Positions 1-64,000 of a stretch of 64,000 nt of DNA are shown piece after piece. A model generated the notes under the pieces. It did no database searches and was not told the origin of the DNA. It was given only the letters and a program-made list of their open reading frames with translations. The stretch comes from Mesorhizobium sp. (GTDB lineage: Bacteria; Pseudomonadota; Alphaproteobacteria; Rhizobiales; Rhizobiaceae). The stretch's first letter is position 1. Each line of letters begins with the position of its first letter. The position numbers were made by a program, and so were the translations under genes. The stretch covers positions 1-64,000 of the forward strand of contig NZ_JAFKIC010000118.1 in the NCBI RefSeq assembly GCF_017306585.1, written 5' to 3'.

Positions 1-56
1 TCTATTTGTCTGATAAAATGCGACGTTTTGTTGCATCCGCAGACGATGCACAGATA

Positions 57-515
57 TCAGGCAGCCTTGACTTCCTTGATCGCCTTCTCGAAGGCGGTCT
101 TGATCGGCTTGGAGACCTCTTCGGCGGCCTTGGAGGCGACAGCCTGGAAGTCCTTGGCCTGCTCGACGCTCAGTTCGACGCGCTTGCGCAGGAAGGCGGT
201 CTGCAGCTCGACGACTTCCGACAGCGACTTGGCGCCGATCAGGGCTTCGAGATGCGAGAAGCCGGCCTCGGCATTGGCGCGCAGCGCGGCAATGGTCTTG
301 AGCGACAGGTCGCTGGAAACAGTCTTGGCGGTCTCGTAGGTCGACTCCAGAGCCTTCTGGGTCTCCTCGGCGCCGGTCTTGAGCTTGGCATAGGCCTCTT
401 TCGACTGCTCAACGCCCTTTTCGGCGAAAGCGCGGATCTGGTCGGTGGCCTTGGAAGCGTCGAAGCTCGGGAATTCAACGTTTTCGATCGTCTCGGCAGT
501 CTTGGTCTTGGTCAT
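57..515 (-). CDS. phaP: Phasin family protein (PHB granule-associated)
   Basis: A 152-residue protein, rich in Ala, Lys and Glu and almost entirely helical, that matches the phasin family: small amphipathic proteins coating polyhydroxybutyrate granules in the cytoplasm. Visible family features are the stretch KGVEQSKEAYAKLKTGAEE and the later SVEQAKDFQ segment. The open frame extends to 659, but the start at 515 is preceded by a good AAGGATGG ribosome-binding site and gives the usual phasin length. It sits next to a CbrA-like kinase and an acetoacetyl-CoA synthetase. As I recall, the S. meliloti phaP1-cbrA-acsA2 region has the same order. An imperfect palindrome upstream (590-627) is a candidate PhaR operator. 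Confidence 0.9.
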   Translation of the reverse strand: MTKTKTAETIENVEFPSFDASKATDQIRAFAEKGVEQSKEAYAKLKTGAEETQKALESTYETAKTVSSDLSLKTIAALRANAEAGFSHLEALIGAKSLSEVVELQTAFLRKRVELSVEQAKDFQAVASKAAEEVSKPIKTAFEKAIKEVKAA

Positions 516-589
516 TTTCCATCCTTTCAGCGGCAGCGGCTTTGACAGAAAGCCGTCTCGTTCATGTATGATGGCAATATAAAGGCAAA

Positions 590-627
590 TTTTGTGCATT
601 GCAATATCTTTGTTGCAGTGCACAAAA
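590..627. promoter_or_regulatory. Imperfect 15-bp inverted repeat upstream of phasin; candidate PhaR operator
   Basis: TTTTGTGCATTGCAA and TTGCAGTGCACAAAA form 15-bp arms with one mismatch around an 8-base spacer, 75-112 bases upstream of the phasin start. PhaR-type PHB regulators are known to bind TGC/GCA-rich repeats in phasin promoters. Assigning this site to PhaR is inference from that resemblance and from its position. Confidence 0.5.
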
Positions 628-763
628 AGAATCTTTCCCAGCGTTAACCAAAAGCCCAAATTCCAGCCTTTGCACGTTCTGGCTTGTGGACCTTCGCGCC
701 CGCGGCTTTTATTAACAAAGCGTTAACTGCAAATTCGCCGCTCCGTGAGGGTTCGCCAAGCGC

Positions 764-3700
764 ATGCCGTCCGAATACTCCTTCCTCGACGTCGCCGTGC
801 TCGACGCGGTCCGGCAGCGCTTTGCCGCCGGCGACGCGATCGCGATCCTGTCGGAGGACCTCGAGCAGGTGATCTGGGCCAACGGACCGGGAGCGGCCGT
901 CTTCGGCTATCCCGATATCGAAGCAATCATCGGCGCCTCGGCGCGGCTGCCGCTGATCGCACGCCGCCAGATCACGGCAACCAGCGGCTTTCCCGAGATC
1001 GGCAGCGACCGCGCCATCACGGTCCGGCTGGCGACCGGTATGAGCAGCCGCGCCGTCGGTTTCCTGGCAAGTGCCGTGACCCTGCCCGATGGCGAGAAGG
1101 CGATCATGCTGGCCGTGCCGGCGGCGCAGACAGGCTCGCGAAGCGCGGCCGAAATCGCAGCCAAGGCGATCAGCGGCTTTACCGAGGACGGTCATTTCAT
1201 CGCTTTCGTCGACGCCAGGGGCAATGTCGAAGCCGCCTCCGACGGGTTTTCCAGACTCGGCATCCAGCCAGCGACGCTGGCCGCCCTGGTCGCCGATGTG
1301 GCGGCCGAAGGAGAGCGCATCGTCAAGCGCCTCGTTCCGGGCGGCAAGACATCCTATCCGGCAGGCCTCGCGCAGTTGACACCGGAACGGCATCTGCTTG
1401 TCGTGATCGACGAGGATCAGTTCGAGGATAGCGCGGCCGCTTCGCCGGTGCTGGCGGATGAGCCCGCCGCTCCGCCGGAAGGCCACGCAGACGACACTGG
1501 CGATACGGCAGCGGAAGGCGTCGCGACCGAGCCCGAGCCTCAGCAAGACAGTCAGCCAACGGCGGATGTTTCACGCGCGGAGCCGATCGGGCATTCGCCT
1601 GCCGCCACCGAGATCGAGCCGGAGGCCGCCGCTTCCGAGCCAGTAGCGGAGGAAGGGCCGCAGGAGGCAAAGCAAGCGATCGACAAGCCGGCCGAGCCGA
1701 TGCCTGATGTCGCCGACAATGATCAGCAAGCAGCGGACGGCGCGCCGGCACAGCACGATCATTGGTATTTCCATGCCGGCGAAGACGACGCTCAACCCGA
1801 GCCGCCCGCCCCGGAAATCGAAGCCGAAACGACCGGCGCCAAGGCTCCGGCCGAAAGCGCGAAGCAGGACGAGCCTGCAGCGCCGGCGCCTGTCGCGGCT
1901 TCGGCGGCCAGGACGATAGACCGGACCGCGCCGCCGTTGCGCTTTGTCTGGCGCACCGACGCCGAGGGCAAATTCAGCGCGCTGTCGCCGGAATTCGCCG
2001 ATATCGTCGGTAAGCAGGCCGCCGACGTGATCGGCCGGCGCTTCAGGGATGTCGCGGCCGCCTTCGGCCTCGATGCCTCCGGCGAGATCGCCGGCCTCCT
2101 GGAGCGGCGCGACACCTGGTCGGGCCGTTCCGTGTTGTGGCCAGTCGTCGGCACCGACATGAAGATACCCGTCGACCTCGCCGCGCTGCCCGTCTATGGC
2201 CGCAGCCGCGCCTTCGAAGGCTTCCGCGGTTTCGGCGTTGCCCGCAGCGGCGATGCCGTCGTCGATCCGGAAGCGATCGGCATGGCGCTGGTGCCCAATG
2301 GCGAGGTGGCGGCAACGCAGGAGCCGAAGGACGCCGCACCGGCAGCCGAACAGCCGAAGGCCGAACAAGCGCAGATTGAGCAGCCCAAGGCGGAGGCGCC
2401 CAGAGCCGAAGAGCCGAAGGCGGAGGATCCGTTCAAGGGCGAAGTGCCGGCGCTGACCATCGTGCCGAAGCCCGAGCGGCGCTTTGCCGACAAGGTGATC
2501 CGGCTGGCGGAACACCGGCAGCCGGCCAACGACAAGGGCTTGTCCACGCTGGAGCGCAGCGCGTTCCGGGAGATCGGCGAGCGGCTGAAGAAGGACAATC
2601 CTCCCGCCGACCCGCCTAAGGTCGAGGCGCCGGCTGTCGAAAGCGCCCCGGAAGCGGCAGCCCCTGCAACGGTCGAGCCGGCGGTCGAAACAGCCCTGGA
2701 GAAGCCGGAAGCCAAGATCGAACCCGCCGGCGAGATCGCGGCGACGCCTCAAGCCGAGCCGGAAGCAAAGAGCGACGACGTCCTCTCGCCGGCGCCTGAG
2801 GACGACGCAACGCCGTCAGAGGCATCCGATGCCGACGCCCAGGATGAAGCGGATCTTGCGCGGCTCGATGGCGCTCATCCCGACGACGTGCCCGATGAGG
2901 AACATGCCGGAACGCCGTCCACGGCCAACGGCTCGTTGCTCAGCTATGCCGACCGCCATGACGAACCCGCTTCGATCACGGATGGTGACGCACCGGCCGC
3001 CGCCGGACCGGCAGGCACCGAGGCGACAACAGCCGAACCAATAGCGATGGAGACCAAACCCGCATCCGCGGACGCCGGACACGTCGCCGCCGATGACGAT
3101 GACAGCATGACTTCGGCCGATTTCCGCGATGCCGAAGACAGCGAGGACTGGGCTGAAGACACGGGCGTCGCCCCCGGCGGCGACGGTCAGGGCGGGCATG
3201 CCGAGCGGTCCGCCGCGTCCGACGGACAAGGCACTGCGCCTAGCGCCGAGAGCATCGGGGCACCTGACGCGGCAGCGACACAGCGACCACGCCTCCAGGT
3301 GCCGCCGCTCAGAACCGAAGGGATCGTGCCGTCGGCCTTTTCTGTCGGCGATGAGAGCAAGGCTCCCGATACCTCGCTGCTCGGCAAGCTGCCGGTGCCG
3401 CTGCTCATCCATTCGGGCGACCAACTGTATTACGCCAATGAGGAATTCCTCGACCTGACCGGCTACGAGACGCTCGAGGACCTCGAGGATGCCGGCGGCC
3501 TCGGCGCGCTGTTTGCCGATCCGTATGCCGATGACGGCGCTTCCGACGGCAGCGACCGGTCCTTGCGGCTGAGGACGCGCGACGGACAGGAATTCCCGAT
3601 CGACGCCATATTGCGGTCGGTGCCCTGGCGCGACGGCAAGGCGCTGATGCTGGTGGTGCGCCGCTCCGGCGAGGACGACGCGCCTGTCGCCCTGCATGCG

Positions 3701-4855
3701 GCGGGCGAGGAGCAGACGCAGCCCGACATTTCCGACCTCAAGGCACGCATCGCCGAGATGCGCACCATCATCGACACCGCCACCGACGGTGTCGTGCTGA
3801 TCGGCAGCGACGGCACCATCCGGTCGATCAGCCGGCCGGCCGAAGCGCTCTTCGGTTTCGACAGCGACGAGGTCGCCGGCAAGCCGTTCGCCTCGCTGTT
3901 TGCCATCGAAAGCCAGCGCGCGGCGCGCGACTATCTCAGTGGCCTGTCGGAGCCCGGCGTGGCCAGCGTCCTCAACGATGGCCGCGAAGTCATCGGCCGC
4001 GAGGCGCAGGGCCGCTTCATCCCGCTGTTCATGACCATCGGCCGGCTGCCCAACGACAGCGGTTTCTGCGCCGTCGTGCGCGACATCACGCAGTGGAAAC
4101 GGGCCGAGGAGGACCTCACCCAGGCGCGCGCGGTGGCCGAACGCGCCTCCTCGCAGAAGACCGACTTCCTTGCCCGCATCAGCCACGAAATCCGCACGCC
4201 GCTCAACGCCATCATCGGTTTTTCCGAGCTGATGGTCGACGAGAAGTTCGGACCGGTCGCCAATGACCGCTACCGCGACTATCTCAGAGACATCAACCGT
4301 TCGGGCAATCACGTGCTCGATCTGGTCAACGACCTGTTGGACATCTCGAAGATCGAGGCCGGCCAGCAGGAAATGGCCTATGAGGCGGTGTCGCTCAACG
4401 ACACGCTGGCCGAGACCGTGGCGATGATGCAGCCGCAGGCCAACCGCGAACGCGTCATCATCCGCTCCAGCTTCGCCTCGCGCCTGCCTGAAGTGGTGGC
4501 GGACCTGCGCAGCGTGCGGCAGATCGCGCTCAACATCCTGTCGAACGCCATCCGTTACACCCAGGCCGGCGGCCAGGTGATCGTCTCGACCGCCTATGAG
4601 AGCTCGGGCGACGTCGTCATGCGGGTGCGCGATACCGGCATCGGCATGAGCCAGGCCGAGATCGAGCAGGCGCTGAAGCCATTCAAGCAGATCAACGCGC
4701 TGAAACGCGGACGCGGCGACGGCACCGGGCTCGGCCTGCCGCTGACCAAGGCAATGGTGGAGGCGAACCGCGCCCGCTTCACCATCAACTCGACGCCCGG
4801 CGAAGGCACGCTGGTGGAGGTCGCCTTCCCGTCCACCCGGGTGCTGGCGGAATAG
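764..4855 (+). CDS. cbrA: Large multi-PAS sensor histidine kinase, CbrA/PdhS-like
   Basis: A 1363-residue protein with no obvious membrane segment. PAS-like regions lie at about residues 392-500 (LRFVWRTDAEGKFSALSPEF), 872-980 and 991-1110. They are followed by a HisKA domain with HEIRTPLNAIIGFSELM, in which the phospho-acceptor is His1141, and a HATPase domain ending the protein (DTGIGM, GDGTGLGLPLTKAMV). No receiver follows. The domain order and cytoplasmic character fit the PleC/DivJ-related kinases PdhS (Brucella) and CbrA (Sinorhizobium), which act on DivK in cell-cycle control. The neighbours (phasin, acetoacetyl-CoA synthetase) match the cbrA region. Long Ala/Glu/Pro-rich acidic linkers (about 225-390 and 510-870) make it longer than most relatives. 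The kinase call is certain; orthology to CbrA is inferred. Confidence 0.85.
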   Translation: MPSEYSFLDVAVLDAVRQRFAAGDAIAILSEDLEQVIWANGPGAAVFGYPDIEAIIGASARLPLIARRQITATSGFPEIGSDRAITVRLATGMSSRAVGFLASAVTLPDGEKAIMLAVPAAQTGSRSAAEIAAKAISGFTEDGHFIAFVDARGNVEAASDGFSRLGIQPATLAALVADVAAEGERIVKRLVPGGKTSYPAGLAQLTPERHLLVVIDEDQFEDSAAASPVLADEPAAPPEGHADDTGDTAAEGVATEPEPQQDSQPTADVSRAEPIGHSPAATEIEPEAAASEPVAEEGPQEAKQAIDKPAEPMPDVADNDQQAADGAPAQHDHWYFHAGEDDAQPEPPAPEIEAETTGAKAPAESAKQDEPAAPAPVAASAARTIDRTAPPLRFVWRTDAEGKFSALSPEFADIVGKQAADVIGRRFRDVAAAFGLDASGEIAGLLERRDTWSGRSVLWPVVGTDMKIPVDLAALPVYGRSRAFEGFRGFGVARSGDAVVDPEAIGMALVPNGEVAATQEPKDAAPAAEQPKAEQAQIEQPKAEAPRAEEPKAEDPFKGEVPALTIVPKPERRFADKVIRLAEHRQPANDKGLSTLERSAFREIGERLKKDNPPADPPKVEAPAVESAPEAAAPATVEPAVETALEKPEAKIEPAGEIAATPQAEPEAKSDDVLSPAPEDDATPSEASDADAQDEADLARLDGAHPDDVPDEEHAGTPSTANGSLLSYADRHDEPASITDGDAPAAAGPAGTEATTAEPIAMETKPASADAGHVAADDDDSMTSADFRDAEDSEDWAEDTGVAPGGDGQGGHAERSAASDGQGTAPSAESIGAPDAAATQRPRLQVPPLRTEGIVPSAFSVGDESKAPDTSLLGKLPVPLLIHSGDQLYYANEEFLDLTGYETLEDLEDAGGLGALFADPYADDGASDGSDRSLRLRTRDGQEFPIDAILRSVPWRDGKALMLVVRRSGEDDAPVALHAAGEEQTQPDISDLKARIAEMRTIIDTATDGVVLIGSDGTIRSISRPAEALFGFDSDEVAGKPFASLFAIESQRAARDYLSGLSEPGVASVLNDGREVIGREAQGRFIPLFMTIGRLPNDSGFCAVVRDITQWKRAEEDLTQARAVAERASSQKTDFLARISHEIRTPLNAIIGFSELMVDEKFGPVANDRYRDYLRDINRSGNHVLDLVNDLLDISKIEAGQQEMAYEAVSLNDTLAETVAMMQPQANRERVIIRSSFASRLPEVVADLRSVRQIALNILSNAIRYTQAGGQVIVSTAYESSGDVVMRVRDTGIGMSQAEIEQALKPFKQINALKRGRGDGTGLGLPLTKAMVEANRARFTINSTPGEGTLVEVAFPSTRVLAE

Positions 4856-4890
4856 GCATCTCCCCGGATGCAGCCTTCGGGGCAAAAGAA

Positions 4891-4912
4891 AAGGCGCCCA
4901 AAGGGACGCCTT
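4891..4912. terminator. Hairpin between convergent cbrA-like gene and acsA2
   Basis: AAGGCGCCC and GGGACGCCTT pair into a nine-base-pair stem with one bulged A and an AAA loop, 36 bases after the kinase stop. Read leftwards it is followed by TTCTTTT, so it resembles an intrinsic terminator better for the leftward acsA2 transcript. Read rightwards it has no T tract. Confidence 0.45.
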
Positions 4913-5123
4913 AAGAGATGGGATTGCTGTCACAACGGGGGCTTGAGCGAATTCAGATCCTCCGGGGGCAGAGGAACGGGATTTCTCCCTCAAGTTACGT
5001 GCGACTATCGACGTCGGGCCTTAACAACTCCTTACCGGGCCGCCGGAAAATTTACGAATGTGTACCACTCGTGAAATCTAGGTAAATTCACGCGACAGAT
5101 TTCGTTAACCATGCCGGTTGGCG

Positions 5124-7082
<1,959 letters not shown>

Positions 7083-7304
7083 GATCGATCCTCCCAGGTC
7101 GTCATCGCTTATGCATATTGCAGCGCAGCAGAGCAAGATTTTGTTAAGCCGACGCGGCCGGATGTGCGCAAATGCCATCGCCGGGCCATAAAGACTTGAA
7201 ATGCGTCGGCCCAAAGTCGTAGTGACGACTGGAAGCCGCAGGTGGCGACCGGGATTTATACCCCTCGGACGATTTTTTGCCGGAATGGAGGCATACGGGG
7301 CGAT

Positions 7305-9158
7305 ATGCCATCATCCTTGATCCGCCGCGGAGTATGGGCGATCGGCGCTGCCGTGATCGTCGTTGCTCTGGTGGTCGCCGCCCTGCCGCTGATCGCCTCG
7401 ACGCGGATCGTGCGTGACCGCATCGCCTGGGAAATGAGTGCGTGGAGCGGCTTTCGGGTCGCTATTGATGGCTCGCCGCGCATCGAGGTCTGGCCAAAAT
7501 TCCGTGCCATCCTGACCGATGTGACGTTGTCGAAGTGGACGGACGGCGACGCGCCGCCGGTGGTGGAAGCCGAACGGGTCGAAGTCGACCTCTCGGCGAT
7601 GGCGGCGTTGCAAGGCGATGTCGCGTTTTCGACGGCACGGCTCGTGCGGCCGACGATCCGCGTCCAGCGCACCACGGACGGCCTGTTCCTGCCAACGGCA
7701 CCGACGGGCGGGCGTATCGCGCGCTCCATCGACACGGCGCGCGGCGTGGTCAATGCCGATCCAGCCAAACCCGATCTCGACAAGCTGCCGGCGGACGCCT
7801 TCGGCACGGTGGAGTTCAGGGATGGCCGCATGGTCGCATCCGTCAACGGCAAGGACGTGGAAATCCTGAGCAGCCTCAACGGCAAGGCGACCTGGGCGGC
7901 GATGAACAGCGACGCGACACTGTCGGCAACCGGCATCTGGCGCGGCGAGAGCGTGACGGTGGACGCCGCTTCGGCCAAGCCGCTGGTGCTGTTTGCCGGC
8001 GGCATGGCGCCGCTTACCTTGTCCTTCAAGGCAGCACCCGCCACCTTCTCGTTCGACGGCACCGCCAGCATGTCCAACAATGGCTATTTCGACGGCCAGG
8101 TGAAGTTCGCGGCGCCTTCGCTGCGTCGCGTGCTGGAATGGTCGCAGGCCGGCATAGCGCCGAGCGCCGCGATCGGCTCGGTCAGCATTTCAAGCAAGGT
8201 CACGGCGTCCGCGGGACGTGTCAAATTCGAGAACACCGCACTGGCGCTGGACAACAATCCGGGCATGGGCGCGCTGGACGTATCGCTTGGCGACGCTCAG
8301 CCGCTGATCTCGGGTACGCTCGCCTTCGATACGCTCGACCTCAGGTCGTTTCTGTCCGCCTTCACGCCGCTGGGGCCGGCAAGCGGCGCCGCGCCCAGCG
8401 ACGTCAACACGAGTTTCGCCGACCGGGTCAACCTGGACCTCAGGCTCTCGGCGGCGCATGCGACGGCAGGCGCCATCCAGCTTGCCGATGTCGCAGCGAC
8501 CGCGCAGGTCAAGGACGGTCTTTCCGTCTTCGATATCTCCGACGCCTCGGCCTTTGGCGGCAATATCCAGACCAGCCTCCGTTTCGACCGCAAGCCGGAA
8601 GGCACGCAGGTCGAGATCCGGCTCCTGGCTTCCGATGTCGATGGCGGCGCGTTCGGCACGGCCGCCGGCATGACCCGGCTGGTGCCTGTCGGCACGGGAA
8701 CCGTCTCGGTCATCCTCAAGGGGCCAGGCAGGACCTGGGACTCGATTTTCGAGAACGCCGACGGTTCGGTCTCGGCGACCTTCGGCCCCGGCGCGCTCAG
8801 CAAGTTCAATCTGCAGGCTTTCCTCAAGCACACCGAACAGGGCGGCTTCTTCGCGCTCGACGACGTTTCGGATGGAACGCTGCCGATCGACGGCGCCGAA
8901 GTGAAGGCAACCATTTCCAGAGGCGTGGCGAGGCTGGACAAGGCCGAGGCCAATTCGGCGAAATACAAGATCTGGCTTTCCGGCATCGCCTCCTATGCCG
9001 GACGCGGGCTGGCCCTGTCCGGCGGCGTCACCCAAGCGGATCAGGCGGCAGCGCAGAAAGCCGGCCAGCAAGGCCCCAACCAGTCGTCCTTCTTTGTCGG
9101 CGGGACGTGGAGCACGCCGTTCATTTCACCGATCAGCCGCGGCGTGTCGGGCGAATAG
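7305..9158 (+). CDS. AsmA family protein
   Basis: A 617-residue protein with one N-terminal membrane segment (about residues 7-29, GVWAIGAAVIVVALVVAALP) followed by a long periplasmic beta-rich region. It starts with the AsmA-typical SGFRVAIDGSPRIEVWPKF... segment and ends with the AsmA C-terminal pattern (ALSKFNLQAFL, then SAKYKIWLSG). AsmA-like proteins are thought to bridge the envelope and assist lipid or outer-membrane homeostasis. The precise function here is unknown. The start at 7305 is preferred over 7242 because it puts the membrane anchor at the N-terminus and follows a GGAG-containing leader. It is divergent from acsA2 and convergent with potI. Confidence 0.85.
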   Translation: MPSSLIRRGVWAIGAAVIVVALVVAALPLIASTRIVRDRIAWEMSAWSGFRVAIDGSPRIEVWPKFRAILTDVTLSKWTDGDAPPVVEAERVEVDLSAMAALQGDVAFSTARLVRPTIRVQRTTDGLFLPTAPTGGRIARSIDTARGVVNADPAKPDLDKLPADAFGTVEFRDGRMVASVNGKDVEILSSLNGKATWAAMNSDATLSATGIWRGESVTVDAASAKPLVLFAGGMAPLTLSFKAAPATFSFDGTASMSNNGYFDGQVKFAAPSLRRVLEWSQAGIAPSAAIGSVSISSKVTASAGRVKFENTALALDNNPGMGALDVSLGDAQPLISGTLAFDTLDLRSFLSAFTPLGPASGAAPSDVNTSFADRVNLDLRLSAAHATAGAIQLADVAATAQVKDGLSVFDISDASAFGGNIQTSLRFDRKPEGTQVEIRLLASDVDGGAFGTAAGMTRLVPVGTGTVSVILKGPGRTWDSIFENADGSVSATFGPGALSKFNLQAFLKHTEQGGFFALDDVSDGTLPIDGAEVKATISRGVARLDKAEANSAKYKIWLSGIASYAGRGLALSGGVTQADQAAAQKAGQQGPNQSSFFVGGTWSTPFISPISRGVSGE

Positions 9159-9173
9159 GGCAAATCCAGGATA

Positions 9174-9205
9174 GCGTTTCACCGCTTGCCGAAACGATGA
9201 AACGC
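9174..9205. repeat. Intergenic palindrome GCGTTTCA...TGAAACGC
   Basis: Eight-base arms GCGTTTCA and TGAAACGC flank a 16-base centre that contains a further GAAACG copy. It lies between the convergent AsmA and potI genes. Similar GCGTTTCA palindromes recur in Mesorhizobium intergenic DNA. It may also end transcription, but there is no T tract. Confidence 0.45.
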
Positions 9206-9228
9206 CTTGATCCCGCGTTTGCCTTCTA

Positions 9229-10047
9229 TCAACCGCGCTGCGCGGCCTGTTCGTCGAGCTGGCGCTGCACCTCACGCCGCTTGTTCGCGATCGAGGCTAC
9301 GATCACACCGACCGCGACAACTGCGATCAGAAGGGTGCATGCGGCGTTGATTTCCGGCGTCACGCCGAGACGGACCTGGCTGTAGATCTTCATCGGCAGC
9401 GTGGTGGCGCCGGGCCCCGAGGTGAAGCTGGCGATGACCAGGTCGTCGAGCGACAGCGTGAAAGCCAGCATCCAGCCGGACACGATCGCCGGCATGATGA
9501 CCGGCAGCGTGATCTGGAAAAAGGTCTTGGCCGGCGTTGCGCCGAGATCCATCGCCGCTTCCTCCAGCGAACGGTCGAAGGACACCAGACGCGACTGCAC
9601 GACGACCGCCACGAAGCACATGGTCAGCGTGATGTGGGCGAGCGTGACGGTCAGGAAGCCGCGGTCGAGACCCACGGCGACGAACAGCAACAGCAGCGAC
9701 AGGCCGGTGATGACTTCCGGCATGACGAGCGGCGCAAAAACCATGCCTGAAAACAGGATACGGCCCCTGAACCGGGTGTAGCGCGTCAGGGTGAGCGCGG
9801 CCAGCGTGCCAAGCACCGTCGCTACCGTGGCCGAAATGACGCCGACGCGCGCGGTGACCCAGGTGGCGTCCATCAGGCCCTGATTGTGAAACAGCGACAC
9901 GTACCATTTGGTCGAGAAGCCGCCCCACACGGTGACGAGCTTGGATTCGTTGAACGAGAAGACGATGAGCAGCACGATCGGCAGGTAGAGAAAGGCAAAG
10001 CCAAGCACGATCGAGGTGACGTTGAAGCGGCTCCAGGTGGTGTTCAT
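9229..10047 (-). CDS. potI: Putrescine ABC transporter, inner-membrane permease PotI
   Basis: A 272-residue BPD_transp_1 permease with about six membrane segments. It carries the EAA-type loop (EEAAMDLGATPAKTFFQITLP) that contacts the ATPase. It is the second permease of the PotFGHI-type importer and overlaps the potH stop codon in an ATGA arrangement, indicating translational coupling. The N-terminus (FNVTSIVLGFAFLYLPIVLL) and the segment LVIASFTSGPGATTLPMKIYS are typical of PotI. Substrate specificity is inferred from the whole four-gene set. Spermidine-type PotC is the main alternative. Confidence 0.9.
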   Translation of the reverse strand: MNTTWSRFNVTSIVLGFAFLYLPIVLLIVFSFNESKLVTVWGGFSTKWYVSLFHNQGLMDATWVTARVGVISATVATVLGTLAALTLTRYTRFRGRILFSGMVFAPLVMPEVITGLSLLLLFVAVGLDRGFLTVTLAHITLTMCFVAVVVQSRLVSFDRSLEEAAMDLGATPAKTFFQITLPVIMPAIVSGWMLAFTLSLDDLVIASFTSGPGATTLPMKIYSQVRLGVTPEINAACTLLIAVVAVGVIVASIANKRREVQRQLDEQAAQRG

Positions 10048-11012
10048 TTGCCCTGCTCCTGTGCCTTGGCCTGCGCCTGCTGGAAGAGCATGATCGGCAC
10101 GGTCAGCAACAGGAGCAGAATGACCGCGACAGCCGATGACACCGGCCAGTCACGGTTGGCGAAGAACTCGTTCCACAACGTCTTGCCGATCATCAGCGTT
10201 TGCGATCCGCCGAGCAGGTCGGGGATGACGAATTCACCGACGGCCGGGATGAACACAAGCAGGCAGCCGGCGATGACGCCCGGCAGCGACAGCGGGAAGG
10301 TGATCTTCCAGAAGGCAGCGGTCGGCGGGCAGCCGAGATCCTTGGCGGCCTCAATCAGCGAATAGTCCATTTTCTCCAGCGAGGAATAAAGCGGCAGCAC
10401 CATGAACGGCAGATAGGAATAAACGATGCCGATGAAGATTGCCGTATAGGTGTTGAGGATGACCAGCGGCTGGTCGATGATGTGCAGCGACAGCAGCAGC
10501 TGGTTGAGCAGGCCCTCGGGCTTCAGGATGCCGATCCAGGCATAGACGCGGATCAGGAACGAGGTCCAGAACGGCAGGATGACCAGCATCAGCAATGTCG
10601 GGCGCACGGTGGCCGGCGCGCGCGCCATGCCATAAGCGATGGGGTAGCCGACGATCAGCGTCAGCACGGTCGAAATGGCGGCGATGACCAGGCTGGTGAC
10701 ATAGGCCTTGAAGTAGAGCGCGTCCTGCGTCAGCCAGGCATAGTTGTCGAGGTTGAGCTCGCGGAACCCGCCGAAGAAGCCGGAAAGGCCGTCGCTGAAA
10801 TCGAGCACCGGCGTGTAGGGCGGCATGGCGATCGCCGTCTGCGACAGCGATATCTTGAAGACGATGATGAAGGGGATAAGGAAGAAAAACAGCAACCAGA
10901 CGTAAGGGACGATGATGACGAGCCGGTTGACAAAGCCGGCCGCCAGCCGCGTCAGGAATGGCTTGGCGGCGGCCGGTGCCGCCGCGGCGTCGGTGATGGC
11001 GATGTTGGACAT
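10044..11012 (-). CDS. potH: Putrescine ABC transporter, inner-membrane permease PotH
   Basis: A 322-residue BPD_transp_1 permease with a long cytoplasmic N-terminus, a first membrane segment near residue 34 and the EAA loop EAAKDLGCPPTAAFWKITFPL. The tract VGEFVIPDLLGG is characteristic of PotH/PotB permeases. The start is preceded by AAGGGGG. It lies 10 bases after potG and overlaps potI, so potG-potH-potI form one transcription unit. Confidence 0.9.
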   Translation of the reverse strand: MSNIAITDAAAAPAAAKPFLTRLAAGFVNRLVIIVPYVWLLFFFLIPFIIVFKISLSQTAIAMPPYTPVLDFSDGLSGFFGGFRELNLDNYAWLTQDALYFKAYVTSLVIAAISTVLTLIVGYPIAYGMARAPATVRPTLLMLVILPFWTSFLIRVYAWIGILKPEGLLNQLLLSLHIIDQPLVILNTYTAIFIGIVYSYLPFMVLPLYSSLEKMDYSLIEAAKDLGCPPTAAFWKITFPLSLPGVIAGCLLVFIPAVGEFVIPDLLGGSQTLMIGKTLWNEFFANRDWPVSSAVAVILLLLLTVPIMLFQQAQAKAQEQGK

Positions 11013-11022
11013 GTCCGCCCCC

Positions 11023-12162
11023 TTACCTGGTCAGCACGACGCCGGCATCGGGCCGGAATGAGACCCAGGCACGGTCATTCCAGGTCAGCGGATCTTCTGT
11101 AATGCGCGAGGCGTTCAAGGCGCTGGCCCGGACGATCTGACCATCGTCGAGCTTGATGTGATAGACTGTCATGTCGCCGAGATAGGCCACGTCATAGACC
11201 TCGCCTTCAAGGGCGTTCACGGCATCGACCGGCTTCTTCGACGACACCTTGATCTTTTCAGGCCTGATGGCAAAGACGATATCGGAATTGGGGGCCGCGG
11301 CGCCGCCGTTGTCGACGACGATCTGGGCTCCGGTCGATCCGGTGATGCGGGTGGTGTTGGCCGTCCGCTCGGCGACCTTGCCTTCGAACATGTTCACATT
11401 GCCGACGAAATGAGCGACGAAGCGCGACGTCGGGGCTTCGTAGACTTCGGCCGGCGTGGCGACCTGCATCACTTCGCCCTTGTCCATGATGGCGATGCGG
11501 TCGGCCATGGTCATGGCTTCTTCCTGATCGTGCGTGACGACGACGAAAGTGAGGCCGAGCTCCTGCTGCAAATCCATCAGTTCGAACTGGGTTTCTTCGC
11601 GCAGCTTCTTGTCGAGCGCGCCAAGCGGCTCGTCGAGCAGCAGCACCTTCGGCCGCTTGGCGACCGAGCGGGCGAGCGCGACGCGCTGGCGCTGACCGCC
11701 GGAGAGCTGGTGCGGCTTGCGCTTGGCGAACTGCTCGAGTTTGACCAGCTTGAGCATTTCGGCAACGCGCTTCTCGATATCCGGCTTGGGCATGCCTTCC
11801 TGCTTGAGGCCGAACGCGATGTTGTTCTCCACGGTCATGTGCGGGAACAGCGCATAGGACTGGAACATCATGTTGACCGGCCGGCGATGGGGCGGGATGC
11901 CACGCAGGTCCTGGCCATCGAGCAGGATGCGGCCGGCGCTCGGCTCCTCGAAGCCGGCGAGCATCCTGAGCAGCGTCGACTTTCCGCAGCCGGAGGCGCC
12001 AAGCAGGGCGAAGAATTCGCGCTCGAATATGGTCAGCGACAGATTGTTGACGGCCGTGAAGTCGCCGAACTTCTTGGTGACATTGTCGAACTGGATGTAT
12101 GGCTTGGCGTTCGGGTCGTTCCATGGCGCGAAATCCCTGCGGATGCTGCCAAGCGATTTCAT
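11023..12162 (-). CDS. potG: Putrescine ABC transporter, ATP-binding protein PotG
   Basis: A 379-residue ABC ATPase with Walker A GASGCGKST, signature LSGGQRQRVALA, Walker B VLLLDEPLGALD and H-loop VTHDQEEA. A C-terminal TOBE domain (FAIRPEKIKVS) is typical of the polyamine and CUT-type importers. It energises the PotH/PotI pore. The start has GGAG upstream. It is separated from potF by a 75-base gap holding an intrinsic terminator, so its expression is probably lower than that of potF. Confidence 0.93.
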   Translation of the reverse strand: MKSLGSIRRDFAPWNDPNAKPYIQFDNVTKKFGDFTAVNNLSLTIFEREFFALLGASGCGKSTLLRMLAGFEEPSAGRILLDGQDLRGIPPHRRPVNMMFQSYALFPHMTVENNIAFGLKQEGMPKPDIEKRVAEMLKLVKLEQFAKRKPHQLSGGQRQRVALARSVAKRPKVLLLDEPLGALDKKLREETQFELMDLQQELGLTFVVVTHDQEEAMTMADRIAIMDKGEVMQVATPAEVYEAPTSRFVAHFVGNVNMFEGKVAERTANTTRITGSTGAQIVVDNGGAAAPNSDIVFAIRPEKIKVSSKKPVDAVNALEGEVYDVAYLGDMTVYHIKLDDGQIVRASALNASRITEDPLTWNDRAWVSFRPDAGVVLTR

Positions 12163-12187
12163 GTCCCACTCCGTGCTTTGTAATTCC

Positions 12188-12225
12188 CCAAAATAAAACG
12201 ACCCCGGCAGTTGGCTGCCGGGGTC
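12188..12225 (-). terminator. Intrinsic terminator/attenuator between potF and potG
   Basis: GACCCCGGCAG and CTGCCGGGGTC form a perfect 11-base-pair stem (12200-12210 with 12215-12225) with a four-base loop. Read in the leftward direction of the operon it is followed at once by GTTTTATTTT. This is a complete Rho-independent terminator inside the potFGHI operon. It probably lets the binding-protein gene be made in excess over the membrane components. Confidence 0.85.
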
Positions 12226-12237
12226 ACGTCCAATCGC

Positions 12238-13335
12238 CTACTGGCCGGTAACGATCTTGGTCCAGCTGCGCGTGATGATGCGCTGGGTCTTGGGATCGTA
12301 GGGCTGGACGGTGTAGAGCTTCTGCAGCGTCGCCGCATCAGGATAGACTGACGGATCATCCAGAAGAGCCTTGTCGACGAACTGCTGCGACGCCTTGTTG
12401 CCGTTGGCATAGAGCACGTAGTTCGAGGATTTGGCGATCACTTCCGGCGTCATCATGTAGTTGATGAATTCAAGCGCTTCGGCGACATGCGGCGCATCGG
12501 CGGGAATCGCCATCTGATCGAACCACATCTGGGCACCTTCCTTCGGCACGGAATAGCCGATCTCGACGCCTTGCTTGGCCTCGACCGCGCGGTTGCGGGC
12601 CTGGAACACGTCGCCCGACCAGCCGACCGCAAGGCAGATGTCGCCATTGGCAAGCGCATTGATGTATTCGGACGAATGGAACTTCCTGATGTAGGGACGG
12701 ACCTTGAGAAGAGCGTCCTCGGCCTTGGCGATGTCGTCGGGCGACGTGCTGTTGGGGTCGAGGCCGAGATATTTCAGGGCCGCCGGAATGATGTCGGCCG
12801 GCGAATCCAGCACGTAGACGCCGCAATCCTTCAACTTGGCCAGGCTCTGCGGATTGAAGAACACATCCCAGCTGTCGATCTTGTCGGTGCCGAGGGCCGC
12901 CTGCACTTTCTTGGTGTTGTAGCCGATGCCGACCGTGCCCCACATGTAGTTGACCGAGTATTCGTTGCCCGGATCGTATTTGGCGGTCCGTTCCGAGACC
13001 GTGTCCCACATGTTGGAGAGGTTCGGCAGCTTCGACTTGTCGAGTTTCTGGAACACGCCGGCCTGGATCTGGCGGGCGAGGAAGTTGCCGCTCGGCACCA
13101 CGACGTCGTAGCCGCTGCCGCCGGCGAGCAGCTTGGTTTCCAGGATTTCATTGGAATCGAAGGTGTCGTAAACAACCTTGATGCCGGTCTTCTTGGTGAA
13201 ATCGTCGATGATCGAGCTGTCGATGTAATCCGACCAGTTGAAGACGTTGACGACGCGGTCCTCCGCATGCCCGGCGGGCGTGAAAAGCGTCAGAAATACC
13301 GAGGTCGCCGAAAGCCATAGCGCTTTGCGGATCAT
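12238..13335 (-). CDS. potF: Putrescine-binding periplasmic protein PotF
   Basis: A 365-residue extracytoplasmic solute-binding protein with a signal peptide of about 24 residues (MIRKALWLSATSVFLTLF, cleavage after HA). The mature N-terminus RVVNVFNWSDYIDSSIIDDF is diagnostic of PotF/PotD-type polyamine receptors. It captures putrescine for PotGHI. The start at 13335, not 13362, follows AAAGGAGA and puts the signal peptide at the N-terminus. It is the first gene of the operon, and a terminator lies directly after it. Confidence 0.92.
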   Translation of the reverse strand: MIRKALWLSATSVFLTLFTPAGHAEDRVVNVFNWSDYIDSSIIDDFTKKTGIKVVYDTFDSNEILETKLLAGGSGYDVVVPSGNFLARQIQAGVFQKLDKSKLPNLSNMWDTVSERTAKYDPGNEYSVNYMWGTVGIGYNTKKVQAALGTDKIDSWDVFFNPQSLAKLKDCGVYVLDSPADIIPAALKYLGLDPNSTSPDDIAKAEDALLKVRPYIRKFHSSEYINALANGDICLAVGWSGDVFQARNRAVEAKQGVEIGYSVPKEGAQMWFDQMAIPADAPHVAEALEFINYMMTPEVIAKSSNYVLYANGNKASQQFVDKALLDDPSVYPDAATLQKLYTVQPYDPKTQRIITRSWTKIVTGQ

Positions 13336-13660
13336 GCTATTCTCCTTTGGTGAGTGTTCCATTGCCGGCTCGTCGCGAGTTGCACGCGGCCGCGCATTTG
13401 CTTCAGACTATTGTGTTGTCCAGGGGACAACAAGCGCCGATTGGCGCGCCTTTTGCGGCCTCGCGGTTGTCCCGGTCTGGAAGGAATCGCGGTGCCGTCA
13501 GAAGCTTTCGCCGCCGCGCGGACAGAAATACAGAAATATGGTCCGGTCTCGATCGGGCCGCCGGGGAGACTTGGCAAGATAAGCCTGTCTTGTTGTTGCC
13601 GTACTCCCAGCCTGCCCGGGCGGCAGCGATGTTGTCAATGGCAAAGCTTCGGCGCCGGCA
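13336..13660. other. 325-base intergenic region upstream of potF
   Basis: No credible gene is seen. It must hold the potF promoter. The most distinct element is TGTTGTCC-AGG-GGACAACA, a perfect eight-base inverted repeat at 13414-13432, about 80 bases upstream of the potF start and a plausible operator. The right-hand part follows the end of the EamA gene and has only weak stem potential. Confidence 0.4.
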
Positions 13661-14614
13661 TCAATTAGGCGACGGCACCCCGGTGACGCCAGCGCGCTGG
13701 GGCCGCGCCTGACGCCTGAACTCGATCCCGATATGGACAAGCAGCGCCGTGACCACCACCGCACCGCCGACGATGGTGCGCCCGGACGGCACTTCGGAAT
13801 GGATGAGCCAGACCCAGATCGGGCCAAGGATCGGCTCGAATGTGCCCAGCAGTGCCGCGATCGCCGCCGGGATCAGCCGTGCGCCGGTGGCGAAGAAGGC
13901 AAGGCCAATGCCGAGATTGACGACGCCGAAGGCGAAGAGAAAACCCATGTCGCCGGCCGATACGCTGAAGGTCGATGCTTGCGAGGCGGCAAAGGCCGCG
14001 GCCAGGATCGTGCCGAGACAGGTCGCCGGCGTCATGCGCACGTTGGCGAAGCGCCGTGTGATGACGGTGGCGATCGAGAACATGAACGCGATCAGCAGCG
14101 CCAGCCCGTCGCCTATGGGCGAGACGGCGCCATCGAGCGATTCCGACACCATGATCGCGACGCCGGCAATGACAGCGGCGATCGCCACCCAGGTCACGGC
14201 AGTTACTTTCTCGCGAAACAGTGCCCAGGCAAACAGCGCCGCCAGCAGCGGCACCCCGGCCTGCATCAACAGGATGTTGGCGACGGTGGTGTAGGCAAGG
14301 GCAACGACGAAGGCCGTCGATGCGATGGCGAAACAGAAGCCGACGGCAAGGCCGGGCAGGCCCATGTCGCGAAACATTCTCAGCATGCCCCGCCAGCCGT
14401 CACGCCAGACCATGAAGGAGATCAGGAAGGCGGCCGCCCAGGCCGAGCGCCAGAAGATTACCGTCCAGCTGTCGCCGACAGTGATGAAGCGGGCAATGGT
14501 GCCGCCGAAACTCCACATCAGCGCTGAAAGGAACACCAGAAGCATGCCGATGCGCTCGTCGCGTTGCGGAGCGGTCGATGCAACAAGGCCCGGCGATGAT
14601 GCTGCGTCTGTCAT
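13661..14614 (-). CDS. EamA/DMT-superfamily transporter
   Basis: A 317-residue protein with about ten membrane segments in two EamA repeats, for example FLSALMWSFGGTIARFITVG at the start of repeat one and LGTFEPILGPIWVWL near the end of repeat two. Such proteins usually export amino acids or metabolites. The substrate cannot be told from sequence. The frame is open to 14737, but 14614 gives the normal family N-terminus. It lies downstream of the ScfR-type regulator gene in the same direction. Confidence 0.85.
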   Translation of the reverse strand: MTDAASSPGLVASTAPQRDERIGMLLVFLSALMWSFGGTIARFITVGDSWTVIFWRSAWAAAFLISFMVWRDGWRGMLRMFRDMGLPGLAVGFCFAIASTAFVVALAYTTVANILLMQAGVPLLAALFAWALFREKVTAVTWVAIAAVIAGVAIMVSESLDGAVSPIGDGLALLIAFMFSIATVITRRFANVRMTPATCLGTILAAAFAASQASTFSVSAGDMGFLFAFGVVNLGIGLAFFATGARLIPAAIAALLGTFEPILGPIWVWLIHSEVPSGRTIVGGAVVVTALLVHIGIEFRRQARPQRAGVTGVPSPN

Positions 14615-14750
14615 GGGCGCGACTGTCGAGCTTTTGTGGGCGGAGCGATGCGCAAGGGGCGACAAAAAACTGCTCTGTTCGCGTAACGCAAAGATCTGGG
14701 CCGTGGCTGATCCAGACACCGGCGACGATTGTGGCACCTTTGCTTGCGCG

Positions 14751-16193
14751 TTACTGGAAATCGAAGGCGCTGAGGCCGGTCACCATCTCGTCGAGGCCGA
14801 GCGGACGCGTGACCGGCGGCTCGGCGCGCGCCAGGCACCCGGCGCGCTCGCACAGCCGGCATGCCGGCCCGACAGGCGTCGCCGTGACCATGGCCGACTT
14901 TCCGGCGGCGCCAGCCGCGGGCAAGGCAGCGCCGTAGACGATGTCGTCACGAAAGCCGATGTCGCAGCCGAGCAGCAGCGCGGTCCGGCGCGGTCGCTCT
15001 GAAAATGCGCCCTGCGGTCCCTCCAGGGTGCGGGCAATGCACAGGAACTCGGCGCCGTCGGGCATCTCAACCGCCTCGACGAAGATCTGACCGGGCTGGG
15101 TGAAGGCGACATGCACGGGCAGCTTGGGGCAGCCTCCGCCAAAGCGGCTGTGCGGAAAGCCCTGGCTGCCGGCCCTGCGGAAGCGGTTGCCCGCATTGTC
15201 GACCTCCAGCATGAAGAAAGGCACGCCGGCGGCGGCCGGCCGCTGCAGCATTGTCAGCCGGTTTGCCGCCTGCTCGAAGGAGACACCGAAGCGGGAGCGC
15301 AGGACGTCGATGTCGTAGCGCGAGCGCAGGGCCGCCGCCAGAAAGGCCTGATAGGGCATCATCAGCGCATGCGCGGCATAGCGCCCGAGTTCGAAGCGGG
15401 CGAGGCGGCGCGCTTCGTCGGTGCTCAGTTTGAGAGCCTGGATTTCGCCGGCGACCGCCACCGTCATGCGGATCAGGCAGGCCTCCATCGCCACTTCGCG
15501 CAACTGGTCGAACGGCGACAGGCGCTCGGACAGGAACAAGCGCTGCGAGTGGCGATCGTAACGGCGCCGCCAGTTCGGCATGGTGGCGACCGGCAGCACC
15601 TTGACCACGATGCCATATTCGCGCCTCAGCCAGGATTTCAGCGCGCCGAACAGATCGTCGCCCGGATCGAGCACGGCGGTGAATGCCTCGGCCTCCTCCT
15701 CGAGGGCGGCAAAATGGTTCGGTCGCCGCTCGAAAGTCTCGTGCACCTCGTCGATCGGCAGGCGAGCGCCGGAGAGCGCGGTCGCGCGGCCCTCTCGCGC
15801 CAGCAGTTCGCTGAGATCGGACAGCCGCTCCGCCTGCTCGCGATAGGCCCTGAACAGTTTTATCACCGCCGCGGACGCATTGGGCGCCGCCTCGGCAAGC
15901 TCGATCAGTTCCTGATCTCCCGGCAGTTCGCCGACCAGCAGCGGATCGCTGAACACTTCCTTCAGGGCAGCGACCGAGCCCCTCGCCTCACCTTGCAGTT
16001 CATGCGGATCGACCTTGTAGACGGACGCCAGCTTGAGGATCAACTGCACCGTCAGCGGCCGCTGGTTGCGCTCGATCAGGTTGAGATAGGAGGGCGAGAT
16101 GCCCAGGCCCTCGGCCATGGCCGTCTGCGTCAGGCCCTTGGCGTTGCGGATGCGGCGGATGCGCGGCCCGGCGAAGATCTTCTGGTCAGCCAT
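14751..16193 (-). CDS. ScfR/RamB-type short-chain fatty acyl-CoA regulator
   Basis: A 480-residue transcription factor. An N-terminal XRE-type helix-turn-helix (about residues 9-65, LTQTAMAEGLGISPSYLNLIER) is followed by an IrrE/ImmA-like domain and the C-terminal DUF2083 region. The peptidase-like domain shows no HExxH motif. The C-terminus has a Cys cluster (CRLCERAGCLARAEPP) and an earlier FGGGCPKLPVH, both family marks. Members of this family (RamB, ScfR) sense acyl-CoA and control glyoxylate-cycle or propionate genes. It is divergent from aceA, 235 bases apart, and isocitrate lyase is very likely its target. Confidence 0.88.
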   Translation of the reverse strand: MADQKIFAGPRIRRIRNAKGLTQTAMAEGLGISPSYLNLIERNQRPLTVQLILKLASVYKVDPHELQGEARGSVAALKEVFSDPLLVGELPGDQELIELAEAAPNASAAVIKLFRAYREQAERLSDLSELLAREGRATALSGARLPIDEVHETFERRPNHFAALEEEAEAFTAVLDPGDDLFGALKSWLRREYGIVVKVLPVATMPNWRRRYDRHSQRLFLSERLSPFDQLREVAMEACLIRMTVAVAGEIQALKLSTDEARRLARFELGRYAAHALMMPYQAFLAAALRSRYDIDVLRSRFGVSFEQAANRLTMLQRPAAAGVPFFMLEVDNAGNRFRRAGSQGFPHSRFGGGCPKLPVHVAFTQPGQIFVEAVEMPDGAEFLCIARTLEGPQGAFSERPRRTALLLGCDIGFRDDIVYGAALPAAGAAGKSAMVTATPVGPACRLCERAGCLARAEPPVTRPLGLDEMVTGLSAFDFQ

Positions 16194-16428
16194 CGGCAGC
16201 CCTTGACAGGATTTACACCGCCGCCGCCCGCGGCTGGGGGCTTATCGTTTTACAGATATTACAAATTTACCTGGCCACCTTGTCAAACGCAATACAGGTT
16301 TTCCCTTATCTTTGGCGGTTTCCGTTGATTTTCCTGTCATGTTTCGTGGTGCAATGTAAATTCAGTAACATCCCAGCGGCAAGGAATGAGCCGCACGGAA
16401 ATCGAGCAGCAATCCTTCGGAGTGACCC
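16194..16428. promoter_or_regulatory. Divergent control region between the ScfR-type gene and aceA
   Basis: This 235-base spacer must carry the promoters of both genes. It includes an AT-rich patch near 16248-16270 (TTTACAGATATTACAAATTT) that stands out from the GC-rich surroundings and is a candidate operator. The aceA ribosome-binding site is GGAGTG just before the start. I could not define -35/-10 boxes with confidence. Confidence 0.4.
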
Positions 16429-17718
16429 ATGACCGATTTTTACAACCTTGTTCCCTCGGCGCCTGAAGGTCGCTTCGACGGCATCGAACGCCCCTATTCG
16501 CCTGATGATGTGAAGCGGCTGCGTGGTTCGGTGCAGATCCGCCAGAGCCTCGCCGAGATGGGGGCCAACCGGCTCTGGAAGCTCATTCACGAGGAAGACT
16601 TCGTCAACGCGCTGGGCGCCATGTCCGGCAACCAGGCCATGCAGCAGGTGCGCGCCGGGTTGCAGGCGATCTACCTGTCGGGCTGGCAGGTCGCGGCCGA
16701 TGCCAACACGGCGTCCGCCATGTATCCGGACCAGTCGCTCTATCCGGCCAACGCCGCGCCGGAACTCGTCAAGCGCATCAACCGCACGCTGCAGCGCGCC
16801 GACCAGATCGAAACCTCCGAAGGCAAAGGGCTTTCGGTCGAGACCTGGTTCGCGCCTATCGTCGCCGACGCGGAAGCCGGCTTCGGCGGCCCGCTCAACG
16901 CCTTCGAGATCATGAAGGCGTTCATCGAGGCGGGTGCGGCCGGCGTCCACTACGAGGACCAGCTGGCGTCGGAGAAGAAATGCGGCCATCTCGGCGGCAA
17001 GGTGCTGATCCCGACCGCGGCGCATATCCGCAACCTCAACGCCGCGCGGCTGGCCGCCGACGTGATGGGCACGCCGACCCTGGTGGTGGCGCGCACCGAC
17101 GCCGAAGCCGCGAAGCTCCTGACGTCCGACATCGACGAGCGCGACCAGCCATTCGTCGACTACCAGGCCGGCCGCACGGTGGAAGGCTTCTATCACGTCA
17201 GGAACGGCATCGAACCCTGCATCGCCCGCGCGATCGCCTATGCGCCGCATGCCGACCTGATCTGGTGCGAGACGTCGAAGCCGGACCTGGCGCAGGCCAA
17301 AAAGTTCGCCGAGGGCGTGCGCAGGCATCATCCGGACAAGCTGCTCGCCTACAATTGTTCGCCCTCGTTCAACTGGAAGAAGAATCTCGACGACGCGACG
17401 ATCGCCAAATTCCAGAGGGAACTCGGCGCCATGGGCTACAAGTTCCAGTTCATCACGCTCGCCGGCTTCCACCAGCTCAACTACGGCATGTTCGAGCTCG
17501 CCCGTGGCTACAAGGCGCGGCAGATGGCGGCCTATTCCGAGTTGCAGGAAGCCGAGTTCGCCGCGGAAGCCAACGGCTACACCGCCACCAAGCACCAGCG
17601 GGAGGTCGGCACCGGCTATTTCGATGCCGTATCGATGGCCATCACCGGCGGCCAGTCGTCCACAACCGCCATGCATGAATCGACCGAGCACGCGCAGTTC
17701 AAGCCGGCCGCGGAATAG
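16429..17718 (+). CDS. aceA: Isocitrate lyase
   Basis: A 429-residue isocitrate lyase that cleaves isocitrate to glyoxylate and succinate in the glyoxylate shunt. The catalytic signature KKCGHLGGK is present with the active-site Cys at residue 185. The flanking motifs [18 protein letters not shown] and [11 protein letters not shown] are those of the bacterial class. It is needed for growth on acetate, fatty acids or PHB-derived acetyl-CoA, which fits the PHB genes upstream. Malate synthase is not in the window. Likely regulated by the divergent ScfR-type gene. Confidence 0.97.
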
Positions 17719-17775
17719 CGGACCGGGAAACACAGAGGAAACGCCCAACAGGGCTTCAGGGACAGGAGAAGAGCA

Positions 17776-18018
17776 ATGGCATCGATAAGCCGCGTCAAGG
17801 AACGGGCGGAAGAGCAGTCGAGCGCGATGAGCGTCGACCAGCAGGCGACGATCCGCATGCTGGCCAACGACCTGCATCGTCTCAACCAGTCGGTGATGAA
17901 GGCCGTCGAGGCGGGCGTCTCGGTCGAGCTGGTGCGCTCGGCCAGGCATCATGGCGGCGACGGCAACTGGGGCGATCTGCTGATCCCGGTGATCGTCACT
18001 CAGCAGAGCCACGGCTGA
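17776..18018 (+). CDS. Small conserved protein downstream of aceA
   Basis: An 80-residue soluble protein, basic and helical at the N-terminus and ending in a more hydrophobic GDLLIPVIVTQQSHG. The ribosome-binding site CAGGAGAAG precedes the start. It lies 57 bases after aceA and before a strong terminator, so it is co-transcribed with isocitrate lyase. Small genes of this kind follow aceA in other rhizobia as I recall. I recognise no domain and assign no function. Confidence 0.75.
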   Translation: MASISRVKERAEEQSSAMSVDQQATIRMLANDLHRLNQSVMKAVEAGVSVELVRSARHHGGDGNWGDLLIPVIVTQQSHG

Positions 18019-18041
18019 CCTGAAATCGCTCGGCCCGACCG

Positions 18042-18082
18042 TTCACCTGCGCGGATATCTGCGCAGGTGAATTCTATTTTTA
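18042..18082 (+). terminator. Intrinsic terminator of the aceA operon
   Basis: TTCACCTGCGC and GCGCAGGTGAA form a perfect 11-base-pair stem with an eight-base loop, followed by TTCTATTTTTA. It begins 24 bases after the small-protein stop codon. Confidence 0.88.
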
Positions 18083-18261
18083 CGCGACCGATCCGTGGAC
18101 AGAGCAGTACAGTACTGTTGCTTGTATCCACTGTCGAGACAGGTGTATCGGGGGATTTTTTATTTCAACTTGACATAGGCTGCGATCTCACGCCAATTGG
18201 CGCCCAGATTCAACTCTGCATTGAAATTGGGGGCGAACTTCTTGGCCGACTTGGGTGCCCA

Positions 18262-18705
18262 GTGAATCGTGAGGGCGAGACCACCAAAAATCTGAATCTG
18301 GGAACCCGGAGTTCAAGCACCGAGACGATCCATGATCCCTCGCAAGTGCTCGTCGTCGGCAAGTCACCGATCAATCGCGTGGTGGTATCGAAGATCGTCG
18401 AGCGTTCAGGACTAAGGCCGATCTCGGAATCTCCGGACATGGCGGCGAGGATTCTGCGGACACTGGTGCCCGGAGCGATTGTGCTGGACGGCGGCCCCGA
18501 CAACAAGGATTGCGACGGCCTGATGGCCGGCATCGAAACGCTGCGCCGGGCCTCGGGCAGACAGAACCCGCCCGTGATCCTGCTTTCAACCAAGACTGGC
18601 ACGCCGGAAAGCCTGGGCCTGCCAAGCGTCGTTGACGTGGTGGTGGCCAAGCCTATCACGCCCGAGCGTTTGCAGCCTGTGATCGATCGGTTGCTCCGCC
18701 GCTAG
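18262..18705 (+). CDS. Receiver-like protein with a degenerate acidic pocket
   Basis: A CheY-like fold of about 147 residues: VLVVGKSPINRVVVSKIVERSGL, then AIVLDGGP, LLSTK and VVAKPI. The phospho-acceptor position (Asp76), the Ser/Thr and the Lys are kept. The acidic pair that normally follows strand one (DD) is replaced by Gly-Lys (residues 33-34 of GKS), so Mg2+ binding and phosphorylation are doubtful. No output domain follows. The frame is open from 18067, but that GTG lies in the aceA terminator and the 5' part is AT-rich and promoter-like (TTGACA at 18170). I place the start at the GTG at 18262; this is uncertain. Confidence 0.65.
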   Translation: MNREGETTKNLNLGTRSSSTETIHDPSQVLVVGKSPINRVVVSKIVERSGLRPISESPDMAARILRTLVPGAIVLDGGPDNKDCDGLMAGIETLRRASGRQNPPVILLSTKTGTPESLGLPSVVDVVVAKPITPERLQPVIDRLLRR

Positions 18706-18776
18706 CCCGCTCCCACGAGAGGCATGCGCGGTTTTCCATTCGAAATCGCGCAGAAGCCGGCGATCGGATATACTTT

Positions 18777-19493
18777 TCAACCTCCGCTCGCAATGCCTTG
18801 CACAAGGTCGGGCAATTGTCCGAGATCGGATATCTGGCGAAATCTCGGCTCGGTGACAGGCGCCTCGACATGCTCGAGCACCCAGGTCAGTTCGTGCGGC
18901 ACATGGACACCCCAGCCACCGGCCTCGATCGCCGGCACCACATCCGACTTCAGCGAATTGCCGACCATCATGCTCCTTGCGGGGCCATCGCCATGGCGGC
19001 TGAAAAGCCGCGCATAGGTCGCGGCATTCTTGTCGCTGACGATCTCGACCGCGTCGAAAAGGTCACCGAGACCGGACCCCGCCAGTTTGCGTTCCTGGTC
19101 GAAGAGGTCGCCCTTGGTGATCAACACGAGGCGGAAGACACCGGCGAGTTTCTCGATAGCCTCGCGCGCGTGCGGCAGGGGCTCGATCGGATGGCTCAGC
19201 ATCTCGCGGCCGGCATCGAGAATCTGCGATATGACCGAAGCCGGCACGCGCCTCTCGGTGACCTCGATCGCCGTCTCGATCATAGACAGAGTAAATCCCT
19301 TGATGCCAAAACCATAAACGGCAAGGTTGCGCCGCTCGGCCTCGAGCAGCCGCGCCGAAATCTGTTTCTCCTCGCCATGGTCTGCGAGCATGGCGGCGAA
19401 GCGCTTCTCCGTCATGTGGAAGAACTGTTCGTTCTGCCAGAGTGTGTCGTCGGCGTCGAAGCCGATCGTTGTCAGTTCGCTGCTGGTTCGCAT
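18777..19493 (-). CDS. HAD-superfamily hydrolase
   Basis: A 238-residue HAD phosphatase. Motif I is FDADDTLW (nucleophile Asp13, acid/base Asp15), motif II LVLITKGD, motif III a Lys before the motif IV region MVGNSLKSDVVPAIEAGG. A helical cap lies between motifs I and II, as in subclass I enzymes of the YjjG/phosphoglycolate phosphatase type. The substrate is not evident. It is divergent from the puuA-like gene, 159 bases apart. Confidence 0.85.
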   Translation of the reverse strand: MRTSSELTTIGFDADDTLWQNEQFFHMTEKRFAAMLADHGEEKQISARLLEAERRNLAVYGFGIKGFTLSMIETAIEVTERRVPASVISQILDAGREMLSHPIEPLPHAREAIEKLAGVFRLVLITKGDLFDQERKLAGSGLGDLFDAVEIVSDKNAATYARLFSRHGDGPARSMMVGNSLKSDVVPAIEAGGWGVHVPHELTWVLEHVEAPVTEPRFRQISDLGQLPDLVQGIASGG

Positions 19494-19652
19494 CGCCGGC
19501 TTCTTGAAAAGGGCAAGTCGATTGAAAGACGGGCTGAATCTAAGCCGACCCGGGCGCGGTTTTCAACCTCGGCGGCAATGCCGTGGACAGCTCCCCTTCC
19601 CTTCCATCGCAGGGCACGACTATACTGGGAAATCCGAAACTCCATCTGGTGA

Positions 19653-21089
19653 ATGATGCCGCCTGCAAAAAAGGAAGTCCGTCCGTCGAGCCGCGGAGGA
19701 CGCGTCCGCACGCCTGCCTTCGTAAAAAACCAACGTGGTGTCAAAGACTGGAAGGAAGTCAGCGCCTGGCTTGAATGGCGCGGCATCGAGGACATCGAGT
19801 GCATCACGCCCGACCAGGCTGGCGTCGCGCGCGGCAAGATGATGCCGTCGAAGAAGTTCACCTCCAACACCTCGCTGGCCCTGCCCTCGGCCGTCTTCAT
19901 GACGACGATTTCCGGCGGCTATCCCGAGGACGGCAACGGCTTCCACTATCCCGAGGACGATGGCGACCTCAAGCTGATGCCGGATCTTTCGACGCTGACC
20001 GTGGTGCCCTGGGAAGAAGACCCGACGGCCGCCGTGATCTGCGATCTCGTGCACCAGGATGGCCGCTCGGTCGAGTTCACGCCGCGCAATGTGCTGAAGC
20101 GCGTGCTCGCCGCCTACGACAAGCGCGGGCTTAAGCCTGTCGTGGCCCCCGAGATCGAATTCTACCTCGTGCGCAAGAACCCCGATCCGGACTATCCGCT
20201 GACGCCTCCCGTCGGCCGCTCGGGACGCGCCATCGGCGGCGGCGCCGGCTATTCGATCGCCGGCGTCAACGAGTTCGATGAGCTGATCGACGACATCTAT
20301 CATTTCTCCGAACGGCAAGGCCTGGAGATCGACACGCTGATCCACGAGGAAGGCGCCGGCCAGCTAGAGATCAACCTGCGCCACGGCAATCCGATCGAGC
20401 TTGCCGACCAGGTGTTCATGTTCAAGCGCACCATCCGCGAGGCGGCGCTGAAGCACGAGATCTACGCAACCTTCATGGCCAAGCCGATCCAGGGCCAGCC
20501 CGGCTCGGCCATGCATATCCACCAGTCGATCGTCGACAAGAAGACCGGCAAGAACATCTTCTCGGCCGAGGACGGCTCCGAAACCGAGGATTTCTTCCAT
20601 TTCATCGGCGGCATGCAGCAGCATGTGCCGAACGCGCTGGTGATGTTCGCGCCCTACGTCAATTCCTATCGCCGGCTGACGCAGGCGGCTTCCGCTCCGG
20701 TCAACAACAAATGGGGCTACGACAACCGCACCACTGCGTTCCGCGTGCCGCGTTCCGACCCGGCGGCGCGGCGTGTGGAAAACCGTATCCCGTCTTCCGA
20801 CGCCAATCCCTACCTGGCGCTCGCGGCATCGCTCGCCTGCGGACTGATCGGCATGACCAACAAGATCAAGGCCGAGCCGCCGGTGCTGACAACGGCCAAT
20901 GCCGACGAGATCGACTTGCCGCGTGGCCTGCTCGAGGCCGTCGACCTCTTCGAGGGCGACGAGGAACTTGCCGCGATTCTCGGCAAGTCCTTCGCCGCCA
21001 CCTATGCGGCGATCAAGCGGGCGGAATTCGAGACCTTCATGGAAGTGATCAGCCCGTGGGAGCGCGAGTATCTGTTGCTCAATGTCTAA
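19653..21089 (+). CDS. puuA: Glutamine synthetase-family ligase, gamma-glutamylputrescine synthetase-like
   Basis: A 478-residue class of glutamine synthetase with the conserved active-site tracts VAPEIEFYLV, EEGAGQLEINLRHG, GSAMHIHQS and the C-terminal RRVENRIPSSDANPYLA. Sequence style and length match PuuA-like gamma-glutamylpolyamine synthetases rather than GlnA. Such enzymes join glutamate to putrescine as the first step of the Puu pathway. The next gene is a PuuB-like oxidase and a putrescine importer lies 6 kb upstream, which supports the assignment. No adenylylation-type Tyr loop was identified. The spacer to puuB carries a repeat-bracketed pseudogene. Confidence 0.82.
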   Translation: MMPPAKKEVRPSSRGGRVRTPAFVKNQRGVKDWKEVSAWLEWRGIEDIECITPDQAGVARGKMMPSKKFTSNTSLALPSAVFMTTISGGYPEDGNGFHYPEDDGDLKLMPDLSTLTVVPWEEDPTAAVICDLVHQDGRSVEFTPRNVLKRVLAAYDKRGLKPVVAPEIEFYLVRKNPDPDYPLTPPVGRSGRAIGGGAGYSIAGVNEFDELIDDIYHFSERQGLEIDTLIHEEGAGQLEINLRHGNPIELADQVFMFKRTIREAALKHEIYATFMAKPIQGQPGSAMHIHQSIVDKKTGKNIFSAEDGSETEDFFHFIGGMQQHVPNALVMFAPYVNSYRRLTQAASAPVNNKWGYDNRTTAFRVPRSDPAARRVENRIPSSDANPYLALAASLACGLIGMTNKIKAEPPVLTTANADEIDLPRGLLEAVDLFEGDEELAAILGKSFAATYAAIKRAEFETFMEVISPWEREYLLLNV

Positions 21090-21105
21090 GGGAATAGGGG
21101 AGTAA

Positions 21106-21121
21106 GGCAGTAGGGCAGTAG
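21106..21121 (+). repeat. Two tandem GGCAGTAG octamers, left border of inserted cassette
   Basis: Two perfect copies of GGCAGTAG start 17 bases after the puuA stop, preceded by a degenerate GGGAGTAA. They are the reverse complement of the CTACTGCC array at 21502-21533, so the four-helix-bundle gene is bracketed by inverted arrays. Confidence 0.85.
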
Positions 21122-21129
21122 GGGTGAAT

Positions 21130-21495
21130 ATGGCGAAGATCGAATCGTACAGAGATTTGGTCGTCTGGCAGCAGGCCATGGATCTCGCGGTATCAATCTA
21201 CGAAGCGACAAAGACTTGGCCGAGAGAATAACTCTATGGATTGACACCTCAAACGCGCAGGGCAGCCACTTCAGTACCAGCCAATATCGCCGAAGGTTAT
21301 GGGCGAGAAAGCAGAGCCTCCTATCAGCAATTTCTCAGGATTGCGCAGGGATCGCTGAAGGAGTTGGAGACCCACTTGCTGATCGCGCAGCGTGTCGGAA
21401 TTACCTCCAGTGAGGCAACCGGACCATTGATGAGCCGAAGCGAAAGCGTTGGAACGCTCTTGCGGCTACTAATCCGCAAGCTGTCCCCTGAATAG
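21130..21495 (+). pseudogene. Four-helix-bundle (S23/IVP-like) protein gene with internal stop
   Basis: The frame from the ATG at 21130 reads MAKIESYRDLVVWQQAMDLA..., then a TAA at 21229-21231, then continues in the same frame as LYGLTPQTRRAATSVPANIA...EGYGRESRASYQQFLRI. This is the signature of the four-helix-bundle family named after the protein encoded in 23S rRNA intervening sequences and related to Avd of diversity-generating retroelements. The consensus at the break is P-K/R-E-E-x-Y-G-L, so the stop most simply arose from GAA to TAA. No frameshift is seen. The remaining 3' part has no obvious own start. Either the gene is dead or it is read through. The inverted octamers around it suggest it moved here as a unit. 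Confidence 0.85.
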
Positions 21496-21501
21496 CCTTA
21501 C

Positions 21502-21533
21502 CTACTGCCCTACTGCCCTACTGCCCTACTGCC
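21502..21533 (+). repeat. Four tandem CTACTGCC octamers, right border of inserted cassette
   Basis: Four perfect head-to-tail copies of CTACTGCC lie six bases after the four-helix-bundle stop and 11 bases before the puuB start. Together with the GGCAGTAG pair at 21106-21121 they make an inverted bracket about 396 bases apart that could pair in RNA or mark element ends. Confidence 0.9.
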
Positions 21534-21544
21534 CTCGGAGCATC

Positions 21545-22831
21545 ATGCCTTATCAATCCCCAATCTCCCCCGGCCGTTCCTGGTACGAGGACACGGCCGG
21601 TCCTCGGCCCGAATACGCCGCACTTGACGGCGACCGGACCTGCGACGTTGTCATCATCGGCGGCGGCTTTACCGGCTTGTCCGCAGCCGCGCATTTGGCT
21701 GCGACCGGAACCAACGTCGTCCTGCTCGAATCCTACCGCTTCGGCGATGGCGCCTCTGGTCGCAATGGCGGGCAACTCGGCACCGGGCAGCGTGCCTGGG
21801 CCGAAGACCTGGAAGCCGAATACGGCCTGTCGCGCGCCAGGGCGCTTTTTGACATGGCGGAGGAAGCGAAAGCCCATCTGCTCGACTTCGCCACCGTCAA
21901 CCGGATCGACATCGACTATGTACCGGGCCAACTGTCGGTCGCCCACAAGCCTCGCTATGTCGACGACTACAAGGCGCATGCCGAAATCATGGCCAGCCGG
22001 TTCTCCTATCCGCATATTTCCTTCATGGATGCGACGGAGACGGCGGAGCGGCTGGGTTCTACGGCCTATTTCGGCGGGACTCGCGACACGGGCACCGGGC
22101 ACATCCATCCCATGAAGCTGGTGATCGGCACGGCGCGGGTGGCAGCGCAAGCCGGCGCGCACCTGTTCGAGCAGACGTCATCCACGGGCATCGTTTCTGA
22201 CGGCGGCAAGGTGAAGGTTTCCACGCCAAAAGGCACGGTTACGGCGAAGAAGTGCCTGATCGCCGTCAACGCCTATGGCGGAACGCTTGAGCCGGTGAGT
22301 GCAGCGCACATCATGCCGATCGGCTCCTTCATCGGCGCGACGGTGCCACTCGGAACGGATACGAAAGTGCTGCCGGGCGGCGAGTCCGTCGACGACTCCC
22401 GCTTCGTCGTGCGCTATTTCCGCAAGTCGAGGGATGGCCGGCTGCTGTTCGGCGGGCGCGAGGTCTACGGCGTCAACGATCCCAAGGATATCCACATCCA
22501 TATCCGCCGCCAGATCGCCGAGCTCTACCCAGCATTGAAGGATGTCGAGATAACCCACGGCTGGGGCGGCTATGTCGGCATTACAGTGCCGAGAAAGCCC
22601 TTCGTGCGCGAAGTGATGCCGAACGTGATCTCGGCGGGCGGCTACTCCGGCCACGGCGTGATGTTGTCGAACTACTTCGGTAAGCTCTATGCCGAAACCG
22701 TCACCGGCAACCGCGACCGGCTGAAACTGATCGAGGATCTGAAAATCCCGCCCTTCCCCGGCGGCCGGCGATTCCGCACGCCGCTGCTGTTCCTGGCCCT
22801 CAACTGGTTCGCGCTGCGCGACAGGATTTAG
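21545..22831 (+). CDS. puuB: FAD-dependent oxidoreductase, gamma-glutamylputrescine oxidase-like
   Basis: A 428-residue DAO-family flavoprotein with the dinucleotide-binding motif VVIIGGGFTGLSAAAHLA at about residue 34 and the family tracts GASGRNGGQLGTGQR and HGWGGYVGITVPRKPFV. It matches PuuB/OrdL enzymes, which oxidise gamma-glutamylputrescine to the aldehyde with release of ammonia and H2O2. It follows the PuuA-like gene in the same direction, although 455 bases of inserted sequence separate them. The aldehyde dehydrogenase (PuuC) and hydrolase (PuuD) steps are not in the window. Confidence 0.85.
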   Translation: MPYQSPISPGRSWYEDTAGPRPEYAALDGDRTCDVVIIGGGFTGLSAAAHLAATGTNVVLLESYRFGDGASGRNGGQLGTGQRAWAEDLEAEYGLSRARALFDMAEEAKAHLLDFATVNRIDIDYVPGQLSVAHKPRYVDDYKAHAEIMASRFSYPHISFMDATETAERLGSTAYFGGTRDTGTGHIHPMKLVIGTARVAAQAGAHLFEQTSSTGIVSDGGKVKVSTPKGTVTAKKCLIAVNAYGGTLEPVSAAHIMPIGSFIGATVPLGTDTKVLPGGESVDDSRFVVRYFRKSRDGRLLFGGREVYGVNDPKDIHIHIRRQIAELYPALKDVEITHGWGGYVGITVPRKPFVREVMPNVISAGGYSGHGVMLSNYFGKLYAETVTGNRDRLKLIEDLKIPPFPGGRRFRTPLLFLALNWFALRDRI

Positions 22832-23204
22832 GTCGTTCTACCGCAGCCTAGCTCCGGTTTGGGGAACGACAAAAGCCCAGAGCGTTTGGCATGAATTCGT
22901 CCAGGCGCGATGTGCTTCGGCCGGTATCGATACCGTCAGGCGATCACGGCCAGATGTAATATTGTAATATTCATGTAACATTTATTGCCCAGACGATCCG
23001 TTGCGAAAATGCCCGTAAAGGCGCAGAATCCATTATAATGGCGTAGTGATGCCACAATCGCGGGCGAAAGGTCCGCATCTGGGCGATTGTTCGGGGATTT
23101 GTTAGCGGGCCCACCCGCGTTGATTTTCGGGACCGATGCCGATCACATGCCGGACTTCCGGCACCGATCGAAAGAACATCGGCCCGCTTATGGAGGTGGC
23201 TAGA
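22832..23204. other. 373-base intergenic region between puuB and the SH3 gene
   Basis: No gene is supported. It contains a perfect 14-base palindrome CGGTATCGATACCG (22922-22935) and, 20 bases on, an AT-rich stretch with repeated TGTAAT/TGTAAC units (22954-22980). These may be the promoter/operator of the SH3 gene. Just after puuB a seven-base inverted repeat (GTCGTTC/GAACGAC) with a long loop could be a weak terminator. Confidence 0.4.
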
Positions 23205-24074
23205 GTGAGAGAGCCCTTCAGTTTCGGTGCTCCGGAACGTCGGCGCTTTGCCATGCAGTTCGGTTACGACATGCGCCCGTCCTTCTGGCAGGAAGTGCGT
23301 TCGAACTCGCATCTGGTGATTGCCGCCGTCGGTACAGCCGCGTTGCTCGGCGTGGCCGGGGTGGCGCTTTGGCTGGCATTGCCGACCAATGAGCGCCAGG
23401 CCGCCGCCGCCAGCACGGAACAGAGCATTCCAACCATTCCGGTGAAGACGACGAAGATTCCCCCCTCAGGGACGACAACGGTAGCCGCCACGGCGGTATC
23501 GCAGGTTGAGCGCAAGTCCGCCAAGGTCACGCCAACCCTGGCCGTCGCTCAGGTCGCGATCCCGGCGCTCGCCGCCAATGATCCCCGCTGGACCGGATCA
23601 GAGGCAAAACCGGTCCCTGCCTCGGCCTCGCCCGGCCAGGAGACTGCCCAGGCCGAGCAGGCACAGGACAAGCCCGCGGCCGCCGCCGCATTCGCGCAAC
23701 CGGCAGCCGATACCGATGCGACGGACGAACTTGCCAAGGTTGCCGCTCCGGCGGCGGCCCGCACCAACCCCGATGGCGCACAAACCGCTGCCATCCCGGA
23801 TGTGCAGCCGCAAGTGCCGGACCAGCAGCCCGCCGCCGCAGAGGATGATGGCGGCAAGCCCAAGGCCAAATCCCACAAGGTGGCAGCAGCCGGCACAGGG
23901 CGCATCCTCAGGGCTGTGACCATGCGCAGCGGACCGAAGAAGGGGGCGGCGGCGATCGGCACCGTGCCCGCCAGGACCTCGGTGCAGGTCGTGAGCTGCA
24001 AGCAATGGTGCCAGATCGTCTACAACGGCAAGACCGGCTGGATTTACAAGAGCTATATCAAGCCCGGCGCGTAA
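23205..24074 (+). CDS. Membrane-anchored SH3 domain protein
   Basis: A protein of 289 residues from the GTG at 23205, which has GGAGGT eight bases upstream. A membrane segment lies at about residues 36-57 (LVIAAVGTAALLGVAGVALWL). It is followed by a long Ala/Pro/Gln/Thr-rich linker and a C-terminal bacterial SH3 domain (about the last 60 residues: ILRAVTMRSGPKKGAAAIG ... WCQIVYNGKTGWIYKSYI). The topology suggests the SH3b domain is periplasmic, where such domains often bind peptidoglycan. No specific role can be assigned. An earlier ATG at 23190 is possible. Confidence 0.75.
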   Translation: MREPFSFGAPERRRFAMQFGYDMRPSFWQEVRSNSHLVIAAVGTAALLGVAGVALWLALPTNERQAAAASTEQSIPTIPVKTTKIPPSGTTTVAATAVSQVERKSAKVTPTLAVAQVAIPALAANDPRWTGSEAKPVPASASPGQETAQAEQAQDKPAAAAAFAQPAADTDATDELAKVAAPAAARTNPDGAQTAAIPDVQPQVPDQQPAAAEDDGGKPKAKSHKVAAAGTGRILRAVTMRSGPKKGAAAIGTVPARTSVQVVSCKQWCQIVYNGKTGWIYKSYIKPGA

Positions 24075-24080
24075 CTTTCG

Positions 24081-24186
24081 CTAGAGCGGTTCAGCGTTTG
24101 ATGGAATCTCCGAACCGCTCTAACTCTTTGTTTCTACGCAATTCCTGACGGAAAACCGTTACACACTTTTCCTGGAATTGCTCTAG
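24081..24186. repeat. Mesorhizobium-type ~106-bp intergenic palindromic element
   Basis: Terminal inverted repeats CTAGAGC/GCTCTAG bound two internal stems: AGAGCGGTTC with GAACCGCTCT, and GCAATTCC with GGAATTGC. The layout and wording match a repeated element I recall from many Mesorhizobium intergenic regions (RIME-like). It lies between the SH3 gene and the convergent SDR gene. Copy number cannot be judged from this window. Confidence 0.7.
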
Positions 24187-24210
24187 GTAAAACCTCCAAT
24201 GTCGGGCGCT

Positions 24211-24957
24211 TCAGATGCAACGTCCGCCATCGACCTCCAGCGCCACGCCGGTGATGAAAGCAGCCTCATCCGAGGCCAGCCAAAGCGCCGCGTTGGCGAT
24301 ATCAAGCGGCGCCGACAGGCGGCCGAGCGGAATGGAGGCGCGGAATTGGTCCCGGATTTCGGGCGTGTCGGCGCCCATGAATTTTTCCAGCATGCCGGTC
24401 TCGCCGGCTACAGGGCAAAGGCAGTTGACGCGGATGTTCTTCGGCGCCAGTTCCACCGCCATCGACTTGGTGGCGGTGATCGCCCAGCCCTTCGAGGCGT
24501 TGTACCAGGTCAGACCGGGCCGAGGCCTGATGCCGGCGGTCGATGCCGTGGTCAGGATGACGCCGCCGCCCTGCCGGTCCATGATCGGCACGACGGCAAG
24601 GGCGGCGTGATAGATCGCCTTCATGTTGACGGCCGTGATCAGGTCGAAGGTTTCCTCGTCGACCTTGAGCATGTCGCCGTTGCGATGGGTGAAGCCGGCA
24701 TTGTTGACCATGATGTCGATGCGGCCGAAGGCGCTCTTGGCCGCATAGATCATCTCGTCGAATTCGGAACGCAGCGAAACGTCGGTCTGGGTCCAGATCG
24801 CCGCATCGCCGATTTCCTCGGCAACGCGCTCGGCGCCCTTAGCGTTGAGATCGGCGACGACCACCCGCGCGCCCTCTTCGGCGAAGCGCCTGGCCATGCC
24901 TTCGCCAAAGCCGGATGCCGCACCTGTGATGACGGCGACCTTGTTTTCCAGACGCAT
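24211..24957 (-). CDS. SDR-family oxidoreductase (3-ketoacyl-ACP reductase-like)
   Basis: A 248-residue classical short-chain dehydrogenase. The cofactor motif TGAASGFGEG lies near the N-terminus. The NNAG motif, the catalytic Ser (TTAST) and YNASKG with Tyr and Lys all follow. VADLN at the end of strand two (an Asp) suggests NAD(H) preference. The C-terminal GVALEVDGGRCI is typical of FabG-like enzymes. The start at 24957 follows GAGGAG. It is divergent from zwf. The substrate is unknown. Confidence 0.85.
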   Translation of the reverse strand: MRLENKVAVITGAASGFGEGMARRFAEEGARVVVADLNAKGAERVAEEIGDAAIWTQTDVSLRSEFDEMIYAAKSAFGRIDIMVNNAGFTHRNGDMLKVDEETFDLITAVNMKAIYHAALAVVPIMDRQGGGVILTTASTAGIRPRPGLTWYNASKGWAITATKSMAVELAPKNIRVNCLCPVAGETGMLEKFMGADTPEIRDQFRASIPLGRLSAPLDIANAALWLASDEAAFITGVALEVDGGRCI

Positions 24958-25270
24958 GCTTTCCCGCTCCTCGAATTCGTCCACGGCCGCACGAATGGAT
25001 CGTCAACCGCCTTTTGACATGCCATGACGGATGGCATGCCGATTTTCTCCCTTAGCTTTCGTCACATTCGCGTTCTATGCTGCGGCTGCGAGAGCTTCCG
25101 GGGTCTTCTGTCACCGACAAGCCTCCGGATAGCGACAGTGTCAAGCGCGCGCGTGGACCCAAGCTTTGACCAGAGATTGGTCCTCGATGTGACACCATGG
25201 CACTGGAAAATTTAAATCGATTAGAATATATCAGCCGCGTACTCGCGACCGGCGTCAGAGCGGACAGACC
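24958..25270. other. 313-base divergent intergenic region between SDR and zwf
   Basis: A short open frame here has no family resemblance and I reject it. The last 70 bases contain a strongly AT-rich patch (about 25207-25233, including AAATTTAAATCGATTAGAAT) just upstream of zwf that likely holds its promoter. The zwf ribosome-binding site is weak (GGACAGACC). Confidence 0.4.
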
Positions 25271-26740
25271 ATGACCAGCCAGATCATCCCCGTCGATCCT
25301 TTCGACTTCATCATTTTCGGCGGCACCGGCGACCTGTCGGAGCGCAAGCTCCTGCCGTCGCTCTATTATCGCCAGCGCGACCATCAATTCTCCGAACCGA
25401 CGCGCATCATCGGCACGTCGCGCTCGAAGATGAGCGACGAGGAATTCCAGGCCTTCGCCAAGCAGGCCATCTCGGACCACGTCAAGCCGGCCGATATCGA
25501 CGCCAAGGAATTGAAGACATTCCTCGCCCGGCTTTCCTATGTCTCCGCCGACGCGACCAGCGGGGCCGGATTCGACAAGCTCAAGAAGGCGATCGGCGAG
25601 AGCGCCAACATCCGCGCCTTCTACCTCGCCGTGGCGCCGGCTTTGTTCGGCGATATCTCGCACAAGCTCAAAGAGCACAATCTGATCACGCCGAATTCGC
25701 GCATCGTGCTGGAGAAGCCGATCGGCCGCGACCTTGCCTCGGCGCAGGCGCTCAACGACCTGGTCGGCGACGACTTCCACGAAAGCCAGATCTTCCGCAT
25801 CGACCATTATCTGGGCAAGGAGACGGTGCAGAACCTGATGGCGCTGCGCTTTGCCAATGCGCTCTACGAGCCGCTGTGGAATTCCGCCCATATCGACCAT
25901 GTGCAGATCACGGTCGCCGAGACCGTTGGGCTGGAAGACCGCGTCACCTATTACGACAAGGCCGGCGCGCTGCGCGACATGGTGCAGAACCACATGCTGC
26001 AGTTGCTCTGCCTCGTCGCCATGGAGGCGCCGTCGTCGATGGACGCCGACGCCGTGCGGGACGAAAAGCTGAAGGTGCTGCGGGCGCTGAAGCGCATCAA
26101 CGGCAATGAGGCCCCCAAGCACACGGTGCGCGGCCAATATCGTGCCGGCGCGTCGGCCGGCGGGCCGGTGAAGGGCTATGTCGAGGAGCTCGGCAAGGAC
26201 AGCAACACCGAGACCTTCATCGCCATCAAGGCCGAGATCGGCACCTGGCGCTGGGCCGGTGTCCCTTTCTACCTCAGGACCGGCAAGCGGCTCGCGACCC
26301 GGGTTTCGGAAATCGTCATCGAGTTCAAGCCGATCCCGCATTCGATCTTCGGTGACAGCGCCGGACCGATCTTCGCCAACCAGTTGGTCATCCGGCTGCA
26401 GCCCGACGAAGGCGTCAAGCAGTTCATCATGATCAAGGATCCCGGCCCCGGCGGCATGCGGCTGCGCCAGATCTCGCTCGACATGAGCTTCGCGCAGTCC
26501 TTCGACGGCCGTGCGCCGGACGCCTATGAGCGACTGATCATGGACGTCATCCGCGGCAACCAGACGCTGTTCATGCGCCGCGACGAAGTCGAGGCGGCAT
26601 GGAAGTGGATCGACCCGATCCAGAACGCCTGGGAGGCCGCCAAGCAGGAGGCGCAAGGCTATACCGCAGGCACCTGGGGGCCTTCGGCCTCGATAGCTCT
26701 GATCGAACGCGACGGACGGACATGGCACGAGAGCAATTGA
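25271..26740 (+). CDS. zwf: Glucose-6-phosphate 1-dehydrogenase
   Basis: A 489-residue enzyme oxidising glucose-6-phosphate to 6-phosphogluconolactone with NAD(P)+. It carries the cofactor motif GGTGDLSERKLLPSLY and the active-site signature RIDHYLGKETVQN. It is the first gene of the Entner-Doudoroff operon zwf-pgl-edd, the main hexose route in rhizobia. It overlaps pgl by 19 bases. Confidence 0.97.
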   Translation: MTSQIIPVDPFDFIIFGGTGDLSERKLLPSLYYRQRDHQFSEPTRIIGTSRSKMSDEEFQAFAKQAISDHVKPADIDAKELKTFLARLSYVSADATSGAGFDKLKKAIGESANIRAFYLAVAPALFGDISHKLKEHNLITPNSRIVLEKPIGRDLASAQALNDLVGDDFHESQIFRIDHYLGKETVQNLMALRFANALYEPLWNSAHIDHVQITVAETVGLEDRVTYYDKAGALRDMVQNHMLQLLCLVAMEAPSSMDADAVRDEKLKVLRALKRINGNEAPKHTVRGQYRAGASAGGPVKGYVEELGKDSNTETFIAIKAEIGTWRWAGVPFYLRTGKRLATRVSEIVIEFKPIPHSIFGDSAGPIFANQLVIRLQPDEGVKQFIMIKDPGPGGMRLRQISLDMSFAQSFDGRAPDAYERLIMDVIRGNQTLFMRRDEVEAAWKWIDPIQNAWEAAKQEAQGYTAGTWGPSASIALIERDGRTWHESN

Positions 26741-27441
26741 ACAGCGCCAGCTACGACTGGAACGCCTTTGTCGACCGCCCCGCCCTGGCGGCGGCGCTGG
26801 CCGGCCGCGTCGCCGAGCGCCTGACCAAGGCGATCGCCGAGCGCGGCACGGCATTGCTGGCCGTCTCCGGCGGCACCACGCCGGCCAAGTTCTTCGCCGC
26901 ACTCTCCGCGCTCCCCATCGCCTGGGACAAGGTGATCGTAACGCTGGTCGACGAACGTTTCGTGCCGGCCTCCTCATCCCGCTCCAATGCCGGGCTGGTG
27001 GCGGCCAATCTGTTGCAGAACGCGGCCAAGGCGGCGCGCTTCGTGCCGCTCTACCATGAGACTGCCGGCGGGATCGAGGATGCGGCGGCATCCGACGACG
27101 CGGCGCTGCGATCGCTGCCCTGGCCGCTCGACGTCGTGGTCCTCGGCATGGGACCGGACGGCCACACCGCCTCCTTCTTTCCCGACGCCGACGACCTGCC
27201 AAAGCTGCTCGACCCGGCCTCGGACAGGATCATCCTGCCGGTTCACGCGGCAAGCGCCGGCGAACCGCGGCTGACCCTGTCGCTGGCGCGCATCATCGAT
27301 GCCGGCTTCATCGCGCTGCACATAGAAGGCGAGGACAAGCGGACGGCCTTTGACGGCGCGGTGGCGCCCGGGCCGCGAAAGCCGATCCGCGCCGTGCTCG
27401 ACGCCGCACCCAGGCCAGTAGAGGTTTTCTGGGCGCCCTGA
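26722..27441 (+). CDS. pgl: 6-phosphogluconolactonase
   Basis: A 239-residue member of the glucosamine-6-phosphate isomerase/6PGL fold (DevB type) that hydrolyses 6-phosphogluconolactone. Family motifs seen are [31 protein letters not shown] and [13 protein letters not shown]. The start at 26722 lies within the end of zwf and gives the normal length. The overlap indicates coupled translation with zwf. Confidence 0.95.
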
Positions 27442-27514
27442 TTTCAAGTTTACAGTGGTCCCGGCAAACGGCGGGAGGATGTTTCCGGGACCTCGCCTGA
27501 AAGGACCTGATGCC

Positions 27515-29338
<1,824 letters not shown>

Positions 29339-29357
29339 GCTTTCCGATCTCCAAATG

Positions 29358-29384
29358 AAAAGGGCGGCTTATGCCGCCCTTTTT
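29358..29384. terminator. Bidirectional intrinsic terminator after edd
   Basis: AAAAGGGCGGC and GCCGCCCTTTT form a perfect 11-base-pair stem with a TTAT loop, giving a T run on both strands. It serves the rightward edd operon and the leftward von Willebrand gene, whose stop is 20 bases away. Confidence 0.92.
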
Positions 29385-29403
29385 TCGTTTTTCCTGCCGG
29401 TTG

Positions 29404-31077
29404 TTAGTCGACTTTGAGCTCGTTTCGCTCGCCGGCCTTGACCGTGAAGGGCGTTTCCTTGTCGGCCTTGTCGGTCGTGAAATTGGTCACCAGCACGTAG
29501 TCGCCTGCGGCCAGCGTGGTCTGCATCTTCTCACCATAGGCGTAGGTCACCTGCTTGCGCTCGCCCTGGATGTTCTTCTTGGCCTCGAATATCTTGAAGC
29601 CGTCGGCGCCTGGCGCATCGACGGCCAGGACACCCGCGTTCAGCGTCACGTTGACATCGGTCATCTGGCCGACCGTCACGCTGAAGGGCTGTTCGGTGGA
29701 CACTGCCTGGACATCGACGCCCATCACATAGTCGCCCGGAGGCAGATCGAACAGACTGTCGGCGCCATAGGCATAGGTGACCTGGTCACGAGTGCCGTCG
29801 ATCTTCTTGGCGGCCTTGTAGACCTTCCACGACACATCCGTCTCGGCCTTTTCTCCGCCCTGGGTATAGAACGCGTTGGCCTTCGCCTTGCCGACGCCGA
29901 CGATCATGTCCTTGTCGACGACCTGGCCTGCCGCAAGCTGCAAGGTCTCGCTCGCTTCGCCGGCCCCGAGCTTCACGGTGACCTTGGTCTCACCGGCCGG
30001 GACGACGAACTTGACCTCACCGTAATTGGCATCGGAGGTGCCGCCGGGATAGGCGATGCTGATCTGGGCATTGCGGTCGACATCGGCACCCGGCGACGGC
30101 CGTGCGTGAATGGAAAGTTCCGCGGCGTTGAGGTTCAGCGCCAGCTCAGTGGCTTTTTCGGCCGTCAGCGAGACCTTCTGCTCGGCCTTCGCCGCGCCGC
30201 TGCTGGCGACGACGATGTAGTTGCCGGCCGCAAGGTGGAACTTAACGGCGTTGTAGCCGTAATCGACGTTCTTGCCGCCCGTTCCCTGGGCGTCGTCCTT
30301 GAAGATTTCATAATAGACGTCGGTTTTCGGCGCCGCGCCGCCATCCTTCAGGAAGGCTTGCGGGATCAGATTGTAGTCGACCTCGGCTGCCTTGGGTGCG
30401 GGAGCCGGGGCCGGCGCCGGTTCGGGGGCCGGTGCAGGCGCGGGAGCCGGCGCCGGTGCGGCCACGGTCTCCACGAGCGCTTCCTGCAAGGCCTTCTCGT
30501 CGGAAGCCTGGATGTATTTACCGCCGGTATTCTCGGCAAGGCAAGATATCTGCTTGCCCTCATCGGCGGTCAGGCCGAAGCCGACGACATCGGCGGTGAA
30601 ATCGACGCCCGCGGCCTTCAGTTCCTTGCCGAGCGCGCAGGGGTCGCCGCCGCAGGTCTCGAGCCCGTCGGTGATGAGGACGACAGTCGCCTTGTCCTCG
30701 GTGTATTTCAGCGCCTCGGCCGCCTGTTTGACGGCCGCCGTCAGCGGCGTCTTGCCGAGGAATTTCAAACTGTCGGCGGCTGCCGTGATGGCGCTGGCCG
30801 AACCTGGCTGCGGCGGCACGATCAGCTGAATGTCCTCGCAGCTGCCCTTTTCGCGATGGCCATAGGCCATGAAGCCGACCTCGTCATCGGCGGGCACGGA
30901 CTGCAGGACGGTTCTGAGCGATTCACGGGCGATTTCGAGCTTTGGCTTGCCGTCGATCTGCGCCCACATTGAGCCGGAAGCATCGAGAATGATGATGACG
31001 CGATTGGCGGCAAAGCCGACCGACGTCATGAAAAACAGGAGGATCGCCGCAGCGATGCTCCGGGACAGTACCGCCAT
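29404..31077 (-). CDS. Secreted von Willebrand factor A-domain protein
   Basis: A 557-residue protein with a signal peptide (about residues 1-23, ending GFAA). A vWA domain starts at residue 24 and has the MIDAS motif ILDASGSMW and VVLITDGLETCGG. A Pro/Ala-rich linker follows, then three to four Ig-like repeats of about 85 residues sharing a YAYG or YGYN motif and a LPPGDY / LAAGDYVL strand. The layout suggests a periplasmic or surface metal-dependent adhesion or binding protein. The start at 31077 follows AGGAGA and puts the signal at the N-terminus, although the frame is open to 31479. The function is not known. Confidence 0.85.
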   Translation of the reverse strand: MAVLSRSIAAAILLFFMTSVGFAANRVIIILDASGSMWAQIDGKPKLEIARESLRTVLQSVPADDEVGFMAYGHREKGSCEDIQLIVPPQPGSASAITAAADSLKFLGKTPLTAAVKQAAEALKYTEDKATVVLITDGLETCGGDPCALGKELKAAGVDFTADVVGFGLTADEGKQISCLAENTGGKYIQASDEKALQEALVETVAAPAPAPAPAPAPEPAPAPAPAPKAAEVDYNLIPQAFLKDGGAAPKTDVYYEIFKDDAQGTGGKNVDYGYNAVKFHLAAGNYIVVASSGAAKAEQKVSLTAEKATELALNLNAAELSIHARPSPGADVDRNAQISIAYPGGTSDANYGEVKFVVPAGETKVTVKLGAGEASETLQLAAGQVVDKDMIVGVGKAKANAFYTQGGEKAETDVSWKVYKAAKKIDGTRDQVTYAYGADSLFDLPPGDYVMGVDVQAVSTEQPFSVTVGQMTDVNVTLNAGVLAVDAPGADGFKIFEAKKNIQGERKQVTYAYGEKMQTTLAAGDYVLVTNFTTDKADKETPFTVKAGERNELKVD

Positions 31078-31165
31078 CGAAATCTCCTGAGTTAGCCCCC
31101 TAATCCGCACCGGGAAGCTATTTGACGTTGCGTCCGGACACAAGCCCAGCGTGTGGCGATCCCGC

Positions 31166-32587
31166 TCAGGCGCCGGGCACCTCGGCAGGCCTGAAACCCT
31201 GCTGCTCGACGATGGCGCGATAGCGGGCGTCGGACCACAACGCCTTGAACGGAGGCTCGATGCGGATACCGAGCATGTCCTCCTCCTTGCGCCGTACCGC
31301 TTCCTGGATGTAGCGGATGGCCTCGTCCTTAAGCCCCAGCATCGCCGCCGTGCCGGCCACCTTGTAAGCCGGCTCCAGGTTCCTTTCATACTGGCGGATC
31401 TGCTCGTCATACATGGCCGACAGCAGGCCTTCGCCTCCAGCTTCGCGCAGGCCTTTCTCGGCCGCGTCGGCGATTGCAAGGCGGGCTCCGTTGTTGGCGA
31501 TCTCGGCTGCGCGCCGGTATTCGCGCAGGAAATCGGTGAAGCGGCCCTGATCGAGATAGATGGTGGCCAGATACTCCGGCGGAGACCGCAAGTTCGGCTC
31601 GGCCTTGGCCAGTTGCTGGAGGATCATCACCGCGTCGTCGACGCGTCCGGCGTAGAACAGGATCAAAGCCTTGTTGGCGACGATGGCGCGCGATTCCGGA
31701 TTGAGCTCCTGCGCCCTGCTGATCTCGGCCAACGGCGTGGCGACCTCCCCCGACACCATCAGGGTCAAGGCATACCAATGGTGTGTCTGCGCCGCGTTCG
31801 GGTCGAGACGGATGGCGCGCTCGAACAGCTCCCTCGATCTGGGAAAATCCTTCGTCCAGTAGAAAGTGGTGAAGGCAAGGGCAGCATAGGCGCCGGCATT
31901 GTCGGGATCGAGCGCGATCGCCCGCTCGGCGGCCGCGACGGCGCGCGGATAGGCCTCGTTCGCCGGCATCAGCGTGAACTGGCTGATGGTGTTGTAGGCC
32001 TCGGCAAGCTTGACATAGGCATCGGCATAGTGCGGGTCGAGCGTCGTTGCCTCGGTTAGCAACTGGATCGCGTGGGTGAAGCCATCAGCCTGCCTTGTAC
32101 CCAGATGATAGACGGCATCGAGATAGAGGTCCTGAACCCGGGACTCGGGCCGGTAGATCACACGTTGCGGCGGCGCGACGACGTCGCGCGTGACAACGGC
32201 GCCGGCCAGGGCGGCCAGCAGCACGGCAATCGCACCGAAAACAAGTACCCGACGCGACCCGAACGATTTTGGAGCCGCGGCGGCCGCCTCAGGCATAATC
32301 GGTGGCGCTGGGATGAATTCCACTGGCGGCGGGGCGGCCTCGTCCTGTTGCGCGGGCTCGCCGCCACGCAACCACGCCTCGAGCTCGTCCGTATAGGCAA
32401 ACACCAGGCTCCTGGCACCGCCGGAAATCCGATGCACCGGCAGCCCGCGCTGTTGTTCCCAACGGCGCACCGTGCGTTCGTCACGCCCGAAGAACGCGGC
32501 GATTTCCTTCCAGTCGCGAAGACGGCGGTCGCGTTTGCTTGCCAAGGCCTGTCCCACTTGTCCCCTAACGCCCGTATCTGCCCGCAT
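31166..32587 (-). CDS. Membrane-anchored HTH/TPR protein, possible CadC-like regulator
   Basis: A 473-residue protein. The N-terminus is a MerR/excisionase-like winged helix (WKEIAAFFGRDERTVRRWEQ, about residues 25-80). A single membrane segment lies near residue 115-135 (VLVFGAIAVLLAALAGAVV). A C-terminal array of TPR-like repeats follows (ALDPDNAGAYAALAF, RLDPNAAQTHHWYAL and others). This is the plan of membrane-bound one-component regulators with a cytoplasmic DNA-binding domain and a periplasmic sensing domain. The start at 32587 is chosen because GGAGGG lies 10 bases upstream. It lies just upstream of the von Willebrand gene, same strand, 88 bases apart, and may control it. Confidence 0.75.
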   Translation of the reverse strand: MRADTGVRGQVGQALASKRDRRLRDWKEIAAFFGRDERTVRRWEQQRGLPVHRISGGARSLVFAYTDELEAWLRGGEPAQQDEAAPPPVEFIPAPPIMPEAAAAAPKSFGSRRVLVFGAIAVLLAALAGAVVTRDVVAPPQRVIYRPESRVQDLYLDAVYHLGTRQADGFTHAIQLLTEATTLDPHYADAYVKLAEAYNTISQFTLMPANEAYPRAVAAAERAIALDPDNAGAYAALAFTTFYWTKDFPRSRELFERAIRLDPNAAQTHHWYALTLMVSGEVATPLAEISRAQELNPESRAIVANKALILFYAGRVDDAVMILQQLAKAEPNLRSPPEYLATIYLDQGRFTDFLREYRRAAEIANNGARLAIADAAEKGLREAGGEGLLSAMYDEQIRQYERNLEPAYKVAGTAAMLGLKDEAIRYIQEAVRRKEEDMLGIRIEPPFKALWSDARYRAIVEQQGFRPAEVPGA

Positions 32588-32742
32588 TCGCCTGATGCCC
32601 TCCAACACCAGGCTGCGCTAGCATCGCCGTCGACAACAGAGCGATGCCAACCCGACGGCTAATGCCGGCGGTGAACATTGCTTGGCCTGTCGCTGTTTAC
32701 AACCCAGCGAAAAAGGGGGGATGGGCTGCCTTCGAAGCCCCG

Positions 32743-33762
32743 TCAGTAGGTGGTGCGGCGCTCTTCCGACGGCGGGCGACCGAACTGCAGCCGGTAGCTC
32801 TGGGCAAAATAGGAGTGCGAGGTGAAGCCGGTCGCGATCGCCACGTCGAGGATCGGCATGTTGGTCTGGCGCAGCAATTCGCGCGCCCGCTCCAGCCGCA
32901 GCCGCATGTAGTAGCGGCCGGGCGTGACGTTGAGGTGGCGCAGGAACAGGCGCTCCACCTGGCGGACAGAGAGACCGGCCGACTTGGCAAGCTGCACCGC
33001 CGAGAGCGGCTCGTCGAGATGGTCGGCCATCAGTTCGACAATGCGCCTGAGCTTTTCCGACTTGCCGGTCAGGTCACGCTCAGGTCCGACGCGCTGCCGG
33101 TCTCCGGCCGAGCGGATGCGCTCGTGCTGGAACTGGTTGGCGACGCCATTGGCGAGGTTCGAGCCGAAGTCGCCACGCACGATCTCCAGCATGAGATCGA
33201 TCGATGTGGTGCCGCCGGCGCAGGTGTAGCGCTTGCGATCGATCTCGAAGACATTGCCGGTGCAGTTGATATCGGGGAAACGCTCCATGAAACCGGCGCG
33301 GTTTTCCCAGTGGATGGTGCAGCGATAGCCATCGAGCTGGCCGGCCTCGGCCAGCAGGTAGGACCCGACCGACAGCGCGCCAAGCGCATTGCCGCGCCGG
33401 CCCCAGTTACGCAGCGCCGCCAGAACCTTGCTCTTGCCGGGGAATTCGGTGGTCAGACCAACCGATACGAACAGGATATCGACGGTTGGCAGGTCGGCGA
33501 CGCTGTAGTCGATCTTGAGCGGCAGGCCGTTGGAGGCCATCACCGGGTCGCCATCGGCCGAAACGGTGGTCCAGCCATAGAAGTCCCGGCCGAGAAGACG
33601 ATTCGCGGACCGGAACGTGTCGATCGCCGCGGCCAGCGAAAACATGGAAAACTTGTCGACCAGCAGGAAGGCAAACTGCCGGCCGCCCTGAACGGGATCA
33701 TTGGTGACCGGCCGTTCCGGAGAAACAGAGGTGTTCGGCAAAGCTGCGGCTTTCAGGGTCAA
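32743..33762 (-). CDS. GlxA-family AraC-type transcriptional regulator
   Basis: A 339-residue regulator with an N-terminal DJ-1/PfpI-like domain (about residues 28-200, FAFLLVDKFSMFSLAAAIDTFR) and a C-terminal double helix-turn-helix of AraC type (LSAVQLAKSAGLSVRQVERL; ATGFTSHSYFAQSYRLQFG). The DJ-1 nucleophile position has no obvious Cys elbow; VGSYLLAEAG stands there. The organisation is that of GbdR/ArgR-type regulators of quaternary amine or amino-acid catabolism. It lies seven bases after folD, so the two are likely co-transcribed. The target is unknown. Confidence 0.85.
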   Translation of the reverse strand: MTLKAAALPNTSVSPERPVTNDPVQGGRQFAFLLVDKFSMFSLAAAIDTFRSANRLLGRDFYGWTTVSADGDPVMASNGLPLKIDYSVADLPTVDILFVSVGLTTEFPGKSKVLAALRNWGRRGNALGALSVGSYLLAEAGQLDGYRCTIHWENRAGFMERFPDINCTGNVFEIDRKRYTCAGGTTSIDLMLEIVRGDFGSNLANGVANQFQHERIRSAGDRQRVGPERDLTGKSEKLRRIVELMADHLDEPLSAVQLAKSAGLSVRQVERLFLRHLNVTPGRYYMRLRLERARELLRQTNMPILDVAIATGFTSHSYFAQSYRLQFGRPPSEERRTTY

Positions 33763-33769
33763 CCCGGGC

Positions 33770-34669
33770 TCAGAAGGAAGGCCGTTTCAACCCGGCCGCA
33801 AGGTAGGCCGAAGCTAACGTATTGGCCATCAGCATGGCAATGGTCATCGGCCCGACGCCGCCGGGCACCGGCGTGATGGCGCCTGCAGCCTTGGCGGCTT
33901 CGGCATAGGCGACGTCACCGACCAGGCGTGACTTGCCCTCGCCTTTCTCGGGCGCGGGAATGCGGTTGATGCCGACATCGATGACGGTGGCGCCCGGCTT
34001 GACCCAATCGCCCTTGATCATTTCCGGCCGGCCGACGGCGGCGACCAGGATGTCCGCCGTGCGCGCCAGTGCCGGCAGATCCTTGGTGCGGCTGTGGGCG
34101 ATGGTGACGGTGCAGTTGGCGGCAAGCAAGAGGTTGGCCATCGGCTTGCCGACGATATTGGAGCGGCCGACAACGACCGCGTTGAGACCGGACAGGTACT
34201 TGCCGCGCACGCGCTCGATCAAAAGCATCGAGCCGGCCGGCGTGCAAGGCACGAAGGCGGTCTCGAGTTCACCGGTGCCGAGCTTGCCGACATTGATGAA
34301 ATGGAAGCCGTCGACGTCCTTTTCCGGTGCGATGGCCTGGATGATCTTGCCGGCATCGATATGGGCGGGCAACGGAAGCTGCACCAGTAGGCCGTTGATC
34401 GCCGGATCGGCGTTGAGCTCGGCGATGATCTTCAGCAGGGCCTGCTCGGACGTCTCGGCCGGCAGCGTGTGCTGCAGCGAATGAAAGCCGCATTCCTTGG
34501 CGGTCCGCGACTTCGAGGCGACATAGACCTGGCTGGCGGGATCCTCGCCAACGATGACGACGGCCAGACCCGGCTTGGCCTTGCCCTTGGCGACCAGTTC
34601 TGATGTCAGCGACTTGACCGTCCGGACCACATCTTCGGCAACGCTTTTTCCGTCAATCACTTCGGCCAT
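33770..34669 (-). CDS. folD: Bifunctional methylenetetrahydrofolate dehydrogenase/cyclohydrolase
   Basis: A 299-residue FolD that interconverts 5,10-methylene-THF and 10-formyl-THF with NADP+. Seen are the active-site region [13 protein letters not shown] (catalytic Lys), QLPLPAHID, the substrate motif PEKDVDGFH, the cofactor loop [13 protein letters not shown] and the C-terminal [14 protein letters not shown]. The ribosome-binding site GAGGGTGG is upstream. It precedes the GlxA-type regulator by seven bases, which suggests a link to one-carbon release from methylated amines. That link is inference. Confidence 0.96.
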
Positions 34670-34853
34670 GGACCACCCTCAACACCGTTTTCGCTCTACG
34701 CCGCTGCCGGCAAAAACAATGCAGCGACACCGGCAACATGCTGCGCGGCATTGTCATGAAAATTCCAGCACGCAATCCCGTCAAAGCGCCGTCCCATGCC
34801 GTTTACGCGAAACCATGATGGTTTTGTTCGACCTCGACGGCGTATTTGATGGC

Positions 34854-37412
34854 TCAGAAGTAACGGCGTCGCGCGCGGCTCTCGGTGAGCTCGCGGACCG
34901 CTTCTCGAAACTCGCGCAGGCTGGCGCGAATCTCCTCGATCGGCGCCTGTTCGGCGCTTTCTTCGGTGTGGGGAGCGGGCTCCGCCACCGGTTGTGCAGG
35001 ATAGGCCGGTGGCTGCGACGGAACTGGCGACGATGGATATGACAGATGCCCGGCATAGGGCGCCTGAGCATACGGATAAGCCGGCGCCGGTGGCGCCTGC
35101 CATGACTGCGTCTGGGGATATCCCGCCTGCTGTGGCTGGGAATAGGGCAGCGGAGCCGGATAAATCGGCTGCAGCGGCATCAAGGGCGACCGTGACGGCT
35201 GCCCGGTCGGTTCTTGATATCGGGCATCGAAGGCGGGCGGAAAAGGCGGGCGGGGATATTCCGGCACCTCAGGTCGAGGCGTGAAGCCGTATCCCTGCGG
35301 AAAATCGGACGCAGTGCCTGCATCCACCGGATGGGTGCTTGCGGCGAAGGCGCTGGAAATGTCGTCGTCCGGCTCGATCGACGGCCTGCGCCACAGCGCT
35401 TCGTACATTCGGGCCATCAGCCCGGCGAACCTTCCGGTTCGCTCGGCCGGGGCCGCTTCGGCTTCTACAGGCGATGGCGCAGGTGGCGAAGGCGGCACCG
35501 GCGCGACCGGCATTGGTGAAGCGGGCGGGGGCGGAGCAGGCGGAGGCGCGGCCCTGAATGCCTGGTCCTCGAGCGGCGCTTTGCGTTCGCGGCGCGAGCG
35601 CGATGTGGCGGTCTCGCGCAGGCTTTCATAGGCACCGCGCATGGCGCCGAGGCCAATTCCGGAGGCAAGGCCCAGGAGCAGGCCGGCAAGCGCCATGATC
35701 ACCCGAGACGGACCCTTCGCCTCCAGCGGCGGGAAGGCCTTGGAGATCACGTTCATATTGGCGGTGTTGATGTCTTTCTGCTCGCCGGTCTCCTTGGCGC
35801 GCAGCAGGAACTGCTCGTAGACGGAACGCTTGGCCGCCGCCTCGCGCTCCAGTTCGCGCATCGACACCAGGTCTTTGTTGACGTCGCCGCTGCGGACCTT
35901 GAGCTGGGCCAGGCGTGAGGAGAGGTCCTGCTCGAGCTGGACCGCGCGCTTCAGGTCGACCTGGAGCGAGGAGGCGATGCAGCGCAGTTCACCGGCGATG
36001 CGCTCGCGCGCGCCGGCAATCTGCGCGTTGAGTGCCTGAAGCTCGGGATGACGCGGTCCTAGCCGGATGGCGGCGCGGTCCGCCTCCTGCTTGAGCGTCG
36101 CATATTGCGAGCGCAGATCGCTCATCGTGTTGGAGTTGATTTCCTCCGGCAAGGTGCCGGATAGAACCGAGTTGACGTCCAGCGACCGCGCCGAAGCCGC
36201 CCTTGCGTTGAGTTCCAATGTACGGGCACGCGCAACCGACAGCTGTTCGTTGAGCTTCAGCATCTCGTCGTCGCTGATCAGATGCCCCTGCGCGTCGACG
36301 AGATCGTGCGAAGCCCTGAAATCCTCGACCTTGCGTTCGGCCGCCTCGACGCCCTTGCGCAGTTCGTCGAGCCTTGCCGTCAGTTCGTCGTTCGCCCGGC
36401 CGGCCGTATCGGACTGGATCTGGCCGAAGGTCTGAAGGAAGACATCGGTCATCGTGTTGGCGATGAGGGCCGATTTCTCGCCGTTCTGCGTGGTCGCGCT
36501 GACGGTGATGACGAAAGTCTTGCCGCCGCGCTCGACCGACAGGCTTTCAGCCAGATTACCGACCGCCAGCGCGCGCCGGCGAACCTCGTCGGCGCTGCCC
36601 GCGCCATCCTGGCGCGACAGGATCGAGCGGATGAACGACCTGATGCCAAGTCCTCCAGTGCCCTGGCCGTTGAATTCGGGATCATTGGTCAGGTTGAGCT
36701 TGTCGACGACCTTGTTGAGGACGGTCCCCGACGTCAGCACCCGGACCTGGTTTTCGACAATGGCGAGCGTCGCGTCGGAGGCGACGACGTTCTGGGTGAG
36801 GTCGCGGTCGGTGAGCTTGAGGTCGCGCGGGTCGACGATCAGTTCGGCGGTGGCTTCATATTTCTTCGGGGTCGACAACGCGATGGCAATGCCGAGCCCG
36901 GCACCGATCAGCGTCGTGGTGATGATGAGCAGCTTCGACCTGGCGACACCGCGCACCACCTGCATCGGATCGATCAATGGCTTCCACTGCTGATCATCGC
37001 CGCGATCGGAGACAGATGGTCTTGGCTCGCTATCCCTGTGCGATGCGGACGTTTCGCGGGAGCCGGCGCTGACGGAGACTTCTTCCCGAGCAACGCTTTC
37101 ACGCCGCGCGACCGGGGGTGGATCGTCGATATCGGCGTGCGCCTGCTCGCGCCAGGCATCCTGCCGCGAGGCTGATTCCGGCTCGCCGCCCGGCGACATC
37201 GGTTCTGTCCCGATCGCCGACGCCGGGTTCGCCCGCGCCTCGCGCATGGAGCGAGCCTGGCGGTGGCGCGCGGCGGCATCCTCGCGCCATGACGGGTCTG
37301 CCCTGTCCCCTATCGAGACGAGCGATGGCTCATCCTCACCGCGCATGGCCTGGCCGAGCGCCAGCAAGGAACGCTCGCGCCTCCAGTCCTCACGGTTTTC
37401 CCTGTCGACCAT
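34854..37412 (-). CDS. GumC/Wzz-type polysaccharide chain-length protein without kinase domain
   Basis: An 852-residue polysaccharide co-polymerase. It has an unusually long cytoplasmic N-terminus (about 150 residues, charged), then a membrane segment at about 160-180. The Wzz periplasmic domain follows, with long coiled-coil helices (about 330-540). A second membrane segment lies near 565-590 (VIMALAGLLLGLASGIGLGA). Instead of a BY-kinase domain, the C-terminus is a Pro/Ala/Tyr-rich tail of about 260 residues ending in a short helical segment. Proteins of this class set chain length in Wzx/Wzy polysaccharide export. It is divergent from the flippase gene. It could also be labelled ExoP-like. 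Confidence 0.85.
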   Translation of the reverse strand: MVDRENREDWRRERSLLALGQAMRGEDEPSLVSIGDRADPSWREDAAARHRQARSMREARANPASAIGTEPMSPGGEPESASRQDAWREQAHADIDDPPPVARRESVAREEVSVSAGSRETSASHRDSEPRPSVSDRGDDQQWKPLIDPMQVVRGVARSKLLIITTTLIGAGLGIAIALSTPKKYEATAELIVDPRDLKLTDRDLTQNVVASDATLAIVENQVRVLTSGTVLNKVVDKLNLTNDPEFNGQGTGGLGIRSFIRSILSRQDGAGSADEVRRRALAVGNLAESLSVERGGKTFVITVSATTQNGEKSALIANTMTDVFLQTFGQIQSDTAGRANDELTARLDELRKGVEAAERKVEDFRASHDLVDAQGHLISDDEMLKLNEQLSVARARTLELNARAASARSLDVNSVLSGTLPEEINSNTMSDLRSQYATLKQEADRAAIRLGPRHPELQALNAQIAGARERIAGELRCIASSLQVDLKRAVQLEQDLSSRLAQLKVRSGDVNKDLVSMRELEREAAAKRSVYEQFLLRAKETGEQKDINTANMNVISKAFPPLEAKGPSRVIMALAGLLLGLASGIGLGAMRGAYESLRETATSRSRRERKAPLEDQAFRAAPPPAPPPPASPMPVAPVPPSPPAPSPVEAEAAPAERTGRFAGLMARMYEALWRRPSIEPDDDISSAFAASTHPVDAGTASDFPQGYGFTPRPEVPEYPRPPFPPAFDARYQEPTGQPSRSPLMPLQPIYPAPLPYSQPQQAGYPQTQSWQAPPAPAYPYAQAPYAGHLSYPSSPVPSQPPAYPAQPVAEPAPHTEESAEQAPIEEIRASLREFREAVRELTESRARRRYF

Positions 37413-37609
37413 TGTCTTGGAGCTTCACTCTGGGCCGCTAGGCAGCGGCGGTCGGCCATTTGTTAAGCCAAGCTAAACAGGCATAGGAAACAAAAGGTTA
37501 ATTTTGGCGGCGGGCGCGTAAGCTTTTCATAACCGCAAAAGCCGGTATTTCCGCCGCTTCGAGGGCCAGAACGGCACGTTAAGCTTTCACGCCTAAGGCT
37601 TGCCGGCAC

Positions 37610-38905
37610 ATGAGCGAGGCTCGCGGCATACCGCAAAGGCGGACTTTCGCCCGGATCGGCACTTTCGTGGTCGAGCGACGGGGGCTGGTCCGTGACTATT
37701 TTTCAGCAATCAGCGGCGCCGGCGGCCGGCTCGTCTTTTCGCTCGCCTATTTCATCGCTCTCGCCAACACGCTGTCCATCGCCGAATTCGGCATGTTCGC
37801 CACCGCCTCGGCGGCGGGCGTGATGCTGTCGCGGATCCTCGCCTTCGGCTTCATCTCCGCGCTCTACCGAACCGCCACCATCCGGCCCAACCTGATCGGG
37901 ACCTTCACCGCCGGTTTCCTGCTGCTCGGCGTCGTCTCGCTGCCATTCCTGGCGGCTGCCTCCTACGCGGTCTACCTCATCTTCTTCGCCAGCACCGTGC
38001 CATTGCCGGTTTTCGCCGCGATCGTCTTTGCCGAGGCGCTGCTCTGGCGGCCGGTGGAGGTGGCGCTGATCGTCAACAACGGCCTCGGCAAATTCGGCCG
38101 GGCGGCACTTCTCGCCATATTGGCGACCGCGTTGCGGGCCGTCGGCGCGGGGCTGTTCATGTTCTCTGCGCAACACAGCGTCGCGGTCTGGTCATGGTAC
38201 TATATCGGCGCCAACGCAGCCTCGCTGCTCCTTGCCTTCGGCTGGTTCTATCCACGCCAGCGGCTGCGGCTGCGCACCGAGCTTTACCTGCGGCGGCTCG
38301 CCGATTCCCTCTATGTCGCGGGCGCCGAGGTGCTGTTCTACCTGCAAATGGAGTTCGACAAGCTCCTGGTGCTTGCCATCGGCGGACCGCATTTGGCCGG
38401 CATCTATGCGATCATCATGCGGCTGGTCGACCTGACCGCCATCCCGATCCGCGCCTTCTCCATGATGCTGGTGCAACGCATGATGCGAGCGCCGGAACTT
38501 CTCTCGCGGCTGGCGGTCAAGACCGGCATCGAAGGCGGTGTGTTCGCGGTGTCGACACTGGCCCTCATGACGCTGGGCGTGGTGCTGCATTTCTTTCCCA
38601 ACGCGCTCGGCAAGAATGTCTCTGAGGCCGCCCCCCTCGTTGCACTGGCGATCTGCGTGCCGGGGCTGCGCAACCTCGTCGAATACCAGGCCGAGCTGCT
38701 TTTCGCGCGCGGTCAGACGCTGGTTAGGGCGCTCAATCTCGGCCTGCTCGCCGGGCTGAAGGCGCTGCTGCTGACCTATGTGCTGACCACGATTTCCGAC
38801 ACCTCGACGCTGGTGCTGTCGCTCAACATCGTCTTCCTGCTGCTCTATCTCGCGTCCATGCTGCTCACCTACTCGGCGCTGCGCCGGCCTGCAAAGGCGA
38901 TCTGA
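37610..38905 (+). CDS. Wzx-type polysaccharide flippase (MATE/MVF fold)
   Basis: A 431-residue polytopic membrane protein with about 12 predicted segments and the polysaccharide-synthase family beginning (RLVFSLAYFIALANTLSIAEFGMFATAS). It would flip undecaprenyl-linked oligosaccharide units across the inner membrane. It is divergent from the GumC-like gene and adjacent to glycosyltransferase genes and a Wzy-like polymerase, which supports the role. The substrate glycan is unknown. Confidence 0.82.
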   Translation: MSEARGIPQRRTFARIGTFVVERRGLVRDYFSAISGAGGRLVFSLAYFIALANTLSIAEFGMFATASAAGVMLSRILAFGFISALYRTATIRPNLIGTFTAGFLLLGVVSLPFLAAASYAVYLIFFASTVPLPVFAAIVFAEALLWRPVEVALIVNNGLGKFGRAALLAILATALRAVGAGLFMFSAQHSVAVWSWYYIGANAASLLLAFGWFYPRQRLRLRTELYLRRLADSLYVAGAEVLFYLQMEFDKLLVLAIGGPHLAGIYAIIMRLVDLTAIPIRAFSMMLVQRMMRAPELLSRLAVKTGIEGGVFAVSTLALMTLGVVLHFFPNALGKNVSEAAPLVALAICVPGLRNLVEYQAELLFARGQTLVRALNLGLLAGLKALLLTYVLTTISDTSTLVLSLNIVFLLLYLASMLLTYSALRRPAKAI

Positions 38906-38911
38906 CCGGGA

Positions 38912-39841
38912 TCAGGCGCGATCGAGCCCGATCAGGCGGCGGATGCGGCCGATGTCGGTGCCGATGAAGGATTGCATGCCGATCGCCACCTGTTCGGGCG
39001 CCATGCCGGCGACGAAGCGGCGGAATTCGTCATCGGACAGCGCCTCGCCCGTCCAGTGGACGCGGCAGAATTCCTCCGCGCCGTGGAAGTGCCCAGCCCC
39101 TTCGAGGATATCGTCGACATAGCGGCCGTAGATCATGCATTCGGAGAACTGGCGCGCCCGGCCGATCACCTCGACCCAGTCGCGGCCATGTACCGCCTCG
39201 ATCCGTCCGCACATGGCCAGCACCGTGTCCCGACGCCAGGCAATCAGCGTCGAGATATAATCGTGGACCGATCCCATGGACGGCTCGATGCCCAGCGCCG
39301 CGCCGGCGTTGCGCGACCAGACGCGGTGCTCGTCGTGACCGTCATCGGCAAGCACGCCATCGCGGCGGAACAGCCTCGTCCTGCCGTCGCGCCAGAAGGC
39401 ACCGCAGTCGAATGGCTTCACGAAGGCTACGTCGGAATCGCAGAACACCAGCACGTCTTCCCCGGCATGCGCCGCGATGGCGATGCGGCGCAGCTGCTGC
39501 ACGTGCCAGCCGCGCAATGGTTGTGTCTTGAGGCTGAGCCAGACGCGCCGGCGAAACAGGCTGAGCGGATCGTCGACGGCGCGCAGCCAGCGCGGCAGCA
39601 GGTCGCGCTCATCGACGACGGTGCGACGGCTGGTCTCCAGCTGGCGGAAAAGCGCGACATCGCGATGTTCGACAAGGATGTAGTGGTGGGCGGCGCCTGA
39701 AACATGCCGGTCGAGCGTTTCGCACAACAGGTGGCAGCGCTCGAAATCCGGTGCGTAGCTGGCCGTCACCACAGCCGCCGCCGGCGTGCGCGGCAACAGG
39801 CTCGAACCGGCAAGAGGCTCTGGAACGAACCGCTTGTTCAA
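38912..39841 (-). CDS. DUF6492-type glycosyltransferase-like protein
   Basis: A protein of about 309 residues with the opening AAAVVTASYAPDFERCHLLCETL and a DxD-like motif FCDSDVAFVKPF that suggests a GT-A fold nucleotide-sugar enzyme. The frame is open to 40006, but the best start is the TTG at 39841. It overlaps the stop of the upstream WecG-like gene (TTGA) and has GGGAGAG just before it, pointing to translational coupling. It probably adds a sugar in the polysaccharide made by this locus. Donor and linkage are unknown. Confidence 0.7.
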   Translation of the reverse strand: MNKRFVPEPLAGSSLLPRTPAAAVVTASYAPDFERCHLLCETLDRHVSGAAHHYILVEHRDVALFRQLETSRRTVVDERDLLPRWLRAVDDPLSLFRRRVWLSLKTQPLRGWHVQQLRRIAIAAHAGEDVLVFCDSDVAFVKPFDCGAFWRDGRTRLFRRDGVLADDGHDEHRVWSRNAGAALGIEPSMGSVHDYISTLIAWRRDTVLAMCGRIEAVHGRDWVEVIGRARQFSECMIYGRYVDDILEGAGHFHGAEEFCRVHWTGEALSDDEFRRFVAGMAPEQVAIGMQSFIGTDIGRIRRLIGLDRA

Positions 39842-40644
39842 CGGAACTCTCCCGGTGCGTTTCCAACAGTCTCGCGATCGCCCGACCATTTCTGCTTGAC
39901 GACCCGCCACAGAAACATCGGATTGCCTACCACGTAGCGGCGCCAGAGCCGGCCCGGTTCGACCGCCAGCCGGAATAGCCATTCCAGGCGCAGGCGGCGC
40001 ATCCACAGCGGCGCGCGCGGCACCGAGCCGCTGAGGAAATCGAGCAGTGCGCCGACCGCGACCGGCAAGGTGCAGTGGCGCTCATCGATATGGCGCGCGA
40101 TCCACAGCTCCTGACGCGGCACGCCCATGGCGACCAGCAGCATGTCGGGCCGCAACGCAGCGATCCGGCCGATGATCTCCGGCTCCTGTTCGGCCGAGAA
40201 ATAGCCGTCGTGAATGACGACGAAATTGTGCTGCACGGCAAGGGCGGCCAGCTGGACCGACGCCGCCTCGGCATTGACGCGGGTTGCGCCGAGAAGGCCG
40301 ACAGTCAGCGGCCTGTTCGAGGCCTGCAGGAAGGCCGGCACGAAATCGGTGCCGTTGAGATTGTCGGGAAACGGCGCGCCGTAGAGAAGCTTGGCGGCGA
40401 GATCGACGCCGATGCCGTCCGGCAGGATGAGGAAGTCGTCAAGCGCCTCGGCGAAGACCGGATCGGTGTAGGCGATGTTTGCATTGTGCGCGTTAAGGAA
40501 ACTCACCTTGGTGAAGCGTTTCTCGGCGATCAGCCGGTTCAGCAGGGCGATCGCGTCGTTCCAGCGGATGGCGAGCACCGGGATGCCCAGGATCGCCTTG
40601 AAGCTGTCGAATCCGAACGCGGCGCGGGCTGTGTGCATGTTCAT
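39838..40644 (-). CDS. WecG/TagA/CpsF family glycosyltransferase
   Basis: A 268-residue GT26-family transferase with the hallmark tracts LPDGIGVDLAAKLLYG, NGTDFVPAFL and LVAMGVPRQELWI. Members add N-acetylmannosaminuronate, N-acetylmannosamine or a similar sugar to a lipid-linked intermediate. The start has GGAGG upstream and overlaps the preceding glycosyltransferase stop in an ATGA arrangement. The three leftward genes (40641-41813, this one, 38912-39841) form a tightly coupled operon. Confidence 0.9.
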   Translation of the reverse strand: MNMHTARAAFGFDSFKAILGIPVLAIRWNDAIALLNRLIAEKRFTKVSFLNAHNANIAYTDPVFAEALDDFLILPDGIGVDLAAKLLYGAPFPDNLNGTDFVPAFLQASNRPLTVGLLGATRVNAEAASVQLAALAVQHNFVVIHDGYFSAEQEPEIIGRIAALRPDMLLVAMGVPRQELWIARHIDERHCTLPVAVGALLDFLSGSVPRAPLWMRRLRLEWLFRLAVEPGRLWRRYVVGNPMFLWRVVKQKWSGDRETVGNAPGEFR

Positions 40645-41813
40645 GCAAACACCTCCTGCCTGACCGCCGCGAGCTTTTCGAGGCCGAGCCGGATGGCGGC
40701 ATCGAGCGCCTTTACCTGCCGGCGACGGAACGCGCCGCCATCGACGTCATGAATGTCGGCGGCGGCCGCCTCGAGCGCCCTGGCGAAGGCGACCGGATCG
40801 TCGGTGACCACGCAATTGGCGGGGCGATGATCTATCCCGCGCAAGGAATGGCTGGTGGCCACCGAAGGCAGGCCGAGCTCGAAGGTCTCGATGGTCTTCA
40901 GCTGCACGCCGCTGCCTGCGGTGCTTATCAGCGGGATGACGGCGGCACCGCGAACGAAGGCCCCCGCATCTGGAACACGGCCGACGAACTCGACACCGGG
41001 ATGCGTGGAGGTGACACCGGAAGGCATGTGGCCGGCGATGCGGATGCGGAAACCCGGACGCAGATGCGGCACCACCTTGCCCAGGAACCAGTCGAGGCCG
41101 ATGCGGTTCGGCTGCCAGGTCCAGGTGCCGATCAGTGCAGCGTCGCAATCGATCAGGCGCGGACCCTTGGAGATTGGCGCCACGGCGCCGGTCACCAGCG
41201 GCAGCACCACCGACCGCGCATCGGAGGCAACACCGAGCGCCGCACGATCTTCCTCGGCCAGTGTGAAGACGAAGCGAGCGCGCCGACATAGACGCTCTTC
41301 GACGATCTTGAGCAGCCTTGCCTCGCGGCGGAACAAGAAGCGCTGGAAGAGGCTGCCGGCGGCGGCCGCATTCTCCCGGGCCGAGAGATGCTCGACATTA
41401 TGGGCCACAAAAATCGACGGGCGGTCCTCGAAAAGCTTTTCGAAGGCGCCGGCGAACTGCACGGAATTCAGGACATACCCATCGAACGGTCCGGCCTGTT
41501 TGATCGCGGCCTCAACGGCTTGATCGGACACCACGCGCAACTTGACCGACGCGAAAGTAAGGCCCGAAAGCATTGCCTTGCCGGCCCAGGCGAGCTTTTG
41601 CAGCGGCGAGGCACTTTCGGTGCGCACGTCGATCTCGCCCAGCACGATGGTGTTTTGCGGATCGGCGGCAACTTTCCCGGGCCAGGTGAAGCCGATGACC
41701 GTGACGCGCGCGCCGGCACGCCGCAAGGCGGCGATGATGGCCGCGTTGGCGATCTCGTAGCCCGAGGCGAGAGCGCCATCGGGCACGATCGATGTGGCGA
41801 ACAGCAGATGCAT
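40641..41813 (-). CDS. Glycosyltransferase family 4 protein
   Basis: A 390-residue GT-B fold transferase. The N-terminal domain begins LLFATSIVPDGALASGYEIAN. The C-terminal nucleotide-sugar half contains DAALIGTWTWQPNRIGLDWFL and the motif VQLKTIETFELGLPSVAT, equivalent to the E-x7-E region. It is the first gene of a leftward three-gene operon and divergent from the GT2/polymerase pair. Sugar specificity is not evident. Confidence 0.85.
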   Translation of the reverse strand: MHLLFATSIVPDGALASGYEIANAAIIAALRRAGARVTVIGFTWPGKVAADPQNTIVLGEIDVRTESASPLQKLAWAGKAMLSGLTFASVKLRVVSDQAVEAAIKQAGPFDGYVLNSVQFAGAFEKLFEDRPSIFVAHNVEHLSARENAAAAGSLFQRFLFRREARLLKIVEERLCRRARFVFTLAEEDRAALGVASDARSVVLPLVTGAVAPISKGPRLIDCDAALIGTWTWQPNRIGLDWFLGKVVPHLRPGFRIRIAGHMPSGVTSTHPGVEFVGRVPDAGAFVRGAAVIPLISTAGSGVQLKTIETFELGLPSVATSHSLRGIDHRPANCVVTDDPVAFARALEAAAADIHDVDGGAFRRRQVKALDAAIRLGLEKLAAVRQEVFA

Positions 41814-41943
41814 CTCACCTAATCCAGTGGTGTAGCCGGTAGCAAAGCGCGGTGAACCCTTGATTAAACGAGCACGGTCAACGGCCGAAAGCCCATGCCT
41901 GGCAGGCTTCTCCGTGCAAGGTGATTAACGAAACCTTATCACC

Positions 41944-42987
41944 GTGATGCTACCAGAACTCCAACTTACCATGTGGCTGGACACCCGGATGATCCCCTTG
42001 CCATCGGACGGTTTGGTATCGATCGCGGGACGATCTCCGCGGCTGGACGTGGAGACCGTCGAGGCGGTCGTCACCTTGCCGACCTTCAAGCGGCCCGAAC
42101 AGGTGCTGGAAACGCTGGCGTCCTTGCGCGCGCAGCGGACTGGCAGGCGCTTTGCCGTCATCGTCATGGAAAACGAAGCCGAGGCGCGCGAGGGCGCCGG
42201 CGCGGCGCTGCCGCTGTTCGAGCGCGGCGAGATGCAGGGCATGGTCATCATCGCGCATGAGCGCGGCAATTGCAGCGCCTACAATGCCGGCTGGCAGACG
42301 GCGATCCTGCACTTCCCGAACTTCCGGCATCTGCTGGTCATCGATGACGACGAGATCGCCGATCCTGACTGGCTGGAACGCATGTGCATGGCCGCCGAGA
42401 CGCTCGAAGCCGATATCGTCGGCGGCCCGCAAGTGCCTGTCTTTGCCGACGTCACCCAAGCGAAATGGGCCGACCATCCTGTCTTCGCACCGCCCTACCG
42501 GCAGACGGGGCGCGTGCCGGCGCTCTATTCCTCCGGCAATCTTCTGGTCGGGCACAACGTGCTCACCGCAATGGGGCCGCCCTTCCTCGATCTCAGGTTC
42601 AACTTCATGGGCGGTGGCGATTCCGACTTTCTCAGCCGGTCGGCGCAGCGTGGCTTCGTGCTTGGCTGGTGCGCCGAGGCCATAGTGCGTGAAGCCGTGC
42701 CGGCCCGGCGCGTCGAAGCCGACTGGATCCGCGCCCGGTCCTTGCGCAACGGCGTCATCTCGACCCTGGTCGAGAAGAAGAAGCGCGCCGGCACGCCGCT
42801 GGCCGGCGCCAAGGTGTTCGCCAAGAGCCTGGCGCTGCTCGCCGCATCGCCGTTTCGCGGGCTGATGCGGCTGGCGCGGACAGGATCGCCGGCGATCGCC
42901 ATCTATCCCGTCCATGTCGCGCTTGGCCGGGTGCTGGCCGAATTCGGATATGCCAATGAGCAATACCGCCAGCCTGAGAAAAACTGA
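41944..42987 (+). CDS. Glycosyltransferase family 2 protein
   Basis: About 347 residues. The GT-A catalytic domain begins with VVTLPTFKRPEQVLETLASL, keeps a DDD-type metal motif in LLVIDDDEIADPDWL, and has FMGGGDSDFLSRSAQRG near the acceptor loop. The start is uncertain: the GTG at 41944 and ATGs at 41947, 41971 and 41989 all lack a clear ribosome-binding site. It overlaps the polymerase gene by 32 bases, so they are co-expressed. Confidence 0.82.
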   Translation: MMLPELQLTMWLDTRMIPLPSDGLVSIAGRSPRLDVETVEAVVTLPTFKRPEQVLETLASLRAQRTGRRFAVIVMENEAEAREGAGAALPLFERGEMQGMVIIAHERGNCSAYNAGWQTAILHFPNFRHLLVIDDDEIADPDWLERMCMAAETLEADIVGGPQVPVFADVTQAKWADHPVFAPPYRQTGRVPALYSSGNLLVGHNVLTAMGPPFLDLRFNFMGGGDSDFLSRSAQRGFVLGWCAEAIVREAVPARRVEADWIRARSLRNGVISTLVEKKKRAGTPLAGAKVFAKSLALLAASPFRGLMRLARTGSPAIAIYPVHVALGRVLAEFGYANEQYRQPEKN

Positions 42988-44284
42988 GCGCGCTCCGCTC
43001 AGCGCCGCGTTCACGCGTGACGGCGTGGCGACGGCGATCGCGGCGCTGCTGTTCACCGTCATCATGGTGTCCTTCCGTCCGTTCCAGCCGGCCGGTGCGG
43101 AGCTCACCGGCGAAGGCGGCGACATCGTCAACCAGCTCGGCTTCGGCTCACTCGGCGCCATTTCGATCTTCTCGCTGATGGCCTTCGCCGATCCGCGCGT
43201 CGTGCGCTCGCTGCTCAGCCCGTCCTGGATGCTGATGCTGGGCTTCTTCTTCCTGTCGGTGGTGCTGGCGACCGATCCGCCGTCGGCCATGCGCGCCGCG
43301 TCCTTCACCATGATCGGCATCCTGACCATGGCGACGATCCTGGCGCTGCCGCGCGATGCCGAATCCTTCTCGAAAGTCATCATCTTCACCGCGGTCGTGG
43401 TGATGGGCCTGTCCTATGTCGGCCTGATCGTCTTTCCGCACGAAGCCCTGCACACGGCCGACTCGCAGGAACCCGAACATGCCGGCCTGTGGCGCGGCGT
43501 GTTCACCCACAAGAACATCGCCCGCCCGATCATGGCCTGCTTCAGCTTCGCCGGCCTCTATCTCTTCCGGCGCGGGCAGCGCTGGTGGGGCGTGGGGATC
43601 TTCTGCGCGGCGATGATCTTCATGCTGCACACAGGCTCCAAGACCACTGCCGGCCTGGTGCCGTTCTCGATCCTGATCGTGATGTTCCCGAGCCTGATGG
43701 GCATGCGGCTCGGCACACCGATCCTGTTCGCGCTGGCAATCATCGCCACGGCGGTCGGCACGCTGGGCATCGTCTTCCTGCCGCCGGTCAAGCATCTGGC
43801 GGCGATCTATTTTCCTGACATGACCTACACAGGGCGAACGACACTATGGGAGTTCGCCGGCTCGATGCTGGCGAAGAAGCCATGGACAGGCTACGGCTAT
43901 GAGAGCTTCTGGGGCACGCCGCTGCTGCTCAACCAGGATCAGCCCTTCGATCGGCCCTGGGACATCCGGACGATCGTGCACGGCCATGACGGCTATCTCG
44001 ACATCGCCGTGCTGATGGGCATTCCCGCGCTTTGCGTGGCGGTCTACACTTTCCTCATCGCGCCCTTGCGCGACTACATGCGCATTCCGCTGCGCAGGGA
44101 AAACATCTTCCTCGGCGACTTCTTCATGATGGTGGTGCTGTTCACCGCGCTCAACGCCTTCCTGGAAAGCTTCTTCTTCCATCGTGGCGACCCGGTGTGG
44201 CTGTTCTTCGTGCTCGGCGTTCTAGGCCTGAGACAGGTGTCGCTGCGGCCGATCGCGGTGCGCGCGCCCATCCGCCAATCCTGA
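42956..44284 (+). CDS. Wzy-type O-antigen/exopolysaccharide polymerase
   Basis: A 442-residue polytopic protein of the O-antigen ligase/polymerase family. It has about ten or more membrane segments and a large periplasmic loop containing YTGRTTLWEFAGSMLAKKPW and GYGYESFWGTP, followed by HGHDGYLDIAVLMG. These are the family's most conserved tracts. It would join flipped repeat units in the periplasm. Together with the flippase and chain-length genes it completes a Wzx/Wzy core set. Confidence 0.85.
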   Translation: MSNTASLRKTERAPLSAAFTRDGVATAIAALLFTVIMVSFRPFQPAGAELTGEGGDIVNQLGFGSLGAISIFSLMAFADPRVVRSLLSPSWMLMLGFFFLSVVLATDPPSAMRAASFTMIGILTMATILALPRDAESFSKVIIFTAVVVMGLSYVGLIVFPHEALHTADSQEPEHAGLWRGVFTHKNIARPIMACFSFAGLYLFRRGQRWWGVGIFCAAMIFMLHTGSKTTAGLVPFSILIVMFPSLMGMRLGTPILFALAIIATAVGTLGIVFLPPVKHLAAIYFPDMTYTGRTTLWEFAGSMLAKKPWTGYGYESFWGTPLLLNQDQPFDRPWDIRTIVHGHDGYLDIAVLMGIPALCVAVYTFLIAPLRDYMRIPLRRENIFLGDFFMMVVLFTALNAFLESFFFHRGDPVWLFFVLGVLGLRQVSLRPIAVRAPIRQS

Positions 44285-44344
44285 GAGGGCTTCCCCACCG
44301 ATCCGCCAGCGTCTATGTCAGAGCCTTTCCTCGGAGGGCTCTCA

Positions 44345-45160
44345 ATGACGATCAGGCTTGTTCTCGCCGGCTGCGGCAATATGGGTTACGCCATGCTCTC
44401 GGGCTGGCTGAAATCCGGCAAACTCGCGCCATCGGCGGTCTTCGTGGTCGAGCCCAATGCCGATCTGCGCAACCGCGCGGCGGCGCTGGGCTGCGCGACG
44501 GCGGCGGAAGCGGGAGCGATCCCGGCCGATGCCGTTCCCGGCCTCGTTTTCATCGCGGTGAAACCCCAGGTCATCCGCGACGTCACCGCCGCCTACAAGC
44601 GCTTCGGCGATGGCCGCACGACCTTCGTCAGCATCGCCGCCGGTACGCCCGCCGCCACCTTCGAGGAAATTCTTGGCAACCGCGCACCCGTCGTGCGCTG
44701 CATGCCCAATACGCCGGCGGCTATCGGCAAGGGCATGATGGTGGTGTTTTCCAACAGGCTTGTCTCCGACGATACCAAGCGTTTCGTCGCCGACCTTTTG
44801 TCGGCCAGCGGCGAAGTCGCCACCATCGACGACGAGAGCCTGATGGATGCGGTGACCGCCGTGTCGGGATCAGGCCCCGCCTACATCTTCCATTTCATCG
44901 AGGCGCTGACCGTGGCCGCCGAGAAGGCAGGATTGCCAAAGGCCACCGCCAGACTGCTCGCCATGCAGACGGTCTATGGCGCCGCTTCGCTCGCCGCCGA
45001 GAGCGGGGAAGACCCAGGCGTGCTGCGCCAGCAGGTGACCAGCCCGAACGGAACGACGGCGGCGGCGCTTGGCGTGCTGATGGGCGAGGAGCGGCTGACC
45101 AATCTGCTGACACAGGCCGTGGAAGCGGCCCGGCTGCGGTCGATCGAACTGGGGAAATAG
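44345..45160 (+). CDS. proC: Pyrroline-5-carboxylate reductase
   Basis: A 271-residue ProC catalysing the last step of proline synthesis with NAD(P)H. It has the cofactor motif LAGCGNMGYAML, CMPNTPAAIGKGM and the P5C-binding signature AVSGSGPAYIFHFIEAL with QQVTSPNGTT. The start at 44345 follows TCGGAGG. It is convergent with vapC. Confidence 0.95.
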   Translation: MTIRLVLAGCGNMGYAMLSGWLKSGKLAPSAVFVVEPNADLRNRAAALGCATAAEAGAIPADAVPGLVFIAVKPQVIRDVTAAYKRFGDGRTTFVSIAAGTPAATFEEILGNRAPVVRCMPNTPAAIGKGMMVVFSNRLVSDDTKRFVADLLSASGEVATIDDESLMDAVTAVSGSGPAYIFHFIEALTVAAEKAGLPKATARLLAMQTVYGAASLAAESGEDPGVLRQQVTSPNGTTAAALGVLMGEERLTNLLTQAVEAARLRSIELGK

Positions 45161-45172
45161 AGAGAAACCCCG

Positions 45173-45565
45173 CTAAGCGAGATCCGTGTGCGAAAAGTCG
45201 TTGCCTTTGTAGAGCAAGACTGAGCCATGGTTCTTTGCGCAGGCATAGGACAGGCAATCGGCAAGGTTGAGCTGCGCGGGATGCCCACGTCCCTTTCCGT
45301 AGTCTGAAAACGCCCGGATCGCGAGTTTGGCGTCGCTGCCGTCGATCGGGACGATCTCGATTTCGGCCTCGCGCAAAAACGCCTCTATCGCCGATTCCAC
45401 GACAACCGGCTCGACGGCAAGCATGGTGGAGAGCCGCATCGTTGCTTCGAGCACAACCAACGCGGACGTAATCTTGTGTGGTGCTGTCTGGATGCGGTTG
45501 CTCCATTCGCCGGCATCACCTTCTTCCGAAAGAATTGCCACAACGACAGAGGTGTCGACGAACAT
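45173..45565 (-). CDS. vapC: VapC-type PIN-domain ribonuclease toxin
   Basis: A 130-residue PIN-domain protein. The acidic residues expected for metal-dependent RNA cleavage are visible: Asp4 in MFVDTSVVVAIL, Glu40 in LVVLEATMRLS, and the Asp of LNLADCLSYACAK. The frame is open to 45580, but the start at 45565 overlaps the antitoxin stop codon (ATGA), the usual toxin-antitoxin layout. VapC toxins cut tRNA or rRNA when released from VapB. Its specific target is unknown. Confidence 0.9.
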   Translation of the reverse strand: MFVDTSVVVAILSEEGDAGEWSNRIQTAPHKITSALVVLEATMRLSTMLAVEPVVVESAIEAFLREAEIEIVPIDGSDAKLAIRAFSDYGKGRGHPAQLNLADCLSYACAKNHGSVLLYKGNDFSHTDLA

Positions 45566-45807
45566 CAGGAATGTCCCCACATGTCGTCGATCTCATCCTT
45601 GCCAACAGATCGGCCGCCCTGGCCGGCTTTGGCCTTTAAATCACCGGCGATGGCAGCGAGCCGCTCTGCCAGAGGAACGCGTCCGCTCTCTCGCTTCAGT
45701 TCGGATTCAAGCGCTTCGATAACCGCCTCGGTCATGGAAATCTTGCGCTTGGCGGCGAGCCGTCGTGCCAATTCGCGCGCACGCGGGTCCCTGATCTGGA
45801 GGTTCAT
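45565..45807 (-). CDS. vapB: VapB-type antitoxin
   Basis: An 80-residue protein with an N-terminal DNA-binding segment of the Rv0623/PSK family (MNLQIRDPRARELARRLA, ISMTEAVIEALESEL). Its charged C-terminus would wrap the toxin. GAGGAGTGG precedes the start. It overlaps vapC and is preceded by paired palindromes, so it probably autoregulates the operon. The frame continues far upstream but overlaps the SAF-dehydrogenase gene there and is not coding. Confidence 0.88.
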   Translation of the reverse strand: MNLQIRDPRARELARRLAAKRKISMTEAVIEALESELKRESGRVPLAERLAAIAGDLKAKAGQGGRSVGKDEIDDMWGHS

Positions 45808-45826
45808 TGGCCACTCCTCGGCGACA

Positions 45827-45860
45827 TTGTCACTACAATATAGTCCCTTTGTCATGACAA
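45827..45860. promoter_or_regulatory. Twin palindromic operator upstream of vapBC
   Basis: TTGTCATGACAA (45849-45860) is a perfect 12-base palindrome. TTGTCACTACAA (45827-45838) is a near copy with one mismatched pair. Their centres are 22 bases apart, about two helical turns, in the 65-base gap before vapB. A TATATT-like box on the leftward strand lies between them. This is what a VapBC autoregulatory site would look like. Confidence 0.65.
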
Positions 45861-45872
45861 CGCCACCAAGGC

Positions 45873-47186
45873 CTACTTTGCATACAGCATCTCGTCCTGC
45901 AGCCGGCGCAGTGCAAACAGCCTCGTGGTCGGGTCCGGCGCGGCATTGTCGGCGGTCAGCAATTCGCCTTTCCTGACCGGGTTCAGCACCTTGCCGCCCT
46001 CGAGCAGACCGACCGGCACGGCGCGCTGGGCGCGGGCGTCGCCGACGGTCATGGTCCAGGAGCGGTAGCAGGTCTCGCCGATCGCATCGAAGGTCTCGCC
46101 GGCGGCGAGATCGCGCTTGGCCACGGCGCAGACTTCGGCAACGGGGCGCGGCAGCGGCACCATGTCGGGCATGCCGGACAGCATGATGCGGGCGGCCGTC
46201 AACGGCACTTCCAGCGACGTCAGGTGATAGGGCCGGAACAGGCTGTAGTAAGGACCGTGGCCGATATGCAGATCGTCCATGCGTTCGATGATGCGCGGAT
46301 GCGTGGCCTCGACGATGACGAAGACACCGGGCGCGACGCCCTTGCCGATGGTGTAGTCGACGACGCCCTTCTTCAACAGCAGCCCGCCGTCCGCGCGTGG
46401 GATCAGCACCTTCGCCAGGTCGTCGCGATCGGCCTTCGGGCCATGCATGCCCGGAACGTCGGGCACCAGGCCGGTGGCATTGGCGATAGCGCACATCTCG
46501 ACCATGGTCTTGGAGCCGTCGACGAACTCGACCAGCATGCGCGGGTTCATGTTGCGGCGGATGGCTTCCTCGCGATAGTCGTCGGGCACGGCATCGCGAT
46601 TGAGCGGGTTGTTCTTGCCCTTGCCGGCCGAGACGATGGTCAGCCCGAGTGCGGATGCGAACTCGATCAGTTCCATGCAGCTCGACGGCTCGTCGCCGGC
46701 GCCGACCGAATAGACGACGCCAAGCCGGTCGGCCTGCTGCTTGAGGTAGCAGCCGATGGTGACATCGGCCTCGACATTCATCATCACCAGATGCTTGCCA
46801 TGCTCCATGGCCTTCAGATCGAAGTCGGCGGCGACACCCGGTTTTCCCGTGGCGTCGATGACGACGTCGATCAGCGGATTGGTGACCAGCATCTCGTTGG
46901 AGGTAATGGCTATCTTTCCGGCCTCGATCGCGCCGGTGACTTTCGAGGCGCTGTCGGCTTCAACCGCCATCGCCTCGTCGCCATAGGCGATGCGGATGGC
47001 GTCACGTGCGGTGTGCGGGCGCCGTGTCGACACGGCGCAGACCGAGATGCCGGGCATCAGCATACCCTGCGTGACGAGATCGGTGCCCATCTCGCCGGAG
47101 CCGATGACACCGATGCGCACCGGGCGCCCCTCGGCGGCGCGGCTGGCAAGATCGCGGGCAAGCCCGGTCAGGGCGACATTGGTCAT
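45873..47186 (-). CDS. NAD(P)-dependent SAF-domain oxidoreductase, homoserine dehydrogenase-like
   Basis: A 437-residue protein with an N-terminal Rossmann motif (VRIGVIGSGEMGTDLV, about residue 23). A homoserine-dehydrogenase-like middle follows (DVVIDATGKPGVAADFDLKAM, then MMNVEADVTIGCYL and YSVGAGDEPSSCMELIEF). The C-terminal SAF domain is near VCAVAKRDLAAGETFDAIGE. Relatives are often mislabelled as FlgA because of the SAF domain. It is divergent from a galactitol-family PTS (343 bases apart), which suggests it acts on the sugar or sugar acid brought in. No substrate can be named from sequence alone. Confidence 0.78.
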   Translation of the reverse strand: MTNVALTGLARDLASRAAEGRPVRIGVIGSGEMGTDLVTQGMLMPGISVCAVSTRRPHTARDAIRIAYGDEAMAVEADSASKVTGAIEAGKIAITSNEMLVTNPLIDVVIDATGKPGVAADFDLKAMEHGKHLVMMNVEADVTIGCYLKQQADRLGVVYSVGAGDEPSSCMELIEFASALGLTIVSAGKGKNNPLNRDAVPDDYREEAIRRNMNPRMLVEFVDGSKTMVEMCAIANATGLVPDVPGMHGPKADRDDLAKVLIPRADGGLLLKKGVVDYTIGKGVAPGVFVIVEATHPRIIERMDDLHIGHGPYYSLFRPYHLTSLEVPLTAARIMLSGMPDMVPLPRPVAEVCAVAKRDLAAGETFDAIGETCYRSWTMTVGDARAQRAVPVGLLEGGKVLNPVRKGELLTADNAAPDPTTRLFALRRLQDEMLYAK

Positions 47187-47529
47187 GCGGGGATGTCCAC
47201 AGCTTCTTGATTTGCGGCCGAATTAGCAGGGAGCGGCCGCCTGTACCAACGAAACCGCGCGACTGCGATGATTTCCAACGAAAATTGCCTGAAAAACAGG
47301 CTTCGCCCCAGGCATTTGGCCCAAAGAGTTGCCAATTGACATTGCCGTGAACAGCCTCAATAAAACATTCGTTTGTCAACAAAGGCAAATGTTCACCGGG
47401 GTGACGGAATCGGCGGGCATGCATAGCTGGCAAATTGGGGACTGCCTTTGCACCGAGGTGGCCGCAAAGGCCTTGGATTGAGATCATGGAGTATCGCGAG
47501 CCGCGGGCTCGGGCTCCGGGGGAGGAACA
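47187..47529. promoter_or_regulatory. 343-base divergent control region between the dehydrogenase and PTS IIC
   Basis: No gene is seen. The most prominent element is an imperfect palindrome at 47364-47393, AACATTCGTTTGT followed by ACAAAGGCAAATGTT, in an AT-rich stretch. It is a plausible operator for a sugar-responsive repressor controlling both directions. A strong GGGGGAGGA ribosome-binding site precedes the IIC start. Confidence 0.45.
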
Positions 47530-48936
47530 ATGGATACTATTCTCGCTGGCCTGAAAGGGGCCATCGACACGCTCGGCGCGACAGTCCTGCTGCCGATTGT
47601 CATTTTCATCATTGCCGTGGTTCTGGGCGCCAAGGTCAGCAAGGCGTTTCGCGCCGCGGTGACCATCGGCGTCGCCTTCATCGGTATCAATCTCGTGCTT
47701 GGCCTGATGTTCACGTCGATCGGCGACGTGGCCAAGGCGATCGTCACCAACACCGGCATCCACCGCGACATCATCGATGTCGGCTGGCCGTCGGCTGCCG
47801 CGATCGCCTTCGGTTCGTCGGTCGGACTATGGGTCATCCCGGTCGGTATCCTGGTCAACATCGTGCTGCTCCTGACGCGCATGACGCGCACGCTCAATGT
47901 CGACGTGTGGAATTTCTGGCACTTCGCCTTCGTCGGCTCGCTCGTCGTGGCTGCCACCGACAATCTGGCCTACGGCATCGCCATCGCGGCCCTGGTGGCG
48001 GCGCTGTCGCTGCTCTTCGCCGACTGGTCGGCACGCGCGGTGCAGCAGTTCTACGGCGTGCCCGGCATCTCGGTGCCGCACCTGGCCTCAGCGCAGATCC
48101 TGCCGATCGCCATCATCCTCAACTGGATCATGGACCGCATTCCCGGCATCAACCGCATCAACATCAACACCGAAACCATCGAGCGCCGCTTCGGCGTGTT
48201 CGGTGAGCCTGTCGTGCTCGGCCTCATCATCGGCCTCGTGCTCGGCGCGATCGCCTTCTACAATGCCGGCGATCTCGGCGTGGTGCTGGCCAAGGTGCTC
48301 GGCACCGGCATGACGCTGGCTGCCGTCATGCTGCTCCTGCCGCGCATGGTGAAGATCCTGATGGAAGGCCTGCTTCCGGTCTCCGACGCCGCCCAGGAAT
48401 TCGTGCGCAAGCGCACCGGCGACCGCGAGCTTCTCGTCGGCCTCGATTCGGCGATCCTGATCGGCCATCCCGCCGCGATCTCGTCGTCGCTGATCCTGGT
48501 GCCGATCGCGATCGTGCTGTCGGTCATCCTGCCCGGCAACCGCGTGATCCTGTTCGCCGACCTGGCGGTCATTCCCTTCATCGTCGCCATGACCGCGCCG
48601 CTGGTGAAGGGCAACGTCTTCCGCATGGTGGTGATCGGCACGGTGACGCTGGCCATCGGCTTCTACGTCGCCAATGCGCTGGCGCCGCTGTTCACCAGCG
48701 CCGCTGTCGCGTCGGGCTTCAAACTGCCGGCGGATGCGCTGCAGATCACCTCGGTGGTCGACGGCTTCCTGTGGGTTCCCTATGTGATCATCGAAGCGAT
48801 CCAGGGGCTCGGGCTCGCCGGCATCATCGTCATCGCGGTGGTGATCGCCGTCCTGTTCGTTCTCTACCGCCGCAACACGCTCGGCTGGGAGCGGGCGGCG
48901 GGCGCTGAGGATGAACCCGCGGAAGGCACTGCCTGA
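47530..48936 (+). CDS. PTS galactitol-family permease, IIC component
   Basis: A 468-residue polytopic protein with the length and topology of GatC. The N-terminus runs LGATVLLPIVIFIIAVVLGAKVSKAFRAA. The tract SVGLWVIPVGILVNIVLLLTR and the later VGLDSAILIGHPAAISSSLI segment match the family's most conserved tracts. It would transport a sugar alcohol or related polyol coupled to phosphorylation. The IIA and IIB components follow separately. Most rhizobia lack sugar-transporting PTS permeases and keep only the regulatory PTSNtr, so this gene is noteworthy. The substrate is not known. Confidence 0.88.
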   Translation: MDTILAGLKGAIDTLGATVLLPIVIFIIAVVLGAKVSKAFRAAVTIGVAFIGINLVLGLMFTSIGDVAKAIVTNTGIHRDIIDVGWPSAAAIAFGSSVGLWVIPVGILVNIVLLLTRMTRTLNVDVWNFWHFAFVGSLVVAATDNLAYGIAIAALVAALSLLFADWSARAVQQFYGVPGISVPHLASAQILPIAIILNWIMDRIPGINRININTETIERRFGVFGEPVVLGLIIGLVLGAIAFYNAGDLGVVLAKVLGTGMTLAAVMLLLPRMVKILMEGLLPVSDAAQEFVRKRTGDRELLVGLDSAILIGHPAAISSSLILVPIAIVLSVILPGNRVILFADLAVIPFIVAMTAPLVKGNVFRMVVIGTVTLAIGFYVANALAPLFTSAAVASGFKLPADALQITSVVDGFLWVPYVIIEAIQGLGLAGIIVIAVVIAVLFVLYRRNTLGWERAAGAEDEPAEGTA

Positions 48937-48963
48937 AGCGCATCGCGCCTTTAATTCGAATTG

Positions 48964-48993
48964 ATCGTGCGCCCTCCGGGGCGCACGATTTTT
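48964..48993 (+). terminator. Intrinsic terminator between PTS IIC and IIA
   Basis: ATCGTGCGCC and GGCGCACGAT form a perfect 10-base-pair stem with a CTCCGG loop, followed directly by TTTTATA. It lies 28 bases after the IIC stop and 16 bases before the IIA start, so it may attenuate expression of the soluble components. Confidence 0.85.
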
Positions 48994-49008
48994 ATAACGG
49001 AGTAGAAT

Positions 49009-49470
49009 ATGTCTGACGGCCTCATGCAGCTTCTGGATCCGGAAGCGATCGTGCTCGGATCCGACGCCTCGACCAATGAGGAGATCATCCGCATTCTGGC
49101 CGGTCGGCTGGAAAAGCTTGGCTATGTCAGGAGCACCTACGCAGACGCCGTCGTGCGCCGCGAAATGACCATTCCGACGGGATTGCCGCTGGAGCGCGCC
49201 GACAATGTCGCGGTGCCGCACACGGATCCAGAACATGTGCTGAAGCCGGGCATCGCGATGGGCACGCTGGTCAAACCGGTGACCTTCGCCAACATGGAAG
49301 ACCCCGACGAGAAGCTGCCGGTCGGCTTCGTCTTCCTGCTTGCCATCAACGACAAGGACAAGCAGATTGAAGCGCTGCAGTCCGTCATGGCCACCATCCA
49401 GAATCCGGATGCGTTGGACGGCCTTAGATCGGCGAGGACGCTCGACGACGTGCGCGCCGTGCTCGGCTGA
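49009..49470 (+). CDS. PTS fructose/galactitol-type IIA component
   Basis: A 153-residue EIIA of the PTS_EIIA_2 type. The phosphoryl-accepting His is His71 in NVAVPHTDPEHV. It would take phosphate from HPr and pass it to the IIB Cys. It lies after the terminator at 48964-48993 and 20 bases before IIB. HPr and enzyme I are not in the window and would have to be supplied from elsewhere. Confidence 0.9.
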   Translation: MSDGLMQLLDPEAIVLGSDASTNEEIIRILAGRLEKLGYVRSTYADAVVRREMTIPTGLPLERADNVAVPHTDPEHVLKPGIAMGTLVKPVTFANMEDPDEKLPVGFVFLLAINDKDKQIEALQSVMATIQNPDALDGLRSARTLDDVRAVLG

Positions 49471-49490
49471 CAATCAGGGAGAAGCAAGAC

Positions 49491-49778
49491 ATGTCCAGAC
49501 AGAAAACAATTCTCTTTGCCTGCGGCACGGGCGTCGCCACGTCGACGGCCGTCAATGTCGCCGTCACCGAGGCGATGAAGAAGCGCGGCCTCACCTTCAA
49601 CGCGCAGCAGGCCAAGGCGACCGAGGTGCCGGGGCTGGCCGACAGCGTCGACTTCATCGTCGCCACCACGCCGATCTCGGCTTCGGTGACCAAGCCGGTC
49701 ATCAAGGGCCTCGCTTTCCTTACCGGCATCGGCAAGGACAAGGTGCTCGACGAGATCGAGGCGCAGCTTCGCAAATAG
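49491..49778 (+). CDS. PTS galactitol-type IIB component
   Basis: A 95-residue cytoplasmic PTS IIB. The active-site loop FACGTGVATSTAV contains the phosphocysteine Cys11 and matches GatB. It is the last gene of the IIC-IIA-IIB set and is convergent with the multicopper oxidase. AGGGAGAAG precedes the start. Confidence 0.9.
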   Translation: MSRQKTILFACGTGVATSTAVNVAVTEAMKKRGLTFNAQQAKATEVPGLADSVDFIVATTPISASVTKPVIKGLAFLTGIGKDKVLDEIEAQLRK

Positions 49779-49797
49779 ATCGCCGGCGGCGCGGTCC

Positions 49798-51192
49798 TCA
49801 CACCACCCTGACGTAGCTCGTCATGCCCGATTTCTGGTGCTCGATGATGTGGCAGTGCAGCAGCCAGTCGCCGGGATTGTCGGCGACGAAGCCGAGGCTG
49901 ACCTTTTCGTTGGCCTGGATGAGATAAGTGTCGGAAATCAGCGGCTGAACCTGCCGCGTCGAGGACGACAGCACCTTGAAGCTCATGCCGTGCAGATGGA
50001 TCGGGTGCGATTGCGGCGTCAGGTTCTCCATGTCGATGACATAGCTCTTGCCGAGCTTCAGCTCGGCCAGCGGCGCGGTCGGATCCGGCGTATCGCCGGG
50101 CCACGGCACCTTGTTGATCGCCCAGAAACTGTAGCCTAGCGAGCCGCAGATGCCGTCGCTCGGGACGTTTTCCGCCGTGGCGCTGAGCGCCAGCGAAATA
50201 TGCTGGGCGGTGGAGAGATCGACTTCGGCCACCGGATTGGCCTCCAGCGGCGCCACATCGCGAATGTCCCGCTTCAGCGAACCGCCGACTGACCGCAGTG
50301 TCGCGAGCACCTTTGGCTTGGTGCCCCTGACATCGCGCAGGCTGACCACCGCGCCCTCCTCGTCGGGCATGCGGATGGCGAGTTCCATGCGCTGGCCCGG
50401 TCCCAGCAGAAGCGCATCGGGCGAGAAGCGTTCGGGCACCGGATTGCCATCGAGCGCAATAACGGTCGCGTTGGCACCCTCGACCAGAAAGGCATAGATG
50501 CGGGTGACATCCGTGATGGCGACGCGCAGACGCACCAGCCCGCCGGCCGGCGCGTCATATCGCGGCTGGTCGAGCCAGTTGGCGGTGCGCACCGTGCCGT
50601 AGGTGCCGGTTCTCGCGGCGTCGCGCGGCCGGAACTGCTCGATGAACTGGGCATCGTCGCCCAGCCGCCAGTCGCGCAGATTGAGAACCACCTCGGCATC
50701 GAATTTCTGATCCGCAGGGTTTTCGACCACGATCACGCCGGTCAGCCCGTGGCCCATCTGCTCCAGCGTGTTGCAATGCGGATGGTACCAGAAGGTGCCG
50801 GCGTCGGGCGGCGTGAAGGCATAGTCGAAATGGTCGCCGGTGTAGACATAGGGCTGCACCAGAAACGGCACGCCATCCATCTTGTTCGGCAGGCGAATAC
50901 CATGCCAGTGGATGGTCGTGGGATCGTCGATGGCGTTAACAAGGCGTGCCGCGAAGGGCTCGCCCTTTCTCATCCTGAGCACGGGCGGCATTCCGGCGCT
51001 GCCATAAGTCAGCACATTGCTTGTCTGGCCGCCATCCATCAGCGCGGCCTGGATCTTCGCGGTCTGCAGAATCACCGGATCGGGACTCGCGGCGGCCCAA
51101 CCGCCGAACCGGCCGACGGCCGCGTACGCGACGCTGCCCGCACCAGCGATCGCCGCCGTCTTCAAGAGCCCGCGGCGTGTGAGAAAGGTCAT
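49798..51192 (-). CDS. Multicopper oxidase, Tat-exported
   Basis: A 464-residue CueO/laccase-like oxidase. The N-terminus has a twin-Arg signal (TRRGLLKTAAIAGAG), so it is exported folded. All four copper motifs are present: HWHG, HPHC, HPIHLHG and HCHIIEHQ. It couples oxidation of a metal ion or phenolic substrate to reduction of O2 to water in the periplasm. A Met-rich insert as in CueO is not seen. The physiological substrate is unknown. Confidence 0.93.
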   Translation of the reverse strand: MTFLTRRGLLKTAAIAGAGSVAYAAVGRFGGWAAASPDPVILQTAKIQAALMDGGQTSNVLTYGSAGMPPVLRMRKGEPFAARLVNAIDDPTTIHWHGIRLPNKMDGVPFLVQPYVYTGDHFDYAFTPPDAGTFWYHPHCNTLEQMGHGLTGVIVVENPADQKFDAEVVLNLRDWRLGDDAQFIEQFRPRDAARTGTYGTVRTANWLDQPRYDAPAGGLVRLRVAITDVTRIYAFLVEGANATVIALDGNPVPERFSPDALLLGPGQRMELAIRMPDEEGAVVSLRDVRGTKPKVLATLRSVGGSLKRDIRDVAPLEANPVAEVDLSTAQHISLALSATAENVPSDGICGSLGYSFWAINKVPWPGDTPDPTAPLAELKLGKSYVIDMENLTPQSHPIHLHGMSFKVLSSSTRQVQPLISDTYLIQANEKVSLGFVADNPGDWLLHCHIIEHQKSGMTSYVRVV

Positions 51193-51468
51193 TCAGCGCT
51201 CCAACTGGAAGGACGATTGCCGGAAATCCATCATTGCCTTGGATCACGAACCGGCCGCCCGCACAAATGCCTATACGGGCTTACCGCATCTCAGTGCAAT
51301 CGCGCCAGCAGCGCCTGTGCCTAGACAAGGGCGGCCCCGGCGCATCAAGTGTTTCGATCGGGAACTGGATCGAGATGCCGCTGGTTTTAACACGGCGACC
51401 AGTTACTCTGCGCCAGGAGGTCGCCGGGCGCGCTTTGGCTCGGCCTGAGCATTTCAGGGGGGATTGCC

Positions 51469-52239
51469 ATGACGGACTTCACGCCAAAATTCGATCTGGC
51501 CGGCAAGGTGGTGCTGGTGACCGGCGCCTCGCGCGGCATTGGCCGGGCCTGCGCGCTTGCCTGTGCAGGCTCCGGCGCCGACATGATCGTGGGTGTGCGC
51601 AACAGGACCGATGGCGCCGACCTTGTCGGCGAGATCGAAAGGATCGGCCGGCGGGCGCTGGCCGTCGAGATGGACGCGACCGATCTCGACACCGTTCGCA
51701 AAGGCGTCGCTGACGCCCATGCCGTCTTCGGTCGCATCGACGTCCTGGTCAACAATGTCGGGCTCGGACCGGAAAACCTGGCGGAGAATGTGACGGAGGA
51801 GGATTTCGACCTAACCGTGAACGTCAACCTCAAGGGCACGTTCTTCACCACGCAGGCGGTGGGCAGGCTGATGATCGCGCAGAAGGGCGGGCGCATCATC
51901 AACATCTCCTCCCAGGCCGGCACCGTGACGCTGAAGGGCGAGGCGATCTACTGCATGACCAAGGCGGGGATCAACCACCTGACCCGTTGCCTGGCAGCGG
52001 AATGGGCGCAGCACAGGATCGCCGTCAACAGCGTTGCGCCGACCTTCATCTGGACGGACGGCACGCGGCCTTCGCTCGCCGAGCCGGATTTCCACGCCCA
52101 TGTGCTGGGTCACATTCCGCTCGGCCGCATCGGCGACCCGATCGACGTGGCGGGAACCGTGGTGTTCCTGGCCTCGCCTGCGGCCTCGCTGATCACCGGG
52201 GCCAACATACTGGTCGATGGCGGCTGGTCGGTGGCGTAG
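51469..52239 (+). CDS. SDR-family oxidoreductase
   Basis: A 256-residue classical short-chain dehydrogenase with [10 protein letters not shown] (cofactor), NNVG in place of NNAG, the catalytic Ser in ISSQAG and YCMTKAG with Tyr and Lys. GVRNR after strand two suggests NADP(H) preference. It ends [10 protein letters not shown], as do gluconate 5-dehydrogenase-like and FabG-like enzymes. It is followed closely by the HD-domain gene (14-base gap), indicating co-transcription. The substrate is unknown. Confidence 0.85.
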
Positions 52240-52252
52240 GAGGGAGGTCCTG

Positions 52253-52762
52253 ATGGCTGATTTGGAGGACCGCGCTCGCGCTTTCGCCACGCGGGCGCAC
52301 GCGTCGATCGACCAGCGGCGGAAATACACGAATGAACCCTATATCGTGCACCCCGTCGCGGTCGCTGAGATCGTGCGTGGCGTCCCGCACAGCGCAGAAA
52401 TGATCGCCGCCGCCTATCTGCACGACGTGGTGGAGGACACGCCGACAACGCTCGGCCAGATCGAGGAAGAGTTCGGTCGTGACGTCGCCGAGCTGGTCGG
52501 ATGGCTCACGGATGTTTCCGTGCCGACCGACGGCAACCGCGCGGCACGCAAGGCGAAAGACCTGGCCCACACGGCAGCCGCACCGGCACAGGCCAAGACC
52601 ATCAAGCTTGCCGATCTCATCGACAACACGAGCACCATCGAACGCTACGATCCCAACTTCTGGCGCGTCTATCGAGCCGAAAAGATCCGCCTGCTCGACG
52701 TGCTGAAGGAAGGCGATGCCACGCTCTGGAAGCGTGCCGCCGAAAAATGTTCCATGCCGTAG
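52253..52762 (+). CDS. Small HD-domain hydrolase, MESH1/SpoT-hydrolase-like
   Basis: A 169-residue stand-alone HD domain with the ligands and motifs of (p)ppGpp hydrolases: [24 protein letters not shown] and the late [12 protein letters not shown]. There is no synthetase, TGS or ACT domain. It therefore resembles small alarmone hydrolases/MESH1, which remove ppGpp or act on NADPH. The start at 52253 has GGAGGGAGG upstream. After the stop, GGCGAGC/GCTCGCC arms (52785-52810) may form a weak terminator shared with the convergent hydrolase. Confidence 0.85.
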
Positions 52763-52822
52763 AGGGGCGGCGCGCAGCGCTGAAGGCGAGCTGCGACACC
52801 GCGGCTCGCCGCCGGGATCGAC

Positions 52823-53641
52823 CTATCCTTCGTCGACGCTTGCCAGGAAGCGGGCGAAGATCGGGTTGAACCGATCCGGCGAATCCCAGAAAGGCGCATG
52901 GCCCGAATTGTCGAGAAGATGGGCCTTGCCTTCCCAGAGGTTGGAGAATTTCACGGCGGAGACGAAATCCGTGTTGACGAACGGCTCGTCGATGCCGTTG
53001 AGGACGGCGATCGGCGGCGTCTTGCCAGCGACGATCTCGCGCTGGTTGCGGCCGGTGCCGGCGGCGAATTTCTCGAACATCAGACGCCGTGCGCGCCCAT
53101 CGGTACGGGCCACCGTCTCGAGCAGGAACGGCTCGAACGGCTCGCCGCAGGTGCTGCGCGCATAGGCCTCGACATCGGCGGCGCTGAAGGTTTCCTGTCC
53201 GGCAAGATGCATGTGCGGGCTCGGCTTGAAGCCGTTGCCGACCTCTTCAGGCGCGACGGGCGGGGTGCCCGTGATCATCAGGGCCAGAAGGCCGGGATAG
53301 CGGTCGATCATCTCCAGGCCGATATGGCCGCCGAGCGACCAGCCGAAGACGATCGCCTTGCCGACGCCGAGCAGCCTCAGCACTTCGGTCATCGCATCGG
53401 CGTAGCCTTCCATGCTGTAGGAGCGGTCCGGATCGATGGCATCGCCGGATGCGCCATGCCCAGGCAGGTCGGGTGCGATGAGCCGGTAGCGGTCGGCCAG
53501 AGAGCTTTCGAGCTGGTTGCGGAAAACCGCGCCTGAGGACGAATTGCCGTGGATCAAGAGCACGGCGGTGCCTTTGCCGCCAGTGTCGCGAACGGCGATC
53601 GTACCGTGGCTGGTTTCAAGGGTCTTCTGCGCGATCGTCAT
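52823..53641 (-). CDS. Alpha/beta-fold hydrolase
   Basis: A 272-residue alpha/beta hydrolase. The oxyanion HGNSSSG follows strand three, the nucleophile elbow is GWSLGG and the catalytic His is in NSGHAPFWDSP. An Asp in LNGIDEPF is a candidate acid. It has the compact cap of the epoxide-hydrolase/esterase-like group. The substrate is unknown. It is divergent from the Liv-type operon. Confidence 0.85.
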   Translation of the reverse strand: MTIAQKTLETSHGTIAVRDTGGKGTAVLLIHGNSSSGAVFRNQLESSLADRYRLIAPDLPGHGASGDAIDPDRSYSMEGYADAMTEVLRLLGVGKAIVFGWSLGGHIGLEMIDRYPGLLALMITGTPPVAPEEVGNGFKPSPHMHLAGQETFSAADVEAYARSTCGEPFEPFLLETVARTDGRARRLMFEKFAAGTGRNQREIVAGKTPPIAVLNGIDEPFVNTDFVSAVKFSNLWEGKAHLLDNSGHAPFWDSPDRFNPIFARFLASVDEG

Positions 53642-53740
53642 GGTCCCTCCGTCTGGAATTGCCTTGTTTCAGTGCAGTTGCGCAACAAAGCGCCACCGCT
53701 TTTATACCTTTGCGGGAACCGGCCTCCCGGTTAGGTTGCA

Positions 53741-53758
53741 TTGAAAAATCCTTTTCAA
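53741..53758. promoter_or_regulatory. Perfect palindrome upstream of the Liv-type operon
   Basis: TTGAAAA and TTTTCAA are perfect seven-base arms around ATCC, about 75 bases upstream of the binding-protein start in an AT-rich promoter region. It is a candidate operator, possibly for the RpiR-type regulator at 59826-60731. That link is inference. Confidence 0.5.
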
Positions 53759-53830
53759 ATAAGAACAATTATGCGTAGATTGTCAATTATCCAACTCCCG
53801 ATGAACGGGAGGAAAACAGGGAACCGCACG

Positions 53831-55084
53831 ATGAAATCCAAATCCGCCGCGACCAGAATCCGCCATATGCTTATGAGCACCGCACTGATCGGCGCATTCG
53901 CCACGGCTAGCGCGCCCGCCTTCGCCGATGTCGTCAAGATCGGCCTTCTGGCGCCGATCACCGGGCCCGCCGCTGCCGACGGCCAGGAATTCCAGCGCGG
54001 CGTGCAGATGGCGATCGACGAGGCGAACGCCGCCGGCGGCGTTGCCGGCAACACGTTCGAACTGGTGGTCGGCGACGTCAAGGATCAGTCCGCGGGCAAC
54101 GTCACCAGCGCGGTCGAGCGCCTGCTCGGCGACCCCGGCGTGCAGTTCATGCTGACCGGCTATGCCAGCCTGACCAATTTCGAGATCGACAACATGGCCG
54201 AGGCCGAGATGCCCTACATGCTGGCGGCGACATCGCAGCAGACCAAGGACATCATCGCGCCGAACCCCGAAAAATACATGTGCTGCTGGTCGCTGACGCC
54301 GTCCTTCGACGCCTACAACACCGACGTCACCCTGTTCGTCGAAAAGCTCGAGGCGGAAGGCAAGATCAAGCTGCCGACCAAGAAGGTCGCCATCATCTCC
54401 TCCGACAACGCCTATTCCAAGACCATCTCGGAAGGCATGAAGAAGACCTTCAAGGAGAAGGGCTGGACCATCACCGTCGACGAGATCGTGCCGTTCGGCG
54501 AAGTGACCGACTGGCGGCCGATCCTGGCCAAGGTGCGCGGAGATGTGCCCGATGTCGTCATCAACACCGACTACCTGCCGGGCAATTCGGCGTCCTTCCT
54601 GAACCAGTTCCTGGAACAGCCGACCAAAAGCCTCGTCTTCCTGCAATACGCACCGAGCGTGCCGGAATTCATCGAGCTGACCGGCAAGAAGTCGGACGGC
54701 GTCATCTACAATCTGCTAGGCGGCGCGCTGACCACGCCGAAGAACCCGCGCGCCGACGAGGTGGCGGCCAAGTTCAAGGCCAAGTACGGCGTCGAGAGCG
54801 GCACTTACGGCGTCGGCCTCTATGAAATGACCAATGTCTATTTCGACGCGGTCAAGAAGGTCGGCGGCGCATCGGACCACGCGGCGATCATGAAGGCGCT
54901 GTCGGAGACCGACAAGCAGGTTGCCGAAGGCAGGCTGAAGTTCGATCCCGCCACGCACCTCGCCACGCAGGGCGACGACTACATCCCGATCACCTTCTTC
55001 CAGATCTGGGACGGCAAGCGGACGCTGATATCGCCGGACAAATATGCCACCGGCGCCTTCAAGCTCCAGCCCTGGATGCAGTGA
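53831..55084 (+). CDS. Liv-type ABC transporter substrate-binding protein
   Basis: A 417-residue periplasmic binding protein of the branched-chain amino-acid/amide (HAAT) class. The signal peptide covers about residues 1-32 (ALIGAFATASAPAFA). The mature N-terminus DVVKIGLLAPITGPAAADGQEF is the family type. The start at 53831 places the signal sequence correctly and has GGGAGG and AGGGAA upstream. It leads a five-gene operon and is three bases from the first ATPase gene. The ligand cannot be read from sequence. The convergent M20 deacylase hints at an acylated amino acid or amide. Confidence 0.85.
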   Translation: MKSKSAATRIRHMLMSTALIGAFATASAPAFADVVKIGLLAPITGPAAADGQEFQRGVQMAIDEANAAGGVAGNTFELVVGDVKDQSAGNVTSAVERLLGDPGVQFMLTGYASLTNFEIDNMAEAEMPYMLAATSQQTKDIIAPNPEKYMCCWSLTPSFDAYNTDVTLFVEKLEAEGKIKLPTKKVAIISSDNAYSKTISEGMKKTFKEKGWTITVDEIVPFGEVTDWRPILAKVRGDVPDVVINTDYLPGNSASFLNQFLEQPTKSLVFLQYAPSVPEFIELTGKKSDGVIYNLLGGALTTPKNPRADEVAAKFKAKYGVESGTYGVGLYEMTNVYFDAVKKVGGASDHAAIMKALSETDKQVAEGRLKFDPATHLATQGDDYIPITFFQIWDGKRTLISPDKYATGAFKLQPWMQ

Positions 55085-55087
55085 GGA

Positions 55088-55825
55088 ATGGCCCTGCTTG
55101 AACTGGACGACGTGTCGAAGGCCTTCGGTTCGCTGAAGGCCGTCGACGGCGTGTCTTTCAAGGTCGAGGCCGGCGAGATCTTCGGCATCGCCGGTCCCAA
55201 CGGCAGCGGCAAGAGCACGCTGTTCAACATCATCACCGGCATTCCGTTCGGGCCGGACAAAGGACGCATCCGCTTCGACGGAACCGCGATCAACGGCAAG
55301 TCCGGGCATGCCATCGCACGGCTCGGCCTTGCCCGCACCTTTCAGCGGGAAACCAGCTTCGACGGGCTGACCGTGTTCGAGAACGCCCTGATCGGCGCCA
55401 GCTACGGCAAGCAGGAAAAGGCGGCGGGCGCGGCCCGCGACACAGCGGCGGAAGCCCTGGAGTTCGTTGGATTGGCGTCGGCCTCGTTCGGCCGGCTGGC
55501 CGGCGAGCTTTCCGTCTTCGAGCGCAAATGCCTGATGCTCGCCACCGCGATCGCCATGAAACCACGCATGCTGCTACTCGACGAACCGGCTTCAAGCCTG
55601 ACCAAGCCTGAGATCGAGACCTCGATCGGATTGATCCGCCGCACCGCCGAACGCGGCATCACCATCCTTCTGATCGAGCATGTGCTGACCTTCCTGATGA
55701 GCCTGTCGCAGCATCTCCTGGTGCTCAATAACGGCCGCGTGCTCGCGGCCGGCGATCCCACTGACGTGATCGCCGATCCTCGCGTGATAGAGGCCTATCT
55801 CGGCACAAGGAGGTCGGCGGCATGA
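55088..55825 (+). CDS. Liv-type ABC transporter ATP-binding protein (LivG-like)
   Basis: A 245-residue ABC ATPase with Walker A GPNGSGKST (residues 36-44), Walker B MLLLDEPASSL and H-loop LIEHVL. The signature region reads AGELSVFERKCLML, so the usual LSxGQ is altered to LSVFE, and the D-loop is SSLTKPE. It could still work if the LivF-like partner supplies the other site. It overlaps the next gene by four bases (ATGA). Confidence 0.88.
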   Translation: MALLELDDVSKAFGSLKAVDGVSFKVEAGEIFGIAGPNGSGKSTLFNIITGIPFGPDKGRIRFDGTAINGKSGHAIARLGLARTFQRETSFDGLTVFENALIGASYGKQEKAAGAARDTAAEALEFVGLASASFGRLAGELSVFERKCLMLATAIAMKPRMLLLDEPASSLTKPEIETSIGLIRRTAERGITILLIEHVLTFLMSLSQHLLVLNNGRVLAAGDPTDVIADPRVIEAYLGTRRSAA

Positions 55826-56535
55826 CTCCGGTTCTTACCGTCGAAGGCGTCACCGCCGGCTATGGCCGCGTCACCGTACTGCACGACATTTCGCTGGAGG
55901 CGGGGCGCTTCGGCAATGTCGGCCTGTTCGGCCCGAACGGCCATGGCAAGACGACGCTGTTGCGCGCGATCTCCGGCCTGCTGAAGCCAAAAAGCGGCAG
56001 CATCCGGTTCGATGGGCAGGACATTGCGGGCCTGAGCGCGCGCGCCATTGTCGGCACCGGGCTGATCCATGTGCCGCAGGGCAACCGCCTGTTCCCGGAC
56101 CTCTCCATCGCCGATTGCATGGCGCTCGGCGCCTATTCCGCGCGTGCCCGTCCGCATGAAGCGGAGAACCGCGAAAAGGTCATCAAGCTGTTTCCCAAGC
56201 TGGCGCAGCGCTGGCGACAGCGGGTGCGCACGCTGTCGGGCGGCGAGCGCCAGATGGTGTCGATCGGCACGGCGCTGATGAGCCATCCGCGCCTCTTGAT
56301 CCTCGACGAGCCGACGCTTGGGCTGGCACCCAAGATCAAGGACGAGCTCTGCGCTTCCGTCATGGACATTTCGCGCGGCGGCGTGCCGCTCATCGTCGTC
56401 GAGCAGGATATCGAGTTCCTGCTGGAACTGACCCAGCAACTCTACCTCGTCAATCACGGCGCGGTGGCGACCGAGATCAAGCCGGGCGAGAGCCTCGACC
56501 ACGGCGAGATCATGTCGATGTATTTTGGCCATTAG
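55822..56535 (+). CDS. Liv-type ABC transporter ATP-binding protein (LivF-like)
   Basis: A 237-residue ABC ATPase. Walker A is GPNGHGKTT, with His in place of Ala or Ser. The signature LSGGERQMVSIG is canonical, and Walker B is LLILDEPTLGLAPK. It pairs with the LivG-like ATPase to energise the LivH/LivM-like pore. Translation is coupled to the upstream gene by ATGA overlap. Confidence 0.92.
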   Translation: MTPVLTVEGVTAGYGRVTVLHDISLEAGRFGNVGLFGPNGHGKTTLLRAISGLLKPKSGSIRFDGQDIAGLSARAIVGTGLIHVPQGNRLFPDLSIADCMALGAYSARARPHEAENREKVIKLFPKLAQRWRQRVRTLSGGERQMVSIGTALMSHPRLLILDEPTLGLAPKIKDELCASVMDISRGGVPLIVVEQDIEFLLELTQQLYLVNHGAVATEIKPGESLDHGEIMSMYFGH

Positions 56536-56544
56536 GGATTTGGT

Positions 56545-57420
56545 ATGAGCGCATTGGCGGAAATCCTGTTCGGCGGCCTGTTCCAAGGGTCGCTCTACGC
56601 CATGATGGCGGTCGGTCTCGCTTTGGTCTGGACGACGATCGGCGTGTTCAACTTCAGCCATGGCGTGTTCATGATGCTGGGCGCCTATATCGCCTGGCAG
56701 CTGGTCGAAATCGGCCTGCCGGCGGCGGTCGCCTTTCCGGTCGCCGTCGTCGTCATGGCCGGCGTCGGCTGGATCCTGCAGGCGAGCGTCGTGCGGCCGC
56801 TGATCGGCCGCCCCAACATCGTGCTGGTCGTGGTCATCACCACGCTTGCCGCGGGATCGCTGATCGAGAACGGGGCGCTCACCATCTGGGGGCCGCGCTC
56901 GAAGCAGATTCCGGCGCTCATCGACGGCAACACCACGATCGGCGGTGTCGGCGTATCGCTGCACCAGATCGCCATCATCGTCATCACGCCGCTGATCCTG
57001 GCGGCATTGTGGGTGTTCCTCAACCGTACGCGGTTGGGGCTCGCGCTGCGCGCCGTGGCGCAGAACGAGGATGCCAGCCATCTGGTCGGGCTCAACGTCA
57101 CCGCGCTTTACGGGCTAGCCTTCGCCATCGCCGCTTCGCTCGCGGGGCTCGCCGGCATCTTCATGGGCGGCTACCGCTTCATGTCGCCGGTGATGGGCTC
57201 AGACCCGTTGCTCAAGGCGCTTATCGTCGTCGTCTTCGGCGGCATATCAAGCATATCGGGACCGATCTTCGCCGCCTATCTGATCGGCTTCTTCGAGGCC
57301 GCCTGCAGCTACTATTTCGGCCTCTACTGGACGCCGGCTTTGCTGTTCGGCGTGCTCATCCTGACCTTGATGGTGCGTCCCGAGGGCATTTTCGCCAGCC
57401 GTTCGCGAGGCCTGGCATGA
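56545..57420 (+). CDS. Liv-type ABC transporter permease (LivH-like)
   Basis: A 291-residue permease of the BPD_transp_2 family with about eight membrane segments. The N-terminus LFGGLFQGSLYAMMAVGLALVW and the tract RAVAQNEDASHLVGLNVTALYG are typical of LivH. It overlaps livM by four bases. Confidence 0.92.
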   Translation: MSALAEILFGGLFQGSLYAMMAVGLALVWTTIGVFNFSHGVFMMLGAYIAWQLVEIGLPAAVAFPVAVVVMAGVGWILQASVVRPLIGRPNIVLVVVITTLAAGSLIENGALTIWGPRSKQIPALIDGNTTIGGVGVSLHQIAIIVITPLILAALWVFLNRTRLGLALRAVAQNEDASHLVGLNVTALYGLAFAIAASLAGLAGIFMGGYRFMSPVMGSDPLLKALIVVVFGGISSISGPIFAAYLIGFFEAACSYYFGLYWTPALLFGVLILTLMVRPEGIFASRSRGLA

Positions 57421-58451
57421 CCGACATGACCTCCCCGATCGCCCCAATCCGCACACAAACGGCAAACCCGGTTGCCCCAGGCCGCACGCCCTGGAAGGCC
57501 GAGGCCGTCGGTTTCGTGCTCGGCTTTGCCTTGCTGGCGCTGCTGCCGTTGGTCTTCGGCGACACCTATGCCCGGCACATCCTGATCATGGCCTTCATCT
57601 ATGCCATCGTCGCTTCGAACTGGGACCTAAGCCTCGGTTATGGCGGCGTCTTCAACTTCGGCCACCTGGCGCTGTTCGGCATCGGCGTCTACGCCTACAG
57701 CCTGCTGACCAAACTCAGCGGGCTCGACCCCTGGATCGCGCTTTTTGCCAGCGGCATCATCGCAACGCTGGCGGCGATCGTGGTGACCATTCCGATCCTG
57801 CGGCTGAAAGGCATCTACATCATCCTGGTCACCTTCGGCTTCGCGCAACTGGTCATGCAGGTGATTCTCAGCCAGTCCGACATCACCGGCGGCACGCAAG
57901 GCATCGTGCGCATCCCCGGCCTCTACTGGTTCGACCACAACATGGTTCGCGACGGCAAATTCGCCTATTTCTACATCGCGCTGGCGCTGCTGGTGGCAAG
58001 CACGCTGTTCCTGCGTGTCTTCGTCCGCTCGCGCACGGGCGCCAGTATCGTGGCGCTGCGCGACAATGAGGAATACGCCATCAGCCGCGGCGTCTCGATC
58101 GTGCGCCAACGCATGCTGACGCTTGCGGCAAGCGCCTTCTTCACCGGCATCGCCGGCGCCTTCTATGCCGCCTATCAGCGCAACGCCTCGATCGATGTGT
58201 TCGGCATGAGCCTGGCGACCATCATCCTGTCGATGGTGCTGCTCGGCGGCACCAGCACCATCTACGGCGCCATCGTCGCGTCCTTCGTGCTGACGATCTT
58301 CGCCGAATGGATGGCCGATTTCGGCGCGTGGCGGCCGATGATCACGGCGGTGCTGATCATCGGCGTGATGCTGGCCTATCCGAGCGGGCTGGCCGGCATG
58401 ATCAAGGCCGCATGGGGCGCGGTCGCCGGGCGGATCAAACGCCCGGCCTGA
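57417..58451 (+). CDS. Liv-type ABC transporter permease (LivM-like)
   Basis: A 344-residue BPD_transp_2 permease with the LivM-type core SLGYGGVFNFGHLALFGIGVY and the EAA-like ALRDNEEYAISRGVSIVRQRML. The start at 57417 overlaps the preceding stop (ATGA); the frame further upstream overlaps the LivH-like gene and is not coding. It ends the five-gene importer operon and is convergent with the M20 gene, with a long hairpin between them. Confidence 0.92.
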   Translation: MTDMTSPIAPIRTQTANPVAPGRTPWKAEAVGFVLGFALLALLPLVFGDTYARHILIMAFIYAIVASNWDLSLGYGGVFNFGHLALFGIGVYAYSLLTKLSGLDPWIALFASGIIATLAAIVVTIPILRLKGIYIILVTFGFAQLVMQVILSQSDITGGTQGIVRIPGLYWFDHNMVRDGKFAYFYIALALLVASTLFLRVFVRSRTGASIVALRDNEEYAISRGVSIVRQRMLTLAASAFFTGIAGAFYAAYQRNASIDVFGMSLATIILSMVLLGGTSTIYGAIVASFVLTIFAEWMADFGAWRPMITAVLIIGVMLAYPSGLAGMIKAAWGAVAGRIKRPA

Positions 58452-58460
58452 GTGAAGCGT

Positions 58461-58496
58461 GGATGGGAGTGCGGACGGACATCCGCACTCCCATCC
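58461..58496. terminator. Long perfect hairpin between convergent genes
   Basis: GGATGGGAGTGCGGA and TCCGCACTCCCATCC form a perfect 15-base-pair stem with a six-base loop between the stops of the LivM-like and M20 genes. There is no T tract on either strand, so the role as a bidirectional terminator or mRNA 3' protector is inferred. Confidence 0.6.
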
Positions 58497-58503
58497 GGTT
58501 GCC

Positions 58504-59829
58504 TTAGCGGACGCCGCACCAGTCGATCACCGAAGCGGCGATGACCTTGGCGGTCTCGACCACGGATTCCACCTCGACATATTCGTTGGCGCCATGAAAA
58601 CCGTCGCCCGACGGGCCGAAGATGACGCTGTCGACGCCGGCGCCGGCATAGTGCGCGCCATCGCATACGGCGACGAAACCGCGGGCCTCCGGCGCCTTGC
58701 CGATCGCGGCCTTGCGTTTCATCAGCGATGCCACCAGCGGATGGTCGACCGGCGTGTTCATCGGCGGAAAGTGAAGACCGCCGAGTTCCCACTGGATTAC
58801 AGGCGGGTTATCGCGCAGCCAGGCATCGGTCTGGGCGAAATGATGGACGAACGCCTCGAAATCCCGACGGTAGTCGGCGGAGTTCTCGTCCGGCAGGAAT
58901 TTCATGTCGAGGTCGAGCACGGCGACATCGGGGATGATGGCCGGATTGGTCATCACCGTCGGCAGGCCATGCTCGCCGAGACCCGTTCCGCCATGCATGA
59001 CACCGATGTTGATGGTGTTCATGCCTAGCGGCAGCAGCGGGTGGGACTTCGCACGCGTGCGGTCGAGTTCATATTGGCGGACGGCGGCGATGAAGCGCGC
59101 CGCAATCTCGATGGCGTTAACGCCAGGCTTCAGCCGGTCCTTGTCGTGGCGCTGCGGGTAGATTTCGTTATAGCGCAGCGCGGAATGCGCGTTGCGGCCG
59201 CGAATGGTGACGCGTGCCCATTCCAGTCCGCCCTCGACCGGCAGGACATCGCCCCAGGTCGGTTCGGCGACAAGCACCGCCTTGGCGAGCTTGCCTTTCT
59301 TCACGGCATCGATGGCGCCGAAGCCGCCGGCTTCCTCGTCGACCACGGAATGGATCGCCAGCCTGCCCTGCAGCGTGATGCCGGCTTTCTTGATGGCGTG
59401 CGCGGCAGCGACGCAGGCAGCAACGCCGCCCTTCATGTCGACCGCGCCCCGGCCATAGAGCCGGCCATTGGTGATCTCGCCGCCGAAGGGATCGACGGAC
59501 CAGTCCTTCATCTCGCCGACCGGCACCACGTCGATATGTCCACACAGGATCAGGCTGCGATCCTCGCTTCCGGACCACTCGCCGACCAGATTGGGTCGGC
59601 CGGGCAAGGCGTCCCATTGCTCCGTCGCGAACCCATCTTGCTTGAGGATGGGTTCGAGCAGCGCCTGGACGTCCGCCTCGCGGTTTATCGCCGGATTGGC
59701 CTCGAATTTGGGATTGACCGAAGGGATGCGGACCATGTCGCGGGTCAACCCGATCAGCCAGTCGCGGTCGGCCTCGATCCCGGCCTGCACGGTGTCGATG
59801 ATGGTCTTGGTGTCGGGCATATCTGTCAT
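58504..59829 (-). CDS. M20-family metallodeacylase (ArgE/DapE/ACY1-like)
   Basis: A 441-residue zinc-dependent deacylase. The metal ligands are in LCGHIDVVP, YGRGAVDMKGG, VVDEEAGG (catalytic Glu then metal Glu) and AEPTWGD. A final His is in a GANEYVEVESV-adjacent region. The family includes acetylornithine deacetylase and succinyl-diaminopimelate desuccinylase. Length and context (RpiR regulator and an ABC importer) favour a catabolic N-acyl amino-acid or amide hydrolase. It overlaps the regulator gene by four bases and has no close anabolic neighbours. Confidence 0.85.
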   Translation of the reverse strand: MTDMPDTKTIIDTVQAGIEADRDWLIGLTRDMVRIPSVNPKFEANPAINREADVQALLEPILKQDGFATEQWDALPGRPNLVGEWSGSEDRSLILCGHIDVVPVGEMKDWSVDPFGGEITNGRLYGRGAVDMKGGVAACVAAAHAIKKAGITLQGRLAIHSVVDEEAGGFGAIDAVKKGKLAKAVLVAEPTWGDVLPVEGGLEWARVTIRGRNAHSALRYNEIYPQRHDKDRLKPGVNAIEIAARFIAAVRQYELDRTRAKSHPLLPLGMNTINIGVMHGGTGLGEHGLPTVMTNPAIIPDVAVLDLDMKFLPDENSADYRRDFEAFVHHFAQTDAWLRDNPPVIQWELGGLHFPPMNTPVDHPLVASLMKRKAAIGKAPEARGFVAVCDGAHYAGAGVDSVIFGPSGDGFHGANEYVEVESVVETAKVIAASVIDWCGVR

Positions 59830-60731
59830 TTCCTGGGATGTTTGGGTTTTTCAGCAACCGATGGCGACAGGGCGCCATCGAGGGTGACTGCATTGGCGCT
59901 GCGGATCTTCTCTATGTCCTCGATGCGCTTGCGAACGCCGGCGCCGTGGCCTTCCAGCGCATGAGCAAAAACGGTTTCCATCTGCGCGACGGCGGTCGCC
60001 AGCGTGTCGAACGGCGAATTGGCGTCGATCGCCGCGACCATGGTCAGGTCGGCGATCTCCGATATCGGCGACAGCCAGACGTCGGTGAACAACAGGATGG
60101 AGACGCCGCGCTCATGCGCCTGCTGGGCAAAACGCACCACATCGGACTGGTAGCGGCGATAGTCGAAGACAACCAGAAGGTCGCGTTTGCCAAGGTCGAT
60201 CAGCAGATCGAAATCGGCCGGGCTGAGCGAGCCGATATCGCGCACGCCGGAGCGGAACTGCAGGAGGTAGCCGGCCAGCATGGAGGCGATATGGCGGCTG
60301 AAGCGGCCGCCCAGCAGCACCACCTGGCCTCTGGTGTCGAGCAGCAGGTTGACGGCGCGCGTATAGGCCTGCAGGGGCACCGCCGTGCGGGTCCGCTCCA
60401 GGCTGTCGGAGACCGAATGAAAATAGGCGAGCGCCGTGCCCTCGCTCGAGCCTCCCGGACGCTTGGCTTCCATCATCAAAAGCGGCGAATGCAGTCTCGA
60501 TTCGACCTCGGTGAGAAGACGCGCCTGGAAATCGGCAAAACCGTCATAGCCGAGCTTGGTCATCAGGCGCGTTACGCTTGGATCGCTGACCCCGGCGCGG
60601 CGCGCCAGCCTCGTCGCCGTCCCCAATCCGGACATCGGGTAGTCGGCGAGCAGCACCTGGACGATCTTTTCTTCCGCCGACGTGAACGCCAAGGTGGTGT
60701 TGGCCAGTTCTTCGCGGATCGACATCGTCAT
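59826..60731 (-). CDS. RpiR-family transcriptional regulator
   Basis: A 301-residue regulator. The N-terminal RpiR helix-turn-helix includes TRLARRAGVSDPSVTRLMTKLGYDGF. The C-terminal SIS domain includes VVLLGGRFSRHIASMLAGYL and DLLVVFDYRRYQSDVV and usually binds a phosphosugar. It is co-transcribed with the M20 gene by ATGA overlap. It probably controls that gene and perhaps the Liv-type operon. Many RpiR members linked to deacylases respond to amino-acid rather than sugar ligands. Confidence 0.88.
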   Translation of the reverse strand: MTMSIREELANTTLAFTSAEEKIVQVLLADYPMSGLGTATRLARRAGVSDPSVTRLMTKLGYDGFADFQARLLTEVESRLHSPLLMMEAKRPGGSSEGTALAYFHSVSDSLERTRTAVPLQAYTRAVNLLLDTRGQVVLLGGRFSRHIASMLAGYLLQFRSGVRDIGSLSPADFDLLIDLGKRDLLVVFDYRRYQSDVVRFAQQAHERGVSILLFTDVWLSPISEIADLTMVAAIDANSPFDTLATAVAQMETVFAHALEGHGAGVRKRIEDIEKIRSANAVTLDGALSPSVAEKPKHPRK

Positions 60732-60756
60732 CGCCTCTCGCCAGGGGAAGACGATT

Positions 60757-60784
60757 ATCTTACAATTTCATCCACAGTTGTCAA
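60757..60784 (-). promoter_or_regulatory. Sigma-70-like promoter of the rpiR-M20 unit
   Basis: On the leftward strand TTGACA (60784-60779) is followed after 16 bases by TAAGAT (60762-60757), about 25 bases upstream of the RpiR start. The match to -35 and -10 boxes is good. No experimental support exists. Confidence 0.5.
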
Positions 60785-60900
60785 ATTTGGAAAAAATCTT
60801 ACAGAGCAGCCGCGCGGCATTCCAAGAACAGGGCGACATGCATCACCCTCGATATGGCACAGCACATTTCCGTACCCGATCGGACGGTTGCTACCCGCCC

Positions 60901-62541
60901 TTATTTGAAGCTGGCGATCGGCAGGAATTTCACAGCGGAGCCGGTGAAGCGGCGGTGATCGGCCGACTGTCCTCGCGGCTGAAAGCCGGCGAGATAGACC
61001 TGCTCGGGCGCCGTGCGGATATAATTGGCGGCAATGATCGGTGCCGCCGTCGATCCGCTGGCGGTGCCACGAGTTGTCGCGCGCGGCCGGCCTGCAGACG
61101 CCGGCACCACCACGGCGGTGGCTTCGGGGTCGAGACGCGGCTGGACACGGTCCGCCTTCGCGCTGGTCCTGACATCGTCGGGTCTCGGCGCGGGAACCGC
61201 GATGCGCTGGCCGGCCAGCGCGTCGACGCCGTTGTCGGCGGGGCGCATGGCCAGCAAGGCGTGGATCGCTTCGCCGGCCTTGGCCTGTTCCGGCTGTGGT
61301 GCGCTTGCCTGGTTTTGCGGCCGCCATGTTGGCAAGGGAACGTTGAGCGCCACCATCTCAGATGCAACGCCCGGTGCGGCGGCATCGGCCTTGGCCACGG
61401 GAACTTCGGTGTTGGCCGCCGCCGGCTGCGTGGCCGCTGGTTCGGCCCGCGCCGGGGATGCGCTGGCCACTGCGAACGGCACGGTTTGCGGTGTGGGAAT
61501 GCTGGCTGCGGGCTCGGCGCGCGGTGCGAAGGCGGGTAGCGGCACCGCGCCAGGCGCCATCGCCATGACGATCGCCTCCGGCGTGTTCGTGTTCGTCGCG
61601 GCCGGCGGTTCTTCCGCCTGGCTGGCCGGAGCCGTCGGGATTTCAGCGCGCTGGGCCGCTTCCGGCGCCACGATGGCGATCTTCGGTGTCGGACCGGCTT
61701 CAACCGGCCGGGCCGGTTTGCGTGGCGCTGGCACCGCTTCAGCGGCGTCGTCGGCTTCGTCCGCGCCGCGCCCGCCCAGGATTGTCGCCAGCAAGCCCCG
61801 CGCCGGCCTGCGCTGACCGCTGTCGGCGCTTGCCAGTTCGATGTTGGGCGTGCCGGCGGCCTTGCGCGACTTGTAGGCGGCGAGCGCCTGATCGAAGCCG
61901 GGCAGCGGCCTGCCGTCGCTCGGCACATGCAACGTCTTGCCGTCCGGGAAAACCCTGGCGAGCTCCTGGCGGCTGATGCCCGGCCAGTGCCTGACATTGC
62001 CGACGTCCATATGGATGAAAGGCGAACCCGATGTCGGGTAGTAGCCGACACCGCCGCCCTGCATCCTGAGGCCGATGTCTCGCAGCTTCTTCAGCGGCAC
62101 GTCAGGCAGGAAGAAATCCATGGCGCGGCCGACCATATGCTGGCTTTCCCGGGCGACACCCTTTGAGCGGCTGCGCAGCATGGCGTTCGTCGCCGGAGAG
62201 CGATAGGCGCTGACCACATGGATATAGGATCTGGAGCCGCTGGCCTGATAAGCCTGCCAGACGAGATCGAGCAGGCGCGGATCCATCCTGGTTGGCTCGT
62301 TGCGGCGCCAGTCGCGCAGCATGAAATTGATCTTCTTCAACCCTGCCTGATCGTAGCGTCCGTTGCGCTTGAAGACGATCTCGGCCTTCTCGCCCGTGTG
62401 CAGATGCTGGATGCGCAAGGCGCGCGTCTCGGCGGAAGCGCCGGTGACGCAGAGGCAAAACAACGCGACCACAATGGCAGGCAACCATGTCAAACGATGG
62501 GAGGCGCCGGGCGCGTTCTGTTCGCGTTCAATCACGTTCAT
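60901..62541 (-). CDS. DUF882/peptidase M15 (YcbK/MepK-like) murein endopeptidase
   Basis: A 546-residue secreted protein. A signal peptide or anchor lies at about residues 17-37 (LPAIVVALFCLCVTGASA). A DUF882/M15 catalytic domain follows, with VSAYRSPATNAMLR, the metal-binding SxHxxGxAxD in SQHMVGRAMDFF and a second His in SPFIHMDVG. Family members such as MepK cleave peptidoglycan cross-links. The remaining half is a long Pro/Ala-rich extension without recognised domains. The start is taken at 62541; a GTG at 62550 is possible. Confidence 0.87.
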   Translation of the reverse strand: MNVIEREQNAPGASHRLTWLPAIVVALFCLCVTGASAETRALRIQHLHTGEKAEIVFKRNGRYDQAGLKKINFMLRDWRRNEPTRMDPRLLDLVWQAYQASGSRSYIHVVSAYRSPATNAMLRSRSKGVARESQHMVGRAMDFFLPDVPLKKLRDIGLRMQGGGVGYYPTSGSPFIHMDVGNVRHWPGISRQELARVFPDGKTLHVPSDGRPLPGFDQALAAYKSRKAAGTPNIELASADSGQRRPARGLLATILGGRGADEADDAAEAVPAPRKPARPVEAGPTPKIAIVAPEAAQRAEIPTAPASQAEEPPAATNTNTPEAIVMAMAPGAVPLPAFAPRAEPAASIPTPQTVPFAVASASPARAEPAATQPAAANTEVPVAKADAAAPGVASEMVALNVPLPTWRPQNQASAPQPEQAKAGEAIHALLAMRPADNGVDALAGQRIAVPAPRPDDVRTSAKADRVQPRLDPEATAVVVPASAGRPRATTRGTASGSTAAPIIAANYIRTAPEQVYLAGFQPRGQSADHRRFTGSAVKFLPIASFK

Positions 62542-62808
62542 GCTTTGCACATCGTCTTCGTTTTAGGCCGTTTCACGTCTTCGCCGCGACAAGGACGCTC
62601 TCTCTTTGGCCTCCCGGCGTGCGAAAGGCCACGGGCTCGACCTGGGGAGCCGGGTTTCAATCACAAAATACGTCATACCGATGAACAGCATCTTGGTTAA
62701 CGAATCGTGTCGTGACAACAATCGGCTTCGTCCGAAAGCCGCGATGCCTGGCCCTCCCCTCGCCAATACGAGGCAGGAAATCCCGGAAATGCCTGTCGCT
62801 GAAAAATC

Positions 62809-62883
<75 letters not shown>

Positions 62884-63045
62884 CGCTGATGGCGGGGCTT
62901 CTGCCATATCGAACCGGCAAGCGCAAGGCCAAGAACAACGCTTCTGTGAAAGCCTTTGCCGGATAGCGATCGTTGACATGGCGGCGCCATAATGTTGGCT
63001 ATCCCTTTACCAGGGGGCTGGCCGGTTCTCGGCCGGGACGGGACA

Positions 63046-63222
63046 ATGAGCGACAAGACGATATCGACGAAAAACAGCGGTTCTGACCGCAAGACCCGGC
63101 TCGCCGAGCAATTGCGCGCCAACCTGCAGAAGCGCAAGGCGCAGTCGCGCTCGCGTCGCACCGGCGATGCCGACCAGCGGCCCGACGGGCTCGCGGCTTC
63201 GAAGGAAATGCAGAAAGATTAA
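63046..63222 (+). CDS. Small conserved hypothetical protein upstream of murA
   Basis: A 58-residue highly basic protein with an Arg/Lys/Gln-rich middle (LRANLQKRKAQSRSRRTG). No membrane segment is seen. The start has GGGACGGGAC upstream. Similar short basic proteins upstream of murA occur in other rhizobia as I recall, so it is probably real. Its function is unknown. Confidence 0.7.
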   Translation: MSDKTISTKNSGSDRKTRLAEQLRANLQKRKAQSRSRRTGDADQRPDGLAASKEMQKD

Positions 63223-63351
63223 CTCAAATCGGCCACTCTTGGCCTGGGACGGGCGAAATCCTATTTCTTGAACCACATCGGGCAATGGTCTAGACGGGCC
63301 GACACTCAAACGATTGAACCGGCCTTTTTTGGCCGAGAGGGACGTTTTCTT

Positions 63352-64000
63352 ATGGATCGCATCAGAATTGTCGGCGGCAACGAGCTCGCCGGGAGCATTC
63401 CGATCTCGGGTGCGAAAAACGCCGCCCTGCCGCTGATGATCGCCTCGCTGCTGACCGACGACACGCTGACGCTCGAAAACGTGCCGCATCTGGCCGACGT
63501 CGAGCAGCTTATCCGCATTCTCGGCAACCACGGCGTCGACTATTCCGTCAACGGGCGCCGCGAGAAGCAGAATGAGGGCTATTCGCGCACTATCAACTTC
63601 TCCGCCCGCAACATCGTCGACACGACGGCGCCTTACGAACTGGTGTCGAAGATGCGCGCCTCCTTCTGGGTCATCGGACCGCTGCTGGCGCGCATGGGCG
63701 AGGCGAAAGTGTCGCTGCCCGGCGGCTGCGCCATCGGCACGCGGCCGGTCGATCTCTTCCTCGAGGGCCTGCAGGCGCTCGGCGCCGACCTCGACGTCGA
63801 CACCGGCTATGTCATCGCCAAGACCAAGAACGGACGCCTCACCGGCAACCGCTATGTTTTCCCCAAGGTCTCGGTCGGTGCCACGCACGTGCTGATGATG
63901 GCCGCGTCGCTGGCCAAGGGCGAGACGGTGCTCGAAAACGCCGCCTGCGAGCCCGAGATCGTCAACCTCGCCGAATGCCTCAACGCCATGGGCGCCAGGA
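63352..64000 (+). CDS. murA: UDP-N-acetylglucosamine 1-carboxyvinyltransferase, 5' part
   Basis: The first 216 codons of MurA, which transfers enolpyruvate to UDP-GlcNAc in the first committed step of peptidoglycan synthesis. The N-terminus has GNELAGSIPISGAKNAALPL with the substrate Lys-Asn pair. The catalytic loop LPGGCAIGTRPVDLF carries Cys126, equivalent to E. coli Cys115. That Cys makes it a fosfomycin-sensitive type by family knowledge. The gene runs off the window end. AGAGGG lies upstream of the start. Confidence 0.95.
   Translation, partial: MDRIRIVGGNELAGSIPISGAKNAALPLMIASLLTDDTLTLENVPHLADVEQLIRILGNHGVDYSVNGRREKQNEGYSRTINFSARNIVDTTAPYELVSKMRASFWVIGPLLARMGEAKVSLPGGCAIGTRPVDLFLEGLQALGADLDVDTGYVIAKTKNGRLTGNRYVFPKVSVGATHVLMMAASLAKGETVLENAACEPEIVNLAECLNAMGAR

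What the first reader, a model, noticed from the sequence alone, without database searches (positions are those of the whole stretch)
21090..21544. Four-helix-bundle gene bracketed by inverted octamer arrays, inserted between puuA and puuB
Two copies of GGCAGTAG (21106-21121) and four copies of CTACTGCC (21502-21533) are inverted arrays around a single four-helix-bundle gene. The cassette separates two genes of one pathway. The family occurs in 23S rRNA intervening sequences and as Avd in diversity-generating retroelements, but no transposase or reverse transcriptase is present. This may be a small, poorly described mobile unit moved in trans.
Basis: partly seen in the sequence, partly recalled or inferred. 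Interest (0 to 1): 0.72.

Follow-up and report, generated by a model that had tools for sequence, protein, structure and literature searches.

The report
Mobile cassette with repeat-array ends
A small gene of unknown function, framed by mirror-image runs of a 7- or 8-letter repeat, appears to be one copy of a widespread family of tiny mobile DNA cassettes without an obvious transposase, kin to the intervening sequences known in bacterial ribosomal RNA genes.

Summary
In detail: inverted octamer arrays (21090-21123, 21501-21535) bracket a PF05635 (23S rRNA IVP, four-helix-bundle) gene between puuA and puuB. The same arrays without a gene stand at six or seven other places in this genome. Relatives show empty sites at puuA-puuB, at nuoC-nuoD and at one gene-less hairpin site. 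Of 80 named IVP loci (mostly rhizobial, some from other phyla), 78 were testable: 77 have period-7/8 arrays in their flanks (control 6 of 245) and 70 are inverted (control 3 of 245). The period is kept, the unit varies. Two cyanobacteria carry the same element (86% DNA identity) in frame at two different positions of orthologous methylase genes, each lacking it at the other's position. Six elements lie inside genes whose reading frame stays open. A published 23S rRNA IVS also has heptamers before its IVP gene. Best reading: a family of IVP-encoding mobile elements with gene-less derivatives, rRNA IVSs being one insertion class. What moves them, and IVP's part in it, is inferred.

The parts
21090..21123 (+). 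5' array: four octamers (two degenerate, two GGCAGTAG) plus GG, starting at the base after the puuA stop codon
21130..21495 (+). IVP / four-helix-bundle gene (PF05635, TIGR02436), a pseudogene here: in-frame TAA at 21229-21231; intact copies exist at the same junction in relatives
21229..21231 (+). premature in-frame stop TAA, codon 34
21501..21535 (+). 3' array: 4.4 copies of CCTACTGC, inverse of the 5' array
19653..21089 (+). upstream host gene, glutamine-synthetase-like (puuA-like)
21545..22831 (+). downstream host gene, DAO-family oxidoreductase (puuB-like)

Best explanation
The cassette 21090-21535 is one decayed copy of a family of small mobile elements built as: tandem array of a 7- or 8-nt unit, IVP gene, the same kind of array inverted. 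Shown by comparison: the elements occur at many unrelated sites, often between adjacent genes of one operon and sometimes in frame inside a gene; sites are empty in relatives; gene-less derivatives (array, short spacer, inverted array) are dispersed through the same genomes. Inferred: the arrays are the ends that are recognised, folding into a hairpin in single-stranded DNA or RNA; the IVP protein, a four-helix bundle structurally like Avd of diversity-generating retroelements, binds that hairpin and, with an enzyme supplied by the host, copies or pastes the element, gene-less copies included. Array copy number would change by slippage. The 23S rRNA intervening sequences are read as the same element settled in rRNA genes.
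Against: No enzyme for cutting or joining is encoded, and no new insertion was observed. Many of the 80 named loci share a few sites in related hosts and are not independent. 15 of 28 genus members without any IVP match still hold octamer arrays, so IVP is not needed to keep them. Genomes with the puu-site IVP have more octamer matches elsewhere (median 18 for 19 GGCAGTAG-class genomes, 1 for the 28 IVP-less), but the GGGAGTAG class is the same (11 genomes, median 16, p 0.46) and shared ancestry is not controlled. The unit follows the IVP tree within sites (27 changes against 40 or more in 1000 shuffles), but so does the site (7 changes); the nearest IVP at another site shares the unit in only 23 of 71 rows (shuffle mean 17.2, maximum 26); and four other GCGAATA rows (L137, L156, L169, L178) fall outside the group named above: slow vertical inheritance may explain much of it. 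The Avd likeness is weak by Foldseek E-value (0.03), and the aligner warns that helical bundles score high. No target-site duplication was defined.
Confidence: 0.72

Rival explanations
1. An old, fixed host gene: IVP binds the arrays in the operon mRNA and tunes the downstream gene; the arrays are its operators and the cassette no longer moves.
For: Purifying selection at the puu site; the same few junctions are occupied across Mesorhizobium, Phyllobacterium and Brucella/Ochrobactrum; the IVP tree follows the site with only 7 changes.
Against: Empty sites at three loci, the same element at two positions of orthologous genes, elements inside genes and antisense elements inside operons such as kdpA-kdpB. 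The window copy is broken.
Confidence: 0.12
2. Retromobility: the cassette RNA, closed by the array stem, is copied by a reverse transcriptase acting in trans, with IVP as its Avd-like partner. (A special form of the best explanation.)
For: Avd-like fold; co-directional majority (27 of 37 upstream and 21 of 34 downstream ORFs of 200 aa or more on the IVP strand, a noisy ORF count); genomes with a PF00078 match have more octamer matches (median 15 against 5.5, p 0.002).
Against: 72 of 146 genus members have no PF00078 match, 18 of them with 20 or more octamer matches; antisense elements exist; the correlation may be shared ancestry or genome size.
Confidence: 0.25
3. REPIN-like hairpins moved by RAYT (Y1) transposases, IVP being a passenger.
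For: Gene-less elements look like REPINs: an inverted doublet around a spacer, dispersed between genes (REPIN abstract PMC3116915).
Against: Y1_Tnp in only 25 of 146 genus members and not in this genome; octamer counts do not differ (medians 10 and 10, p 0.39); 39 genomes without Y1_Tnp have 20 or more matches.
Confidence: 0.04
4. Arrays arise on their own by replication slippage at permissive junctions, and IVP genes are captured there by chance or recombination.
For: Copy number varies freely; many arrays have no gene; published heptamer repeats in other bacteria have no known mover (PMC4679880, passages).
Against: 77 of 78 IVP genes have arrays and 70 are inverted; gene-less copies are inverted pairs too, and one site is bare in relatives; gene and arrays moved as one block in L145/L158.
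Confidence: 0.09

Closest known systems
23S rRNA intervening sequence (IVS) with S23p/IVP ORF, e.g. the 428-nt IVS in helix 45 of Coxiella burnetii (PMC4990558, abstract and passages seen)
   Same: S23p/IVP ORF, terminal inverted repeats forming a stem, tandem heptamers just before the ORF with varying copy number; called selfish there; mobility of the ORF product is cited there as an old hypothesis.
   Different: Lies between metabolic genes (elsewhere inside protein genes), not in rRNA; arrays on both sides; gene-less derivatives dispersed in the genome.
Avd of diversity-generating retroelements (PDB 4DWL, 8UB7)
   Different: 11% sequence identity; no reverse transcriptase match on the window's contig.
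REPIN / RAYT system (PMC3116915, abstract and outline seen)
   Same: Short inverted doublets predicted to form hairpins, dispersed between genes, presumably moved in trans.
   Different: Ends are tandem arrays of 7-8 nt; the associated protein is a four-helix bundle, not a Y1 transposase.
Rickettsia palindromic elements and MITEs (review PMC10969869, passages seen)
   Same: In-frame insertion in protein genes; non-autonomous small repeat units.
   Different: The present elements encode a conserved protein in another frame than the host gene's, and end in tandem arrays.
Intergenic TAACTGA heptamer repeats of Beggiatoaceae, cyanobacteria and Bacteroidetes (PMC4679880, passages seen)
   Same: Period 7, intergenic, patchy across phyla.
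   Different: Described as direct repeats, mostly just before start codons; binding proteins proposed there are S1 and Csp types; 'four helix' does not occur in its text.

Membership tests
PF05635 / TIGR02436 IVP protein family | profile match over the curated cut-off | tested here: met
   125.2 bits against 33.8 and 118.7 against 24, with the TAA read through
PF05635 / TIGR02436 IVP protein family | intact reading frame in the window copy | tested here: not met
   TAA at codon 34
23S rRNA IVS | location inside a 23S rRNA gene | tested here: not met
   between puuA-like and puuB-like genes
23S rRNA IVS | terminal inverted repeats around an IVP ORF, with short tandem repeats before it | tested here: met
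   comparison with passages of PMC4990558
23S rRNA IVS | excision of the RNA by RNase III | not testable with these tools
   needs RNA data
Diversity-generating retroelement | reverse transcriptase in the same locus | tested here: not met
   the two own-genome PF00078 matches lie on contigs C81 and C179, not C108
Diversity-generating retroelement | Avd-like accessory protein fold | tested here: met
Diversity-generating retroelement | template and variable repeats | not tested
   no search for them was made
REPIN/RAYT | Y1 transposase (RAYT) in the genome | tested here: not met
   PF01797 absent from the own genome, present in 25 of 146 genus members
Transposon or MITE | direct duplication of the target at the ends | tested here: inconclusive
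   empty and filled sites were read, but array ends blur the boundary and no duplication was defined
Transposon or MITE | transposase in the element | tested here: not met
   21090-21535 is filled by the arrays and the IVP gene; transposases elsewhere in the genome were not searched, apart from Y1_Tnp

The most novel reading that the evidence does not exclude
IVP elements are a distinct class of mobile DNA in bacteria, without a transposase of a known kind: the ends are self-homogenising arrays with a fixed 7-nt (or 8-nt) period but free sequence, recognised by an Avd-like protein encoded within; they insert into operon junctions and, in an open alternative frame, into protein genes; they spawn abundant gene-less hairpins; and the 23S rRNA intervening sequences are one special case of them.
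Probability: 0.4. Interest if true: 0.9.

Novelty: new variant of a known kind. Interest (0 to 1): 0.78.

Why it matters
Whether the ORF in rRNA intervening sequences serves mobility is an old open hypothesis (cited to Ralph and McClelland 1993 in a passage of PMC4990558). If IVP genes lie in elements with a standard anatomy that come and go at protein-gene sites, the question can be tested in harmless bacteria. It would also offer a source for some heptamer arrays seen in bacterial genomes, and a possible reason why IVP genes turn up inside unrelated operons such as cas loci (PMC3936711, passage seen).

Tried and rejected
RAYT as mover: rejected, rare in the genus and absent here. Strictly RNA-level insertion in the sense direction: weakened by three antisense operon cases (L289 between two MacB-like genes, L311 between ABC and HlyD genes, L319 between kdpA and kdpB). 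A fixed unit sequence (first guess G[GCT][CG]A[GA]T[ACGT]) held for most of the 80 named loci but not in the further genomes; only the period holds. Excess of open +2 frames in intergenic IVPs (11 of 75, 1.1 expected; +2 stops 248 against 352 expected) was mostly discounted: control coding pieces show 27 of 200 open against 10.2 expected, low-GC control 2 of 89 against 0.8. Unit-specific recognition by IVP: suggestive but not shown. Excess of arrays in IVP genomes: confounded by ancestry. Ten literature searches listed no paper that I recognised as linking IVP genes at protein-gene sites with inverted arrays; the nearest is the Coxiella IVS paper. I opened passages or abstracts of nine papers, none in full; most subscription journals and all preprints are outside that library.

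Row handling: the inverted-score threshold of 27 was chosen after and then used. In one search, 2 of 80 loci were dropped for short flanks. Searches looked at periods 6-9, at 5-12. The tree used 88 rows after I left out 21 of 109 to thin similar or truncated ones. The 61 genomes with the puu-site gene were read by me from a cut listing; a few of these matches cover the gene only in part. The 28 genomes without IVP are 20 listed plus 8 found by elimination. At least 5 of the 42 loci repeat loci (L300, L320, L322, L323, L325), and most loci do too. The junctions fetched were chosen by me, not at random. Some viral contigs records look like host DNA.

Full report
What is there. The window holds a puuA-like gene ending at 21089, an array of four octamers, an IVP-family (PF05635) gene at 21130-21495, an inverted array of 4.4 octamers and a puuB-like gene from 21545. 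The inverted complementarity of the flanks scores 46, against at most 27 in 1000 block shuffles and 0 of 1945 random window places reaching it. The gene has an in-frame TAA at codon 34, so this copy is a pseudogene. In the cut listing nearly all IVP matches of the genus are free of stops; besides this one it shows stops in copies of G099, G103 and G140. The host genus is not named by the tools; the nearest named orthologue at this junction is from Mesorhizobium sangaii (L109).

In this genome. The exact double octamer occurs 33 times on 8 contigs, none for the reversed control. PF05635 has one place only. The other places (contigs C106, C167, C170, C257, C287, C361, and C379, whose contig begins in an array and may be the other end of C257) are array, short spacer without evident likeness, inverted array, with no gene (C257 and C379 are cut by contig ends). 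In the genus, the double octamer occurs in 107 of 146 genomes (reversed control in 2) and a short hairpin pattern in 124 of 146 (reversed control in 5, one match each way).

Empty sites. For puuA-puuB, of 20 junctions fetched from genus members without the gene there, 18 were readable: 4 have six nucleotides between stop and start codon, 14 hold short hairpins with other units such as TAGCGAA, GTGAATG or TAGTGAG. About 61 of 146 genomes carry the gene there, some matches partial (read from the cut listing, used). For nuoC-nuoD, 12 of 61 genomes gave a match spanning the IVP-bearing query and two more (G077, G111) match into the gene; of 18 further loci read, 15 have 2-15 nt between the last aligned nuoC codon and the nuoD start, 2 hold other inserts and 1 was unreadable; L218 and L190 show like flanks without and with the element. 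For the gene-less hairpin of contig C167, 11 of 30 loci read have the hairpin, 5 have a bare 62-nt gap and 14 have other sequence. So both the gene-bearing and the gene-less forms come and go.

Across bacteria. One scan of named genomes gave 80 IVP loci, mostly from Hyphomicrobiales, with cyanobacteria, Acidobacteria, Planctomycetes, Chloroflexi and others. By a strict test, arrays were found on both sides in 27 (26 inverted), on one side in 32 and on neither in 21; control windows had 2 of 294. I printed 17 of those 21: by eye nearly all show degenerate inverted arrays. With a softer measure, 77 of 78 testable loci have period-7/8 arrays (control 6 of 245) and 70 of 78 are inverted (control 3 of 245); an earlier control with neighbouring genes gave 68 of 79 against 1 of 193, and 1 of 79 for shuffled flanks, at a higher threshold. 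In 42 loci from 11 of the 17 non-rhizobial genomes searched, 36 have period-7/8 arrays and 31 are inverted (one could not be scored), with very different units (at least 5 repeat loci). In 34 loci of viral contigs the figures are 26 and 20. Two acidobacterial genomes hold 20 and 19 IVP matches, some of them fragments (G184, G186). The period is conserved, the unit is not.

Sites. Cassettes lie between adjacent genes: puuA-puuB, nuoC-nuoD, an acyl-CoA-dehydrogenase-like and an HIBADH-like gene, pgk-tpiA (these last named from recalled sequence motifs), sucC-sucD-like, DUF58-BatA, and kdpA-kdpB (Pfam). Those named are co-directional as far as I could tell from noisy ORF calls; L289, L311 and L319 are antisense.

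Inside genes. In 4 of the 80 loci and 2 of the 34 viral-contig loci, 0 of the 42, the element lies in a long ORF that stays open through it. The host genes are Eco57I/PglX-type methylases (L145, L165, L188, L340 by Pfam or NCBIfam; L158 by orthology to L145, its own Pfam match being below cut-off) and an error-prone DNA polymerase (L343). In L165 the element is near the end of the ORF and the Pfam matches lie before it. The host frame is IVP+2 in all six; by synonymous shuffling the chance of that frame being open is 0.105 (L145), 0.04 (L158), 0.31 (L165), 0.01 (L188), 0 of 500 (L340) and 0.074 (L343); L145 and L158 are close kin. L145 and L158 are also the clearest case of movement: the same element (86.5% over 459 nt) at two positions of orthologous genes, each lacking it at the other's position.

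What moves it. Y1 transposases are in 25 of 146 genus members, not here. Reverse transcriptases are in 74 of 146, with two matches here on other contigs; 16 genomes with neither have 20 or more octamer matches. Other transposases were not searched. The mover is therefore unknown. IVP's part is inferred from its constant presence, its selection (dN/dS 0.081) and its fold. Against a strong link, 15 of 28 IVP-less genomes still hold arrays, and array counts do not differ between unit classes; the unit follows the IVP tree, but the site does so too.

Compared with what is known. The paper on the Coxiella 23S rRNA IVS (PMC4990558; abstract and passages) describes terminal inverted repeats, tandem heptamers before the S23p/IVP ORF with varying copy number, RNase III excision, and the old hypothesis that the ORF serves mobility. 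That is a closely similar anatomy in an rRNA gene. I therefore file the window cassette as a new variant of that kind: not an rRNA IVS by location, but built like one, with array ends, operon and in-gene sites and gene-less derivatives that I did not find described in my ten searches.

Noticed in passing
L089-L106 (puuA-puuB junctions of congeners): The junction looks like a hot spot: genomes without the IVP gene often carry short hairpins with at least three other heptamer units.
   Followed up: partly
G184 and G186 (genomes of L173 and L138): Two acidobacterial genomes hold 20 and 19 PF05635 matches, with arrays of many different units.
   Followed up: partly
L230-L247 (C167 site in relatives): The same intergenic spot holds larger unrelated palindromic-looking repeats in other species.
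   Followed up: no
L208, L209 (nuoC-nuoD junction): Two congeners have other inserts of 207 and 364 nt at the same junction, perhaps coding.
   Followed up: no
L188:3907-3938 and L158 methylase frame, about aa 596-610: Further array-like repeats without a gene lie in frame in the same methylase genes.
   Followed up: no
Pleurocapsa PCC 7327 cmr3-cmr2 (PMC3936711, passage): IVP genes reported in cas loci may be this element inserted in operons rather than a cas function.
   Followed up: no
Flavobacterium columnare guanylate kinase - four helix bundle - nicotinate adenylyltransferase (PMC5524665, table passage): Another four-helix-bundle gene between two housekeeping genes, listed there among phage elements.
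   Followed up: no
control gene set: One control gene out of 193 scored 91 for inverted flanks, so another gene may be flanked by such repeats.
   Followed up: no
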